Below are positions 1 to 64,000 of a DNA stretch of 64,000 nt, piece by piece. The notes beneath the pieces were generated by a model. It searched no databases, was not told the origin of the DNA, and saw only the letters and a program-made list of their open reading frames with translations. Source of the DNA: Rhododendron vialii (Eukaryota > Streptophyta > Magnoliopsida > Ericales > Ericaceae); NCBI RefSeq assembly GCF_030253575.1, contig NC_080569.1, forward strand, positions 21,574,001 through 21,638,000, read 5' to 3'. Positions within the stretch are counted from its first letter, which is position 1, and each line of letters opens with the position of its first letter. The position numbers were made by a program, and so were the translations under genes.

Positions 1-857
1 CACCTTTTGTACACAGTATCCACCCCAAACCTTCTACGCCATTGGAGGTTCCTCTACCACCATGAGCAAGTAGCACGGGTTCAACGACTGCCACCACCAC
101 CACCAGCAACCAAGAACCAGCCGTGGTAAATTTGGTATAGGGATTAGGTCTCCTTGATTTGGGTAAAGAAAAATAGGGGGTAAAACTCAATTTTGTATGG
201 CTTTGGTTCAAGGGCCGGAGTTGGATTTTGGGGGTATTTTCTCAGATTTTGAAATGGGTTCGGGGTATGAGTAAGGGCCGTAGATGCTTATGAATATCCC
301 CTTTACTCTACTTGCTTGCTTTATCTTATAAAAATCCAAATTTCCAAACAAAAATGATATCTATTCCCAGGTTTTGACAATGACCAAATCCCAAACCTGA
401 ATAAACAGAACACAACTTGGTCGCAAACTACTATCTGTATTCATCCAATTGTTCAAGTTTAACATCAAAACCTTATTACAGCAGGGGCGGAGATTACAAT
501 GAAAACCCATATTCGATTACATTAGGTCCAGTTAAAGAGCAAATATTGCAGTCTTTAATGGTTCTTTTAGGTGTGAAGGTCAACTGTATCAAATACCAAC
601 AAAATTCTACATAAGCTAAGAACAAATATGCGACAAAATATGTAAAAGGAAAGAGCAATTAGGTGGATTGAAAGGGGCGAGAATTGAGTTGAAAAAATCT
701 CACTGGTTTTGGGGCCTGCTGGGTGGTTCCAAAGCGCTTGAAGCTTCAATGTCGCCATAATCTCTCTCTCTCTCTCTGACCGATGAAAATGGGGCAGTGT
801 CGATTGACCACGAATTGCTGCTTTGTCTTTTTTAGGTTTTCCAATCAAATTTTCTCT
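1..857. other. AT-rich flank, no gene seen
   Basis: No open frame here resembles a known protein and no element boundary is clear. A short CT microsatellite lies near 762-777. The stretch may be the promoter or intron of a gene outside the window, but nothing in the sequence decides that. Confidence 0.4.
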
Positions 858-911
858 AATAAAAATTCAACTTTGGTAGCCGGCAATAAAAATTCAACTT
901 TGGTAGCCGGC
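858..911. repeat. Exact tandem duplication, 2 x 27 bp
   Basis: Two identical adjacent 27-bp units (858-884 and 885-911) each begin AATAAAAATTC and end GTAGCCGGC. No function is suggested. Confidence 0.9.
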
Positions 912-1003
912 AAAGGCAGGGAGGGGACTTGGGGACTTTTGAGTACAGTGCTCGTAAATTATTAGTCTGTAATAATGATAGTACATAAACTAGGCTTTGT
1001 AGA

Positions 1004-1413
1004 CTAGGCTTATAAAGTCCTGATTGAATAGTGTTTTGTCAAGTAATTGGCGTAGCACCAATTATATGTAGTACTATTCCTTGATGTCATGCATGACGCA
1101 TCTGATTGCCTCCTTACGCCTATAAAAGGAAAACATCCCCTCTGTAATTCATTCATGCCGTTGAGAAGATAAAATCTCTGAGACATACGGTCATACGAGC
1201 CTACTAGTCTAGGCTTATAAAGTCCACGATTGAATAGTGTTTTGTCAGGTAATTGGCGTAGCACCAATTATATGTAATACTATTTCTTGATGTCATGCAT
1301 GACGCATCTGGTTGCTTCCTTACGCCTATAAAAGGAGAGCATCCCCTCTGTAATTCATCCATGCCGTTGAGAAGATAAAATCTCTGAGACATACGGTCAT
1401 ACGAGCCTACTAG
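1004..1413. repeat. Two tandem copies of a 205-bp LTR-like unit
   Basis: The units at 1004-1208 and 1209-1413 are over 90% alike by eye. Each runs from CTAGGCTTATAAAGTCC to ACGAGCCTACTAGTC. Each contains a TATA-like CCTATAAAAGG, a CTCTGTAATTCAT stretch and GATAAAATCTCTGAGAC, an order typical of the U3-R-U5 part of a small plant LTR. No coding interior or primer-binding site is present, so this is at most a head-to-tail LTR remnant. A plain tandem duplication is the alternative. Confidence 0.6.
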
Positions 1414-1515
1414 TCGAGGGTGTTCCACGTTTAGAAAAAGTTCTTTTTTTTTTGGTCCAAAAAGAAGGTTGGTTCCAGATCTGGAGCCTTCCGTTGTTTT
1501 AAAATTCATTTGACC

Positions 1516-1531
1516 AAAACGACGTCGTTTT
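1516..1531. promoter_or_regulatory. Perfect palindrome AAAACGACGTCGTTTT
   Basis: This 16-bp perfect palindrome is centred on GACGTC, an ACGT-core bZIP-type site. A near copy, AAACGACGTCGTT, lies at 2412-2424, about 80 bp upstream of the MED11 start codon. Regulatory function is inferred from the motif only. Confidence 0.4.
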
Positions 1532-1656
1532 TGTCTTTGGTCCCACGGTCCCTTAGTGAAATGACAATATTGTCCTTGCCCCATTTTATCTCCTTGGGCT
1601 TCCAGTGTACGGCCAAAATAGAAGCAAATCTGCAGTGTGCAATGTGCATTCTTGGG

Positions 1657-2190
1657 CTCCTTCAACCGAAACATGCGATCGACCTCGATCTTGAGCATCT
1701 TCTGTATCTCCCCTCTCTCGACCAGCTCCTTCATACCGGCCTCCATCGCCAAATCCCTCTCTCTCAGCATCTTCTCCGTCTCCTCTTTGTCCAATCTCAT
1801 CCGCTCGAGCTTTAGGCGGATCACGCTGAGCTCCTCCGCCAGTGACACGTCAATGGACTCGATCTTTGTAGGAGTGGTGGCGTAGCCATGTGACGATTGT
1901 TGTTATTCTCCTTGTTCGAATCGTCGATTAGCGAGATCTCGATCCACGTCTCTGGCTTCGGTTTATTGGGAATTACTAATTGGTGGTGGGTGCGAGGATT
2001 GGCTTGGATATTTCTGGATTGGAGTGGTTTGCAGCCGCTTTTACCTGGGTGTGAGTACTGTTTAGGGGAGAGTACTGAGCTTTCAACATTTCTGCTTGGG
2101 CCTGGAGAGAGAGGGAGAGAGAGAGTCTGGGTCTGCTGCGTCAACGAAGAAGGAAAAATGAGGGAGGGCGTCTAGGAGATTTAGTTGGTA
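1657..2190 (-). pseudogene. Broken first exon of an HMG-B-like / coiled-coil nuclear protein
   Basis: On the minus strand two frames join into one protein-like sequence. The upstream part (about 2150-1885) includes GCKPLQSRN, WIEISLIDDSNKEN and a run of Asn. The downstream part (about 1880-1657) includes TPTKIESIDVSLAEEL and a charged heptad-like coiled coil ending VDRMFRLKE. The layout resembles the N-terminal half of plant proteins annotated as high mobility group B protein 6-like; that match is from memory and uncertain. The parts are one base out of frame near 1870-1885. No ATG precedes the first part, because the frame opens after a TAG with only TTG available. Resemblance stops after RLKE, with no HMG box. 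It is probably a decayed fragment. It could instead be the first exon of a real gene with an unusual start. Confidence 0.45.
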
Positions 2191-2411
2191 GGAGGGGCAA
2201 TATGGTCATTACAGCAATAATTATTTTAAAAAAGAACAAATGTTTAAGGGAAAGTGGAGCGGAGGTTCTGTTTTGGTACTGTTCATTACGCGAAAAAGTG
2301 CTTTAGCAAACGGAAGCAAAACTGGAACACCATAGATCCTCCGGCCAATCCCCATCCAGTGCGATCAATTAACCAATCAAAACATGCCGCGTCACTGAAG
2401 TATTCAACAGG

Positions 2412-2501
2412 AAACGACGTCGTTAGCCCACCTGCATAGGGCCAGCTAGAGTTGAACACAAACCTTCACCCAGAAAGGGTTTCAGAGTGAGACGACACTC
2501 C
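2412..2501 (+). promoter_or_regulatory. Proximal MED11 promoter / 5' leader
   Basis: This is the 90 bp upstream of the MED11 ATG. It carries the ACGT-core element AAACGACGTCGTT at 2412-2424. No clear TATA box is seen, which is usual for housekeeping plant genes. The transcription start cannot be placed from sequence. Confidence 0.35.
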
Positions 2502-5500
2502 ATGGATTCACAAAGCCAAAACACTTCCCTGCAACGACTCCAAAATGTTGAAAAGGTATAAGTATTCCCAATTTCTTCTTCCAATTTAGTTTTAAAAACT
2601 CAGAAAGAATCACGCATTTGTCGTATCAGGGTTTTGTGTTGTGTTGGGTAAAGTCATATTCGCGATTTGTTATGGATTTTTACAGACAATTGTTAGGGTT
2701 TTGGAACTGGCTGGAGGAGTGACCGACGAACTTTCAAACCCTAGCGGTCCCAGGAAGGATTTGGTCAACAAACACTGCGCCGAGTTCATGCAATCAATCA
2801 AGGTATAGATTTGTTTTTAAAAACAAGTTCAATGTAGCAGTTTGGAAAGAAATGTTTAGTTGTAGTTGGAAGTAAATCTTACTAGGAATCTTATTTGTTC
2901 TTCTTCTGCCAAGCTAGTCTGCTTGTGCTCTTAGTTACGAATTTCAGATTCCTATTTGGCTTCAGTTACCTGTATAAGATTGGTACTTGCGAATACTATT
3001 GATCTGAAGATGGAAGATTGTTTGCGCTGAATTGCCTTCTTCTGTAGCCTTTTTTTTGGGTGATAAAGATGCGATATTCTATTAAATAAATGAAATGTTT
3101 GCGATTAGGAAAGGCATAACTAGACTAGGGATCGCTTCCTTCCATACGTATTTGGGTTGCCCAATTCTCCATGAGAGACCTAGTAAACAGGCCTTTCGGT
3201 GCTTGGTTGATAAGGTTTCTAGAAAGTTAGCTGGTTAGAAAGGTAAATGCTTACTGTTGGCTGGTTGCAGCACTCTTATTAAATCCGTGAATTCGGCTAT
3301 CCCTTGTTACATTGGTCAGTCCTTTGTTTTTCTTAAATCCATCACCAATAGTCTGGATGGGATTAATCGCATTTTCTTGTGGGGTTCTAACGCTGAGAAA
3401 AGAAAGCTCTACGCTGTGGGTTGGGACAAAGTGACTAGACCTAAGCACTTGGTGGTTTTGGCCTTTTGGGTATTCGGTTTCCTGGGGCTGCTAATGAAGT
3501 GGCTTTTGCTAATCTTAATTGACGGGTTAATAGGGAGAGTGAGCCCTTATAGGGTTTTGAAAGATAAGTATCGGGATTTTTCTGGAAAAAAACACAAACC
3601 TTCTCCTATTTGGCGTATCCTTTGAAGAGGGTATGGCCTGTATCACCAAGGTTTACATGTCTCTATTACAGGGGGTAGAAATACCTCCTTTTGGTTTGAC
3701 AATTGGTTAGGTATTGGCCCTCTGCGTAACATCATTGCTGGCCCCCTTAATGTTTTGGCCTGCTCCCTCTCTGTTTGGGATGTTTGGGCTTTGGGTGTTT
3801 GGAATTTGGATGTTTCTGGTATGGTTTTCCAAGAACTCTTATTCTAGGTCAAACCCTTCAATGGTTTAATGATACCTGATGTGAAAGTTTGGAACTCGTC
3901 CAGTGGTCTTTTTCTAGTAAGTCGGCTTATCGGCTCATTTGTAGCGATACATGCACTCCTCCTTTTGATAATTGGAGCGGGATTTGGAAAGTCCCTACGA
4001 TTCCTAGAGTTTCCCACTTCCTAGCTACTAAGGATTATCTCTGCTTTAGACATATTGCCACTGATAATGTCTGCTGTATTTGCTCTGATATGATTGAATC
4101 TACTCTTCATGTCTTATGCGATTGCCCGAATGCCCTGCTATTCTGGCATTCCCTCTCCATATCAGATTTTTTCCCTAATATTTTCTCTACCACTGTCCCT
4201 TTCCATTCTTGGCTTCACCATCACTGCAAATCTATTGCCTTTCACTCTTCTGGTGTCCCATGGTCTTGTCTTTTTCCTTTTGCTTGTTTGGCTATCTGGT
4301 GTAATAGGAACCGACTCCTATTCCGTGAGAATTCATTACCTAATTCGTTGGTCTCAGGTCCCATTCTTGATAAACCTTTTTCAAGTCATTAGGAGTGGCT
4401 GGCGCGGTGGAATGGCACTTCATTTGCTTCCCTACTCGTAGATTGTCTAGTGCTAATCACATTAGAGTGGGCTGGAAACCCCCTTCAATGGGGAGTTTTA
4501 AGCTGAATACAGATGGTGCTGTAGGGGAATCAGGTAATTCAGCAGCCGGGGGCATTATCCGTGACTGGAATGGTCTTTGCATTCGAGGGTTCCAACGGAA
4601 TATGGGAATGGTATAAGTTCTAGGCTTCTAGCTGCTAGTTATGGGCTCTTAGGGATGGTTTACAACTGGGAGTGGATTTAAACACTCAAAGCATTGATGT
4701 TGAACTGTTGAAGTGGATGCATTAGCACTTATCCATCTGGTGAAAGAGCAGAATTGTGATCACATCCATTGAATAGCTTATCTCTGATTGCAGATTTCTA
4801 CTTCAGAAATTCCCGGCAGCATCTATAAACCATGTGTTCCGCAAAGCAAACTATTGCCCAGATGGATTAGCAAAGGATGCATTAAGCATGGCAGTAGGAT
4901 TTACTAGTTTCAGTTCAATTTCTGGTGTTATTTTAGTTCATTTCTGTAATGACTATGTAGGGGTCTCATACCCCAGAACTTTGTTTGTACTATGCATCTC
5001 CAGTTTACCACAAAAAGAAATAAAATAAGGTCCATCTAGGCACTGTTTTACCACCCCAAGTCATCTTACACCAGTCCTTAATTGGGTATCTATGTCGAAT
5101 AAGAGCCTCTAGGGATGGCAAAGGGTAGTGTTTCGCCATACCCTGACACGACCCTAAAAATACCACCCCGCCCGGACCTCAACCAGGTAATGTGTGGGTA
5201 ACCCCGTTCCCCTGTCGGTTTTAAACCTGCCCGTAAATTATAGAAAGTGGAAAAAAATTGTTTGACTTAGAAGCAAATGGGAGAAAATGTGTTAATATAT
5301 AGGGTGGTATTTTAGAAATAAGGGTGAAAATACAAGGGTAAATATATGGTTTATATTCTAAACAATCCCGGGGCGGGGTAACATCATCCCGAACCCCAAT
5401 CGAAAACATATCGGGGGTTTTAATTCCCCCCGAACCCAACCCAGTACCCAAAATTTTGACGGGAGGCCCCGATGGGGCAGAGTTGGGGTGGGCGGGACCA

Positions 5501-8429
5501 ATTGCCTAGCCTAATGGCTCTAACATTATCCCAGGCAGAACAAACAGTAAGTTTTCCACCGCAATGAGGCAACCACCATATCTTCCTTACTAGTTTCACG
5601 CAGTAGAATAGATGGAGTTTGGGCAATGATGTCTCGAATAGTCTATAAGTATGGATGTAATCTTTCTTTCCAACACAGAGTTGATTAATGAATTGAGTTT
5701 ACAAGGCTGAGGCCATTGGTTTGGGCTGCGGTCCTTCCTTGCAGAAACCACCTAATCCTGCAGAGGTTGAAACACTTCTATCTCTCTTTCTCTCTCTTCT
5801 TCTTCTCATTCTTTCATTTCTTCTTCTTGCGCACTTATCCAAGTAATATTCTTAGTTCCCCACCCAAAACCACCGCGATTCTTATTGTAGGCTACCACTC
5901 TGAGTGTCCTAAAACCGTCCTACATCATGCACCCACTTTATCCTCAAGTGTCAGCCTTCACACACAAGGCCTACAAAAGTCTCATCATAGTAGCTTTGTG
6001 TATGTTGCACTCTTTAATTCTTCTAAAACCTAGTCCTCCTTCGTCCTTTGGGCTGCAGATTTGGTCCCAACTGATTTTGGCCCCAGTGTGCTTCAAAGCT
6101 GAACCTGACGAAAGGAAAGCCATAAGAGTGTTCTCCACATCCTTTACCCTTACCCTTACGTAGACCTATCGATGCACTAACGACATCTAAAGCTGGGAAA
6201 TCAACCTTGTAATTACCCCCCATTTCGTCCATTTTGTCCGTTCTAGAGTTTCTAGGAGTAGGTGAAAACCTCTGGATACAAAAACCAGCTGTATATATGT
6301 GTTCACCATCATTAGGGCTTGCATCTTTTTGTTTATTCATGCATTTGTGGTTTCCTAGTCAATTTGTATATAGCTTGTCTGAGTGATCTCATTGTGTCTT
6401 AAACACTTGGTGCTTGTTGGATGCCATTATGACTTACTAAGATTTTTGGCATGCTGATTTTGGATTATCATACTCTATGAAGCACCGACACTCCTAACTA
6501 CTTGTTGCATCCGTGTCGGAGACTTCGGCGATACGCAACACTTCGGGGTCACGTATAGGCAATGTTTTGAAAACCGGACCGGTGAGCAAACCAGAATAGG
6601 GACCGGGCAGATAGGTCACCGGTTCAACCATGGTCGAACCGGAATCGAACTGTGATGTCATAATATGTCAAAAATATAATATATTAAAAATATATAATTA
6701 AAATGAGCATATAAAAAATAAATGTACAGAAAAAATATAGGTATTCTTTATTATTTAGAGTGAAAAGATGAGGAGTTGAGTTAATGCATTCTGGATATGT
6801 TTTGCTCCAATCCCACATCGGTGAGATGGAGAACTAGTAAAGACTTTTGGTCTATAAATGCTTCACAAGGCCGAGACATAATTACGCAGAGGACGTGGGG
6901 TCATTTATGCTTCACACGCACCAGCTGCACCACTGAAGTGAGGCAGTGATGCTAAAAGATTTAGTTCAAAAAAAATTCAGTTCGGTTCATTGAACCCGCT
7001 CCCGGTTCTCTGGGTTGGCGGTTCAACCTCTCGGTTTGAACGGTTCTCAATTTAGGGGCCGGTTCTCAGAACAAAGCGGTTTTGGGGTTCATCCGAACCG
7101 GAGCAAGGTCCGGTTGACGGGTCAACCGGTCGAACCAGCCAGTCTGGCCCAGTTTTTTAAACATTTCGAATAAGACATGCCATGTGGCGTGTCCAATAAA
7201 TCTAATTATTTTTAAGCAGGGGACATTTTGGACACCTATGTCTCAACTTGGACATGGATGGAAATATGACAGGAATCAATTAAATATTGAAGGCTTGTTT
7301 TGGGGTTATGATATGAAAAAAGTACGAATAAGTTCATTTTGACCTAATAAAACCCTCGTTTAACTTTTATAAGAAAGGAAACAATAACAATTGTCGAAAT
7401 TAACTCGATTTGGATCTAATAAAACCCTCCACACTCCGGCGACATGCGACAAGCTGGGGACACATATGGGACAAGCCACGTGGTTTGTCCAAATAAATCT
7501 AATTATTTTTAAGTAGGGGACATACTGGGACACCCATGTTAAACTTGGACAGTTGGACACGGATGGAAATATGACACGAATCAATTCCTAATATTGAAAC
7601 TTTGAAAGCTTGTTTTGGGGTTATGATATGAAAATAGTACGAATAAGTTTATTTTGACCTAATAAAGCCCTCGTTTAGCTTGTATATTTAAAAGGAAGTA
7701 ATAATAACTGTCAAAATTAACTGGATTTTGATCTAATAAAACCCTCAACACTCTAGTGACACACGACACGCCGGGGACACGTATGGGACACGCCACATGG
7801 TGTGTCCAATAAATCGAATTACTTTTAAATAAGGGATATATTGGGACACCCGTGTCTAAACTTTGACACAAATTGAAATATGACAGGAATCAATTCATGT
7901 TGAAAGCTTATTTTGGGGTTATGATATGAAAAAAGTACGAATAAGTCAATTTTGACCTGGTAAAACCCTCGTTTAACTTGTGTATTTAGAAAGCAAACAA
8001 AAACAACTAGAAAAATACGATTAGTTTTAGTTGTTTCCGGATAGAATGTTCATCCGATTAAGTACTAACAACTAAATATCTATCCGAATTTGTATACATG
8101 TTTTTATCCGTGTTCGTCTCCCCATTTATTTAGAATTGCCGTGTCCGTGTCCGTTTTCGTGTTTGTGTTTGTATCCGTGCTTCTTAGATCATACTGCTAG
8201 TTATGTTGGAGACCTAAACAAGTGGAAACTGTGTTTTTATGCGTGAAATCAGGACATCCAAGTGACACTGCGTGAAGAAATCAAAAGTGCATGTGAATAC
8301 CGGCCTTTTGAGAAGTGTGATTACATTGCAAGAATCTCGAATGAGATCTGTTGTGAGAAACTGGAATATGTTATTTCAGAGTTGGATGGGATGAAGAAAA
8401 CCATTGATGAACATCACAGTGCTTCTTGA
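2502..8429 (+). CDS. MED11: Mediator of RNA polymerase II transcription subunit 11
   Basis: Three exons, at 2502-2555, 2686-2802 and 8253-8429, join in frame to a 115-residue protein. It begins MDSQSQNTSLQRLQNVEK, has LAGGVTDEL in exon 2 and DIQVTLREEIKSACEYRPFE in exon 3. The length and these conserved blocks match plant MED11. Both introns are GT-AG and both junctions fall between codons. MED11 is a small helical subunit of the Mediator head module in the nucleus; in characterised systems it pairs with MED22 and helps recruit general transcription factors. The start is the only ATG giving the conserved N-terminus. Intron 2 is 5,450 bp and filled with transposons, while intron 1 is only 130 bp. 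There are no internal stops, so the gene looks functional if the long intron is spliced. Confidence 0.93.
3110..5030 (+). mobile_element. Degraded LINE (L1-type) fragment in MED11 intron 2
   Basis: The translation is broken by stops and frameshifts but keeps the usual order of a plant L1-type ORF2 C-terminus. The RT tail contains LIKSVNSAIPCYIGQS and INRIFLWG (about 3180-3625). A zf-RVT-like region has DNWSGIWKVPTIPRVSHF, then Cys pairs and a final CPNALLFW (about 3950-4160). An RNase H start has WKPPSMGSFKLNTDGA (about 4470-4600), followed by ANYCPDGLAKDAL (about 4840-4890). The end is A-rich near 5015-5028. The element is on the host gene's strand, 5'-truncated and not mobile. Confidence 0.85.
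5110..5513. mobile_element. GC-rich hAT-type MITE in MED11 intron 2
   Basis: The block starts TAGGGATGGCAA and, read from its other end, starts TAGGCTAGGCAA. The inside is full of CCCCG and GGGCGGG motifs in inverted arrangement, in an otherwise AT-rich intron. This is the known 'GGGATGGCAA' plant MITE style. No clear 8-bp duplication was found, so the ends are approximate. Confidence 0.5.
5514..6466. other. MED11 intron 2 stretch without recognisable features
   Basis: This unique-looking intron sequence has a CT-rich tract near 5778-5830. Several short open frames occur on both strands but none resembles a known protein. Confidence 0.4.
6560..7166. mobile_element. Nested MITE (AACCGG-rich family) inside the hAT-like element
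   Basis: The left end is CAATGTTTTGAAAACCGG and the right end, reverse-complemented, is AAATGTTTAAAAAACTGG. The flanks CGTATAGG (6552-6559) and CGAATAAG (7167-7174) match at 6 of 8 positions, a decayed 8-bp target duplication. It interrupts the first of the three internal repeat units of the outer element, which otherwise joins cleanly across it. So the outer element is the older one. Confidence 0.7.
7175..7975. repeat. Three diverged tandem units of about 300 bp inside the hAT-like element
   Basis: Each unit contains, in order, GTCCAATAAATC (or a close variant), a GACACCCATG-like stretch, TTTTGGGGTTATGATATGAA, GTACGAATAAGT, TTTTGACCT and CCCTCGTTTA. The anchors fall near 7190, 7487 and 7803, giving spacings of about 297 and 315 bp. 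The first unit is interrupted at its start by the nested MITE. Confidence 0.8.
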
Positions 8430-10081
8430 AGCCACATTTCATTGCAACCATGAGTCGACTTGCTCAAGATTGTTGCCTCCCCTAGCTGATTACAGATGTT
8501 GAATCTTCTCTTCTCTTTTTGGACATGATATGGGGTTTTCTTGTCTACAAAATTTGATCATTCCATAATTTTCAATACTCTCACCATGTCCGTTTTTGCA
8601 GATTTGGTTAAGGAACAAGGGAAAAACTGGAATGTGGTTCATTGTCTCCAAAATCTTGAAATTTGCCTGTGAATTCCATTGTTGCTTTTTCTGTGGTAGA
8701 TATGAGGATGAACATTAGGTCGCTCATGATGTTCATAGTTTGAAACCAGACTTACCAGTTATAGGATGGATCTGGTATTCTAAGCAATTCTTTGCCTATC
8801 AAAGAAACCAAATGCTTTATAGTCCTGCACTTCTACTAAACATTTCAGCGAATGGAGATGATATATTGTCGAATTTTACAGATGCTTGCTTTTGTAGCTT
8901 GTCTGATCTCTCTAAATGACACAGTTGCCTTGGAATAGGCTACCCAGTTTCTACCACCTTTTGTCGTCCGCTAATATTCTTCTCCGTATTTTTTGAACTT
9001 TCACATGAACAACAGAATCAGATCTGCTTCCATAAGGAAAATGTAAAATGATAACTGGGTGGTGATAGGTTTTCGTAATAGCCACTTGGTCATGTGATAA
9101 TTTTTGCTTCCCTTTTATTTTCTGTTGGCTATTCACTGTTGTTTCTCCTTGATGGATATTAAAGTTGATTAGGAAAGAGCAGAAGTCCAAGAGCATTAAA
9201 ATGACGTTTATATTCTATGATGTGTTCTTTTCTAGTGAAAGAAAGCAATAATGAAAAGCCATAACAAATGGAGTACTTCACTCTGGGAAGCTTTATTACT
9301 GGCAATACGTTTTGAAGACATGAACAAAATGGATTAGTTTCAGAGAGTTTCTTCTACAAAAATTGGAAGGCATCTTCCTTGAAGCTTTAGTCTAATGGCA
9401 GTTATTTTTCTTTTAAAATGGCATTTAAATTGCCATTCAATTAGACTTGAATTATGCATTCATTAACTGCTGTTTTCAAATTAAAAATATACCGATGGCC
9501 TAAATGACCCAAGTCATAGTCCGGCCTCCTGTACATGGTGTACGGAGTTAGTCATCACATTAGTGGATTCAGAAATTCCTTTATGAACAAATGGCAGATC
9601 CAGGAGTTCGATAAGACGTGGCCTATTAAGGGATCCAAAATGATCTTGAGTTTTGGAGTGATCTCTCATGGTAAAAAGAAAGACTTTCTTTAAGGGATCT
9701 AAAATGAAATTCTCAAAAATTATTGTAAAAAATTAGAACACAGAATTTAATCACAAATCAAAATACATGTAAAAAATGGAAAATGATTTGTACACTCCCA
9801 TCCATTTTATCCATTGGTACTTCCCTTTTGGATTTACTTACGCGGAAGTATCGATTTGCCCTTCATATAGGAAAAGTGATTCAAGAGGAAAGGCTAATTT
9901 AGTAATTTCACATTATAGAAGACAGAAAAGGAGGTGTCAATGGATAAAAGGAGAGTGAAAATTTAATTGTGAGATTACTCAACAGTTCAGGTAGCTGAAA
10001 AACTACAGGGTCTTTTTTGTTTCTCATGAGAAAATAAATGAAATAGAGGGTATCGGATCGCTTTTCCACCATTTCTCCTAA
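8430..10081. other. MED11 3' region and intergenic DNA
   Basis: The first few hundred bases should hold the MED11 3' UTR; no single poly(A) signal stands out. The rest is AT-rich with no recognisable gene or clear transposon ends. Confidence 0.4.
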
Positions 10082-10206
10082 AACCAATTGGTGGTAGGAA
10101 AGGTTTCAATTAAGTCTTTTATGGCATTCGACATTGCACTCGCAAGCCTGTCTGTTTTTAGAGCGGTCGCAGGGAGTGGCATTGTGTAACCAAATCCATG
10201 AGGGCA
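10082..10206. repeat. Dispersed repeat, copy 1 of 2
   Basis: This segment matches 48190-48308 along about 120 bp. Shared blocks are GGTTTCAATTAA, TTTATGGCATT, TTTTTAGAGCGGTCG and AACCAAATCCATG. Both copies are in the same orientation and 38 kb apart. They are probably fragments of one transposon family, but no ends are defined. Confidence 0.65.
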
Positions 10207-10749
10207 CTCCGGGCCCAACAGAGGTGAATAGTTTTCTCTCTTGATTGGATAGTTAAAGAGGTGAGAGATGGTGAGAATCAAGAAACCCTTATGGGACCTT
10301 TTTTGTTTCTAACCAAAAGTGGTGAAATTTGGTGAGAAGAGAAAGTGGAAGTTTTATCTCAATGAGACAGTGAGAAAACCTACTCCTTTATTATATTTTC
10401 TAATCATTAAGGCTCCGTTTCGCTAAGAACTTTTAGGATTTTTTCTTGCTTTGTCTTTTTATTAATTTATTTATGGTGTTTTTGTTTTCTTGCTTTGTCT
10501 TTATTTGACTTTTAAAAGTTATATCCAAATCGACTTTTTTAACTTTTGTTTTTTTTTAAAAAGTTGTTATCTCCCAAAATATTTGGGTAAAAGTAAAAAT
10601 AAAAATTTACTTTCCCGATTCATTTGAACGGAACGAATCAATAATCCATAAAAAATTGACACAAAATTTTCAAAGACAGGAAAAAATTGAATAAGGACAA
10701 AGTGCTAAAAGAAAAAGTGCTTAGCTGAACGGGGTCTAACAAAAATTAG

Positions 10750-11312
10750 GGGTGTACACGGTCTAGATTGGTCCGGTTCTCTAAAAAACCAGTAACCGGA
10801 CCATTTCTAAAGGTTTTAGAAATTTGAGAATCAGAACCTAACTAATATATGCATGGAACCTAACCAGAACCAAACCGCAAGACCGGTCCGATTTTGGTTC
10901 GGTTCCGGTTCTATCCAATAAGCATCCAAACACTTATTCACAAAATATAAACTCATAAAATTAAAAAAAATAGAAAGATAATCTTTTGGAATAGAAAATG
11001 AAGAAAGAAAATAAAAGCTTTCCTAATAAATGAAATTTCACTTTTAAATAAATTAAGTTTAGCAATGAAAAGATTAACCTACCAAATTCAAATATATAGT
11101 ATTTAATTACACACATATGTATATCTATATTTATCTTAGTTTTAAACGGTTCAGTTCGGTTCTAATCATGGTTCATTAATTGAGAACCAGTAACTAAATC
11201 AAAATTAACGGTTCTTATTTTTTTGAAACCATAACCTGACCGTAGAACCGAACCAAATAGAACGGTTCGATTTGAATCGGACCGGTTTTACAGTTTGGAA
11301 GGTTTCTTGAAC
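10750..11312. mobile_element. Probable hAT-type MITE upstream of the SOBER1-like gene
   Basis: The segment starts GGGGTGTACACGGTC and, from its other end, GGAGTGTTCAAGAAACC. Many GGTTCGGTTC and GAACCGAACC motifs lie in both orientations, with AT-rich DNA between. This is a common plant MITE composition. The target duplication is not clear, so the ends are approximate. Confidence 0.5.
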
Positions 11313-11450
11313 ACTCCAAACAGAAACCACACCCATTTCTTTTCATTCTCACCCAAGTAGGCCCCAAAGGGTTGTTAAGTCTTTTCACACCTCTCTTTCC
11401 AATTCACCGAAACTCATAGAACAAAATACAAGCGACGGGGGAACCCAGAG
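11313..11450 (+). promoter_or_regulatory. Proximal promoter / 5' leader of the SOBER1-like gene
   Basis: This 138 bp lies between the upstream MITE and the start codon. It is CT-rich toward the ATG, and no TATA box is obvious. If the MITE call is right, the gene's distal promoter lies within or beyond that element. Confidence 0.3.
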
Positions 11451-14400
11451 ATGAAGTCGTCGTCCCCTTCCCTATTACTACTACTCGCCAAACCAATTGC
11501 TGTGATAGCCGTCACCGTCGGCAGCACCGTTGTCTTTGTACTACTACTCTCTCAACCCCAAAACCCGCCTTCACCTTCAACTCCTCCTTCTCTATCGCAA
11601 GACTCGATGGCTCGAAGCTTCGTTCTGTGGCTTCACGGGTTGGGCGACTCCGGTCCAGCCAACGAACCCATCAAGACCCTATTCACTTCTCCCGAGTTCA
11701 GAAACACCCGTTGGTCCTTCCCTTCTGCTCCTTCCCAGCCCGTCACTTGCAACAGTAAGCCTAACTTCATTTGATCTTCTGGATATACGCATTTATGTGT
11801 GCTTTATCATATGTGTTGCGATTTGAGTCCATGAGATGGGTTTCGATTGTGTTTTGTATCTGGTTCCTGTTGTGGAAAAAGGGGATTTGATCATTTGCAG
11901 GGTCGGCTTTACTATCAGATGAGGGGTTCAAGCGAACCTTCTGGGTTTAAAAAAAGTACTAAAATTTTGGATTTTTAATATATAATTTGGAATTTTTTAA
12001 TATTGTCTGCACTGGGTTGTTAGTACGTACTAGGATTGCTCATGGTCCAGATCCGATTCCGATAATCTAATCCTAATCCGCGGTTCACGGTTCTTAGATT
12101 GATAATAAAAAGTATATTTCATTAGAAACGTATTTATTGTTACTTGCAAGGTCGCGGAAGAGACTAGTTGTGTGTAAGTATGTAGGTGTTTTCAAATTGG
12201 GAAACGTATCGCGTATTGTAAAATACGTTAACAAAGCTAATATACAATAAAATAATAGGTATACGTAGTTACAATCTAAGAATCTGTTGTATATATGCAA
12301 AATAGGTTTTTAGTATTAAAAAATTCCAAAGTCTCCCAGGTAGGGTTTATCACATTGAGACTTTCTGGTGCCTAGGTCAAGGGAAGAAAAGAAGAACCCT
12401 TATCTGATTTTTGCAAAAATGTGATCAAAACATGTCCTTTTTTTTTTTTTTTGATAAGTAAAGAGTTCAAAAGGCAATAGTGGAGGACGAGATCAAAATA
12501 CGTCTTTCCTCTATTCGAGATATGAGTTTTGTTTTTTTGTTTTTAAATAGTTTGGATACCGCCATAATTAGATCAAATGATTTATTTGATAATTAGATCA
12601 AATGATTTATTTGATTCAGGACGCATTTAGAGTTACGCTTCTTAAAATATGGTATGAATTTTTCTCAATAAGGAATTGTAGGATACATTCCAAATTGGGA
12701 TACACGAATATATCGTAAGATACGTTATCGTATCGTAAGACTTCTATACAAAAAGGATATGGGGTGCAATACTTATTGTATTTGGAAGGAGACGATACAA
12801 ATCGTAGGATACGTATCCCGTATCATAGGATTTTAACAACCATGCCAGTTAATATTATACACGCAGACAAAATATGGTTGTGTTTATACCCGTTTTTGGC
12901 ACCATGGCCATTTAATTATTTATTTAATTAAATTGGGCCAGGATCATATGTTTGTTGGATTAAAAGTTTATTGGGCTGTGGTTTGTAATATGCTTGAGCC
13001 CAATTACTTGTTCAAAGACAAATCACAACCCATAGAAGATGGGGCCTATTTCGGACGTGGATACAGCCTAAAAATCTAGGAGGCAATTATTTCTCCTCCA
13101 TTCATTTCAAAGGCCATTGACTGAGTCTAATGGCCCCATGTCAAAACATTTGCACGAAAAGAGGAAGTGGGGCAGCTATTCAATCAACCCATGATCAAGT
13201 TCAACCTCTGCAAGCTACCTGTAACTGCCGTAGTGGAGAGTTAATTTAGGAACATGGGACACTTGGCAGCTTGTGGTGAAGGCCGGAGAAACCATTCAGA
13301 CCTGGACCACCTTGTTGGTTGTCTATAAATACTAGTTTCAACGAGGAAAAAAGGGTACAACACCAATTAAGCCCAGTGCTTCAAAAACTTTCCTACTTTC
13401 AGCAAAGTAGACATATCCGGATACCTTGTACTCAACCCCATTCAACTTCAAGTAGTTTGGATTTTACTTGTACCCACAACTTTATTATTCTGCTATAATA
13501 AAGTCTACGTTTTACGTTCCATTTCCTATACGACTAGGAAATTCTAAGTCCACAACCGTGTGGCAAATCACGAACCAACTTGTGATCTTTACCCTTTGGA
13601 TCACACGCAATCGCTTTACGAATTAGAAGTCAAGATTCACGGCAATCTTCATTCGAAGTTAGGCGCTACAAGTCTTGGCATGCCTACACTCTATGAACCA
13701 ACGCTTGCAAACGTATTCGCGCCTTGCACAGCGTACGTGTGTCAAAAACGAGAGTTTTCATTGGCACGCTAGGTCTGAATGGTTTCTCCGGCCTTCATCA
13801 CAAGTTGTCAAGTGTCCCATATTCCTAAATTAACTCCCCACTACGGCAGTTACGAGCAGCTTGCAGAGGTTGAACTTGATCATGGGTTGATTGAATAACT
13901 GCCCCACTTCCTCTTTCCGTGCAAATGTTTTGACATGGGGCCATTTGACTCAGTCAATGGCCTTTGAAATGGATGGAGGAGAAATAACTGCCTCATAGAT
14001 TTTTGGGCTGTATCCACATCCAAAAAAAGCTCCATCTTCTATGGGTTGTGATTTGTCTTTGAACAAGTTATTGGGCCCAAGCATATTACAAAACCACGGC
14101 CCAGTAAACTTTTAATCTAACAAACATATGATCCTAGCCCAATTTAATTAAATAAATAATTAAATGGCCCTTCATTGCTAGCCCGATCTGTGGTGCCACA
14201 TTGCCACCCCCCACCCAATACGCCTTGATTATTTTAAGATAAAGGCGTGGAAGACACTTTAGTTTTTTGGCATTCCAAACAAACCTTAACGCTTCGTATA
14301 ATCAAATTTTAGGCCCCAAACACGGCCTAACATCTTTTCCTTTTTCAAATTGGCCATGTAATGAGATCTTTGCATGGGGATATTATCTCTAAAGGCAGAC

Positions 14401-17400
14401 TCCATTCTCCTTGGGACTCCAAAGCTTTCTGAAGATTCCTTCCACAGTCCATTATTCCTTTTTCGGGCCTATGTAACACGTGTAACCCTTTCTCAGAGTC
14501 CCATTCTGTTCCATTGCACAGAAAATAACCCATCTCTCTCGGGATAAAAATCAAATTTCAAAAAAGGAAGAGGAGGTGGTTCATATCCCAAGATTTTTTA
14601 ACTTGCTACCCATCATTAGCATACTTTAAATACCCACTTCTCTTTCTTCCTTCATCACTTTTCCTTTTCCTCTTAGAGCCAAGAAAACCCTAAACTGCCA
14701 TTTTTCAAACTTCAAACAATGGCGTCGTTCAGAGCTAAATGTATTGTCAAGAGCCAAACAACCCTTTCTATTGAAATCAAACGCATCCTTAAGTCTGAAA
14801 ACCTCTCCATTAACTCCGAGATCTTGATTGATCGATCCCAGCAACGGTCATCCGTGATCAAGATAGGATTAGGGCCTTCTTTCCATGGTGATTTCCCGGA
14901 ACATCTCCTTCCCTTCTACCCTCTCGCAGAAGAGGCCTTGCCATTCGACTACATAACTCCCGATTGGACTGTGTACCCCAAGGACATACCAAATCGGCTT
15001 TGGCACAAGCTTGACAAGCAATGTGTTCAATGGGTTAACCAAGTTGCAGCCGTGAAAGGAGGACTGTGGAAAGATGTAGGAATCTATGAAGCCATCATGC
15101 TCAGCCGCCATCTCATCGACATGGACAAGGCCCTATTCATGGCCGCGGCCCAGTTCTGGTCTGTATCTTCCAACGCCTTTCATTTTCGTGTAGGTATGAT
15201 GGGCATTACTGTTCAAGATGTTTCTTTTCTCACAGGCCTTCGCCCACATGGGGTAAGGGCCGACTGCTTTATGTCTCAAAAAACTCCATCTTTCACATAT
15301 CCTGAATTGGTCCAACTTGCTTTCTCTAACTTTTTGAACTATTTTGCCGGCAAAGAGGGAGAGGAAGTCACTGAGGAAGAACATGTGGCTCTTCTCATTT
15401 ATTGGTTGAACAAATGTGTGTTTTGTTTGTCTTCCAATAGGATCACCAAAGAGTTTACCGATATAGCCAAGACCTTAGCTTCGGGCCAGAAATTAGCCCT
15501 AGCTCCATTAGTCCTCACACATTTGTATCGTGGTATGCAAGATTGTTAACCAATAAGTTTGTTTTTGCTCCTAGCCCCCTTTGGATTGTTGCTCTCTAGC
15601 TCTGGTCATATTTCCCATCTTTGGCCCCTAAAATGAACAAAATTCCCACTCACGCGTGTTACGGCCGTCACTATGCAGGCCAAGAACTGTAGCAGCATGA
15701 CTTTGATTTCTGATTCAATTACTTTTACTGCGACCTAACCACATTAGGCAAGGGCTATATTCGATTTGAAAGAGATATTGGGCCCTTGTGGTTGAAAACC
15801 CCAACCGCGGATCCCATTTTTGGCAAGGGCTAGCAATGAAGGGCCATTTAATTATTTATTTAATTAAATTGGGCCAGGATCATATGTTGGATTAAAAGTT
15901 TATTGGGCCGTGGTTTTGTAATATGCTTGGGTCCAATTACTTGTTCAAAGACAAATCACAACCCATAGAAGATGGGGCCTATTTCGGACGTGGATACAGC
16001 CCAAAATCAGGAGGCAGTTATATCTCCTCCATTCATTTCAAAGACCATTGACTGAGTCAAATGGCCCCATGTCAAAACATTTGCATGAAAAGAGGAAGTG
16101 GGGCAGTTATTCCATCAACCCATGATCAAGTTCAACCTCTACAAGCTGCTTGTAACTGTTGTAGTGGGGAGTTAATTTAGGAACATGGGACACTTGGCAG
16201 CTTGTGGTGAAAGCCGAAGAAACCATTCAGACCTGGACCAGCTTGTTGGTTGTCTATAAATACTAGTTTCAACGAGGAAAAAAGGATCCAGCACCAATTA
16301 AGCCCAGCGCTTCAAAAACTTTCCTACTTTCAGCAAAGTAGATATATCCGAGTACCTTGTACTCAACCCCATTCAACTTACTTCACGTAATTTGGATTTT
16401 ACTTTTACTTGTACCCACAAGTCCACAACTTTATTATTCCGATATAATAAAGTCTACGTATTACGTTCTATTTCCTATACGACTTGGAAATTCTAAGTCC
16501 ACAACCGTGTGGCAAATCACGAACCAACTTGTGATCTTTACCCTTTGGATCACACACAATCGCTTTACGGGTTAGAAGTCAAGGTTCACTGCAATCTTCA
16601 TCCAAAGTTAGGTGCTACAAGTCTTGGTATGCCCGCACTCTATCAACCAACGCTTGCAAACGCATTCGCGCCTTGCATGGCCTACTTGTGTCAAAAACGA
16701 GAGTTTTCAGGTTGATAACTTGAAATTTTAGGGATTTTTTTCCTCAAATATATAGCAATTTTAAGAATTTTTTTCCCATGCAAGGGACTTGCAGGGGCAA
16801 TCCCATAGAACATTTAAGTTATTCTGCAAAACTAGTATATTATGTGGGAATATTTGGAGTTGTGCAGGGGCCGTCTTATCTGAACCCCTCTGGTATGGGA
16901 AATATGCTTGCTTCACATGTATTTCCCGAATGTAGGGTTCCTACAGACGCGTTGTTCAAAGCTTCATCGCTTTCATTCATAGGGACAAAGGAAAGAAAGC
17001 GTAATTCAATTCAGAATAACTTCTTGCTCCGGTTTGCCGGCCTATAAGATCTCTGAGATTGACCGGCCAGCTGGGTTGGTTTGGCTATTCTTTTCTATTG
17101 AAAAGGAGTCAGCTAGGTATAGGCTAATTGGTAACGATTGAAGAGGACAAATTGGCTTACGATAGGTTAGCGCCCTTTCTCCTTTTAAGAAAGGGTAAGC
17201 TTTTCAGCCGTAGCTTGCTGGGTTTTCCTTAAGAAAAGTCAAAAGTGGTGGGGCTACAAAACACAAGCTAGAGAGAGTACTTTAAAAGCAATGGTATACG
17301 AATTCTTGGGTCCAAGTAACATTGCAAAGGCATAATGATAGTTGGGTAGTCAATATAGAGCAATTCCGGAGTTGTGCAATTCACATTTCCAGGCAAATAG

Positions 17401-20400
17401 GGGGCGGCAACTAAAGAGGTAGCGAGACTGACCACTGTTGGTCATATTTCTCTTTATCAAGAAATCGAAGAAGCCATAAAAGTCGGGCCTTTCAATTAAT
17501 CTTTCTCTCGTACTAGTACCTAACTCCGCTTGGTCAGCCTGAAAAGAAGCCGACAACCCCTTGTGTGCGCCTCTATCACCTGTGTTCCCTTTATAACAGT
17601 AATAAATGATATATGAGATTGTGTTTCATATCTGGTTCGTGTGGTGGAAAGAATGATATTGATCATTTGGGTTGTGTTGTTGGAGAATATAATTATTGAT
17701 TTTGTTGTTTTTTCCTCGTGGTGTGTAGGGCATACTACTCCCTTGTGGATTTGGAATAACTTATTGTTTTTATAGACGAGGAAATTCTGCGTTGGGTGCT
17801 AATAGGCTTTCTTTTTATGATTGTGATTTGCGCTAATGTAGTTGGATGTTTTGGAAGTATTAAAAACAAATTTCAATATGGGGGAAGAATTACAAGATCT
17901 AGTAATTCACTTCATGGCACTTCCTAGGACTTTTCATGTCGCGCAGGGGAGAAGGATCATATGCTACTTGTTGATGAGGAGTCCCAACCAAGAAAATGAC
18001 CGAAATCACAGTGAGTCCAAGATCTACAACAGAGAACACCACTAGTCCCATAGTGCATTTGTTGAGATCAAATAGTTTTCTTTACACTACTGTGAGGTTG
18101 TGATTCCAATCTGAGTCCTCGCTTGAGCCTCTGGTCCGGAGATCCTACTAGCCTAGCTCCGTTGTCCTGACCTGCACCGGTGACGCCCATCAATAGTGCC
18201 CAAACCGGTCGGAGTCGACTGGCAAGGCACTCTGATGGTTAAGTAAGCAAGTGAAAGAGGAGAGGAAAGTACAGAGCGTTTAGAGTGAGTGAAAATGGCG
18301 TACCCCTTCAAATTGATCCTCCTCCTTTATATAGTACTCCAAGACTTGCTCTCCAAGTAAGCGCGTGACCATCACGCTCGGTAACCTCTCCAGCCAATGT
18401 CACAACTGACATATTGGATAAGGCAGTTATTGCCCATGTGCATGAGCTTTCATCCGCATGTGCTCGTGCCCAACTCGTGCGGTAACCGTTTGGCTAACGT
18501 CACAACTGACGTATAGAGTAAGGCGGCTAGGTGCACCTAGGTGAGCTGGCACATATGAGTTTGGCCGAACCTCAAGTGTCTGAACCATACAGAGTGTCGA
18601 TACCGTTGAGTCAATAGGTTGGACTTGCTTGTCCAAGCTTGGATAGTACCAATCCCCATTGGCCGAACCTCATTTACTCGGTCCGGGGTTCAGCTTGAAC
18701 TAATAGATCAAGAGGTTGAACCCAACCATTGGCCGAGCATAGTGAACTGTCCGAACCATCTCATTCGGCCCACTACAACTATCTATGAGAGAAATAGCCA
18801 ACGGGAACAAGAAATTCTAGTTTAGAAAAACAAAGCCAATGTGTTCCAAATACTTCCAATTATCCAATTGTAGTGATCAACTTGCCTTGGTTGATCTTGC
18901 ATCATGATGTACCTTCCTTCGAACACGAGTGCCAGGCAGTTTGATTACGTTATTTTTGGCTCTTTGTACCCTTGAGTTTTCATCTCAATCAGCTTATCCA
19001 ATGCAAGGATAAAGACACTTCTTGGGTGATCCATCCAACAACAAGGCATTCGTATAGTCAACAACATTGAGCCTTTAAAAAAAAAAATATAGTCGACAGC
19101 ATTGAGTCGGAATGCTTAGTTTCCTAGTGAATACATTCTATTCTCTCTTTTTATGCAATTCCAGACCATGTACTTATCCGTTTCTTTTGCAGATGGTGCT
19201 GTGATGCCCTCGTGGTTTGATCTTCATGAAATACCAATTACGGCTGTAAGTTACGCTTATTTTTTCCCCCAGAAAAAGTAGCCTTTTTTATCCTTCTTGT
19301 GGATTAACTTTTGGGGGCATCTTCCCATAAGTTGGATTAGATTTGCATGTCAGTGGGTTGGGAAATGAGACATCAGTCATGGGAACGATGTCAACCCTTA
19401 AGTGTATGTATGGTGGGGAAATATATGTTATAGTGATTTCCTTGATACTTGTATGAGTTGGAATGTCTACTCAGTATCCTTCCCCTTTCATCTCTTGTTG
19501 ATTTGAAATTTATTTCAAACTGAGATTTATTTTTGTATGACTGACTCTGACTAGGCTTTGTGATGGTGCTTAAACAGATTTCTTGGTTCTCGAATATAGT
19601 TTACAGTTGCTCACTACGTATACAGTTCCATTCAATTTTGCTAAATCACTTATGACATGGTGAACACATGGAAGGTGTTTGTGAGATAACGTGGTATTGT
19701 AACAGTGCCCTTCGATTAACTAGCTGTGCTGGATTTCGAAAATGTATCAGGTTTCTCCAAATGATGAAAATGGTGTCCTTAAAGCAGTTCGGAACGTGCA
19801 TAACATTATAGACAAGGAGATAACTGCTGGCACAAATCCTGACAATATATTTGTATGTGGATTTAGTCAAGGAGGTCTCTCTCTCTCTCTCTCTCTCTCA
19901 GGGCGCTCGTGTGCCTGAAAGAGTTTCTGCATGCTTGTTTTGATTCCTGCAGGTAATTAGTGAATAGTAATCATGTTTTGCAGGGGCCTTGACCTTAGCA
20001 AGTGTTTTGCTATACCCAAGAACTATAGGAGGAGGTGCAGTTTTCAGTGGATGGGTTCCTTTTAATTCCTCTATAATAGAGCAAATCCCGCCAGATGCAA
20101 AAAAGGTAGTTTCCTTTTAACGCCGTCTCAATCTTTCTTTGACAATCTCCCCTGCACTTTGATGAATGTGCTTTTCACCTGCATTGGTTGGGCTCCATTA
20201 TGTTAGTTATTGTAACCAACTAAGTCGAGAGTCTCAATCAATTTGGGTCGGTGCATGAATTAGTTTTCTCCATTGAGCTCTGTCGAGGCCCATGATGGAA
20301 ACTATAATGCCAAGCAAAAAAGATAATGTTAACTATAATAGAAGTTCTGCTCTCATTTTCTACTTTAGCAGCTTTATTGAGCTCTTACATCTCCAATACC

Positions 20401-21002
20401 ACTGTTCAATTAAGTTAGAGCTCGTTGTATCTGCTAATTCTCCGGGTTGTTACATCAATATGACCCCCCTACTATCTTAGTTTATGTTCTCCTAGAGTAG
20501 TCTTTGTAATTGTTGATATGTTCTGCAGCTATGCCATTATTTAAGGACTAATAAGGTTAATTGGGTATCTTGTGTTTAAATCCGCATGAATCTCCTTTGG
20601 ATGTAGTTGTTACATAATATTGATCATAGTGAGGACTATGCAATTGCTTTTACTTTACCTCTACGGATGGTTTTAATGACTTTGAGTTGTCAACAAACAC
20701 GCAGACGCCTTTTTTGTGGTCTCATGGTATGGATGACAGAACAGTATTTTTTGAAGCTGGACAAGCGGGTCCACCTTTCCTCGAACGAGCAGTCATAAGT
20801 TGCGAATTTAAGGTACTACTTGTCACACTTTCATCAAATAACCTCGTGATTTACTGATTCATGCAATACAGCTCCAGAAGAAATTGATGTTTACTCGACT
20901 ATGAATCCACAGGCTTATCCAGGTCTTGGCCACTCAATAAGCACCGACGAGCTACGTTACTTGGAAACGTGGATCAAGGCCCGTTTGAGGAGCTCTTCCT
21001 GA
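11451..21002 (+). CDS. SOBER1-like carboxylesterase / acyl-protein thioesterase family hydrolase
   Basis: Six exons (11451-11754, 19193-19245, 19751-19874, 19984-20105, 20705-20812, 20913-21002) close in frame to 266 residues. The alpha/beta-hydrolase core begins MARSFVLWLHGLGDSGPANE at residue 53. The nucleophile elbow is GFSQGG (Ser158); the acid is Asp212 in SHGMDDRTV; the His is His244 in PGLGHS. This is the triad layout of the acyl-protein thioesterase / phospholipase-carboxylesterase family. Close plant relatives are Arabidopsis SOBER1 and TIPSY1, which modulate immunity to AvrBsT. Residues 1-52 add a hydrophobic stretch (about 6-33), possibly a signal anchor; the second ATG at 11607 would give a soluble form. 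Intron 1 is 7,438 bp and stuffed with insertions. The exon 3 donor (GAG|GTCTCT) runs straight into a CT microsatellite and is weak. Confidence 0.92.
11844..11899 (+). repeat. Intron segment repeated at 17617-17672
   Basis: About 56 bp near the start of SOBER1-like intron 1 (GATTGTGTTTTGTATCTGG, then TTGATCATTTG) reappear in the same orientation at 17617-17672 with scattered differences. The two copies bracket the LTR and mobile-domain cargo of this intron. Confidence 0.6.
12160..12845. other. Intron 1 stretch with repeated CGTATC/GATACG palindromes
   Basis: Motifs such as CGTATCGCGTATTG, ATCGTAAGATACG and GATACGTATCCCGTATC recur in both orientations between 12200 and 12830, as in some plant MITEs. 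A poly-T run followed by GATAAG (12437-12458) looks like a reverse-oriented LINE tail. Exact ends could not be set. Confidence 0.35.
12905..13760 (+). repeat. LTR-like repeat A (5' copy)
   Basis: This is a direct repeat of 15837-16709 at high identity over about 860 bp, running from TGGCCATTTAATT to GAGAGTTTTCA. It has a TATA box (TATAAATA, 13324-13331) mid-way and an AATAAAGTC stretch near 13497, as expected of U3-R-U5. It is followed at once by TTGGCACGCTAGG, which looks like the primer-binding region of some plant Gypsy elements. This is a 5' LTR candidate; the exact left end and a target duplication were not resolved. Confidence 0.7.
13769..14185 (-). repeat. LTR-like repeat B, inverted U3 half
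   Basis: This is the reverse complement of the first half of repeats A and C. It begins AGGTCTGAATGGTTTCTCC just after repeat A and ends in GGGCCATTTAATT-type sequence (reverse strand) near 14167. It stops just before the TATA box of the other copies, so only the U3 half is present. With repeat A it forms a large inverted repeat (arms of about 400 bp, about 460 bp between them) able to fold as a hairpin if transcribed. Confidence 0.75.
14186..14718 (+). promoter_or_regulatory. Region upstream of the plant-mobile-domain ORF
   Basis: Unique sequence lies between inverted repeat B and the ORF start. A TATA-like ACTTTAAATACCC at 14623-14635 sits about 85 bp before the ATG, followed by a CT-rich leader. 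This suggests the ORF once had its own promoter rather than relying on the LTR. Confidence 0.35.
14719..15549 (+). pseudogene. Plant mobile domain (PMD) protein, truncated by frameshift
   Basis: A 276-codon frame starts at a good ATG. It carries PMD hallmarks: LGPSF near residue 51, GLWKDVGIYEAIMLSRHLID (about 115-134), AAAQFWSVSSNAFHF (about 142-156) and GMMGITVQDVSFLTGLRPHG (about 159-178). It stops at LYRGMQDC-stop. One base out of frame the same family continues as LLTNKFVFAPSPLWIVAL, stop, LWSYFPSLAP, then YGRHYAGQEL and another stop, up to about 15720. The ORF is therefore the front of a longer decayed PMD gene. PMD proteins (MAIN/MAIL families) act in transposon silencing and development; many copies travel with transposons. 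It sits between direct LTR-like repeats inside SOBER1-like intron 1. Residual expression of the 276-residue form cannot be excluded. Confidence 0.8.
15550..15836 (+). pseudogene. Out-of-frame continuation of the PMD gene
   Basis: The +1 frame reads NKFVFAPSPLWIVAL and LWSYFPSLAPKMNKIPTHAC, typical of the C-terminal part of PMD domains. In-frame TAG codons occur near 15598 and 15690. It runs up to the left edge of repeat C. Confidence 0.6.
15837..16709 (+). repeat. LTR-like repeat C (3' copy)
   Basis: This is a direct repeat of 12905-13760 in the same orientation, with TATAAATA at 16255-16262 and the same GAGAGTTTTCA end. Sequence beyond the end (GGTTGATAAC) differs from that after repeat A, as expected for a 3' LTR meeting host DNA. 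Left of it, both A and C share a short TTTTTGGCA block, so the true boundary may lie a few tens of bases upstream. Confidence 0.7.
16770..17600. other. Possible mitochondrial DNA insertion (NUMT)
   Basis: This stretch is less AT-rich than the surrounding intron. Phrases such as TTTTCAGCCGTAGCTTGC, GAAGCCGACAACCCC and GGAAAGAAAGCG have the style of plant mitochondrial intergenic DNA. No mitochondrial gene is recognised in it, and the call rests on composition and impression. An unfamiliar retroelement interior is the alternative. Confidence 0.35.
17617..17672 (+). repeat. Second copy of the intron segment at 11844-11899
   Basis: GATTGTGTTTCATATCTGG is followed by TTGATCATTTG, matching the start of intron 1. 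It marks the right edge of the inserted block, as if this bit of intron was duplicated when the cargo arrived. Confidence 0.6.
18055..18840 (-). mobile_element. Probable solo LTR, reverse orientation
   Basis: Read on the minus strand, the block has a CTATATAAAGGAGGAGG TATA region (18327-18341 on +), then a leader with CACTCACTCTAAACGC and CCGGTTTGGGCACTATTG. This is the layout of large plant Gypsy LTRs. GC-richer text and repeated GGCCGAACCTCA motifs set it off from the intron. No partner LTR or coding region is in the window, and the ends are approximate. Confidence 0.45.
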
Positions 21003-22380
21003 AGCTCCTTCGAGTATATAATGATTGTTTGCATGTTACCGTGTTCTTGGGGTTTCTGCCTTGATACATGGAGATGCTAGTAAATTTAGTTGTGGTACTC
21101 GATCATGTGGAACGTGTTTCAAATGAATTTTATTAACACCAAGCAGATTCTTTCTTCTATAAATCAATAATAATTCTAAGTACCCCGAAAATGCCTCAAA
21201 AAAGAAAAATCAATGGTTCAGATTCATTGTGATGTGCATTTAAACCTCTTTCTTTTCGTTTTTTTGATAAGGTGCATCTAAACCATTGATTTCTCTTTTT
21301 AGGGTAATTTGTCGGGTACGTAGCTTTGCTCAATTTCAAGTCAAGTCAAATTTGAAATGACACGGATACATTGAGTATTTATATAGTGTTCTTGAGACAT
21401 TGGCACGTGTACTTCAATTGCCTCGGCCACCACACCTATAAATATGAGTATGAAAAGACTTTAGATACAAAATAAAGAATTTTCGTCAGTAAACTTTTTA
21501 ACTTCTTTGCACCAAACTAAAAATCTCAATTACTATAGTTATTTATATTGGTGCATTTTCCTTTTTAAAATTCTGCACAAAAGTATCTTAATTTTTTATT
21601 CGAAAATGACACCGTCTTTTTTGTGGAAATTTAAAAAGAAAGAGAGGGAGTAGTTAATTTTGGACCTTAGATAAAAGTATGTGTGGTGATTGGTGTTGGG
21701 CCCAGGAGCATCAATAATTCTTAGTAAATCTGTTGGGCTGGCTAGATGGGAGCATCCCAACATCCCTTGAATGGTACTCTATCAGTTTTTTTTTTTTTTT
21801 CTTTCTTTTCCCTTGAAGAGGAATGATTTATCAGTCTCTATATAAAACTTATAGTTTGCACTAAATCACATAATGCGCGTGCATGAGAGGGAATTGGAGC
21901 ATTAAAACGGTGTTCAATAAAGGAGCAAGAAGTCCTACTTGAGGGTTATGTGACTTAAGGTCTGCACAAGAACAAAATAAAAAATACATGCCACAATCTT
22001 AACCAAAACAAACATCGAATATTTCTTCTTCCACTATTTCTATATCTCGTACGCTTCACACAAATTTTATATCTTCTCTGATTATCTCTGGGCAACCAAA
22101 CGAGCCATTAAAAGATATTTCTTTGGTGCGATCCTTGTTTTGTATAATCAAAAAACCCCAAGTTAATCAACATTTGTTGCGAACTAGCATAATTTCACCC
22201 TTAGGTATTCAATTATAACAAAATTATTGTTATTTCTCGATTTCTTACTCAAGCTCTAGTCACTTTCTCAAACAAAGTATAGCAGAATATAATCTCACAT
22301 CCATGGTTTTTTCGAATTCTAATCTAGAGAAGGAAGCAAAGAACTCGTTAGTTTTCCAAGTTATGTTAAACCTCCTTAGT
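21003..22380. other. Downstream flank of SOBER1-like gene
   Basis: AT-rich intergenic DNA holding the gene's 3' UTR and a foldback element listed separately. A poly-T run lies at 21787-21800. No gene is recognised. Confidence 0.4.
21176..21324. mobile_element. Foldback MITE related to 42845-42982
   Basis: The left arm reads AGTACCCCGAAAATGCC and, further in, AAATCAATGGTTCAGAT. The right arm, reverse-complemented, reads TACGTACCCGACAAATTACC, then AAATCAATGGTTTAGAT. The same core (AATCAATGG...CAGAT) and TACGTA end are found in the element at 42845-42982, so both belong to one small hairpin family. Confidence 0.6.
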
Positions 22381-22386
22381 TAATTT

Positions 22387-22404
22387 GGGGGGGGGGGGGG
22401 GGGG
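22387..22404. repeat. Poly-G tract (18 G)
   Basis: Eighteen consecutive G are followed by T and GGGG. The tract could form a G-quadruplex, or its length could be a sequencing artefact. Confidence 0.9.
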
Positions 22405-24859
22405 TGGGGTGTTTGGACACCTTTGATTTGCATCCTGCATTGTGTAGAAATGCAATTTCTGGGTGTTGGCCCACATATTCTAAACTGCATTTTTTCAAAA
22501 TGCTTGAACTTGAGAATGCATTATCCAAAAATCAGTCATCGAGAAGCTTTTTGAATTCTGATTATACTTCACTCACAAAACTCTTCTACCAAATCTATTA
22601 TGCACATATTGACAATCCAAATCATCATAATCAAAATAATCTATATTCCACAATCCAAAAACCTAAAAAATAATTGGCTACAAACACTCCCTTCTAACAC
22701 TTGTGTGAGATTCTTTCAAGTAACAGGGGTTAGGGACGATGAAATTCCAACCACCCTTTTAGATGAGTAATTATTCAGGAGTATAACCCCCCCTCACACA
22801 CACACACACACAACGTATCATGTACTCATATACTCCCGGAAGTATTGAAATAATTTTCCCTTTTAGATTATGATTTTTCAATTATGGCCTAACTTTAATG
22901 TACAAAATAATCTCACAAAATAATTTGTACAGAATTTGACTTATTTGACATTCCATTTTTTAATACCATCTTAATAAGCTTGTCACCAAGATATTCTATT
23001 AGGGAAGGCTCATAAGAGCATCTCGAGCCTTTACTCAATTTTTTTATCCAAATTTTAGTAAAAATATCCATAAAATTTTCTTTGATATCAAACCTAGCAA
23101 TCAACAAAAGCAAATCTAACCAAAAAAATTTAATAAATAGTTCATCGCATGTATAATTGGAAATTGGAGACATAAAATAGGCTTCTAAAATTTTGAATAA
23201 AAATTCGAGTCTCCCTTGATTTGGGTAAAATTTTGAACAAACTCGAATTGATGTGTGTTTGAGTCCAATACTGGGGAGAAATTTAGGAGATTTTACTCAG
23301 ATTTTGTTTATGTGTTGGAAAAAAAAGGGGATGCTAAACTTACCAACTTGATCCTGAGTAAGAGTAGTTGGTTACTCTATACTTAATTTAAACCAAACGA
23401 GCTTAGTGAGAGTATAGTTGGTTATTCAAGTTTAATTTAAAGTTTCAATAAATTTAAAAGTTGGTTCAAGCTTTAGAAGTTGAGTTTGTTGTAAACAACA
23501 TAAGTTTATTTAATCCGATAGCATATTTGTGATTTAAAAATTAAAGAAGCTTCAAGATTTGTTCAATCGTTTATTTATGCAATAAATAGATTTCAAATGA
23601 GGCAAACGATGAACGAATTAAGCCTGATTCTTTTAATTCTTCAATAAGTCAATCTCCTTATTATGATGCCGCGTATGCTTATTCCTATTTTATGATGATA
23701 TGGATTTAACTGAGATTGTTACTTAAGTAATGATGCAACAAGATTTTATGATCGTTTCCGAATAAACTCCTTTCCTTTCATAGTCTTAGGTTCTTAAAAG
23801 TCATGTCATTTATTGGATCAAAAATTAAGATACTTTTGCGCATAATTATTTGATTTTTTTTACACCAATTTAAAGATCTTCATTAGTTCTTTAAATTAGT
23901 AAAAAAAAAAAATGATGAAAAGTGCTCTATTTTGTTTTCTGAAAAACAAAAAATATTATGAGACGTAGGGCTTGTTTGGGTACCTTCCTTGTTTAATGTT
24001 AACGAATGAGCAAATAAGATGGTCTGCCAATGGTTATTGCTTGTTGCTTATTTGCTTCACCCACAACTACTATAAAATCACTAAACAAATACTAAGTAAA
24101 TAAGATAGGGATAGCCAAACGTCCATTGTTGAAATATTAGAGCATGTCCAACTCACTTGATAATTTTTTATTTTATTTTATGCATTTTGATTTGAAGAGT
24201 CGTGTAGATATAATATCCTCCAGCCTATAACTAGTGAGCATTTTTCTCTAATTTGTCAATCATTTCATTTTGGATATGGTATTTCTCTTCATCATTCAAT
24301 TTGACATAAAAAGGGTTAATTTTCAAGCTACAAAAAAAAAAAAGGTCTTAAAAATAAACTAATACACAAGTAAAAAAAGATTGTGGGACATTTAGAAAAT
24401 AGATATGTTTAAAAGATGGGCTAGAGTTGCTCCTAGTTGAATAAACCAAACATACTTCGGCTTATGGTGGGTGTGGAACTATGCCTTCAAATGATTCTAG
24501 CCAAACTTTTTAAGTACTTGAGCTCAATTCCTCCAGAATTAAGTGACCTCAAGCTCGTTAGTGTTTATGAAATTCAAGATCGAATCAAACAAATATAAAT
24601 GAGCCGAATTCGAGTTCAAACTTTAGCTCTCTAAGAAAGATTTGACAGAGTTTTAATTACTACGCCTATGTAAACTAAAATAGAATCTTATAAATCTATA
24701 TTTTTTGTTTTTGCGAACTTACAAATATTTGTTTTTGGGAACCTGGAACTGAAGGATAGAGACTAATCATTAATTTAGTTGGGTAGGTCCCGCAATATCA
24801 CGATATTGTACTACTGCACCAATGCAGTACTACTGGAGTACTACCAATACCAATCAACC
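22405..24859. other. AT-rich intergenic DNA, no gene seen
   Basis: Short frames only. A CA microsatellite lies near 22794-22812. Nothing else is recognised. Confidence 0.4.
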
Positions 24860-25068
24860 GAGAAGTTTTTGGGTGTCGGACGGGTACTACACACGTGGTA
24901 TTCATCGGCAATCTCAACCGTCCAGACATATTTTGGATGGTTCAGATTTATTCTCTATTTGACCCCTCACCCGACCACTCTATCTACTCTTTTTCTCTTT
25001 CTAAAATTCAAGACTGTCCAAAACACGTTTGGACGATGTGATACCCGCTCGGCACCCAAAAATTCCTG
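24860..25068. mobile_element. MITE sharing TIRs with 32887-33115
   Basis: The left end is GAGAAGTTTTTGGGTGTCGG and the right end, reverse-complemented, is CAGGAATTTTTGGGTGCCGA, each followed by a CGGGTA block. The same terminal pattern and a similar CTCACCC...CTCTTTCT middle occur at 32887-33115. Confidence 0.65.
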
Positions 25069-25164
25069 TGTATTGAGCCTACAATATTTTCAGCAAAAGT
25101 ACCGCATCTCGCGTGAATTTCCCCATGCTCCTCGAAGGGAAAGGCAAGCTGCTATAGCTACATA

Positions 25165-25315
25165 CATACACATATAGCACGTACATACGGATTATGAACC
25201 CCTCTCGGGTTCCAAAAAAATTATTTGAGCCATTCATTTTGTTCAAATTTTTTTTGTTTATCGTCCCTATAGGAATCCAACTCAATCTGATATCGGTAAA
25301 GACGTTTACGAAATA
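25165..25315. repeat. Partial copy of the 28849-29128 MITE family
   Basis: CGTACATACGGATTATGAAC followed by CTCTCGGGTTCCAAAAA matches one arm of the element at 28849-29128. The second arm is missing or too diverged to see. Confidence 0.45.
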
Positions 25316-25913
25316 TCCAACTTTACTTTAGAATTCAGGCTTAAACCAAATTGAATCGAACTAAACTGAACTGAACTATACATTTTGGTCCCAATTGTGG
25401 ATTAATGGTTCGGAGACCATTTCAAAAATTAGAAAAATTGTAAGATATGATTCGATCAACGGATTTTTGTTTTGGATAATGTATTAGTTTTGTGTAAATC
25501 AAAACTTAAGGGGGTAAAGTGTTGCTCTACTCAAATGGGCAAAAAAAGAATACGTGTATACAGAGTAATTTGCTGGCCTAAATGCTTTGATGTTGGAATC
25601 TGAAAGTTGGTTGATGTTGGAATCTCAAATTAGGAATTTGGTTGATGCATAATACAAGAATTTGTTGCCGTTTTCCTTTTTTGACTTTTTGGTTGTTGTT
25701 TGCTAGTGGAATTTATATATAATCCCTGGATAAAAAACACAATTGAACCGTCACTAACAGACTGGTTCGGAATCGGATCGTAGGATTTTTGGTTCAGACA
25801 CAGATTCTATTTTCTTAGAATGATTGTGACTTGTGGTTCGGTCCTTGGATTCCTACGAATCTGAACCGTACGCAGCCTAGTAGTACCAACTCCTCTGCGA
25901 CATCTCTCCCCCC

Positions 25914-26032
25914 AACAAATGGCCCAAAACTGAACTGGACTGAATGAAAGGGAAACTGGACTAGATCGCAAGGGGGAAGATCTAGTCTAGTTTCACTTTC
26001 ATTCAGGCCAGTCCAGTTTTAGGCCATTTGTG
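25914..26032. repeat. Foldback, 54-nt arms and 11-nt loop
   Basis: The left arm (25914-25967) and the reverse complement of the right arm (25979-26032) agree at nearly every position: AACAAATGGCCCAAAACTG against CACAAATGGCCTAAAACTG, then TGAATGAAAG and ACTAGATC in both. A third, single copy of the arm lies at 26341-26394. The foldback sits about 430 bp upstream of the ORF at 26466. It is probably a MITE; a small-RNA hairpin is possible. Confidence 0.75.
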
Positions 26033-26340
26033 GGCCCTTTCTTGGGCTATAACAATCATCGGAACCGTTCATTTTTTAAAGCTCACCGAGAACATTTATC
26101 ACGTCGAAAATCACATTGATTGAATAAGCTGTTATGATTTTTAAATGCACTAAGTTTGTAAAAAAATAAGTATGCAACACTAGATTGCAACCCATGTAAC
26201 ACAATTATATTTAGCTAAATAAATTTCGAAATCATCTTAAATGATATCTGATAGACGTGATTTTTCAAAGTGGTTAATGTTTTGGACAAACTCTAAAAAA
26301 TGAATAATTTTGATTATTGTTATGGATCCAAAAGAGGTCC

Positions 26341-26394
26341 ACAAATGACCCAAAACTGGACCGGATTGGACGAAAGATAAACTAGACTGGATCT
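26341..26394 (+). repeat. Third copy of the foldback arm
   Basis: ACAAATGACCCAAAACTGG, later TAAACTAGACTGGATCT, matches the left arm of the hairpin at 25914-25967. It lies within 80 bp of the start codon at 26466, so it may be part of that gene's promoter or leader. Confidence 0.65.
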
Positions 26395-26465
26395 CAGTCC
26401 GCATAAAGTCCCTTTTCTCAGTCTCTCAGCCTCTCTCGGCTGAACTCAACTCATAGCCATCAGAG

Positions 26466-27068
26466 ATGAAGAAGCTCTACAGAAAAGGCAAGGTCCACCC
26501 ATCGCAGCCGCTCATCTCCGACCACCTAACCTTTCTACCGGCCACTATCTTGACTCTCGCGGCCATGCTCTCACCAGTGGACAGAGAAGTATTGGCCTAC
26601 CTCATCTCCTCCTCCTCCTCCAACTTTTCCGTGAATCAGAACAAAACCCAAAAGACTAACACCACAACAAACACCACTAGTACTGGAGGTAGTGGAAAAG
26701 GTGGGGACCACCCGCCGTCGTTCAACTGCAACTGTTTCAGGTGCTACACGAGTTACTGGGTCAGGTGGGACTCGTCGCCGAACCGCCAACTCATTCACGA
26801 AATCATCGATGCTTTCGAAGACGGGGTAGCCCAGAGCAAGAGATCAGAGAAGAGTAAGAAAGAGAGGCGTAGGAGGGGGTTTAATGGGTCGGGTCATGAG
26901 CCGAATCGGTCCCGGGTGAGTTCAAGCAAGGACGAGTCATGTTTAATGGAGTTGACTAGCGGCAGTGGTGGTGGAGGAGGTGGAGATGAAGTAGAGGAGG
27001 GGTCAGTGAGGAAGTTGATGAGTTTTATTGGGGAGAGGTTATGGAGTGTTTGGACCTTGGGGAATTAA
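26466..27068 (+). CDS. Plant-specific unknown protein with CxCxxC motif
   Basis: A single-exon frame of 200 codons from a clear ATG. It begins MKKLYRKGKVHPS and has a hydrophobic helix-like region (about 21-48, ending SPVDREVLAYLI), a low-complexity Ser/Asn/Thr stretch (49-80), then the conserved core FNCNCFRCYTSYWVRWDSSP (86-105) followed by LIHEIIDAFED. A basic stretch (about 124-137) and a Gly-rich linker lead to a C-terminus with VRKLMSFIGERLWSVW. The core matches a family of uncharacterised plant proteins; Arabidopsis members such as At1g62422 come to mind, from memory. The three Cys (88, 90, 93) could bind metal with another partner, but one knuckle is not a known zinc finger. The function is unknown. 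Confidence 0.85.
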   Translation: MKKLYRKGKVHPSQPLISDHLTFLPATILTLAAMLSPVDREVLAYLISSSSSNFSVNQNKTQKTNTTTNTTSTGGSGKGGDHPPSFNCNCFRCYTSYWVRWDSSPNRQLIHEIIDAFEDGVAQSKRSEKSKKERRRRGFNGSGHEPNRSRVSSSKDESCLMELTSGSGGGGGGDEVEEGSVRKLMSFIGERLWSVWTLGN

Positions 27069-27822
27069 AGGAAATATGATGAAGTGAAAAAAAAAGGTTG
27101 GTTTATTTCCTTTTTTTTTTTTGGGTTTTAGTTCTCTGTTTTGGGGTATTGATCTTTTCTGCCCCAAGTTCACAGAACAAATCTTTCTTCCATCTTCCTT
27201 GGATTTGTAAATTACTCCTTTTAAGTATGGAAAAAAAAAAGGGTACTAATTGAATGGTTACTAGTACTAATTACTTGTCCAAACCTATATAGTATCAACT
27301 ACTATCAAGTGTTGATTTTCTGCAAACAAATGTGTACGTACATTTATCCAGTTCAAAAGGCTGATGGAATGAAAATAAATATTCTCAACTTTGGCCTCCA
27401 CATTTTGGGTTAGTAGAGTTAAAGACTAGATACAATCATACAGATGTAAATTATATGTTCTCAATTTATTAACAACAGATTCTGTCAATGTCTGAATTTA
27501 GCAGCAGAATTTGCTCTCCAACGGCACCTTTTTTTTTTTTTTTTTTTGCCTTAAAATTTGTTTAGACTCTTAGGTGGACCATATTGTCCCCTTAGTATCT
27601 ACATGGTTATGATGGTTACTAGTGAAAATTCAGCACTTATGAACACACATAATCGAGCATCTTTCCTTTCTTTTGCCTTTTGTGGAATCAGTAGAAGTGG
27701 AAATGGGAGAAGAAGCTCAAGCTCAAAGTAACAAGGCTCGAATAGAATGTACTAAATCCAAAATGACGTGGTTGCATTTGCATCTACGAAACGGTTAGCT
27801 CATCATCAAAGAAAAAAAGAAG
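27069..27822. other. 3' flank of the CxCxxC gene
   Basis: This contains the likely 3' UTR and poly-T or poly-A runs (27109-27121, 27229-27240, 27531-27547). No other feature is supported. Confidence 0.4.
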
Positions 27823-28138
27823 TTGGATTATTTTAGCTTTGAACGCCTCATATTTGCAAAATTATTCTTTTCAATAGTCAAGTCCATCCTTTTTTTAGAA
27901 TGTGTTAAGTTGATCAATCCCTATAGTGAGGCTCGCGGAGGACTTTCAATAAGAGGACAAATTAAAAACCTATCTCCATTTTGGATTATTTTAGCTTGAA
28001 ACGCCTCATATTTGCAAAATTATTCTTTTCAATAGTCAAGTTGAAATATCCGTCCTTTTTTTTTTTAGAATGTGTAAAGTTGATCAATCCCTGTAATGAG
28101 GCGCACGGAGGACTTTCAATATGAGGAGAGAAATTACA
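27823..28138. repeat. Tandem duplication, 2 x about 158 bp
   Basis: The unit starts TTGGATTATTTTAGC at 27823 and again at 27981. Both copies have ATATTTGCAAAATTATTC, GTTGATCAATCCCT and GGAGGACTTTCAATA. Copy 2 has a small insertion after CAAGT. No coding content. Confidence 0.85.
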
Positions 28139-28165
28139 AACCTACCTCCGTTTTGCCGTAGACCC

Positions 28166-28169
<4 letters not shown>

Positions 28170-28242
<73 letters not shown>
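28170..28242. repeat. (TC)n microsatellite, about 73 bp
   Basis: About 36 uninterrupted TC units; the longest simple repeat in the window. Its length is likely to vary between individuals. Confidence 0.95.
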
Positions 28243-28246
<4 letters not shown>

Positions 28247-28848
28247 TTTGGCAATTACCCAAAATGCAAAGAAGATTGAATTATTTTCCAGTTTCAATGA
28301 TGAGCAGAAAATGATTCTTGTGAAGAAGTTGTGCCCTTGAAATTTTAGGCTACTTGGAACCATAAGTAAAACTACGCCGGTTTCTTCTCTTTTTTTTTTT
28401 TGGTTGATGGTTTTGGATGGTGGTATGGTTTTTTGGATGATGATTGTGGATGGGTAGTATGATAATTGGTTATTATGCATTTGAACATTGTTAAGAAATG
28501 GCATTATATATGCAATTAATGTTTGAACTTAGTTCTTCCATCATTTAAATCCAACTGCCTGAGAAAATATGTAATTGTTGAATTTCAATTTTATTACCCA
28601 AGAACTTTTTTATTGTCGAGTTTGAATTCTTTTGCGGGATTTTATGAATTCTTTCTGTTATCGATTATGTTAAAATAAGCTAAAAGGGCAATTCACACCA
28701 ACCAATGACTTCTTGGTTATTCTAAAGATAAGATAATTTGGGGTCAAAATAGTCATTGTAGTGTTTAATTACACTTAGTAAACAATTTGTCCTAAACGAA
28801 TCATACATGGGATTGGAATAGAAATTGAGGAATAAAACAACAGCGTTG

Positions 28849-29128
28849 CTGCAGGTACATACAATCATTTATATCCAGTGCGTACATACGCATTTTGGTC
28901 CTATCTCGGGTCCTATAAAAAAGATCTAAACCGGCCGCCTGAATTTTAAAGCAAAGTTAGATGTTTTGTAAACATTTTTACCTATATTGTGTTGAGTTTA
29001 TTTTTTACAAGGACCGTAAATAAACTATTTTGAATAAAATGAGCGGCTCGAATCTTTTTATAGAACCCGAAACGGATCCAAAATGCGTATGTACGCACTC
29101 TATGTACATGATTGTATGTACCTGTAGA
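28849..29128. mobile_element. MITE with about 90-bp terminal inverted repeats
   Basis: The left end is CTGCAGGTACATACAATCAT and the right end, reverse-complemented, CTACAGGTACATACAATCAT. The match extends through GTGCGTACATACGCATTTTG and TCGGGT. The element is 280 bp with no coding content. A related partial copy lies at 25165-25315. Confidence 0.8.
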
Positions 29129-29389
29129 CTTATTGATAAAACAATACCTGGACAAATTAAGTGTCCAAAGTCTTCCACTCTCAGGACTGTTAATTACATG
29201 CTTAAATCAAAAGCAGCAGAATTATTAGTATACGGAGTATTTGTTTGAGTAATTTGTGGGCCCTTGTCTTTACTTTTTGTCCATTTTTCTTGGAACAATC
29301 TATCTGCAGCTTAGTTTATGCTGGGCCACTAATAAATCTAATGAGTCCTGGCACTGGTACAGATGGGTACCAAACCGAAAATGCACCAA

Positions 29390-29735
29390 CGGCTGCACCG
29401 GACATTATCTAGCCACCTGACGGCCTATCCGAGCAGTCCAAAAATTCTATAAAAGAAAAACTGAATGGGTCAACGCGGGAATCAATAGTATCCAATGTGT
29501 GTAGAATGCTTGATTTAAACACCTTATTTTTCGTGTATATATATATATATATATATATACACAAAAAATAAGGTGTTTAAATCAAGCATCCTACACACAT
29601 CGGATGTTGTTGATTCAGGCGTTGGCCCCCTCGTTTTTTTTATAAAAAAAATTGGACGGCTTGGATCGGCCGTCCAGTAGCTGGAGACGGCACGGCGAGA
29701 CCGTCGATACAGTTTCTCTACGGAAACCGTCGATA
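29390..29735. mobile_element. Long-hairpin MITE, copy 1 (related to 37954-38323)
   Basis: Two arms of about 130 bp meet at an (AT)n centre (29537-29562). The inner arms read TAGAATGCTTGATTTAAACA against the reverse complement of TGTTTAAATCAAGCATCCTA. The outer arms share GGACGGCCGATCC-like and AGTCCAAAAATTCT-like blocks. The order of motifs matches the GC-richer element at 37954-38323. The ends are approximate. Confidence 0.7.
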
Positions 29736-30190
29736 CCTATAGGATTTCTGCTAATAAAATATGATGCAGAGGGGACAAGCAGCCGAACTCTCGGTAATAC
29801 TGTGCTCCTCAATGCATAGTATTCTAACTCCATGCCCATTTACACTTTCTTTCTTTCTTTCTCATTTGATAGCTATCTAGCCTCTTTATAAGAGAGAAAT
29901 GAGAAAGGGGTAACGGTAAAGTAGCATACAAATGTGACATGCTCAAAGGATATCAACCACCACACCAAATACTCGAGCTTTTAGTGAGAATCAAACCCTA
30001 ACTTTCTATATGGAAAACGTAAGAAAGTGTCGTTGCGCTACAATCCCATTGTCACGGATTCACACTTATTCAACCATTTTTCACACATCAACGTCCACGT
30101 GTCACCAGAGGGGTCCCACAAAGACCTTTGATTACGGTATCAATTGCTCTACTTTTAACCAAAAATTATTGGAGCTGGTGATTAAAAAGA
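29736..30190. other. Intergenic, no gene seen
   Basis: A short TTTC microsatellite lies at 29847-29862. Nothing else is recognised. Confidence 0.4.
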
Positions 30191-30192
30191 TA

Positions 30193-30428
30193 CTTCATCC
30201 GTCCCAGTTTATTTGTCTCAGTTCTATTCTAACTGGATTAGAAAACTAGTTATATCTTTAAAGTGGTAATGAATTTTATATTCAATATGGATCTTGTTCG
30301 ATAGATTTCGATTTGTTCTATAATTCAATGTTTTCAAAATCATCTAAAACACGATAAATTATAAGATATAATTAATTGAAATGTGACACAAACTCCTAAA
30401 AATGACAAGTAAATTGGGACGGAGAGAG
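30193..30428. mobile_element. Stowaway MITE 1
   Basis: The element runs from CTTCATCCGTCCCAG to GGGACGGAGAGAG and is flanked by TA on both sides (30191-30192, 30429-30430). These are the terminal repeats and TA duplication of Tc1/mariner-type Stowaway MITEs. Confidence 0.85.
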
Positions 30429-30677
30429 TACTACTTAATACTGTAGTACTTGATTACTGTACTATATGCGCTGGGAATTAGTGCCATCGTAGAAGAATAT
30501 TTCAGTGATGTAGGTTTCTCTTTTTTGGATGACAATATCTCATAGGTTTCACCTACTCTGTCCCTCGCATGTGCGTAACGAATCATCACATCCGTTTTTA
30601 CGGTTTACAGCGCATCTCCAGTAGTACGGAGTATTTGACAATAAAGCAGCAAAAAAGTGGAGTGTTAAAGAGTAGTA

Positions 30678-30948
30678 CTCCCTCCGTCCCTTTTTAAATA
30701 TCCTGCTTCGTAATTCCAACTTATTAAAAAGACATCATCATTATATCTTTCACATCAACTTTTTCCTCCACTTTTCCTACTTACCCATCATCATTACACT
30801 TTTACTCACTTACTTTTTAAAAAGAAATCTACTTTTAGGGATAAAATAGACAATACACCAATTTTTACCCACTAACTTTACAAAATGGACACTTATTAAG
30901 GGACAGCCCAAAATGAAATACTGGACTCTAAAAAAGGGACGGAGGGAG
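30678..30948 (+). mobile_element. Stowaway MITE 2
   Basis: The ends are CTCCCTCCGTCCC and GGGACGGAGGGAG, with TA on both sides. The inside contains TTATTAAAAAGACATCATC and ACTTATTAAGGGACAGCCC. It is a reverse-orientation sister of the element at 32052-32318. Confidence 0.92.
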
Positions 30949-31251
30949 TATAAAATATTGAAAGTGATTGTGAACGGTGTATGTAGGAGTATAGTTACAG
31001 AATGCGTTAAATAGTGCGATCTCGTGTTTTGTCTCATTTTCTCTCTTTCCTCCTTCCTCTTCCACACACACAAAATTACTGTTTGCTCTTGGAGTACCGT
31101 TACACTACGTGGTGCTCTAAGTACCTCTACGATCACACATTTACGTGGGGCTCAGGAATAAGTTTATGAACCGCACGTAAATGTATGGTGGTATGGGCCC
31201 CTAGCGGTACTCCAATAATACTGAATAATCACTCCTTCCACAAACTTTTCG

Positions 31252-31921
31252 GGCCTCGTTCCGCTAGTTTTTTTTATATTTTTAAGTTCTTATTTTTTGT
31301 TTTACGAGACATGTCATTCTCTCACAATATGTTACTTTTAATTCAAAAAATAAGTAAATAAGTACTTCCTCCGTCCCTATTTAAATGTCCACTACAGTTT
31401 TGGTTCATTTTTACCGGCTTATATTTCTCGACGTATATATTACAATGACTATTTCGACCCCAAATTGTCTTTAGGATAACCAAGACAAGAAGTCATTGGT
31501 TGTTGTGAATTGCCCTTGTAGTCATTGGTTGATGTGATTCCGTTCCGGTTCGTTATCAATTTTTCTCCTCTTTTTTTGGTTATCTTTTTTGGTGTCCCTT
31601 GTGTGGAATTTCTCTCCATTTGCGGGGCTTCTATCACCCTGTATGGGTGTTTTTGGTTGTTTTTTGTAATGCTTCGTCTGTTTGGAGCGATGTGTTTAGT
31701 TGAAGTTTGATGTAATTTTTTGCCTAAATTCCCTCCCGTTTGGTTTCTTGATCCTTTATTTAGGGATGAAATTTTCTCTTAATGTATTGTTTCTTGGATT
31801 TATAATATTATCTATTATCGTTTTGGGGAAAAAAATACCATAAAGAATTCATAAAATTCTCCCAAAAAATTCAAACTCGACAATATTACATAATGCCATT
31901 TTTTAGTTAGCGGAACACGGC
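31252..31921. mobile_element. Possible Tourist/Harbinger-like element
   Basis: The left end is GGCCTCGTTCCGCTAG and the right end, reverse-complemented, GCCGTGTTCCGCTAAC. These match the terminal style of the 37846-38608 element. No 3-bp duplication was found. The inside includes a fragment starting CTTCCTCCGTCCC and a T-rich segment. Confidence 0.4.
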
Positions 31922-32051
31922 ATTGTAAGAAATTACTTTTTCGTCGTCGTCAGAACCATTTCTAACACCTCCCATATTTATTTTTTACTTTTTGAGAAAT
32001 AGTTTTAAAAAAAGAACTTTTTGTCGAAACGGTGAAAATCCCTTTGTAGTA

Positions 32052-32318
32052 CTCCCTCCATCCCTTTTTTAGAGTTCGGTATTCCATTTTGGGTTGTCCC
32101 TTAATAAGTGTCCATTTTGTAAAGTTAATGGGTAAAAATTGGTGCATTGTCTATTTTGTCCCTAAAAGTAGATTTCTTTTTGAAAAGTGAGTAGAAGTGT
32201 AATGATGATGGGTAAGTAATGAAAGTGAAAGAAAAAATTGATGTGAAAGGTATAATGATGATGTCTTTTTAATAAGTTGGAGTTACGAAACAGGACATTT
32301 AAAAAGAGATAGAGGGAG
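32052..32318 (-). mobile_element. Stowaway MITE 3 (inverted sister of MITE 2)
   Basis: It starts CTCCCTCCATCCC after TA and ends GAGATAGAGGGAG. Its interior is the reverse complement of MITE 2, with GGGTTGTCCCTTAATAAGTG and GATGATGTCTTTTTAATAAG. The right-hand TA has changed to CA. Confidence 0.85.
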
Positions 32319-32886
32319 CAATAAATAAATATGCAATAAAGTTCTTTTTTCTTATTATTTCTCAAAAACTACTTTAATCCATATTTTTTTTCTATTTACG
32401 GAAATTACTTCCCTTTTTTTACTTCCAAATTTTACCTTTTCCCGTCTCTCTCCCTTTTCTTTTAGAAATTCGACCTCATACCACAGTTTACCACTAATCA
32501 ATCCCACAACCAACCGCCAAAATCCTAACCCCAATTTCAGAAATTCGAAATTATAGCCTTAATGCCCTCATTTCGAATCCTCAAACCACAAAACTCGGTT
32601 TCAAAATCAAAAGCCCTAAAATTACAAATTGGAATCAATGGAAACCAAAACCCTTACCTCGGTTGTAATTCACCACACTGATACCAGACACCACCACCTC
32701 CACAACTGTCCAAAAATCACACGAAGAAGATAGGGGACTTTTGGATCACGTAATGGTCCATAATTACTGGACCATTACGTTTGGTACAGGTCCTATTTTA
32801 AGAAAATTGTTTTTACCTAATTATCCCTTATTTGTCGAGCCATTTTCTTTGGTGTTCCCACTGTTCCTATCCTATCTCGCCCCACT
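32319..32886. other. Intergenic, no gene seen
   Basis: AT-rich DNA with no supported feature. AGTAATGGTCCATAATTACTGGACCATTACG (about 32745-32780, written here with its centre) is a small palindrome. Confidence 0.35.
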
Positions 32887-33115
32887 TGAGAAATTTTTCG
32901 GTACCGGGTGGGTACCACGTGGTGTTCGAGTAGCCCATCCGGGTCGTACAAAAGTGTGTTGGACGGCCCAAACTGAAATCCTCTCTCTCCTCTCACCCCA
33001 CCACTCTCTCTTCTCTTTCTCTCTCCAAATCCGAGCCGTTCAAAATCGAAATGGACGTCCCGAACGCGATGAGCGAGCACCACGTGGTACCCACCGGGCA
33101 CTGAAAAATTTCTCA
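32887..33115. mobile_element. MITE with GAGAAATTTTT ends
   Basis: The left arm is TGAGAAATTTTTCGGTACCG, then GGTGGGTACCACGTGGTG. The right arm, reverse-complemented, is TGAGAAATTTTTCAGTGCCC, then GGTGGGTACCACGTGGTG. Arms of about 40 bp flank a CT-rich middle. Each arm carries a CACGTG G-box palindrome. Confidence 0.8.
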
Positions 33116-35629
33116 CCCCACTTTCCCATTCATCATTGTTCAAAACAAGGGAAAAGAAAGGAAAAGGGAAACCGAAATGGTAAGTCCTGTCCCGTCCTCC
33201 CGTCGGTTGCTTCCTATTCCAGCGAACGGAAATCCTAGAAGCAAGACCCCATTCCGATTCCGAGTCATCTCTCTCCTCTCTCCAGCCGGAAGCCTTGATA
33301 TACGGCGAAAACAATTTGACTATTGTTATTAACTTGTAGTTCATCTAATTTAGGCTCGGTTTGGAATTTGGGGATGGAAAGAGAGAATAATGTAGAGGAA
33401 AATTAGATAGAAAGTGAAGAAGAAATTAGAGAGAAAATTGAACTATTTTTTGAACTTTTCCTTCTCTTTCTCTAAAAACCAAACAATGGAAAATTCTTTT
33501 TAAATTTTTTCCCTTCTTTTCCATTTTTTTCTCCAAGTTTCAAACGATCCTCGAGTTTCAGTTTTCCTTAGTTAACCACCTACAAGTTATGCAATATATT
33601 CACTATTCAGTATAATCCGACCGTTATTAGTAAAATTGATCAATAAACAACATTAAAATCTCCACCAACCTTTGGAGGAAATTCTTCTGAGATCATTCCA
33701 TAGAGCCAATCTATCAGACGTCATAGTACACTAGGCAAAACAAAAGTAGCATTACAGCTTTTAGGCCACAGTTTGATGAACTTGCTAAGTATTTGTTTCT
33801 CCGACGGTGAATGAGAGAAATCATGCTTCCAATATATCCAACGACACTGTTATTATTACTACAAGGACCATCAAAATCAACATTGTACGGTACTCCTCCA
33901 GATGGTTAATAATACTCTACAAATCTGTGATTCAATCTAACTTGGGTCATATTCACCCACGACACCATGCAATGCCTCCAACCCCTCGACAACAAAGTCC
34001 GGTGTCAAACTGTCAACAAGTTGGATAGATCAAGTGGCTGGTCAACACTAGCACTTTGGGAAATATGCTTTCTAGGATATGAAATATGTTTGCTAGGTGA
34101 ATATCTGACAATATCTGACAAAACACGTTGGGCAAAGTCCCAGATTGTATCCAAGTCTCGAGAGTCCGATAGGGTAATCTAACATAGCAATTTAGGTTAC
34201 GGACCACCGTCTCATGTATAGGGGATCCTGTGGGTGTATAGTTTGGCCTAGCAATTCGGGCTGAGTTTTGAAGGTGATCCCCTACACCTTGATAAACCCA
34301 CTCAAACAAAAGCATATTCACGTCTTTGCTCACATTTATTTTCAGAGATTCAAGCTAATTTGGATGTTCCAAGATCTTCTTTCCACAATCTAGCCTATGG
34401 GAGTTCTTATGAGAACTAAGTGGAGCTCCCATGAACAACACAACCATTTTTTTTTTTTTTACTTCCATTAGGCAAATTGTTGCCTCTTTAACTTAAACCT
34501 CCATTGAGACAAGAATGGAGAAAGGAAGAGGTGGCCGTAAATCAAATGGTGACAAATGGAAGGTAGTTTGGAAAAGAGTGGATCACAAAGCAAACACAAT
34601 GATAATTCAACAGGATCATATATATACAAATGGTAACATTGATTGCAGGCTTGCAGCATTAACATGTTTGCTAGTCCCAATTCAGTGCAATGCTATGCTG
34701 TCTATACAGGAAGATTGTGCTTAGATCAGTAGGATAATTTTTGAACATCGAGTAGAGCTTCTTCTGAATTAGAGAAATGATTCCTATCAAGCCAAACCAT
34801 CTCGGTATGAAAACACTAGGAAAAACAATCAAGCCCATCAAAGCAAGGAAAGGGAGGCAGCCCCTTGCCACCTCAGTTTACGTTTTAGCTATTGATACAC
34901 GTATGTGTCTAAGTGTCGGATTCATCTAATTTTATGTTGTCATCTAAAGGACTAGGGGACACGCCAAAACGTCCATATTCCCAAGTATTTTTCTTTTATA
35001 TTTCTTATATAAATGGTGCCTACAAAATGTTTCAAAGCATTTCTTGCTTAATATAGCAGCTATATACACAATTTATGGCACTTATGGATTATAAAACATG
35101 CTTTCTAGGCTGCTGGGTGAATATTTAGTTAAAGGCGTTGGAAACAAGCCCCATAACCATATTTGATGCTCGAGTGTCCGATTGATTTTACTTATGGAAG
35201 AGTCTATGTAACATAGCAATTTAGGTTGTGTACCTTTCTCTCGTTAGTAGAAGATTGAGTCAGTGTTCTGTTTGGCTGAGGCTTTCGAGCTGGGAGCAAT
35301 TTCCTTTGCATGGCTAGGAATGACTTTTTCTGTTCTTCAAGGTATTTCTTTCTGGGCAAGTGGAGAGGTTTTCTACCTATGTTTGGTGTATTGCCGAAAA
35401 AAGAACGCTAACTTAACATCACAAACGTGATGGAGAAATAATTCAACACATAACCACTTCCACTCGCGAGAAAGGGCCTCTTCCTACAAAGAGGGCACCC
35501 AACATTTTCAGCAAACACCGAACACTAGAAACGCGTCAAGTAAGATAAAGAAAGACAACAGGACATATTATGCTCCACATAACTCGTGAAGTAATAAACA
35601 AATAAGAAAAAGATAGTGAGAAAACACAC
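33116..35629. other. Intergenic, repeat fragments, no gene seen
   Basis: Two segments (about 34055-34200 and 35095-35235) share GAAATATG/ATGCTTTCTAGG, CTAGGTGAATAT/CTGGGTGAATAT, GAGAGTCCGAT/GAGTGTCCGAT and ACATAGCAATTTAGGTT, so they are diverged copies of one repeat. No coding sequence is recognised. The FBD exon expected downstream of the F-box gene was not found here on the minus strand. Confidence 0.45.
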
Positions 35630-37845
35630 CTCATAGTATATGGAAGAGGACATGGTTGTGACTCTGAATGTCTCCAGATTAGGCGAACTTTCCCACAGGT
35701 TAGCTATCCCAGGGAGGACTGATTGGAAGATAGGAGTATCTAGCCTTAAACATTTGCACTTCAATAGGGGAGAGCGCAAACCTTTGGCTTCCATTATTGA
35801 TAGTACCTAGAAGATGCAGAAGGACAAAAAAAAAATTACGACATTCAAGAAGATCATTCAGCAGATACAACAAGAAGAGTTTGTGCATATACAGACAAAA
35901 ATACCATGGATTTCATAGCTTAGTTTTCAAACCATGTTTCAATCCTCAACTAGAGTAAGAGTAACCAAGCAGTACTAAGTAAGAGACTCGATAGGGATAC
36001 CTAAACGGTAAACCTAATAACATGGTTGATCGTAATAAAGAGGCATGCATTCCTCCAATAAAACTCAATGTGCATAAAACCTAATGCAGGATACTGGGGA
36101 CTTACAGCGTGATCTCATTCTCATTTTCAATACTGGGCAGTTCAATAAACTTCTTAACAGTAAGGTTGGTTCTAGAGTTAGTAATAGGAGAATATACTCC
36201 ACATAATTGCATGCGAGTTTGCTGAGGGCAAAGGGAGTGATCTCATGTCAGCAGGAGCATGCCATTGCTAGAGGAACAACGCTAACACAAAAACATGAAC
36301 AAGGCCAGTACTCTGTAGGCTGTTTTTCTCCACTCAAATGGCTCGAAATCCATATCTGGTTGACCGAAATGAGTTGGTTATATTATATAGGGAAAGAAGT
36401 ATGATATAGCTGACCACTAGAATATTGATCAAGTCAATTACTTACCAAACCTAACAAAGTTGAGCTTCGAGTCCCAATCAATTTGGCTACCTTACTACGT
36501 TTTCTCCATTGAGGTCTGCTGAGGAAATATATCCCGTGATATCCAAAAAGCCTAGATCCATTTGAACTATCGCCTCTAAAGTCAAAATTGGTCTATCCCT
36601 TAGTGCCATTATTTAACGTAACCATATCACTCCTCCAAACTACTACATTGGCTGAACTACGATAGACGAGCCAAACCACCATAATCTATTATGGGGATAA
36701 ACATATACACATCTTTCAAGTCGGCTTGGGTACCATATAAACATCTGCTTTTCCACTTTGCTCCAAGACCATGAAAACATTTTGCAGCAGAAGAAAGACA
36801 ACCAGAAAGGCCAAAAACAAGAAAACCAACATTTTCACAAACTTATGCAAGTTACCAATAGGACTCCTTTGTGTGCACTAATTGTGCTACAAACTAATGT
36901 TATATATTACTGCATATATTAACAGAACTATGCACAAACTTTGCTGGCTTGAAATGCAATAGAGGTATTTCTTAGTAAAATAACAACTCAATTCTTGAAA
37001 TACCTAACAAATATTCCAAGTTTCCAACACAAAGAAATTGAGCACTTCTCCATCAAGGTTTAAACTCAACTAGCAAGCTTAGTCACATTACTCATTTTCT
37101 ATAAACTATAAAGGAAATGCTACCGTGAACATACAAGAAAGCCTCTGTGTATAGCTCAATTAAACAAGGACAGGACTGTGAAAAGACCAACCTGTATAGC
37201 CCAAGTACCTAAAGTAATGTTCTTCACATGAACAAGGCTCTCGAGAAGTCCCCTTAAAAAGTTTTGAATACTTTCATAACCATCCTCGGGGTCAAGGTCA
37301 CTATCATCTTCACTGTCTTCACCGGGCCTTATCAACTTAAAATTGAGTGTGGCATCAACCAGAGACGATACATACATCAAGCAGCCGACAAGTAGTCCTC
37401 CCTAAACATCCTAAAATCTGCAACGACTGAAGATTAGGAGCTGAAATTTCCAACTCAGAGCCGACACGATAACTTTCAAAGCCCCAAATTTCTCTCAAGA
37501 TCAATTCTTTCAAAGCTGAATGACTAACATGCATACAATCGAAACCATAGAAGCAGTAAATTTCCAAAAACTCCAATACGGGACTACCCGCTAGTATCTT
37601 CCGAATCACAGCATCACTCAACTCCACATAGCCAATCGACAATTTAGTTAGCGAATTCCAGGCAACAACTCCTTTGGGCACGACGCTGCACAAACAAAAG
37701 CACAACGCCTTGAATGATGGATTTGTAAACAAGCGCTGTGGCAACTCATAACGACATTCGTCATCCATAAAATTATCTATGTCCTCGAACTGAAGGTGAA
37801 GCTCCTCCGTCCCCTTCCCTACCGCAAAGCGAGTCCAGAAACTAA

Positions 37846-38608
37846 GGCTGTGTTCCACAACCCAAATAAGAACTTATTTTTTGTTGAATAAAAAGGCTTG
37901 TTCCCCAAAAAATAAGAAGGAGGTGCTTATTTTTTAGAATTTATATAGGAACCAATGGGCGCCGGAGAGGGAAATCGTATCAGCGGCCGCGCCCGGCCTT
38001 CTCCGGCCACCGGACGGCCGATCCGAGCCGTCCAAAAATTCTAAAAAAAAAAACCGAGGGGGCCATCGCGGGAATGAACGGCATCCGAGGTGTGTAGGGT
38101 GCTTGATCCGAGCACCCCTTTTCCGTGTATATGTGATCATCATATATACACGGAAAAAAGGTGCTTGGATCAAGCACCCTACACACCTCGGATGCCGTTG
38201 ATTCCCGCAGTAGCCCCCTCGGTTTTTTTTTTAAGAATTTTTGGACGGCTGGGATCGGCCGTCCGATGGTCGGAAACGGCCCGGCGCGGCCGCTGGTACG
38301 ATTTCCCTCTGCCGGCGCCCATTATCATAGCAACAGTCTTATTTTTTGTATAAGGCAACTTCAAGCTCAAAAATCATGTGTTTACGCAAATAATTTTCCT
38401 ATCACTATGGATCTTGTTTGATAGATCCCATTGAGATCTTTAATACGATGCAAAAAAAATTGATTTTTTTTTTCATTTACACGATTTTTGAGTTTGAAAA
38501 TGTGAAAGAAACTTTTTATTTGGATTTTGTGGAATGACCATTCTTATTTTTTATTGAGAAGTGGCAAAATAAGTACTTATTTTTTTAAGAAGGTTTCGGA
38601 ACGGGGCC
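37846..38608. mobile_element. Tourist/Harbinger-like MITE inside the F-box coding exon
   Basis: The ends are GGCTGTGTTCCACAAC (left) and, reverse-complemented, GGCCCCGTTCCGAAAC (right). Both are followed inward by AATAAG...CTTATTTT. The flanking TAA occurs at 37843-37845 and 38609-38611, the 3-bp TTA/TAA duplication of PIF/Harbinger elements. Taking out the element and one TAA restores the F-box reading frame exactly at FEPNV-SFWTRF. A second hairpin element is nested inside. Confidence 0.88.
37954..38323. mobile_element. Long-hairpin MITE, copy 2, nested in the Harbinger-like MITE
   Basis: It is nearly a full palindrome. The left end is AATGGGCGCCGGAGAGGG and the right end, reverse-complemented, AATGGGCGCCGGCAGAGGG. 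Arms of about 180 bp meet near 38130-38145. The inner arm is TCCGAGCACCCCTTTTCCGT. GC content is far above its surroundings. It is the same family as 29390-29735. Confidence 0.85.
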
Positions 38609-39119
38609 TAACATTGGGTTCAAAATCCGGCAAACAAGAATAATCGCAATCAACCCGGAATCTCTTGAGCTTAGAACAGTTGCTAAGAATTAGGGTTTTG
38701 TTTACAAAGGTAACAAAGTCAGCAAAGTCATCGTAACAACAGGAACGGAAGTGGAGAGATGGGAGGTAAGTCCATAGGAATTGCCACCGTTTCGACAGTA
38801 CCTGGGTTTTGATGGCGTCTTCAACCGGTACGAAGGAGAGAAGGTGAGCGAGTACAGAGTCAGGCAACTCAGAGATTCGATCAACGGTGGTGGTTATCTT
38901 TCTACAACGCCGTTTCGGAGAGGGTTCATCGGACAAGCGACCGCTGGGTCCATGAACTGGGGTCGAGTCGTTGTCGCTTAGTCGACCGATGTGGTCGGAA
39001 TCGTGGCTGCGACTGTAGCCGGAGTCGTTGTCATCGCTTTCGACATTGTCGTCGTCGGAATCGTGGCTACGACTACTGTAACCTGAATCACTACCGCTTT
39101 CGGTGCTTCGGGTCGACAT

Positions 39120-39432
39120 GGCTTTCAACTTTTCAGCAGAGGAATTTGGAGAACGAGCTTCTCTTCGTTAGCTTCCTTCACTGTACACCTGTTCCGTTTA
39201 GGGTTCATAGCAAGGTTTTTGGGTAGCGGAGATCGTTCTTTTTGTCGGAGGAAATTGGATACCGGTAGTTTTTGGGAATTTATGCTCTGTTCGGAACTTG
39301 ATGCGGAAAGGGAAATGTTAACGTCAAAACTGTTTTTATTGGTGTCAAAATTTTTAGTACACAAAAAATTTGTATTATGTACAATATACAATCTATATAA
39401 TATGACAGTGTGGTTTTTGAATTCCTAAATTG
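39120..39432. other. 5' flank of the F-box pseudogene
   Basis: This would hold the promoter and leader of the minus-strand F-box gene. A copy of the short 'TTTTGACACCAA...' dispersed repeat lies at about 39318-39390. No TATA box could be assigned with confidence. Confidence 0.35.
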
Positions 39433-41019
39433 TCTTCTACTAGTGCATGCCCGTGCCTGAAGGCACAGCGCAACACATTTTGGTCATGCGCTTGGCGATA
39501 GGGGAGAGAGCAAGGGAAAGTGATGTGCTGGTCTTGTAATGATCTGATCACATTTTTACCTAGAGAAAGGGATGTGCGGGTCATATAGTGATCTGATCAA
39601 ACAATACATTTCAAATGAAAGAGGAACAAAATTCACAACAAATAAACTCCAAAATGAAATACTTTTTAAGATACATATATTATCATGGAACAACTTTTAA
39701 AATTTTTAAATTCACTTTGCCATATCCTTGGCATGTCCCCCAGTAAAAATATTTAAACCTAATGGATAACTTATGTGGCGTGTCCATACATGCCTCCACG
39801 TGTCGCGCATCCTTGTAGTGTCGGAACACAAAGTCTATCCAAAGTCAATGAAAATGGATCGTAAAGAATTAATTCACTCTCCACTATTTTCACAATCTCA
39901 AACATGCATTTTAACAAACACAAAGTGGGCATCTTTAAAAGACACATATGTTAACTGAGGACAAAAAATATAAAGGGTAGAAATACAAATAACAAAGTCA
40001 ACTTAGATAAAAAAAAATTGCCATCTTCATTACATGAAAAACCCATATTTTACCAAGCCTAACTAACGCACAAAATCTTCAAAATCTACCAAGCATAACC
40101 AAGCACAAAATCTACCAAGCCAAACTAACCCATCGTGTGGCCATGACATGACCAATATTTTTTGTTAGGTATCCAAAAACTAAACCGTACAATTTGGAAG
40201 CAACATCTGCCAACAATTTTCGAAGTTCAAAACCAAACGAAAATCCAAATTGAAAAACTTCATTAGCCATGTATTAGCATAAATCAAACTCCCAATCAAA
40301 GGCCGTATATTAGCAAAAATAACACTCCCAATCAAAGGCTGTGTATTAGCAGTGAGAAATCAAATTCCCAATGTCACATAACTTCCACAAATTTCCAATT
40401 TCGGAAAACCAAAGTGCGAAATTGAAGATGAGGGGAGTGTTATCGGAGAGGGAGAACCAAATTGATTTCATGGATATGGAGAAGATGCGTACAAAGATTG
40501 AGGCGATCAATCTCTAACTGATTGGTGGACGTTGAGCTTTTCTTCGTGCACTGAGGAGTGGGTTTTGCTGAGAGAGAGAGAAAGAGAAAGAGAGAGTATG
40601 GGTAACTATGGAGGAAGAGAGGTATTTGGGAGAAGAGGAAACACGATGGAGAAGAGGAAAACGCTTGGTAGATAGGGGTGAGGCTTGGAAATAGGTTGAA
40701 ATCAATGAGTCAATCCAACAGCTGTAATCTATTGAAAATGCGATTCGACGGTTTCAAAGATGCTTATGTTTGTATGAGTAGATAAAAAACAGCTCTGTTT
40801 TATAATATAGATATTTTGGACCCTAAGATCGGTACACATTTTTTCGACGGCTGAGATTACAAGGTAGACGGGCTAACGCTATATTTGGAAATAATGATAC
40901 AATTATAATTCCTACCTTCTATCTAGCTAGCCGAAAATATGGAAAGGATGATATAATGATTTTGGAAAGTCATCACCTAAACGGTTTAGGCGAAACCTAT
41001 ATGGGTATTTCCACGCGCG

Positions 41020-41117
41020 GGATTTTGGAAACGGCAATTAGTTGTATATGTATTCCATTGATTGGCCAATGGATTTTGGAAACGGCAATTAGCTGTATAT
41101 GTATTCCATTGATTTTG
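41020..41117. repeat. Tandem 51-bp repeat
   Basis: The unit GGATTTTGGAAACGGCAATT...GTATATGTATTCCATTGATT occurs at 41020-41070 and 41071-41117. A third partial copy (TGTATATGTATTCCATTGAT) lies at 41299-41328, beyond a poly-T-led insertion (about 41129-41270). Confidence 0.8.
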
Positions 41118-41128
41118 GACATGGCAAT

Positions 41129-41270
41129 TTTTTTTTTTTGAAAATTGTCAATTTCATATCAGAGCCGGGAGGCAATACAGATTCCATCAAATGATACAAA
41201 AATGAACCAAAACTATCAAGACTTCGACACAAGCACCCCTTGCAGAAGCAAGACCGACGAAATTGTCAAT
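41129..41270 (-). mobile_element. Small retroposon-like insertion with poly-T head
   Basis: A T12 run is followed by about 130 bp unlike its surroundings, interrupting the 51-bp repeat array. AATTGTCAAT occurs near both edges and might be a target duplication. It reads as the 3' end of a LINE or SINE on the minus strand. Confidence 0.35.
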
Positions 41271-42114
41271 ACAGATTCCATTATTTCCATTGATTTAACT
41301 GTATATGTATTCCATTGATTGGCCAATGTAATTAATTAATCAAATTTGCTTTGAATGTTTGAAATAATTCTTTTAGGTTAATAAATACGTAATTTATGGG
41401 ATAATTGTCTCAAAACTGGAATTTTTTTTGAAGGAATCCTTTTAATTAAGGCATGATTTGTATTTTGTGGAATGAATGAAACCTAATAAAACATTTACGG
41501 TAGAAATGAGTAAGTTGACCTTTCTAATTTCTTTTTACATAACAGCCAAAACAAAAAAAATCTTTTACGTTAATTTAGATCCCAATTAAGATTTTCAAAT
41601 TTAAAGTTTAAAAAACATCACATTTATGGACATTAAAACGCAAGTATTCTTTAATTCTCTTGATTGCATTTCTCGGTATCAATTTTTCAGCAAACTCCCT
41701 GTAAGTGTTTGAGTTTTTTTTTCTTCAAAGCCATTAGATTTCAATGTAGAATCATTGTTGTCCAACATTTCAACGTTTGGTTCTCTCATATATTGGATCA
41801 CTTTCCTAATCATTCACATCCACTTATTTGAAGTTTTCTTCTGTTTTGTTCTTCTCATATTTTGATTTTTGACAATTGAGTTGGTGGGTGTGTAATGGTT
41901 TTGAACAGGCTACATTTGGTCATCAATGGCTATTTTTTCCACTTTATTGGATAGCATTATTTTTTCCACTTTTGGTTTTGTTGATGTGGTTTTGATCAAC
42001 TTCTGTTCCGTGGAGTTTTGATCCTGAAGGTGGCACCATGACACATCTACGACTTTAGTGGTAAGCACAAATTAAATTATTGCATATTGTATTGCTAATT
42101 CCTTCAACTTTTCT

Positions 42115-42141
42115 TCTTCTTCTTCTTCCTCTTCTTCTTCT
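42115..42141. repeat. (TTC)n microsatellite
   Basis: A run of TTC/CTT trinucleotides with one CCT interruption. Confidence 0.85.
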
Positions 42142-42642
42142 TTATGAAAATGACTTTTGGTTCATTTTGGGTTTCAATTCATGAGAAAATGGTACCGATG
42201 ATTAACGGTTGTTTTACTTATCTTTTATTATTTTTGCATTGGTCTCGATAGGTTTAGTCGGAACCCTAATTGTTTGTTTGATTTTTTTGGAAGAAACTTG
42301 CATGTATCGAACTCTTAAAATATAAAATGCAACAGCCCAATAAAATCATTAATTTGGACATGCAAGAAAACAAATAAGACTAATTACGTAATTAATTTAG
42401 AGCTGACATTTTTACTACTATTCTCACTAAATTTGTGATCTGCTGTAAAACTAAATAAAAAGTAATGACAAACAAAGAAGCTTTCATGCCAATGATATTT
42501 AAAAGGTGTATTAGTTGGGAGTTATCCTTGGAGTTAAAAGGATCAAGTTTTATCAAAATGTGGAAGAATTGGTGGATTCATTTTTAAAGAAAATTTCATA
42601 ACGAGAATTCTAGCTCATTACTAGAAGGAGAATAAATTATAT

Positions 42643-42784
42643 ACACCTGCGGTGCAAGCATTTATTTTCTCCAAATCAATTACATTGCGCCATATCGTCA
42701 AAACAATGGTTCCAATTAATAGAACATGACGTCATGGCGCAATGTAATTAATTTGAAGAAAATAAATGTTTACACCCTCGGTGT
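42643..42784. mobile_element. Foldback MITE, 50-bp arms
   Basis: The left arm is ACACCTGCGGTGCAAGCATT... ending ATTACATTGCGCCA. The right arm, reverse-complemented, is ACACCGAGGGTGTAAACATT... ending ATTACATTGCGCCA. About 42 bp lies between the arms. It is nested in the Helitron-like element. Confidence 0.8.
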
Positions 42785-42844
42785 AAATAATTTAATCTCT
42801 ACTAGAAGATAACTCACATGTTCTCATGCTTAGTTAAAGAGAAA

Positions 42845-42982
42845 TGCTAAGTGTAAAGAAAATTTACCCGGAAATGACCCCGAAAAAGCAAATCAATGGT
42901 ACAGATTCACTTTGAATTGTATCTGTACCATTGATTTGTCCATTCGGGGAAATTTCCGGGTAGATTTTCTTTGTACGTAGCA
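42845..42982. mobile_element. Foldback MITE, about 63-bp arms
   Basis: The left arm TGCTAAGTGTAAAGAAAATT matches the reverse complement of the right arm (TGCTACGTACAAAGAAAATC). Both continue through TACCCGGAAAT and AAATCAATGGTACAGAT, with about 11 bp of loop. It is the same family as 21176-21324. Confidence 0.8.
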
Positions 42983-43551
42983 CTCCTCTTAGTTAAATTT
43001 ATTGTGTCTGTCAATTTGCAGGATGAATCATGAGATGTTTTGATCCTATTAATGGCACAACAATAATGACAGCCGGTCCTTCTTATAAAACAACAGGAAA
43101 TGGAACACCAAAAAAAATAAACACATCGTGTTAGCTCGACATCATTGTGTTGAGGCTAAATTTGATGAAATAAATTTCATTAGCGCTATCATGTATGTAG
43201 ACAGTAGATATGTACGGTAGATTTTCTACTAAGAGGATCATAGGCACCCTAAGAGTTCATTGTACAATTAATACCATTGTCCTGTGCATGACATTGATTT
43301 TAATTATGATTTTCTTTCTGAGAATAGCACAAGAAATTGGTTCGGGGTGGTTCGGAACCGACCCAGACCAAAAAAACAATGGACCGAAATTGGTTCGGGG
43401 TGGTTCGGGAACTAATTTTGGTCCAATCGATTTTTTTGGTCTTGCGTTAAGATTGAGATGACGGCTGAGATTTGTTGTTATTGTTGTTTTTTTTTTTTGG
43501 GATTTAAGATGGGCGTATTATATATGTTTAAGTTGGTGTACTAAACATATA

Positions 43552-43785
43552 CTCCCTCCGTCCCAAATTGGATGTCAATTTTTGATATCTGTGCCAATTT
43601 CAATTACTTATATCTTTCAATATGGATCTCAAAATTTATGCAATATGGATCTTGTTTGATAATTCTTGATTAATTCTATTATACAAAGTTTTCAAACTCA
43701 TAAAAAATATTATAGATTGAAAAATATAAGCGATGAAAAATAACAGAAGTTTCAAAAATTGTCATCCATTTTGGGACGGAGGGAG
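43552..43785. mobile_element. Stowaway MITE 4
   Basis: The ends are CTCCCTCCGTCCCAAA and TTTGGGACGGAGGGAG, with TA on both sides. It is internally similar to MITE 1 (CAATATGGATC, TTTTCAAACTCAT). Confidence 0.92.
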
Positions 43786-44148
43786 TATAATATATCATCC
43801 CTTAAACAAATGATTGGGCGTACTAACTAAGCTTTTGTTGACCTATCATTCTTTTTTAGGATTATGATCGAGAAGCCTAGAAGCTCAAAAGGATAAATAT
43901 GCTTGAAGATTTTTAGTCTTGACATGTTTCATGTTCTCTTTTTAGATGTCTCCTCGAGGCACGCATTTTCATTAATGTATATCATTTTTTTATTTTCATC
44001 AGTGTTTTGGATGGTATTTTTTTGATTTAATCAAAATTTATGTGCTTGAGTTTGTTCTATGCGTCTTAGTTGGTTAAATTTGTTGTTCAGTTTTAATTTG
44101 CGTATGCTGAATGTTCGAGTCGTGCCTTCAGGCACGGGCATTTGCTAG

Positions 44149-45015
44149 TACTTTTATACATTAGAGTTTTAACACAAAAAAATAATTTTGACATTATCAA
44201 TACCCAAAAAGGAAATTAAAAGAGAACATAGAGGGAAAGTTGGTGTTGATATCCAATTTTTGCTCCGTCCTCTGGATAATTAAACGGGTTGCATTTTGAG
44301 GCATGATAAAATGCAAGTGAAAGGACCTTTTTGCACTTCAATTGCAATGACCCGCGGACCACTCATCACGAAAGCATATTTCAAAGTCCGACAACATCAC
44401 TATTGTAAAGTATGAGCCGATGTAAGGAAAATGACATATTTTGAGATCTGATCGGACAATATTAAATTTTTTTTTATCGGTCTACAAATATACGCTAGGC
44501 AATTGCAGTGTAGGAAAAAGGGGTATGGGCAACGAGATGCATGTGAAAAAGTAGTCTTGAAACTTGTGAGCTGTTGTTGAGCTGCCTTTGGAAATGCACA
44601 GCAGCCATTGGAACCCACCAGCCGTGTTTTGAATGAATTGTGATGCAGCCATTGGGAATTTGTGAGCCGAAATCGGAAAGTGTGAGCCGTGATATCAGCC
44701 GTGTTTGGGACCTGGCTGTATCATACAAAAACAAAAAGAATGTGTAGCATGCGAGTGCAATTTTGTTCACCTTCCTTAAAAAAGACGTACGTTACCCTCT
44801 TTTTTATTAATTGAGATGATATAATTCACTTTTTGGTAAGTATAACATCACTTTGTCTTGGAATCCATATCATTTCAACCAATAGAAATGAAGATAATGT
44901 TCACTTTGAGGGTGAACAAAAATCAACTCGTCGCGTATATAGTTGAGACGGAACAGGGGAATGTGTCAATGTGTCGCATCTGTGGTTAAGACGCACTGGG
45001 GGAATGTGTAAACAG
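44149..45015. other. Intergenic, no gene seen
   Basis: A copy of the short dispersed repeat with TTTTGACATTATC lies at 44150-44205. No gene is recognised. Confidence 0.4.
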
Positions 45016-45060
45016 GGCCAGCCCGGGTAAGCTCTGCAAGTCCGTGGGCTTGGACAACTA
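45016..45060. repeat. Isolated hAT-type terminal sequence
   Basis: CAGGGCCAGCCCGGGTAAGC, then GCAAGTCCGTGGGCTTGGAC, matches the right end of the hAT remnant at 52926-54462 read in reverse. It is probably a solo end of the same family. Confidence 0.45.
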
Positions 45061-45416
45061 GAACACGAACTGAGTGTGAACTCTTTTGTGATCTCTTTAC
45101 TCTCCCTAAACCTGCCTCTATTTCGTGAATAATAGAAAACATATGTCTGACCTAGAGAGCATAAAACATGTATATATATATATAGCTGGCTACGATAGAG
45201 CTCTAAAGAGTAATAAGTTTGGACTCTCTCAATGTAAATAAGAAACCATAATCCCACATGGATTCTATTTCTTATTTCACTAATTATAATTCACCCCACT
45301 ACATAATTGTAATTGCACTTCCGTCCTTATCTCAATTATATTTCGAGCTTCATGATATTAAATACTTATTAATCTCCCTACGTTAAGATTACAAATACCC
45401 GTTAATTAAAATAAAT

Positions 45417-45565
45417 TACTAACAAGCCAAATACACTGACAAAAATAAGTATTTATTTAAAAAATAAATACTTATTTTTTGAAGTAAAGAAATAGATTAT
45501 GAGAAAAATGACTTGTCTCATAAAGTGAAAAATAAGTACCTTAGCAGAACAATGCCTTACTGATG
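45417..45565. repeat. AAATAAGTA-type palindromic repeat
   Basis: AAGTATTTATTTAAAAAATA followed by AATACTTATTTTTT forms a palindrome. The right side ends GTACCTTAGCAGAACAATGCC, resembling the Harbinger-like ends elsewhere in the window. A related block is at 49760-49905. Confidence 0.4.
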
Positions 45566-46154
45566 ATAAAAAGAATTTTAAGTGAATTGTGCTGGGAGAG
45601 ATACTAGTTCTGCAACTATTTAGGGTGTTATTAAAAATGTCAATTTGTTTTTATTAACAAATAAGTTGTGGAAAAATGTCAAGTTGTTTATACTAATTAA
45701 TAAGTTGTTGAAATTTTTTAACTTTGTTGAGAGAAAATTGTTGAAAAATATCAAGTTGTTTTCATTAACCAATAAATTATAAATGGAATACAAAATTTGT
45801 GGCTTAGTGTGAACAACAAACTAAAATGTAATAACTTGTTCCCCAAATTGTTATGAAAATATGACCTCTTTTCTTTTTTTTTTTTGGAGTCAATCGGAAA
45901 TTCAATATGGCCTTATTTTAATGTAACACTTTCATTGTAAAAGAATTGGCACACAAAACTCGGGCATGTGTACGAGGTCGTTCAATGTATATATTCTTTT
46001 TTTCCCCCCTGGAAGACAGTAACTGCATGTGAAATCTATAGAGTATGGATCTGAAGATATTTATATTTACTATTTGACACTTAAAAGGACAAAATTTTAA
46101 ATTCAGATCACTAAGAAGAGCTTGAAAATCACTACTCAAAATGAAATACATAAT

Positions 46155-46455
46155 CTACGAAAAATTATTCAATGCCTCTAGTATAGTGTCACGTGGTGCC
46201 CCAGGTGTCTCCTCAACCACACATTTCTGTGAGTCCCAAAATGTGAAGACTCCACAACAATTTATGGCGAGAAAAGGCTTAGGAGTCCCAAAGCATCGAA
46301 TAATCTCTCCATAATCAATTATTGTAGCTGAATAGTTCAAAAAACGAGTGGACCACAATGTAGGGGGGATCGATACCACAGGATCGAGTCTGTCCACATT
46401 TGTTTCACTGGGGACTTTCCACCTTTGCAGTAATTTACCTTATCCCACATCGATT
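46155..46455 (-). other. Unrecognised open frame with coding character
   Basis: A minus-strand frame, open from just after a TAA near 46455 to a stop near 46157, has no in-frame ATG near its start. It contains RWKVPSETNVDRLDPVVSIP and FLAINCCGVFTFWDSQKCVV, which read like real protein more than most chance frames here. I do not recognise the family. It could be an exon remnant of a gene or transposon. Confidence 0.3.
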
Positions 46456-46799
46456 CTACACAAGAGAAATGCCGTTTTTCTATAACCGAGCCGAGGGCTC
46501 ACGGTTCATACCGTGGGGGTGTGGGGCTGGGGATTGCACGCGCTCTACGTAACCCTAAACCTCTCTGTGTAAATCAGAGTTTGTGTAATGGAGGGACTTT
46601 CTCCGGTGTTTCCCCTCCCACCGAGAAAGAAACACTGATGCCCGCGTGTGTAGATCTCCGGCGTTGATTTAGACCCTCGAGAGTGCTTGAAGGGAGTGTG
46701 CTGCTGGTACTGGACACGTCCCTTGCGGTCACTGTTCCTCGCCTCTCGAACACCCCCATTTTGTGAACCTTACTGGAACATCAAAAATCCAAATTGTCG

Positions 46800-46987
46800 G
46801 GCGGGTCTTTCTTGGTTTTGTTGTTTATTTTGGTACCGGGTGTGCTTGATTGTAATATCTTAAGACTTACATGTTAGACCTTAGGGGCTGGACTTCAGCT
46901 CATTTGATGTATTGTCCAACTTTTTGTTGGATTTCTCTTTTCCTTCTCCTCGTTTTTAATAAATTTTTACCTATCAAAAAAAAAAAT
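46800..46987 (+). mobile_element. LINE-like 3' tail, copy 1
   Basis: TGTCCAACTTTTTGTTGGAT is followed by TTTTTACCTATC and a poly-A run. The same arrangement ends the segment at 58135-58212, so both are 3' ends of one non-LTR family, 5'-truncated here. Confidence 0.6.
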
Positions 46988-47742
46988 TCAAAAATCCAAA
47001 TTGCCAAGTCTATTTTAGGTTCCATTCTTCCTAACTCTTTATCTAGTATTTTTTTTTGATATTTTTTTTATTTCTCGTAGTAATTTTTTGTTCAGTATTT
47101 TGGCTTAATTTTTTAAATTAATCATTCGTATCAACAAGTATGAGCTAAAAGTTGGGCCAGTCAGTCCGAATAAAGAAACAATCAGCTACTTAATCTACCA
47201 CTTTGATTTTGAAAAATGATCTTTGCACTTCACTTTTTTACATGTGCACTTCAAAAAATTTCCTTTAATATGCTTCGAAAATTGTGTTATATCTGTGGAA
47301 ATTTGAAACGCTAAAATACAAGTCCTGTGGTGCATCTATAAAAAAACTATAGTGGAAAAATCAACGCGATTTTGTCTAGCAAAGATCCACATAAAAAAGT
47401 GATCGAAATCACTATGCTTCCAAAAAATTGGATAACCCACCATATAACTGCATGAACGGGACTCAATAATTAAGATTAAAATCTTGGGTATATTACTACT
47501 CCCGGAAAGAAGCTTGGATCTGCAGCAACTAAGTTCTAATGCATTGAATGAATCAAAGATCCACATAAAAACAAAATGAATCAAAGAGGGAATTGCTTAA
47601 AGTTTCAAAAGCTGTTCTGAATGGAGTGTGACGACGTTAAAAAAACGTAGGAAGTACTAATCGTGAAAATATTAAAAGTGAATTGGATAAGATCTTTTTT
47701 GTAGTCTGGCTATTTATTTATGCCAAAATTTAACCCTTCCCT

Positions 47743-48110
47743 TTTTTTTTTTGGAACAACTATAGAAATGCATTAATATATGAAAATAGTTTACAAGGGA
47801 AATAAATAACAACAATATATAATCAAAAGACGAAAGGCCGGTGGTGGAAGAAGCTCAAGTCCAAAGCGGTATTCCCCGAGCAACTGAAGACGAAGAGAGG
47901 GATAGCAATGCCTATTTAGCCAATCACTGAATTAGCATCTCCTCCAAGTCTTAATAGAACTGCCAGAACAAAAACCAAACAAGCACCGAAAACAAACGGC
48001 CTACTCTCAAAGGAAAACAGAAGCAACGAAACGCATTCTTGTATGTCACCTTTGAGTAAAGAAAGGAAAAATGGAAAACTGTCAACACTTTTGTCCATTT
48101 ATCCACAAAT
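47743..48110 (-). mobile_element. LINE-like 3' fragment, reverse orientation
   Basis: It starts with poly-T on the + strand (47741-47752). Read on the minus strand it ends in CTTGTAAACTATTTTCATAT and poly-A. Upstream there is a short hydrophobic frame (GACLVFVLAVLLRLGGDANS) typical of plant LINE 3' regions, which I cannot assign further. Confidence 0.45.
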
Positions 48111-48189
48111 GTTAGCTTTCTTTTTCTTACAAAAACAAATCTAACTTTTCCTCTATACCTTTCTGTCGGACCGCTTTTTTACCATCTCT

Positions 48190-48308
48190 TTTAAAATCAA
48201 TTAGTATTAGGAAGGGTTTCAATTAAATTTTTATGGCATTAGATATCGCACCCGCTAGTTTGTTTTTAGAGCGGTCGTAGGGAGTGGTATTGTATAACCA
48301 AATCCATG
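48190..48308. repeat. Dispersed repeat, copy 2 of 2
   Basis: Matches 10082-10206; see shared blocks there. Confidence 0.65.
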
Positions 48309-48689
48309 GGGGAGAGATCTGACAAAAAAACAAAATATCATTACTTTTATTTCTTAACCGTATTTTAAAATTGGAGCAAATGAAGAGAGAAGGGAGAGAC
48401 CTAACAAAAAAACAATAAAGAACTCTATTGCTCGTGAATAGTTATTCTCTAGAAATACCTAAGTACTGTAGCTAGAGCAATAATACCTATGGGTTTGCCG
48501 AATCTGGTGCATGGCTGTTTCCTTGTTTTGCATAGCTAAAATAGATTCAAAAGCATGTATAACTAAGTTGGTAAACTTGCTCTTAGTTGGGTGTCAAGGT
48601 CTAATATAATTGACAGTGACCCTTTTAGGGTCATGGATGGCATATGATTGTTTAGGAACTTATGTATCAATCTAGGTGAGATGTTTGCT

Positions 48690-48787
48690 TTGGTTTGTGA
48701 TGCTGGTTATCCTTGTTCCCTTTAGTCTTTGTAATTCTTATTCAAAAATTAATAAAATTTCTTTTGCTGTTAAAAAAAAAAAAAAAC
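48690..48787 (+). mobile_element. LINE-like 3' tail, different family
   Basis: TAATTCTTATTCAAAAATTA, then ATAAAATTTC and a 15-A run, in an otherwise unremarkable stretch. The poly-A preceded by an AATAAA signal suggests the end of a retroposed transcript. Confidence 0.4.
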
Positions 48788-49519
48788 TGACAGTGACAAA
48801 TCAATGATATAGGTAGAAATTTGCAGATTTATTTTTTGTGGCAAGTCAATTGAAAAAGAATTGACCATCAATTGCAATTTTTCCGGACTTCTTCTTAATT
48901 TCTAAGCCAAACCATCTAATTATTCATTATATTTTCTTTTGTAAAATCATCTTATTCAATGACCAAGTTCTACCTATATATGGATAAAATAGTTTTGTGC
49001 AACCGATCCGAATTTATTGAGACTTAAGCTTGCTAGTTTGATTTGGTTTATCTTATTTGGTAACAAATTAGATGGTTTGACAAAGTAAATTAAGATACAA
49101 TAGCCGTAACAAGAAGTAAATAAATAAATTATAATCAACAATCTTATTTATTAACCTTGTGATCTAACCTGGTGATTTTGTAGTCACCTTTTTAATGAAC
49201 AGATCTTAGGTTTTCCTCCTATGGATATGAAGTCTTGCTCTCGTAGTAATTTAACACACGCAACCGTTAGTTGAGAAACAAAAACCTATTTATTATTCTA
49301 ACTTGATTTATTTAATGTATTATTTGCTCTTAAACTATATATAGATAAGCTAAGTTACGAAATGAGCTTTTTGTATTCGTATAAAAATCTTTTATCACTA
49401 GTGAGAACACTAAAAAGAACAGTGTTATGAACACAATGTTGAATGACTCTGGATTGTGTTTGAAGATTTTGTTCTGATGATGTCTTCCTGTTAAAAAAGA
49501 AGAAGTAATGATATGTGTA
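48788..49519. other. AT-rich intergenic DNA, no gene seen
   Basis: No supported features. Confidence 0.4.
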
Positions 49520-49544
49520 CCGATCATTTGGGCAGGGCCCAGCT

Positions 49545-49646
49545 AAATACAACTGCAAATTTACTAGATGTAGTCAATTTATAAGGAGGAATCCAAAAAT
49601 TTCCTCTTATGAATTGACTACATGTAGCAAATTCGCAGTTGTATTT
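49545..49646. repeat. Hairpin, 46-nt arms, 10-nt loop
   Basis: The left arm 49545-49590 and the right arm 49601-49646 pair at about 40 of 46 positions: AAATACAACTGCAAATTTAC against AAATACAACTGCGAATTTGC, then ATGTAGTCAATT in both. The outer flanks (GGGCAGGGCCCAGCT and AGCACCCTTTGGGCACC) are also loosely inverted. It has the size of a MIRNA foldback, but a MITE is the simpler reading. Confidence 0.75.
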
Positions 49647-50279
49647 ATCAGCACCCTTTGGGCACCGATGGTGCTGGGTGAGTGGAGCTCACTTCAGAGT
49701 TTCACAAAGAATAATTTAAGCTGTTTATTAATTTGGAAATAAATTTTCACGTTGATTGAAGCGGGTGTTCCATATTTTATTCTTAAAAAATAAGTATTTA
49801 TTCATGCTTCCCAAGACAGATCATAATCTCATAATACATTACATTTAATTCAAAAAATAAGCTACTTTTCAAAAAAAAAGTATTTATTTCTAAAACCGGA
49901 ACGGAGCTTGAATCAAACCCTTACGATTATTTGATTTAGCTCATTTTTTCTAGTACAACTTAGCGCCGATTTCCGGTACATCTTGTGCCTGTTTCACATA
50001 GTTTTTTGGGGATCTTTTTATTTTTGTCCTTTTTCAAAAAAAATTCCAATTTTTTGGTCATTATCTTGGATATTTCCTAGAATATTTGGCTAATTTTTTA
50101 TTTTTTCTATTCCTCTCGACGAAACGAACCAATAATTCACAAAAGTTTGACGCAAAATTAACAAATGCGAATTATTTTTTTTTTGGGATAATGACAAAAA
50201 CCATTTATCCCCCCAAAAAAGCTTTGTGAAACAAAAAATCTCAAAAAAAAAGCTCCGTGAAACAAAAAACCCACAAAAA

Positions 50280-51625
50280 ATCTATGGAAAACAAGACCCC
50301 GTTTGTTTAAGGGTTTTGGATTTTAGATTCTAATCATTATTCTATTTCTCTTCGATCATTACTCTCAATTTTCTTTCTATCTCTCTCCAATTATTACCTC
50401 TATTTCCAATCATTACTTTATTTCTCTCTACACTTATTACCTATAAATTCAAATTCAAAATCCCAAAATGAATGAAGTCCAAGTGACTTGGATCATTTGT
50501 GTGAGATAGGTGAGTAAACTTCCATGCATCAATATGTAAACTTTTTTCTGCCAGAATAGGATTTTAGGGGGAAAAAAGGTGAAATAATAATGCCAAAACT
50601 GATTTTGCTGGTGCCAAAACTCTAATGCACAAGAAAAATTATAACACCACACCCATTTAGAACATCCCCAATAGGGATGTAAAACCAGGTGCTATAGTTA
50701 TAATACAACTCATATGTAAAAAAAATTGCTCCAATGGGAATGTAAAATAGCAATTTCGGAGATGGAAAATAGCACAAATGGAAAGGAAGATGTACATTTA
50801 CATCTCCTTTTGGCTGCAGCTATAAATTGACAGATCATCACCAATTGATTCTACCAGAATTTTGGACAGTTGGAGGTTATCTGGTTTCGTCGGAAAGTCG
50901 TCGGAAATTGCAAGAATCGCCGGAATCTGCAAGAACACGCCGGAAGCTCACCATCTCCGACCTCGATTCTTGACGACATCACCCAACTGATTCTCAAGAT
51001 TTCCAGCAGATTTCCCTTCGGTTCCATCCAAGATTTCCAGATTTCCCTTCGATTCCAGCCCCTTCCAAGATTTTCAGATCTCCAGAGTTACCTCCGGTTT
51101 GTAAAGGGGGGGACTGGTTCAGAGAGAGAGAGAGGGAGAGAGGGGCTGGTTCTGTTTGTAGAACCAGAGAGAGAGACAGAGGTAAAATTGAGAGAGAGAA
51201 AGAGTAAAGTTGGGATTTTGGGTTAGCAACGGGTCTTTATCCGACCGTTGGCCAACGGCCCTTTTGATCAACAGATCAAATTAATCAGCAACGGCTTTTA
51301 CATCTCACCATTGAAGAAGGATGAGTTCTATTTTACGTTCAACTAACTTTTAACCACTTTTTACATCAAAATAACTATCCATTCCCTTCTAATACATTCC
51401 CATTGGGGATGCCTTGCACACTCATTCACACATCTACACTCACAAAAAGGGTGAAACTCGCACACACTACATAATGGGTCCCACACACATTGAGTGTGTA
51501 ATGTGTGCGGGCTCCACCTTTGTTGTAAGTGTGGATGTGTGATTGAGTACGGTGGTAGAATGATTGAGGGCACAAAAGACTTGTATCATGCGTAGTGTAC
51601 AAAATTTTTATGCACTGAAGTTTTG
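50280..51625. other. Intergenic; MITE-like and CT/GA-rich pieces
   Basis: GTTTGTTTAAGGGTTTTGG... with repeated AATCATTACT blocks (50290-50470) resembles the MITE at 56498-56758. A copy of the short dispersed repeat (reverse) lies at 50575-50645, and another forward copy at 51598-51655. GA-rich tracts lie at 51121-51210. The 118-codon frame at 50870-51226 looks like low-complexity chance coding. Confidence 0.4.
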
Positions 51626-51656
51626 ATATCAACAAAAAGCAGTTTGACATTGTTAC

Positions 51657-51766
51657 TTAAAAAAAAAAAAAAAAAACCCACTGTACTACCATTCCGGGAC
51701 AAGGGGCACATACGTCACTGTCACGAAATAAGCCCCATCATATTTGTCCTTCCACAGCTCAACCCC

Positions 51767-51809
<43 letters not shown>

Positions 51810-51905
51810 GAATTTCCTTCCCCCTCACTCACTCACTCCCCCCCCTCCTCTCTCTCTCTCTCTCTATAAGAATTTCCTTCCACTTCACTTCCTCTCTCTC
51901 AAACA
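51657..51905 (+). promoter_or_regulatory. CT-rich promoter / 5' leader of At1g16860-like gene
   Basis: A poly-A run (51659-51676), a 15-C tract (51763-51777), a CT repeat (51776-51806) and a second CT block (51848-51866) precede the ATG. CT-rich leaders are common in plant housekeeping genes. No TATA box is clear. The simple repeats make this segment unstable and easy to misassemble. Confidence 0.45.
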
Positions 51906-54900
51906 ATGGGTTCTCGAATCCCGTCACACCAGCTCAGCAGTGGTCTCTACGTCTCGGGTCGACCCGACCACCTCCCCAAGTCCCCCCAACCCACAATGTC
52001 CTCTCGCGCCGTCCCCTACACCGGCGGCGACATCAAGACCTCCGGCGAGCTCGGCAAGATGTTCGACCTCACCACCACCCCCACCACCCTCGACCCCACC
52101 CTAACCCCTCGTTCACGTCTCTCCTCCTCTTCCCAGCACAACAGCGGATCCGTCCGATCCGGCCCAAACTCCGGCCCAATCCTCCACCCCACCGGACTCA
52201 TCACCTCCGGCCCGCTCACCTCCTCGGCGGGCCGTCGCTCCGGCCAATTAGACCCCAGTGTTTCGATTCCAAGGGCCGCGTACGGCTCGGCCGTGACGAA
52301 GCTGGGCGACGACGCGAAGCTAGGGTTTAACGTGTCGAAGCCGGTAATGTGGGTGGTGGTTGTGGCGGCGGCGATGGGGTTGCTGGTCGGAGTGTTCTTA
52401 TTGTTGGCGGTGAAGAAGGCGGTCGTGCTAGTGTCGGTTGCCGGAGTTCTGGCGCCGGTGGTAGTTGTGTTGGTTTGGAATTTTTTTTGGAGGAGGAGAG
52501 GGTTGTTAGGGTTTTTCAGGGAGTACCCGGATGCTGAGCTTAGAGGTGCTGTTGATGGGCAGTACGTCAAGGTCACAGGGGTAATTTCCGTATTTTATTG
52601 TATGCCTTTTTTACATATTATTTGTAGTGACGTGTGGATTGATTAGATATTATTATATATTTTGCATCTAGAAATTTTCGTTTTTTAGTAAATTGAATTT
52701 GGACATGACGACTACTTGCTGATGTTGATTTGCAATTTTATAACCTTCTATTAATAGTAGGTTCTATTTTAGGTCTATTGGTTTGAGCTACTTGGTGCTG
52801 TGACTCGTGGTTTATTTGTGGTATTATTATTATTATTCCGTGACCATGTAGAATTATAGTAACTCCTAATCCCTGCATGTTTGACCCATTGGTTGTGCGT
52901 CTAGCAGTGTGTGTGGTGGGGGCAGTGCCGGCTCAGGGGTAAGCCCCACAAACTCCCAGGCTTCGGCAATTGCAACCAATTTTTTATTTTATTTTATGGT
53001 GAACAAGTTTGAGGACCACATTTTGGATACTATGTGAGGGGTAACCGCAGTATTGGTGAATGTGCTCCTCTACATGAAAAATGGGGCATGTTCTGCTAAT
53101 ACAATGGTGACACATCACATTGTATCCAAAATGTGGTACTCAGACATGGTCACAAAAGCATTAGTGGGAAGTTCATTGGAACACAACCAACGTGGCTGTG
53201 ATATTTATGGTTATTAGTCATTCCAAGAACTTAGACATTTGAAAACTATATTGCTGAGAGAGAAACAATGAAATCGATTGACATCCTTGATTTTACAGGA
53301 TCTTATTAGGAATATGGTTGTTTGCAAATGGTATGGGCTGCTTAATCTTAATGATTTAGCGTGTTTGATAACCCTCCTTAGGGGGGATTGGGATTGTGAA
53401 GTTGAGGGTCCCCTAATACCTTGTTTGGTTTGGCATTTGTTGAGGGTTGACCCATGGGATTGTTAATCCCCCAAAACAAACATGTTATTTACAATCCTAC
53501 AATCTAATCCTGTGTAAAACAAACATAAATAAACGATTCTTATTCTCATTAATAATCCCACCTCATTACGAATCCCCCCAAAACAATAATTGTTGTCAAA
53601 CACGCCCACGGAAATGTGCCTTTAGAGTACTTGATATTCATTCTTCCATTTTCTAGAGGAGTTGATGAACTCAACACGCGCATCATTTTTGTAGAGAACG
53701 ATGTTGTTTGTGCAAGTAAATCACTCATTCTCTGGATTTCTTTGAGAATTTGGAATCGTTGCAGCCAATCTTCTTTGGCTTTATACAGTTCTGGCCCCGA
53801 TATTTGGGTTGCCCAAGCCGGATCCCAAGTTTGGTTGCCCACTTACTATTATATTATAAAAAATGAAAAGACATACACATCAAAACAAAATCAAGATTGC
53901 ACTGTGCTTTTACCTTGAATTAATAAGAAAGATCAAAATGTAACCCCGGTTATAGTGCTTTATGTTTAGCACGATCCAATTTTATAAAACTTCTCTTTGC
54001 ATTTTGTGAAACAAATTCTTCAATTAAATCATTGTACTTTAATTTACCCAATCAATTGAGATCTCATAGCCAAAACACTCATGATCTCTTGTGACATGGT
54101 AGTCTGAATGTAAATTTTTATGAACTTCAACTTAGAAAAACTCCTCCCTGCCAGAGCAACTGTAATCGGTATAGTCTGCAAAATTCGATTAGCAACCCAT
54201 ACCATTTGGAAACCACCATCTTCCCAATAAGATCTTATGAAATCAAGGATGTCAATCGATTTTTTTACTTCTCTTGGCAATAAATTTTGAATGTCTAAGT
54301 TATTGGAATAATTCATCCCCACAAAACACCATGTTGGTTGTGTTTCAAGAAACTTCGTTCGTTAAATCTAAAACTAATTTTTTTTTTTGTTGGGTGCCCC
54401 ATGGTGGGGGTTGTCCAAGCCCGCAGGCTTGCAGGGCTTACCCTCGGCCAACTCTGGCCCTATATGGAGTATTTTGCCGGATGAAAACAAGGTTGCACAC
54501 AAGTATATTAAAACATGCAATTGACCACCATGAGAAGATAATAACAAGACAAAGGAGCTGCCTAGAATAAAAAGGATTCCTTCCGAGCATAATTATTATG
54601 CAAACAAATTGTTTCCAACTTTTAGGAGAAGACATCAACTACCCCAAGATCAAAACGAACGAGGCAAATAGTTTTTTTTGCCAAGACACAGAGAAAACAT
54701 CAACCCACTTCTCCCTCTTTATATATTGTATTGGACTCAATACATATTGTGATGGACTCATAAGCCCTCCTTGCCCTCCTCTCCTTTCAACCTAAGCTCC
54801 CATTTCTTCAACCTGCGCTCCCATTCCTCCAACCTCAATTTCAATTTTTCCAATTTCTTTTCCCATGCCTCCAAATACTTTTGCCGCACCTCCAAACCCT

Positions 54901-56613
54901 CTTGTTTGACAAAATTTAAGATGTGGCAAGAGGATTTGGAGGCGTGGCAAAAGAATTAGGAGGCGCGGGAAAAGGAATCGGAGGAATTGAAATTGAGTCT
55001 TTTACAATATATTCTGAGTCATTTACAATATGTAAAGAGGGAGAAGTGAGTTGATGTTTTGTCTATGTGCCTTGGCAAGAAAACTATTTTGTCTCATTTA
55101 TTTTTATCTTGGTAGTAGATGTCTTTTCCTAAAAGTTAGAAACAAGTTGCTTGCACTGTAAATATACTCGGCCAATTGGAGCCCAACAGTTTGAGTTCAA
55201 GGGCCGTGTATGGTTCGGCTACGACGATGTGAAGGCAGGGTTTAACGTGTCGAAACTGGTAATGTGGGTGGTTGTTGTGGCGATGGGGTTGTTGGTCGGA
55301 GCGTTTTTAATGGTGGCGGTGAAGAAGGTGGTTGTGCTAGTGGTGGCGGCCGGAGTTCTGGTGCTTGTGGTGGTTTGGAATTTTGTTTGGAGGAAAGGGT
55401 TGTTAGGGTTTTTCAAGAAGTATCCGGATGCTGAGCTCTGAGGTGCTGTTGATGGGCAATACATCAAGGTCACGGGGGTAATTTCTGATTTTATTATATG
55501 CGTTTTGTACAACTATGTCATATTATTTGCAGTGACGTTTGGGTTGGTTAGTTATTATATTTTGCATCTAAAGCTCTTCGTTTTATTGAATTTAGTCATG
55601 ACGACTATATGCTGATGTTGATTTGCATTTTTATTACCTTCTATTGATAGTAGGCTCTATTTTTAGGTCTATTTGTTCTTCTAAGCATAGAGCTATCGTG
55701 GTTTATTTGTCTTAGTATTATACTATTACTATTATTCAGTGGTCTAAAAGGCGCTCGGCACTAGTCGGGTGGTGACCCATGAGAGAGAGACGACAACGGG
55801 CGACGAGATCGACGTGATCGGTTTCTCCATGTCGTTGTCTTGGCTTGCAACTGGGTTAGGGCAAAAGACTTATGACTAGAAATTGTATATACTTTGTTAA
55901 AATTACACCAGAGGCCCTTTTATTATATTACCGCAACACTAAGGCCCTTAGCTACCTAGCTCCGCCAAATGCCACCTAATCTCCTTGGCCGCCTAATGCC
56001 GCCTGCCGCCTAATCTCCTTGGCTGCCTAATGAACTGCCTAGGGGTACTCGCGGCGGCAGGTCGCCGTCGAGGCGGCGTTTTAGAGCATTTTTATTGTTC
56101 CATGACCTTATTTGTCGAAACTTCTCATCTTTACGGCCGAAGTTGGATGCCAGTGGCCAGACTGAAATTTTTGTGGTGAACTACTTCTGTCTGCAATTTA
56201 GGAGACGTCTGTATGAGTAGTGTGATTATGCAAGCAAGTCATACGTGTAAATTCTCAGTGGCATTTGCCAGATTGGTTATGAGGCACCTAAATTTGCTTC
56301 TGTGGGGGTTTAAGTGTAGAACTCTACCACATGTCTAGCATCGTTCTTGCAAGTGAGGTTAGTGACTTGTCCTTTAAAGGTTTCTGGAAATTTGCTTTAC
56401 CATTGGGGTTGATTCAAGCTGGTGTATTGCGCCCCAGACTGCCATTTCTCTTTGGACTTTTTAAAGTATATTCTTTTGCATTTGGATACTTAATGCCTTG
56501 TTTGGATCATGTTTTGGAAAAAAAAATTCCAACTCAAAAAACACTCACCCGTACTTCTAATCATTACTCTCATTTATCTCTTTGCTCATCACCCCTATCT
56601 CCAATCATTTATT

Positions 56614-56657
<44 letters not shown>

Positions 56658-59600
56658 CTCATTACTCTTATCTCCAATTATTACCCTAATTTCTCTTTTC
56701 ACTCATTACCCCAAAAACCAAACCAAAATTTTTTCAAAAACTCATCCAAACACAACATAAATTCTGGAAGTGTGTTTCAATGAATTGCAATATTGGAGTT
56801 GCAGTTAATGACATGTCAAGTAATGTTGAGTGGAAGAATTGCAAGATTGCAACCTCCATTAATTTCAGAGTCCTATAATATGATCAATTCTGCACTTCCC
56901 AAATTAACAAGTACTTGAAATTTCATGATGTGATTTTATGAAGCCGTATGTTTTGGTCATACAGGCTGAAGCAAGTAGCCATCTATAGGTTGAAATTGAA
57001 GTTAATTTACTAGCATTGAAGCTATTTTACTGTGCAGTGATTACTAGCATTGTTGCATTTTAGCTGCAATGTGCCTTGGAAGATTGCTTACCAGTTTTCT
57101 TGATACTATGCTGTTCATATATTTCGAAAATAGGCATATTTGTAGTTTCCGAAACTCATCCGAATAAAGATGCTATTTAGCTTAAGCTTGTTGAGATTTT
57201 TGGGTTGTAAAATAGTTGTTCTTACTATTTTATCCGATTCCCATTATCCTATTCTATGCCCATCCCCTCCTCCGATTCCCTTTCCTTCTCTCTTCCTGAA
57301 CTCTTTCTATCCGTTTTCTCCTCCTCCACCCTTTTATTTCCGATCTTGGCTCTTTTCTTTTATTCACAAAATGATGGGCATCTGTAACGAGATGGCGTGA
57401 GGCGGTGGAACTGGTGGTTTTGGCCGGGGTTATGGTTCTCGACATCCGCTTTCCTTCTGATTGTTTGTGTGTACCGAATTGACGGCTACTCGGCGGTCAT
57501 TTTAGAGGGCTTTCGTTTGGCGATGAGGGCAGCATCGGTAAGGATCTCTGGTTTCTTCTTGTCTCTCTCTTTCTCACTCTCTTTTTTCCGACCCCCTAGT
57601 TGCTGGTTTGTGTGCATCCGATTGCTGGTTACCCTTTGTTTCCCCTGTTTCTTGTTCGTCAAGTTGTCTGTCTTGCTTTCCTCTTCGGTTTTCTGCTGGG
57701 TTCTCTGAGGTGTGCCTATCGGCTTGGGTGGGCTTGCGGTGGTGTTGATGGATGGTGTGGTCGTCCGCCATATCACTGTCGGGTGGTTTGGTTTTTGCTT
57801 AACGGCTGTGATGCTTCTGCGGTAGTGTGTGGGGGTGATGGATCTGTTTGTTTCCATGGGGTTTACTGGTGGTGGTGTGGTGGAGCGTGGTGGCAGGGAT
57901 CTGTTGGTTGGTGGTTGCTGTCTGATGCGGTGGGCGGCGTCGGGTGGTGGTGAATGGATGTGCTCAGATTAGTGATTTAGGTTTAGGGTTTTCTTTGCTT
58001 TGGGCTTAATTGTTTTGATCTGGGTTTTTTGGCCCATTTGGGGTTTTATTCTTCTATTTGTTTTATCTGGGCTTCTAGGCCCTCGGATGTAGTGGGTTTT
58101 GTCCCTATGAGGTTGGGCTTGTCCCATTTGGCTGTATTTGTCCAACTTTTTGTTGGATTCCCCTCCCCTATCCCCTTAATAAAATGTTACTTTTGCCTAT
58201 CAAAAAAAAAAAGTTCTTAACTGTGAGCAGAAAGAGTTCATCATTCACCCTCAGAAGAGTATAAATCGATGACAGTCAGAAAGGAACATTAGGAAGACAT
58301 TATAGATCCCTTATAGCTCTGGCTTATGGGTTCTGGCAATCCATTGGCTGGTTATTTTACTGTCTGTGATGGTCAAAGTGTCCAAAGAGTGAACGCAGAA
58401 TGAGTAGTGTGGCTAAAAGGTTGTTTCACCAGCCCTAAATTGAATATGATGTATTGATTAATATGCATGAGTGGATTCATAAGGTTATTTAATGGTCTGG
58501 CTTGTGAGAATTCACACTAGATGGTGAGGAGGTTTAATGGGTGGTCTGGAGGCATCGTTTTGCTTTCATGCCGTTGCCTTGTTTTGAATTTGGCTTGTAT
58601 ATGGTCCTGGAGATTTTTGATGTTCTACTCTGCAATCCATCCTTTGAGCTGATAATAGAGCTAGTGGATGCCAATTAATTGGTTAAAATTGGAAGAAATA
58701 CTTGTTCTGTGTTACTGAGTAGTGCCAATGGATTTCTGTGGTAGGATTCTGAGGGATGTCTTAATAGGATGTTCCATTTTCATAGCAATGCCATTGTTAT
58801 TACATTTATGAAATTGAGTTGGATGTACTAAATTCTTTTTGTTGATAGAATCTAAAGATTCTAAATGATTCTCGTGTTACTTAAAAAGTTTGAACTCTCT
58901 GGTAAATCATTGAACTCCTTGAGGAGTATTTGTTTTATATGTGGTAGAAGAAAGCTATGAATAGTTTCTCATGGCAAAGCACTCTCCTGCTAGTTTGATA
59001 TCACCTTTCGAACACATTCTTGTAATCCTCTCACTCAATATGCGAATTTTAAATACGTCTGTTTCTGACCTGAATTTTTTTGGGTAATCGGAAGTTTAAA
59101 AAAAGAGAACAAAAAAACATCTGTTCACTTCTGCGGTGATCTGATCAGTTGATAAAACTATGTATAATTCCTGCTCCCATTCTTTTGGTTGTGCTGTGAT
59201 TAGCTTTTATGTTTGTCTTTTGATGGATTAAAGGAGGGGGGAAAATTGTATTCTACACGAAATTGTGAGCACTTGCTATAGTGTTTTCCTAATGATAAAC
59301 TAACTCAGGTACTGCGGAATCTGTGTCATAGGCATTCCGTGACATGAACATGATGCATCATGTTTTGAAAACATCTATAGAAAAAGTTGAAATGAAAGAG
59401 AAGTAGAGGAAAACCTACCATCATCGTAGGCTAGAATTTCTTGTCTTCCTTGCCTAAATATGTTGTCCAGCTGCCCTTGTGCACAACTAAATAAGTTCCA
59501 CCTATATCTTTCTATGCAGGTTGTCACTTGTGGCAGTATTCCTCTAGAATCATCTTTCCAGAGGGTACCGAGATGTGTATATATTGCCACAGAATTGTAC

Positions 59601-61437
59601 GAATATAGAGGATTGGGTGGGAAATCAGCAAATCCTAAGCACCGATTCTTCTCGTGGGGATGCAGACATGCAGAGGTTGATTTCTCTCCCTATTTGTGGA
59701 ATCTTAATTAGATTCAAAAGGACCAGAAGTGCGGGAGAAAATCTTCCCTAATTAATGAAAGAGTTGAAATTTTGGTTCGATTTACGTTGAAGTAAATGTT
59801 CTCCTGAACTTTGGTATTTTTGCTTAAAAAAACTTAGGTATTACGATTTATGAAATAAAGGAATATTACTTGTGCTAAAATTCTCTCCATTTGCAGTTTG
59901 TAATTCCTTGAATCAATTATCCCTTGGATATTGCCGATCTCTATTGTTGCAGCTTGAGCCCCTTGGGAAATCCTACTCCATTTGATAAGCAGGCGCCCTG
60001 AGGGTGTTGCTTTGATGCACTAAACAAGCTCTCATTGCTTGTGAGCAGCTTGCTTGAGCATTTCCACTATATACTACTCCATAGTCCATACCATTCCACT
60101 ATAAACAACTTCGGGGCATGCAGGCTATGAGTAGCACTCCTTTTTAGTTATTTATTTTTTTTCAGTTGGATTATTGAAAAGGGTTACTTGAACAAAATCA
60201 ATAAGTTTTCCCGGGTTTATTGCGTGGGTTGCAAAAAAGCAGGCTATGTGTTTTAAGGGACAAACACAACATTGAGTAGCAGTCTTCTTTTAAGTTTGTA
60301 TACACCGTCATACTGATACATGCCAGTAATCATATTTCTGTCTGAGCTTTACCTTTTGTCATGTGATTAGACTTCTTGCCTCTTGTGGACAGAAATACGT
60401 AGCCGATTTTTACATTTCCGACTTCCAGTCTGGGTTGAGGGCTCTTGTAAAAGCAGGCTATGGAGCTAAGGTTGCTGCATTTGTCAAACCAACTACAATA
60501 GTTAATACAACAAAGGAAAACCGAGAGCCATCTCCTAGCTTTCTACGCTGGCTTGCTGACCACAGTCTCTCTAGCGATGATCGAAGAATGCGTCTCCAAG
60601 AAGGGTAAGTCGGTTTCTGGTTTGAGTTTCTGATGCAGCAAATAGAATGAAGCTAATAACAAGAAATAACCAGTTAACCACAAGCAACTTGAAAGAGGAG
60701 AAACTCTCTCAGATTTTTTTTTTCCAATCAAATGGAAACTGAGAGCCAAGAGCCTTTATGACTTTACAGCCGTAGTAGTTCTGAAGAAGCTAGGAATTTT
60801 TGCTCAGCAAGCTATAATACTAAAGAAAATACCAAAATTGGGAAGATTTTGAGCTAGAGCTTGGAGTTGAAAACTGAAAGAGAGAGAAATTCTCTAAAAG
60901 CCCTAGGTCAAACAGAATCTTCTCTACTTTAACTAAACATAAGATTCCTAAAACGACGAGTTTTTCACTTTTGAAGGCTGGAATGATGAAATTTCAGCAA
61001 AATCCACCTTGGTTAACAACATAGTTGTGAGTTTTGCTTATCTAACTGTTTACATGTGGACATAGGTCTTGCGATACAAAGCCTACTAGTCTGATGCTCC
61101 TGCATTTAGTTTCTTTATTAAGACATAATCTTGTATTTTGCTTGTCTCTTGGTCCTGGATACTGATTGATCTCTGTGTATTTCATCCCTTCTCTTCTGAT
61201 TGAGCTGATGACTGATTTCAACTGATTGCTCCTTAAATCATTAGGTATATTAAAGAAGGGAGCACGGTGAGTGTTATGGGGATTGTCAGACGCCACGATA
61301 ATGTTCTCATGATTGTTCCTTCTCCCGAGCCTGTCTCAGCAGGCTGTCGGTGGGCCCAGTGCCTCCTCCCAACATATATCGAAGGCCTCATTTTGACGTG
61401 TGATGAAAGTGAAGCCACCGATGTGATTCCCGTGTAG
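51906..61437 (+). CDS. At1g16860-like two-pass membrane protein
   Basis: Four exons (51906-52580, 59520-59675, 60393-60604, 61245-61437) close in frame to 411 residues. The N-terminus is the family signature MGSRIPSHQLSSGLYVSGRP, with PYTGGDIKTSGELGKMFD at 37-54, then a Ser/Pro/Gly-rich linker with SGP repeats. Two hydrophobic helices (about 147-169 and 172-193) are followed by RRRGLLGFFREYPDAELR and a long conserved soluble C-terminus: VPRCVYIATELYEYRGLGGK, ADFYISDFQSGLRALVKAGY, LQEGYIKEGSTVSVMGIV. Arabidopsis At1g16860 is annotated as ubiquitin-specific-protease related, but no protease Cys/His boxes are visible and the function is not established. All introns are GT-AG. Intron 1 is 6,939 bp, holds several transposons and contains a broken second copy of the exon 1 end. 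Confidence 0.92.
52926..54462 (-). mobile_element. hAT element remnant in intron 1
   Basis: The left end is CAGTGCCGGCTCAGGGGTAA. The right end, reverse-complemented, is GGGCCAGAGTTGGCCGAGGG followed by TAAGCCCTGCAAGC, the same terminal plan. Inside, on the minus strand (54044-54322 and on to about 53995), is a hAT-dimerisation C-terminus: TIPITVALAGRSFSKLKFIK, TTMSQEIMSVLA, and out of frame DLIEEFVSQNAKRSF. This matches TTF-type zinc-finger / hAT transposases. The rest of the transposase is missing, and no clean 8-bp duplication was found. Confidence 0.65.
53357..53610. mobile_element. MITE with GTGTTTGATAACCC-type ends
   Basis: The left end is AGCGTGTTTGATAACCC and the right end, reverse-complemented, GGCGTGTTTGACAACAATT. 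GGGGGGATTGGG-like and AATCCCCCC-like blocks are in inverted arrangement. It lies within the hAT remnant. Confidence 0.55.
54770..55010. repeat. Inverted and tandem CCAAxT-rich repeat
   Basis: Repeated TCTTCAACCTGCGCTCCCAT / TCCTCCAACCTCAATTTC style units (54775-54905) face GGAGGCGTGGCAAAAGAATT / GGAGGAATTGAAATTGAG units (54938-55005), forming an imperfect foldback. The origin is not recognised. Confidence 0.4.
55190..55744 (+). pseudogene. Partial duplicate of At1g16860-like exon 1 end plus intron start
   Basis: This copies 52270-52850: the frame reads DDVKAGFNVSKLVMWVVVVA, then the second helix and FFKKYPDAEL, followed by AVDGQYIKVTG and a donor GTAATTTC at the same place as exon 1. A TGA replaces the AGA codon after DAEL (GAGCTCTGAGG against GAGCTTAGAGG). 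Similarity continues through about 250 bp of intron. With the donor kept but no acceptor or start, it is a decayed pseudo-exon in the intron of its own parent. Confidence 0.88.
55745..56090. mobile_element. GC-rich MITE interrupting the duplicated segment
   Basis: Ends CTAAAAGGCGCTCGGC and, reverse-complemented, CTAAAACGCCGCCTCGAC enclose repeated GCCGCCTAATCTCCTTGG units. After it the parental intron text resumes (TTATTGTTCCATGACC against TTATTCCGTGACC). It therefore inserted after the duplication. Confidence 0.65.
56498..56758. mobile_element. MITE with TGTTTGGAT ends and CT microsatellite
   Basis: The left end is CTTGTTTGGATCATGTTTTG and the right end, reverse-complemented, is GTTGTGTTTGGATGAGTTTT. 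The inside has repeated TCTAATCATTACTC and CCAATTATTACCC blocks, with a (CT)n run at about 56621-56655. Confidence 0.6.
57215..58212 (+). mobile_element. LINE-like retroposon, 3' part, copy 2 of the TACCTATC-tail family
   Basis: The end shares TTGTCCAACTTTTTGTTGGA, then CCTTAATAAAATGTTACTTT, TGCCTATC and poly-A with the tail at 46910-46987. GTTCTTA occurs just after the poly-A and again near 57217, a possible short target duplication. The body is GT-rich and has open frames (57397-57953) with no recognised domain, probably 3' UTR of the element. Confidence 0.55.
58213..59519. other. Remaining intron 1 of the At1g16860-like gene
   Basis: This is normal-looking intron sequence up to the acceptor TCTATGCAG at 59511-59519. 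No repeat or gene is recognised. Confidence 0.45.
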
Positions 61438-62090
61438 ATATGACATGTATATTGTACTTCGTTTCAAATCTCTTTTGCTACTGGCCATGAGTAAATATTA
61501 GAAGGTTTAATATGGCAAAAACATCGCTCAATGCCTTTAAGCAACTGTATGTAAAACGGCATTGAAGATGCAGACTTGAAATCTTAAGATCAAATAGTGA
61601 GGATAGTTTCCTCATGGATTTATCTGCTTTGTAGTTCCAACGGAGATCAAGAGGGGCTTACAAAGGATGAGTTCCCCCGCTTAGAGAAGCTAGGAAATGT
61701 TGTATTGTGATTATACCACCGAATTTGTTTTAGCTGCTATTTGCGTAAATAAGATGACAATATAGTTCTTAGTCTTCTATATTATCCATGCATTCATTTG
61801 TACTTTGATAATGTCAGTTGTTTTTTATCAAATAAAAAAAAAAGACTGAACTGTTGTGAGGATGGTTTTAGCAGTTGATTTTATCAGATTGGGAGGTGTT
61901 GAGAATGAACTTTCATTTTATTCTGATTTCTCTGGCTTTTCACCGAAGCTCAAGAATAATAATCAAAAAGGCTGTTTCCCTACTTTATTGGTGCTGGGTT
62001 TTAAAAGACAATGCAAATACCACCCGACATAGCATGATAATAGCATCCATGGAGGTATGCTTTCACCATATTAAAATCGTACCAAATGAC
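61438..62090 (+). other. 3' region of the At1g16860-like gene
   Basis: Likely 3' UTR and flank. An A-rich run (61832-61843) follows TTTTTTATCAAATA. No separate gene is seen. Confidence 0.4.
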
Positions 62091-62160
62091 ACGTCTTTTT
62101 ATGCACTGAACCGGAATTTTTTTAACATTAACAAAAGTATTTTTGACATTATCATTTGCC
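62090..62160. repeat. Copy of the short dispersed TTTTATGCACTGAA repeat
   Basis: CTTTTTATGCACTGAACCGG, then TATTTTTGACATTATC, resembles 44150-44205 and 51598-51655, and in reverse 50575-50645 and 39318-39390. Confidence 0.6.
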
Positions 62161-62609
62161 ATTAGTAGAACTGAATAGAAGCTGAGGTCTATGTCAAAAA
62201 TACTTGATTCATCACCATTCTTCTTAACCCCTCGGGGATAAGCGTTCGGTTGCAAAGATTTTACAACGTTCTATATAAAACAGAATCAATTTTCGTCAGG
62301 ACCAAAGCTGTGTGAATTGATCGCTTCCTCTTTAATACAGGCAGCAACACATCTACAAAAATGGGGTGATAACAAACATTTAGATGGCAGATCGAGAAAA
62401 GAAAATGAAACAACACACAAAAGGCTTCAATTACAATTGGGAAGTGTTGGAGGCTTATTTTGTTTGACCGGAAAAAAATTGAACGGATATATAATTCCAT
62501 CGGATTGATAGTGTGAGATCAATAATACAATTAGGAAAATACTAAAAACAGACCACTGGACTGTCATTAAAGTTGAAAATGGGTATTCAAATATGTGAAG
62601 TGTAGAGAA

Positions 62610-62900
62610 AATGACGGGCCGATCCTACTTTTGAAGATTGTAACTCAACAAGTCCCATGCGCATAACGGCAATGTTCCACTAAGTCCTCCAAAAAAAACT
62701 CCCCACGCGCTTCTGTAATTCCCTGCGGAATTTAATGCGCGGTCCCACCTCCCTCTTTCTCTCTCTCTCCAATCACTTTCTTTCCATCTTTTTCCGTCCA
62801 CCTCTCTCTTCCTTTTTCTTTTTTGCCAGCTAATAATATGTTTGAATTTGCTCTCCCTCTCTCTCTTCCTTACTTTTTCCTCTTGCACGTTTCTAATTTT
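62610..62900. other. CT-rich tracts, possible promoter
   Basis: GGTCCCACCTCCCTCTTTCT and long CT-rich runs on the + strand. These could be a leader or promoter of a gene beyond the window, but no start codon or family is recognised. Confidence 0.25.
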
Positions 62901-63059
62901 GGCTTTACATGTTTGATCTTTAAATATATAAAACAAGCTCCATATTAAATGCAAAATTATATATCAAAAAAAGTTTTTTTTTTTGTAGGCTTTTATTTTT
63001 TTTATTTTTTCAATAATCTATAATTTTTTAATTTAGAAAAATTAATATTGTTAGTTGTG

Positions 63060-63380
63060 AATTTATACTGTATTTTGAATCCCCAAAACCATAAGATCTT
63101 AATTTTAACTGTTAATTAACAGTAATATTAATCTTTAATTGTCTTTTAATTGTTAATTAACAGTATTTTAATCCCTAAAATCTTAAAATCCTAATTTTAA
63201 CTGTTCATTAGTAGTAGTAATGCGAATGGGTAATTGCCTTTTAATTGTTAATTAACAATATTCTTAATCCCAAAACCATAAAATCCTAATTTTAATTGTT
63301 AATTAGTAGTAATGTTAATTTTTAATTGTTAATTAGCAATACTTTCAATACCCAAACTCTAAATCTCAATTTTAACTATG
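63060..63380. repeat. AT-rich tandem array, about four 82-96-bp units
   Basis: The motif AATCCCCAAAACCATAA...CTAATTTTAACTGTTAATTA recurs with starts near 63078, 63170, 63266 and 63347. Each unit also has TTTAATTGTTAATTA. It is degenerate but clearly tandem. Confidence 0.75.
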
Positions 63381-64000
63381 GCAAAAGCTAAAATCAGCCT
63401 ATAGGGCTGACTATAAAGGGTAAGCAGTGGAACTCACGCGCTGTAAAAAGAGAGTCTCCATTCCGTCGTCCAATGCTTGTCAGGCTTTGGACGCAATGCT
63501 TTATGCAGTGAAGCTAAATTACAAAACTAGCCTTATTCATGTGTTTCCCCTTATTTTGAGTCTTTTGACCAATTCTAGTCATTCAGGTCTAAGATTTCAA
63601 CTTGTATTGCTAAGTTTTCGAGAGTTTTTTATTTTTTTTTACCTTTTTTATTTTATAAATATATGTCAACTCTTTAGAATTAGTTAGTCATCTCGGTAGG
63701 AGGAGTTTAAAAAGTAAAATATTATGAAAAAAATAAAAGATCACGAAAGACAATTTTTTTAAGCAATTTTCTATTTTGTTTTTAAGTGTTCTCTTATCTT
63801 AATTTTTTTCTTGGTTCAATTTTTATACTTTCTTAATTCCTTTCATTGACACAAATGATTGCTCCTTAAAATTTTGACAAAAAATAAAAAAGATCACTTC
63901 AATTTTGACAAAAAGGTTTAAAAAAATCAATTTTTTTATTTCTTAAGTCGTCATTTGTTTATTTTTTCTGTTTTTATTCATTTTTTCGCTTTTTTTTAGG
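63381..64000. other. AT-rich right edge, no gene seen
   Basis: T-rich runs and short frames only. Confidence 0.4.

Follow-up and report, generated by a model that had tools for sequence, protein, structure and literature searches.

A broken, inverted-end copy of a PMD-bearing Tat-clade retrotransposon in an intron of Rhododendron vialii

Plant mobile domains (PMDs) occur in more than one setting. Genic PMDs exist in plants, and the PMD-A clades are reported to be encoded by Gypsy elements only (PMC5418596). PMD is a frequent extra ORF of Ogre elements, 57% of which contain it, and a second RNase H placed between RNase H (RH) and integrase (INT) is described as the Ogre/Retand arrangement of angiosperms (PMC6317226). 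The antisense ORFs that Retand elements carry have been suggested to act in regulation (PMC11963269).

The locus studied here lies in a 64,000-nucleotide stretch of the Rhododendron vialii genome (the window; C13:21574001-21638000), and the genome searched comprised 532.6 Mb in 13 contigs. Inspection by eye located six host exons, which can be spliced across GT/AG introns into a single uninterrupted frame of a carboxylesterase gene, and exon 1 matches PF02230 (E 2.8e-5); we take the product to be acyl-protein thioesterase-like. Intron 1 of this gene (7438 bp, 11755-19192, + strand) holds the insertion. A 53-bp direct repeat (81%) flanks the insertion within the same intron (11845-11897 and 17617-17669), and the segment to its left, 12513-12844, is repetitive too, another copy being present at L020:4013-4305. 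A PMD gene at its ancestral locus was ruled out, the block being enclosed by one target-site duplication (TSD) within the intron.

This duplication, GGTTG, was read at 12876-12880 on the left and at 16710-16714 on the right, which bears out the 5-bp duplication anticipated in a preliminary description of the window; with the ends set from other copies, such a match has a chance of about 1/1024. Two direct LTRs lie inside it, with the outer TG and CA present. The 5' LTR, A (TG...CA, 880 bp, 12881-13760, + strand), contains TATAAATA at 13324-13331. Its 5' end was set from other LTR copies in the genome, in which the family LTR starts with TGTTTATACCC or near it, and its start was thereby corrected to 12881 from the 12905 first given. 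The 3' LTR, C (15813-16709, + strand; alignment and letters checked), contains TATAAATA at 16255-16262 and lacks its first ~8 nt and the inner TG. Identity between A and C is 94.0% (849 ungapped columns); for a third, inverted repeat, B, the values are 93.5% (against A) and 93.6% (against C), and each of the three has a different short deletion within the first ~50 bp of the LTR. Alignment of A, B and C and a match to PF10536 confirmed that the three repeats, their orientations and the PMD frame are all real. As GGTTG is present on both outer ends, A and C belong to a single insertion, as its 5' and 3' LTR; a compound of two adjacent insertions is ruled out by the same common GGTTG. As previously suggested, the locus is a copy of an LTR retroelement, non-autonomous and rearranged, whose LTRs enclose PMD, and the TSD indicates that it was inserted as a unit.

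Other copies in the genome likewise join these LTRs to PMD. A search with the 290-aa frame of the window gave 136 PMD matches, a lower bound, as the best 135 of 1264 candidates were scored; the LTR check among them covered the window copy, the nine best matches beyond it among the candidates scored (L033-L041, 74-82% identical) and L043 (24 nt of the LTR start). In 9/9 of L033-L041, PMD is immediately preceded by a member of the same LTR family in antisense orientation, and no LTR match was found on the far side of PMD within the ~1.2 kb examined in these nine. A polypurine tract directly precedes the LTR start in eight relatives, namely L043 and seven of L033-L041. The L035 copy was read within a 9.9-kb stretch, L046. 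Here the domains of reverse transcriptase, two RNases H and integrase (RVT_1, RT_RNaseH, RVT_3 and rve) follow one another on the strand opposite to PMD, each in a frame of its own, and the other strand has a 542-aa PMD frame that covers profile positions 1-346 of 347. The second RNase H (RVT_3, PF13456, E 5e-18), which follows RT_RNaseH, is judged from its place to be of the archaeal type (aRH), so that this family copy has the aRH besides RH that characterises the Tat clade; the window copy is without pol. Its position between RH and INT fits Ogre or Retand alike. Two further ORFs of L046 (5277-5705 and 9290-9901) gave no Pfam match. Given the nine of nine close copies, the domains of L046 and the reports on Ogre and PMD-A elements (PMC6317226, PMC5418596), PMD is native to this LTR family and was not captured at the window locus.

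Exact motifs were used to look for LTR ends at ten further loci, of which four (L013, L016, L018, L019) have single LTRs with a matching 5-bp TSD. L013 holds two such LTRs, at 4027-4919 and 5010-5918, in opposite orientation and 90 bp apart, each with its own TSD (GTTAG, GTACC). At L017, L021 (a 3' LTR) and L027 the ends lacked such a match, and L020, L023 and L025 gave no pair of ends. In five short elements (L009, L010, L011, L012, L028), related LTRs stand ~3 kb from each other; the primer sites are similar, and an interior of ~2.2 kb, in which no PMD match was found, is common to all five (79-91% identity in blastn pieces). These elements form a non-autonomous subfamily. L010 has in addition a 328-aa frame and a partial reversed LTR (L010:5016-5411) ~40 bp beyond the second LTR of the short element. 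Five PMD matches of 35% identity in 567-aa stop-free frames (G000 C4:3503318, C7:8407248, C13:23756067, C11:24925873 and C13:9241232) possibly represent a young PMD family.

In the window, frame 14677-15549 matches PF10536 (E 9.4e-29) over profile positions 1-161 of 347. The PMD extra ORF, from ATG to stop (14719-15549, + strand), is broken before the end of the domain, as seen against the 542-aa frame of the relative, and an out-of-frame remainder, aligned with nine relatives, continues up to the C join (15550-15812, + strand); of the 14 best DNA matches outside the window, all but one terminate at 15798-15815. The window copy of PMD has no working frame over the whole domain. PMD is also the only ORF of at least 150 aa between the LTRs, and the gag-pol of an autonomous element is absent among ORFs of that length. 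The TATA-like TTTAAATA, earlier regarded as a start that the PMD gene had kept for itself, is not supported as a conserved TATA box, since none of the nine relatives aligned shows it at the corresponding position. The dN/dS values (14 of 45 possible pairs) are 0.064-0.101 for the window PMD against nine relatives, at a saturated dS of 1.35-1.85, and 0.14-0.38 for five relative-relative pairs; these values argue for purifying selection on PMD in the element lineage.

The arrangement of the parts is what sets the window copy apart. Its order is LTR A, a 9-bp primer site, a reversed 3' end (partial U3, polypurine tract, leader, PMD) and LTR C, whereas the family order is pol, antisense PMD, polypurine tract and 3' LTR. 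The primer-binding site and the polypurine tract are out of their normal places, the site being cut to 9 bp and the tract reversed next to B. The truncated site, TTGGCACGC (13761-13769, + strand), was recognised by comparison with the short elements: it reads TTGGCACGCC[CT]GGTGGGACC in L009 and L011, and varies in L010, L012 and L028. B (13771-14200, - strand; alignment to A and C, letters checked) is the reversed partial U3 of a 3' LTR; its end lies 20 bp away from the TATA box, and 14 nt are missing after its TG. The polypurine tract of B, ATTGGGTGGGGGGTGGCAA on the - strand (14201-14219), was identified by comparison with the same eight relatives in which a tract precedes the LTR, and is followed by the leader, from the tract to the PMD start codon (14220-14718, + strand), which blastn finds in L021 and in 8/9 of L033-L041. 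There is no polypurine tract beside C. At the PMD/C join, alignment and letters reveal a CCC (15813-15815) common to PMD and U3; at the join between primer-binding site (PBS) and B there is no clean microhomology, one base fitting neither side and being followed by an imperfect GGT. A search of the 532.6 Mb for each join, with no more than 3 mismatches in 36 and 34 bases, gave a single occurrence, a uniqueness that is not absolute, since a sibling as diverged as A is from C (~6%) could exceed 3 mismatches. Outside the window, the top two LTR matches reach 83% identity over 677 nt of the query and 86% over 537 nt, and no close LTR sibling was found there among the best 40 of 440 candidates scored, a sample that makes all LTR counts lower bounds. 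Two other interpretations of the block were rejected: a terminal-inverted-repeat (MULE-like) unit B-PMD-C, as the outer ends and the TSD belong to A and C, and autointegration, as primer-site sequence follows the CA end of A and C is without the terminal TG.

The K2P distance between A and C is 0.0631 (849 sites), which at assumed rates of 1.3e-8 and 7e-9 substitutions per site per year corresponds to an insertion age of about 2.4 and 4.5 My, respectively. Within U3, the distances are 0.0505 for A-C, 0.0693 for A-B and 0.0701 for B-C, and 392 ungapped columns contain 9 changes private to A, 12 to C and 17 to B. These private changes are compatible with a star (p 0.28) and give B an age close to that of the insertion; the excess in B (17 of 38, p 0.095) is such that it may be somewhat older. 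For B copied from C, a count of at most 9 changes in A would have p 6e-6 if the copying took place at half the insertion's age and p 0.011 if at 80% of that age; the bounds are weaker for a copy from A (p 3.7e-4 at half and 0.11 at 80% of the age). By this count of substitutions the reversal is estimated to date to about the insertion or shortly before, a dating that favours reverse transcription over later DNA repair.

From these results, we consider it likely that the locus arose by one old insertion of a defective Tat-clade Ty3/gypsy element, the 3' end of which had been reversed by template switching in reverse transcription, and that decay followed. Inside the particle, as the switches are read from the sequence, the growing minus strand would have copied U3 almost to its start and then slipped at CCC onto a template of opposite sense, either minus-strand cDNA or antisense PMD RNA, along which PMD, the leader, the polypurine tract and most of U3 would have been copied backwards. 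A jump back to the primer site would have allowed a normal LTR to be finished, and the short product would then have integrated and decayed. The CCC microhomology at the PMD/C join counts for template switching, and the joins found once, GGTTG at both ends, the nine of nine antisense LTR-PMD copies, the pol domains and PMD frame of L046 on opposite strands and the star-like private changes of U3 count for this explanation as the best one. The absence of clean microhomology at the PBS/B join counts against it, and a copying of B from A up to ~20% of the age after insertion (p 0.11) counts against dating the reversal at insertion. The extra private changes of B suggest that its template may have been a slightly different copy; further, the 5' end is complete in A while C is without the polypurine tract and the first U3 nucleotides, which calls for two templates or an unusual succession of steps. 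Template switching with inversion in LTR elements had no matching title in the literature searched, as judged by titles and the beginnings of abstracts.

Alternatively, a whole element may have been inserted and an internal DNA break later mended by microhomology-mediated template-switch repair, the 3' end on the C side being copied backwards and the rest lost. We regard this as unlikely, even though such repair can give the same order, microhomology is present at one join and a copy taken from A soon after insertion is compatible with the data: B is not younger than the split of A and C, a later copy of C predicts that A should have the most private changes, not the fewest, and the smallest U3 distance is that between A and C. 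The inverted repeat might also have existed beforehand, as a subfamily (LTR, reversed U3, PMD, LTR) that transposed as such and of which the window has one copy. The many private changes of B are what an older inversion would give, and short non-autonomous elements with related LTRs are present in the genome; however, neither join was found a second time at up to 3 mismatches, and the LTR matches outside the window, among those scored, stop at 83% and 86%. This origin, too, we hold to be unlikely, and template switching during reverse transcription is retained as the preferred account.

The inverted repeat bears on the possible transcripts of the locus. A hairpin of A and B had been proposed for the transcript, but, to judge from the place of the TATA box, RNA started there in A would begin downstream of A's U3, so that only B and C could serve as arms, with the leader and PMD as the loop. 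Read-through host pre-mRNA would hold A, B and C. The predicted cofolding energy of B and C is -699.7 kcal/mol. The 21-mers shared with the other fetched loci, which are a part of the family, number 4/403 for A, 5/415 for B and 10/399 for C, and with so few of them the silencing of other copies by the window element looks weak. It is conceivable, yet improbable, that the family's antisense PMD transcript, with a divergent start at the LTR core promoter, was reverse-transcribed in the particle, that the resulting cDNA was joined in between the LTRs as the reversed block, and that the B/C hairpin, being part of an intron that is transcribed, supplies small RNAs directed at the LTR promoter of the subfamily to which the element belongs; the stop of B 20 bp from the TATA box is offered as the basis for such a divergent antisense start. 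Mu killer of maize is a rearranged transposon whose inverted repeat could give hairpin RNA. The window element resembles it in having an inverted repeat predicted to be able to give such RNA, and differs in arms that are ~7% diverged and share few 21-mers with other fetched loci.

The capture of a host PMD gene by a retroelement, put forward in the preliminary description, is hardly credible: an open frame with a start codon does lie between the LTRs and genic PMDs are reported from plants (PMC5418596), but PMD occurs with the same family and in the same place in nine of nine close copies, and the PMD-A clades are reported from Gypsy elements only (PMC5418596; see also PMC6317226). What seemed to be gene capture is thus a trait of the family, in which PMD stands beside the 3' LTR as an extra ORF in antisense, and the locus offers a datable case of an inverted-repeat retrotransposon with a probable origin at about the time of its insertion.

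The family shares with Retand an antisense ORF between pol and the 3' LTR; 97% of the antisense-ORF clusters reported there encode Transposase_28 (PMC11963269), whereas the family of the window has PMD, and two scanned PMD-strand ORFs of L046 gave no match to Transposase_28 at E 0.01. With the Gypsy-encoded PMD-A proteins (PMC5418596) it has in common a PMD encoded by a Gypsy element, a match made by association with the LTR family; unlike theirs, the window frame is broken. The closest likeness is to Tat-clade Ty3/gypsy elements of the Ogre/Retand type with a PMD extra ORF (PMC6317226), with which the 5-bp TSD, the polypurine tract, the second RNase H between RH and INT (in L046) and the PMD extra ORF are all shared; the window copy differs in having no gag-pol and a 3' end reversed between its LTRs. 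The locus is a single, old, broken, inverted-end copy of this known kind of Tat-clade retrotransposon with its own PMD extra ORF.
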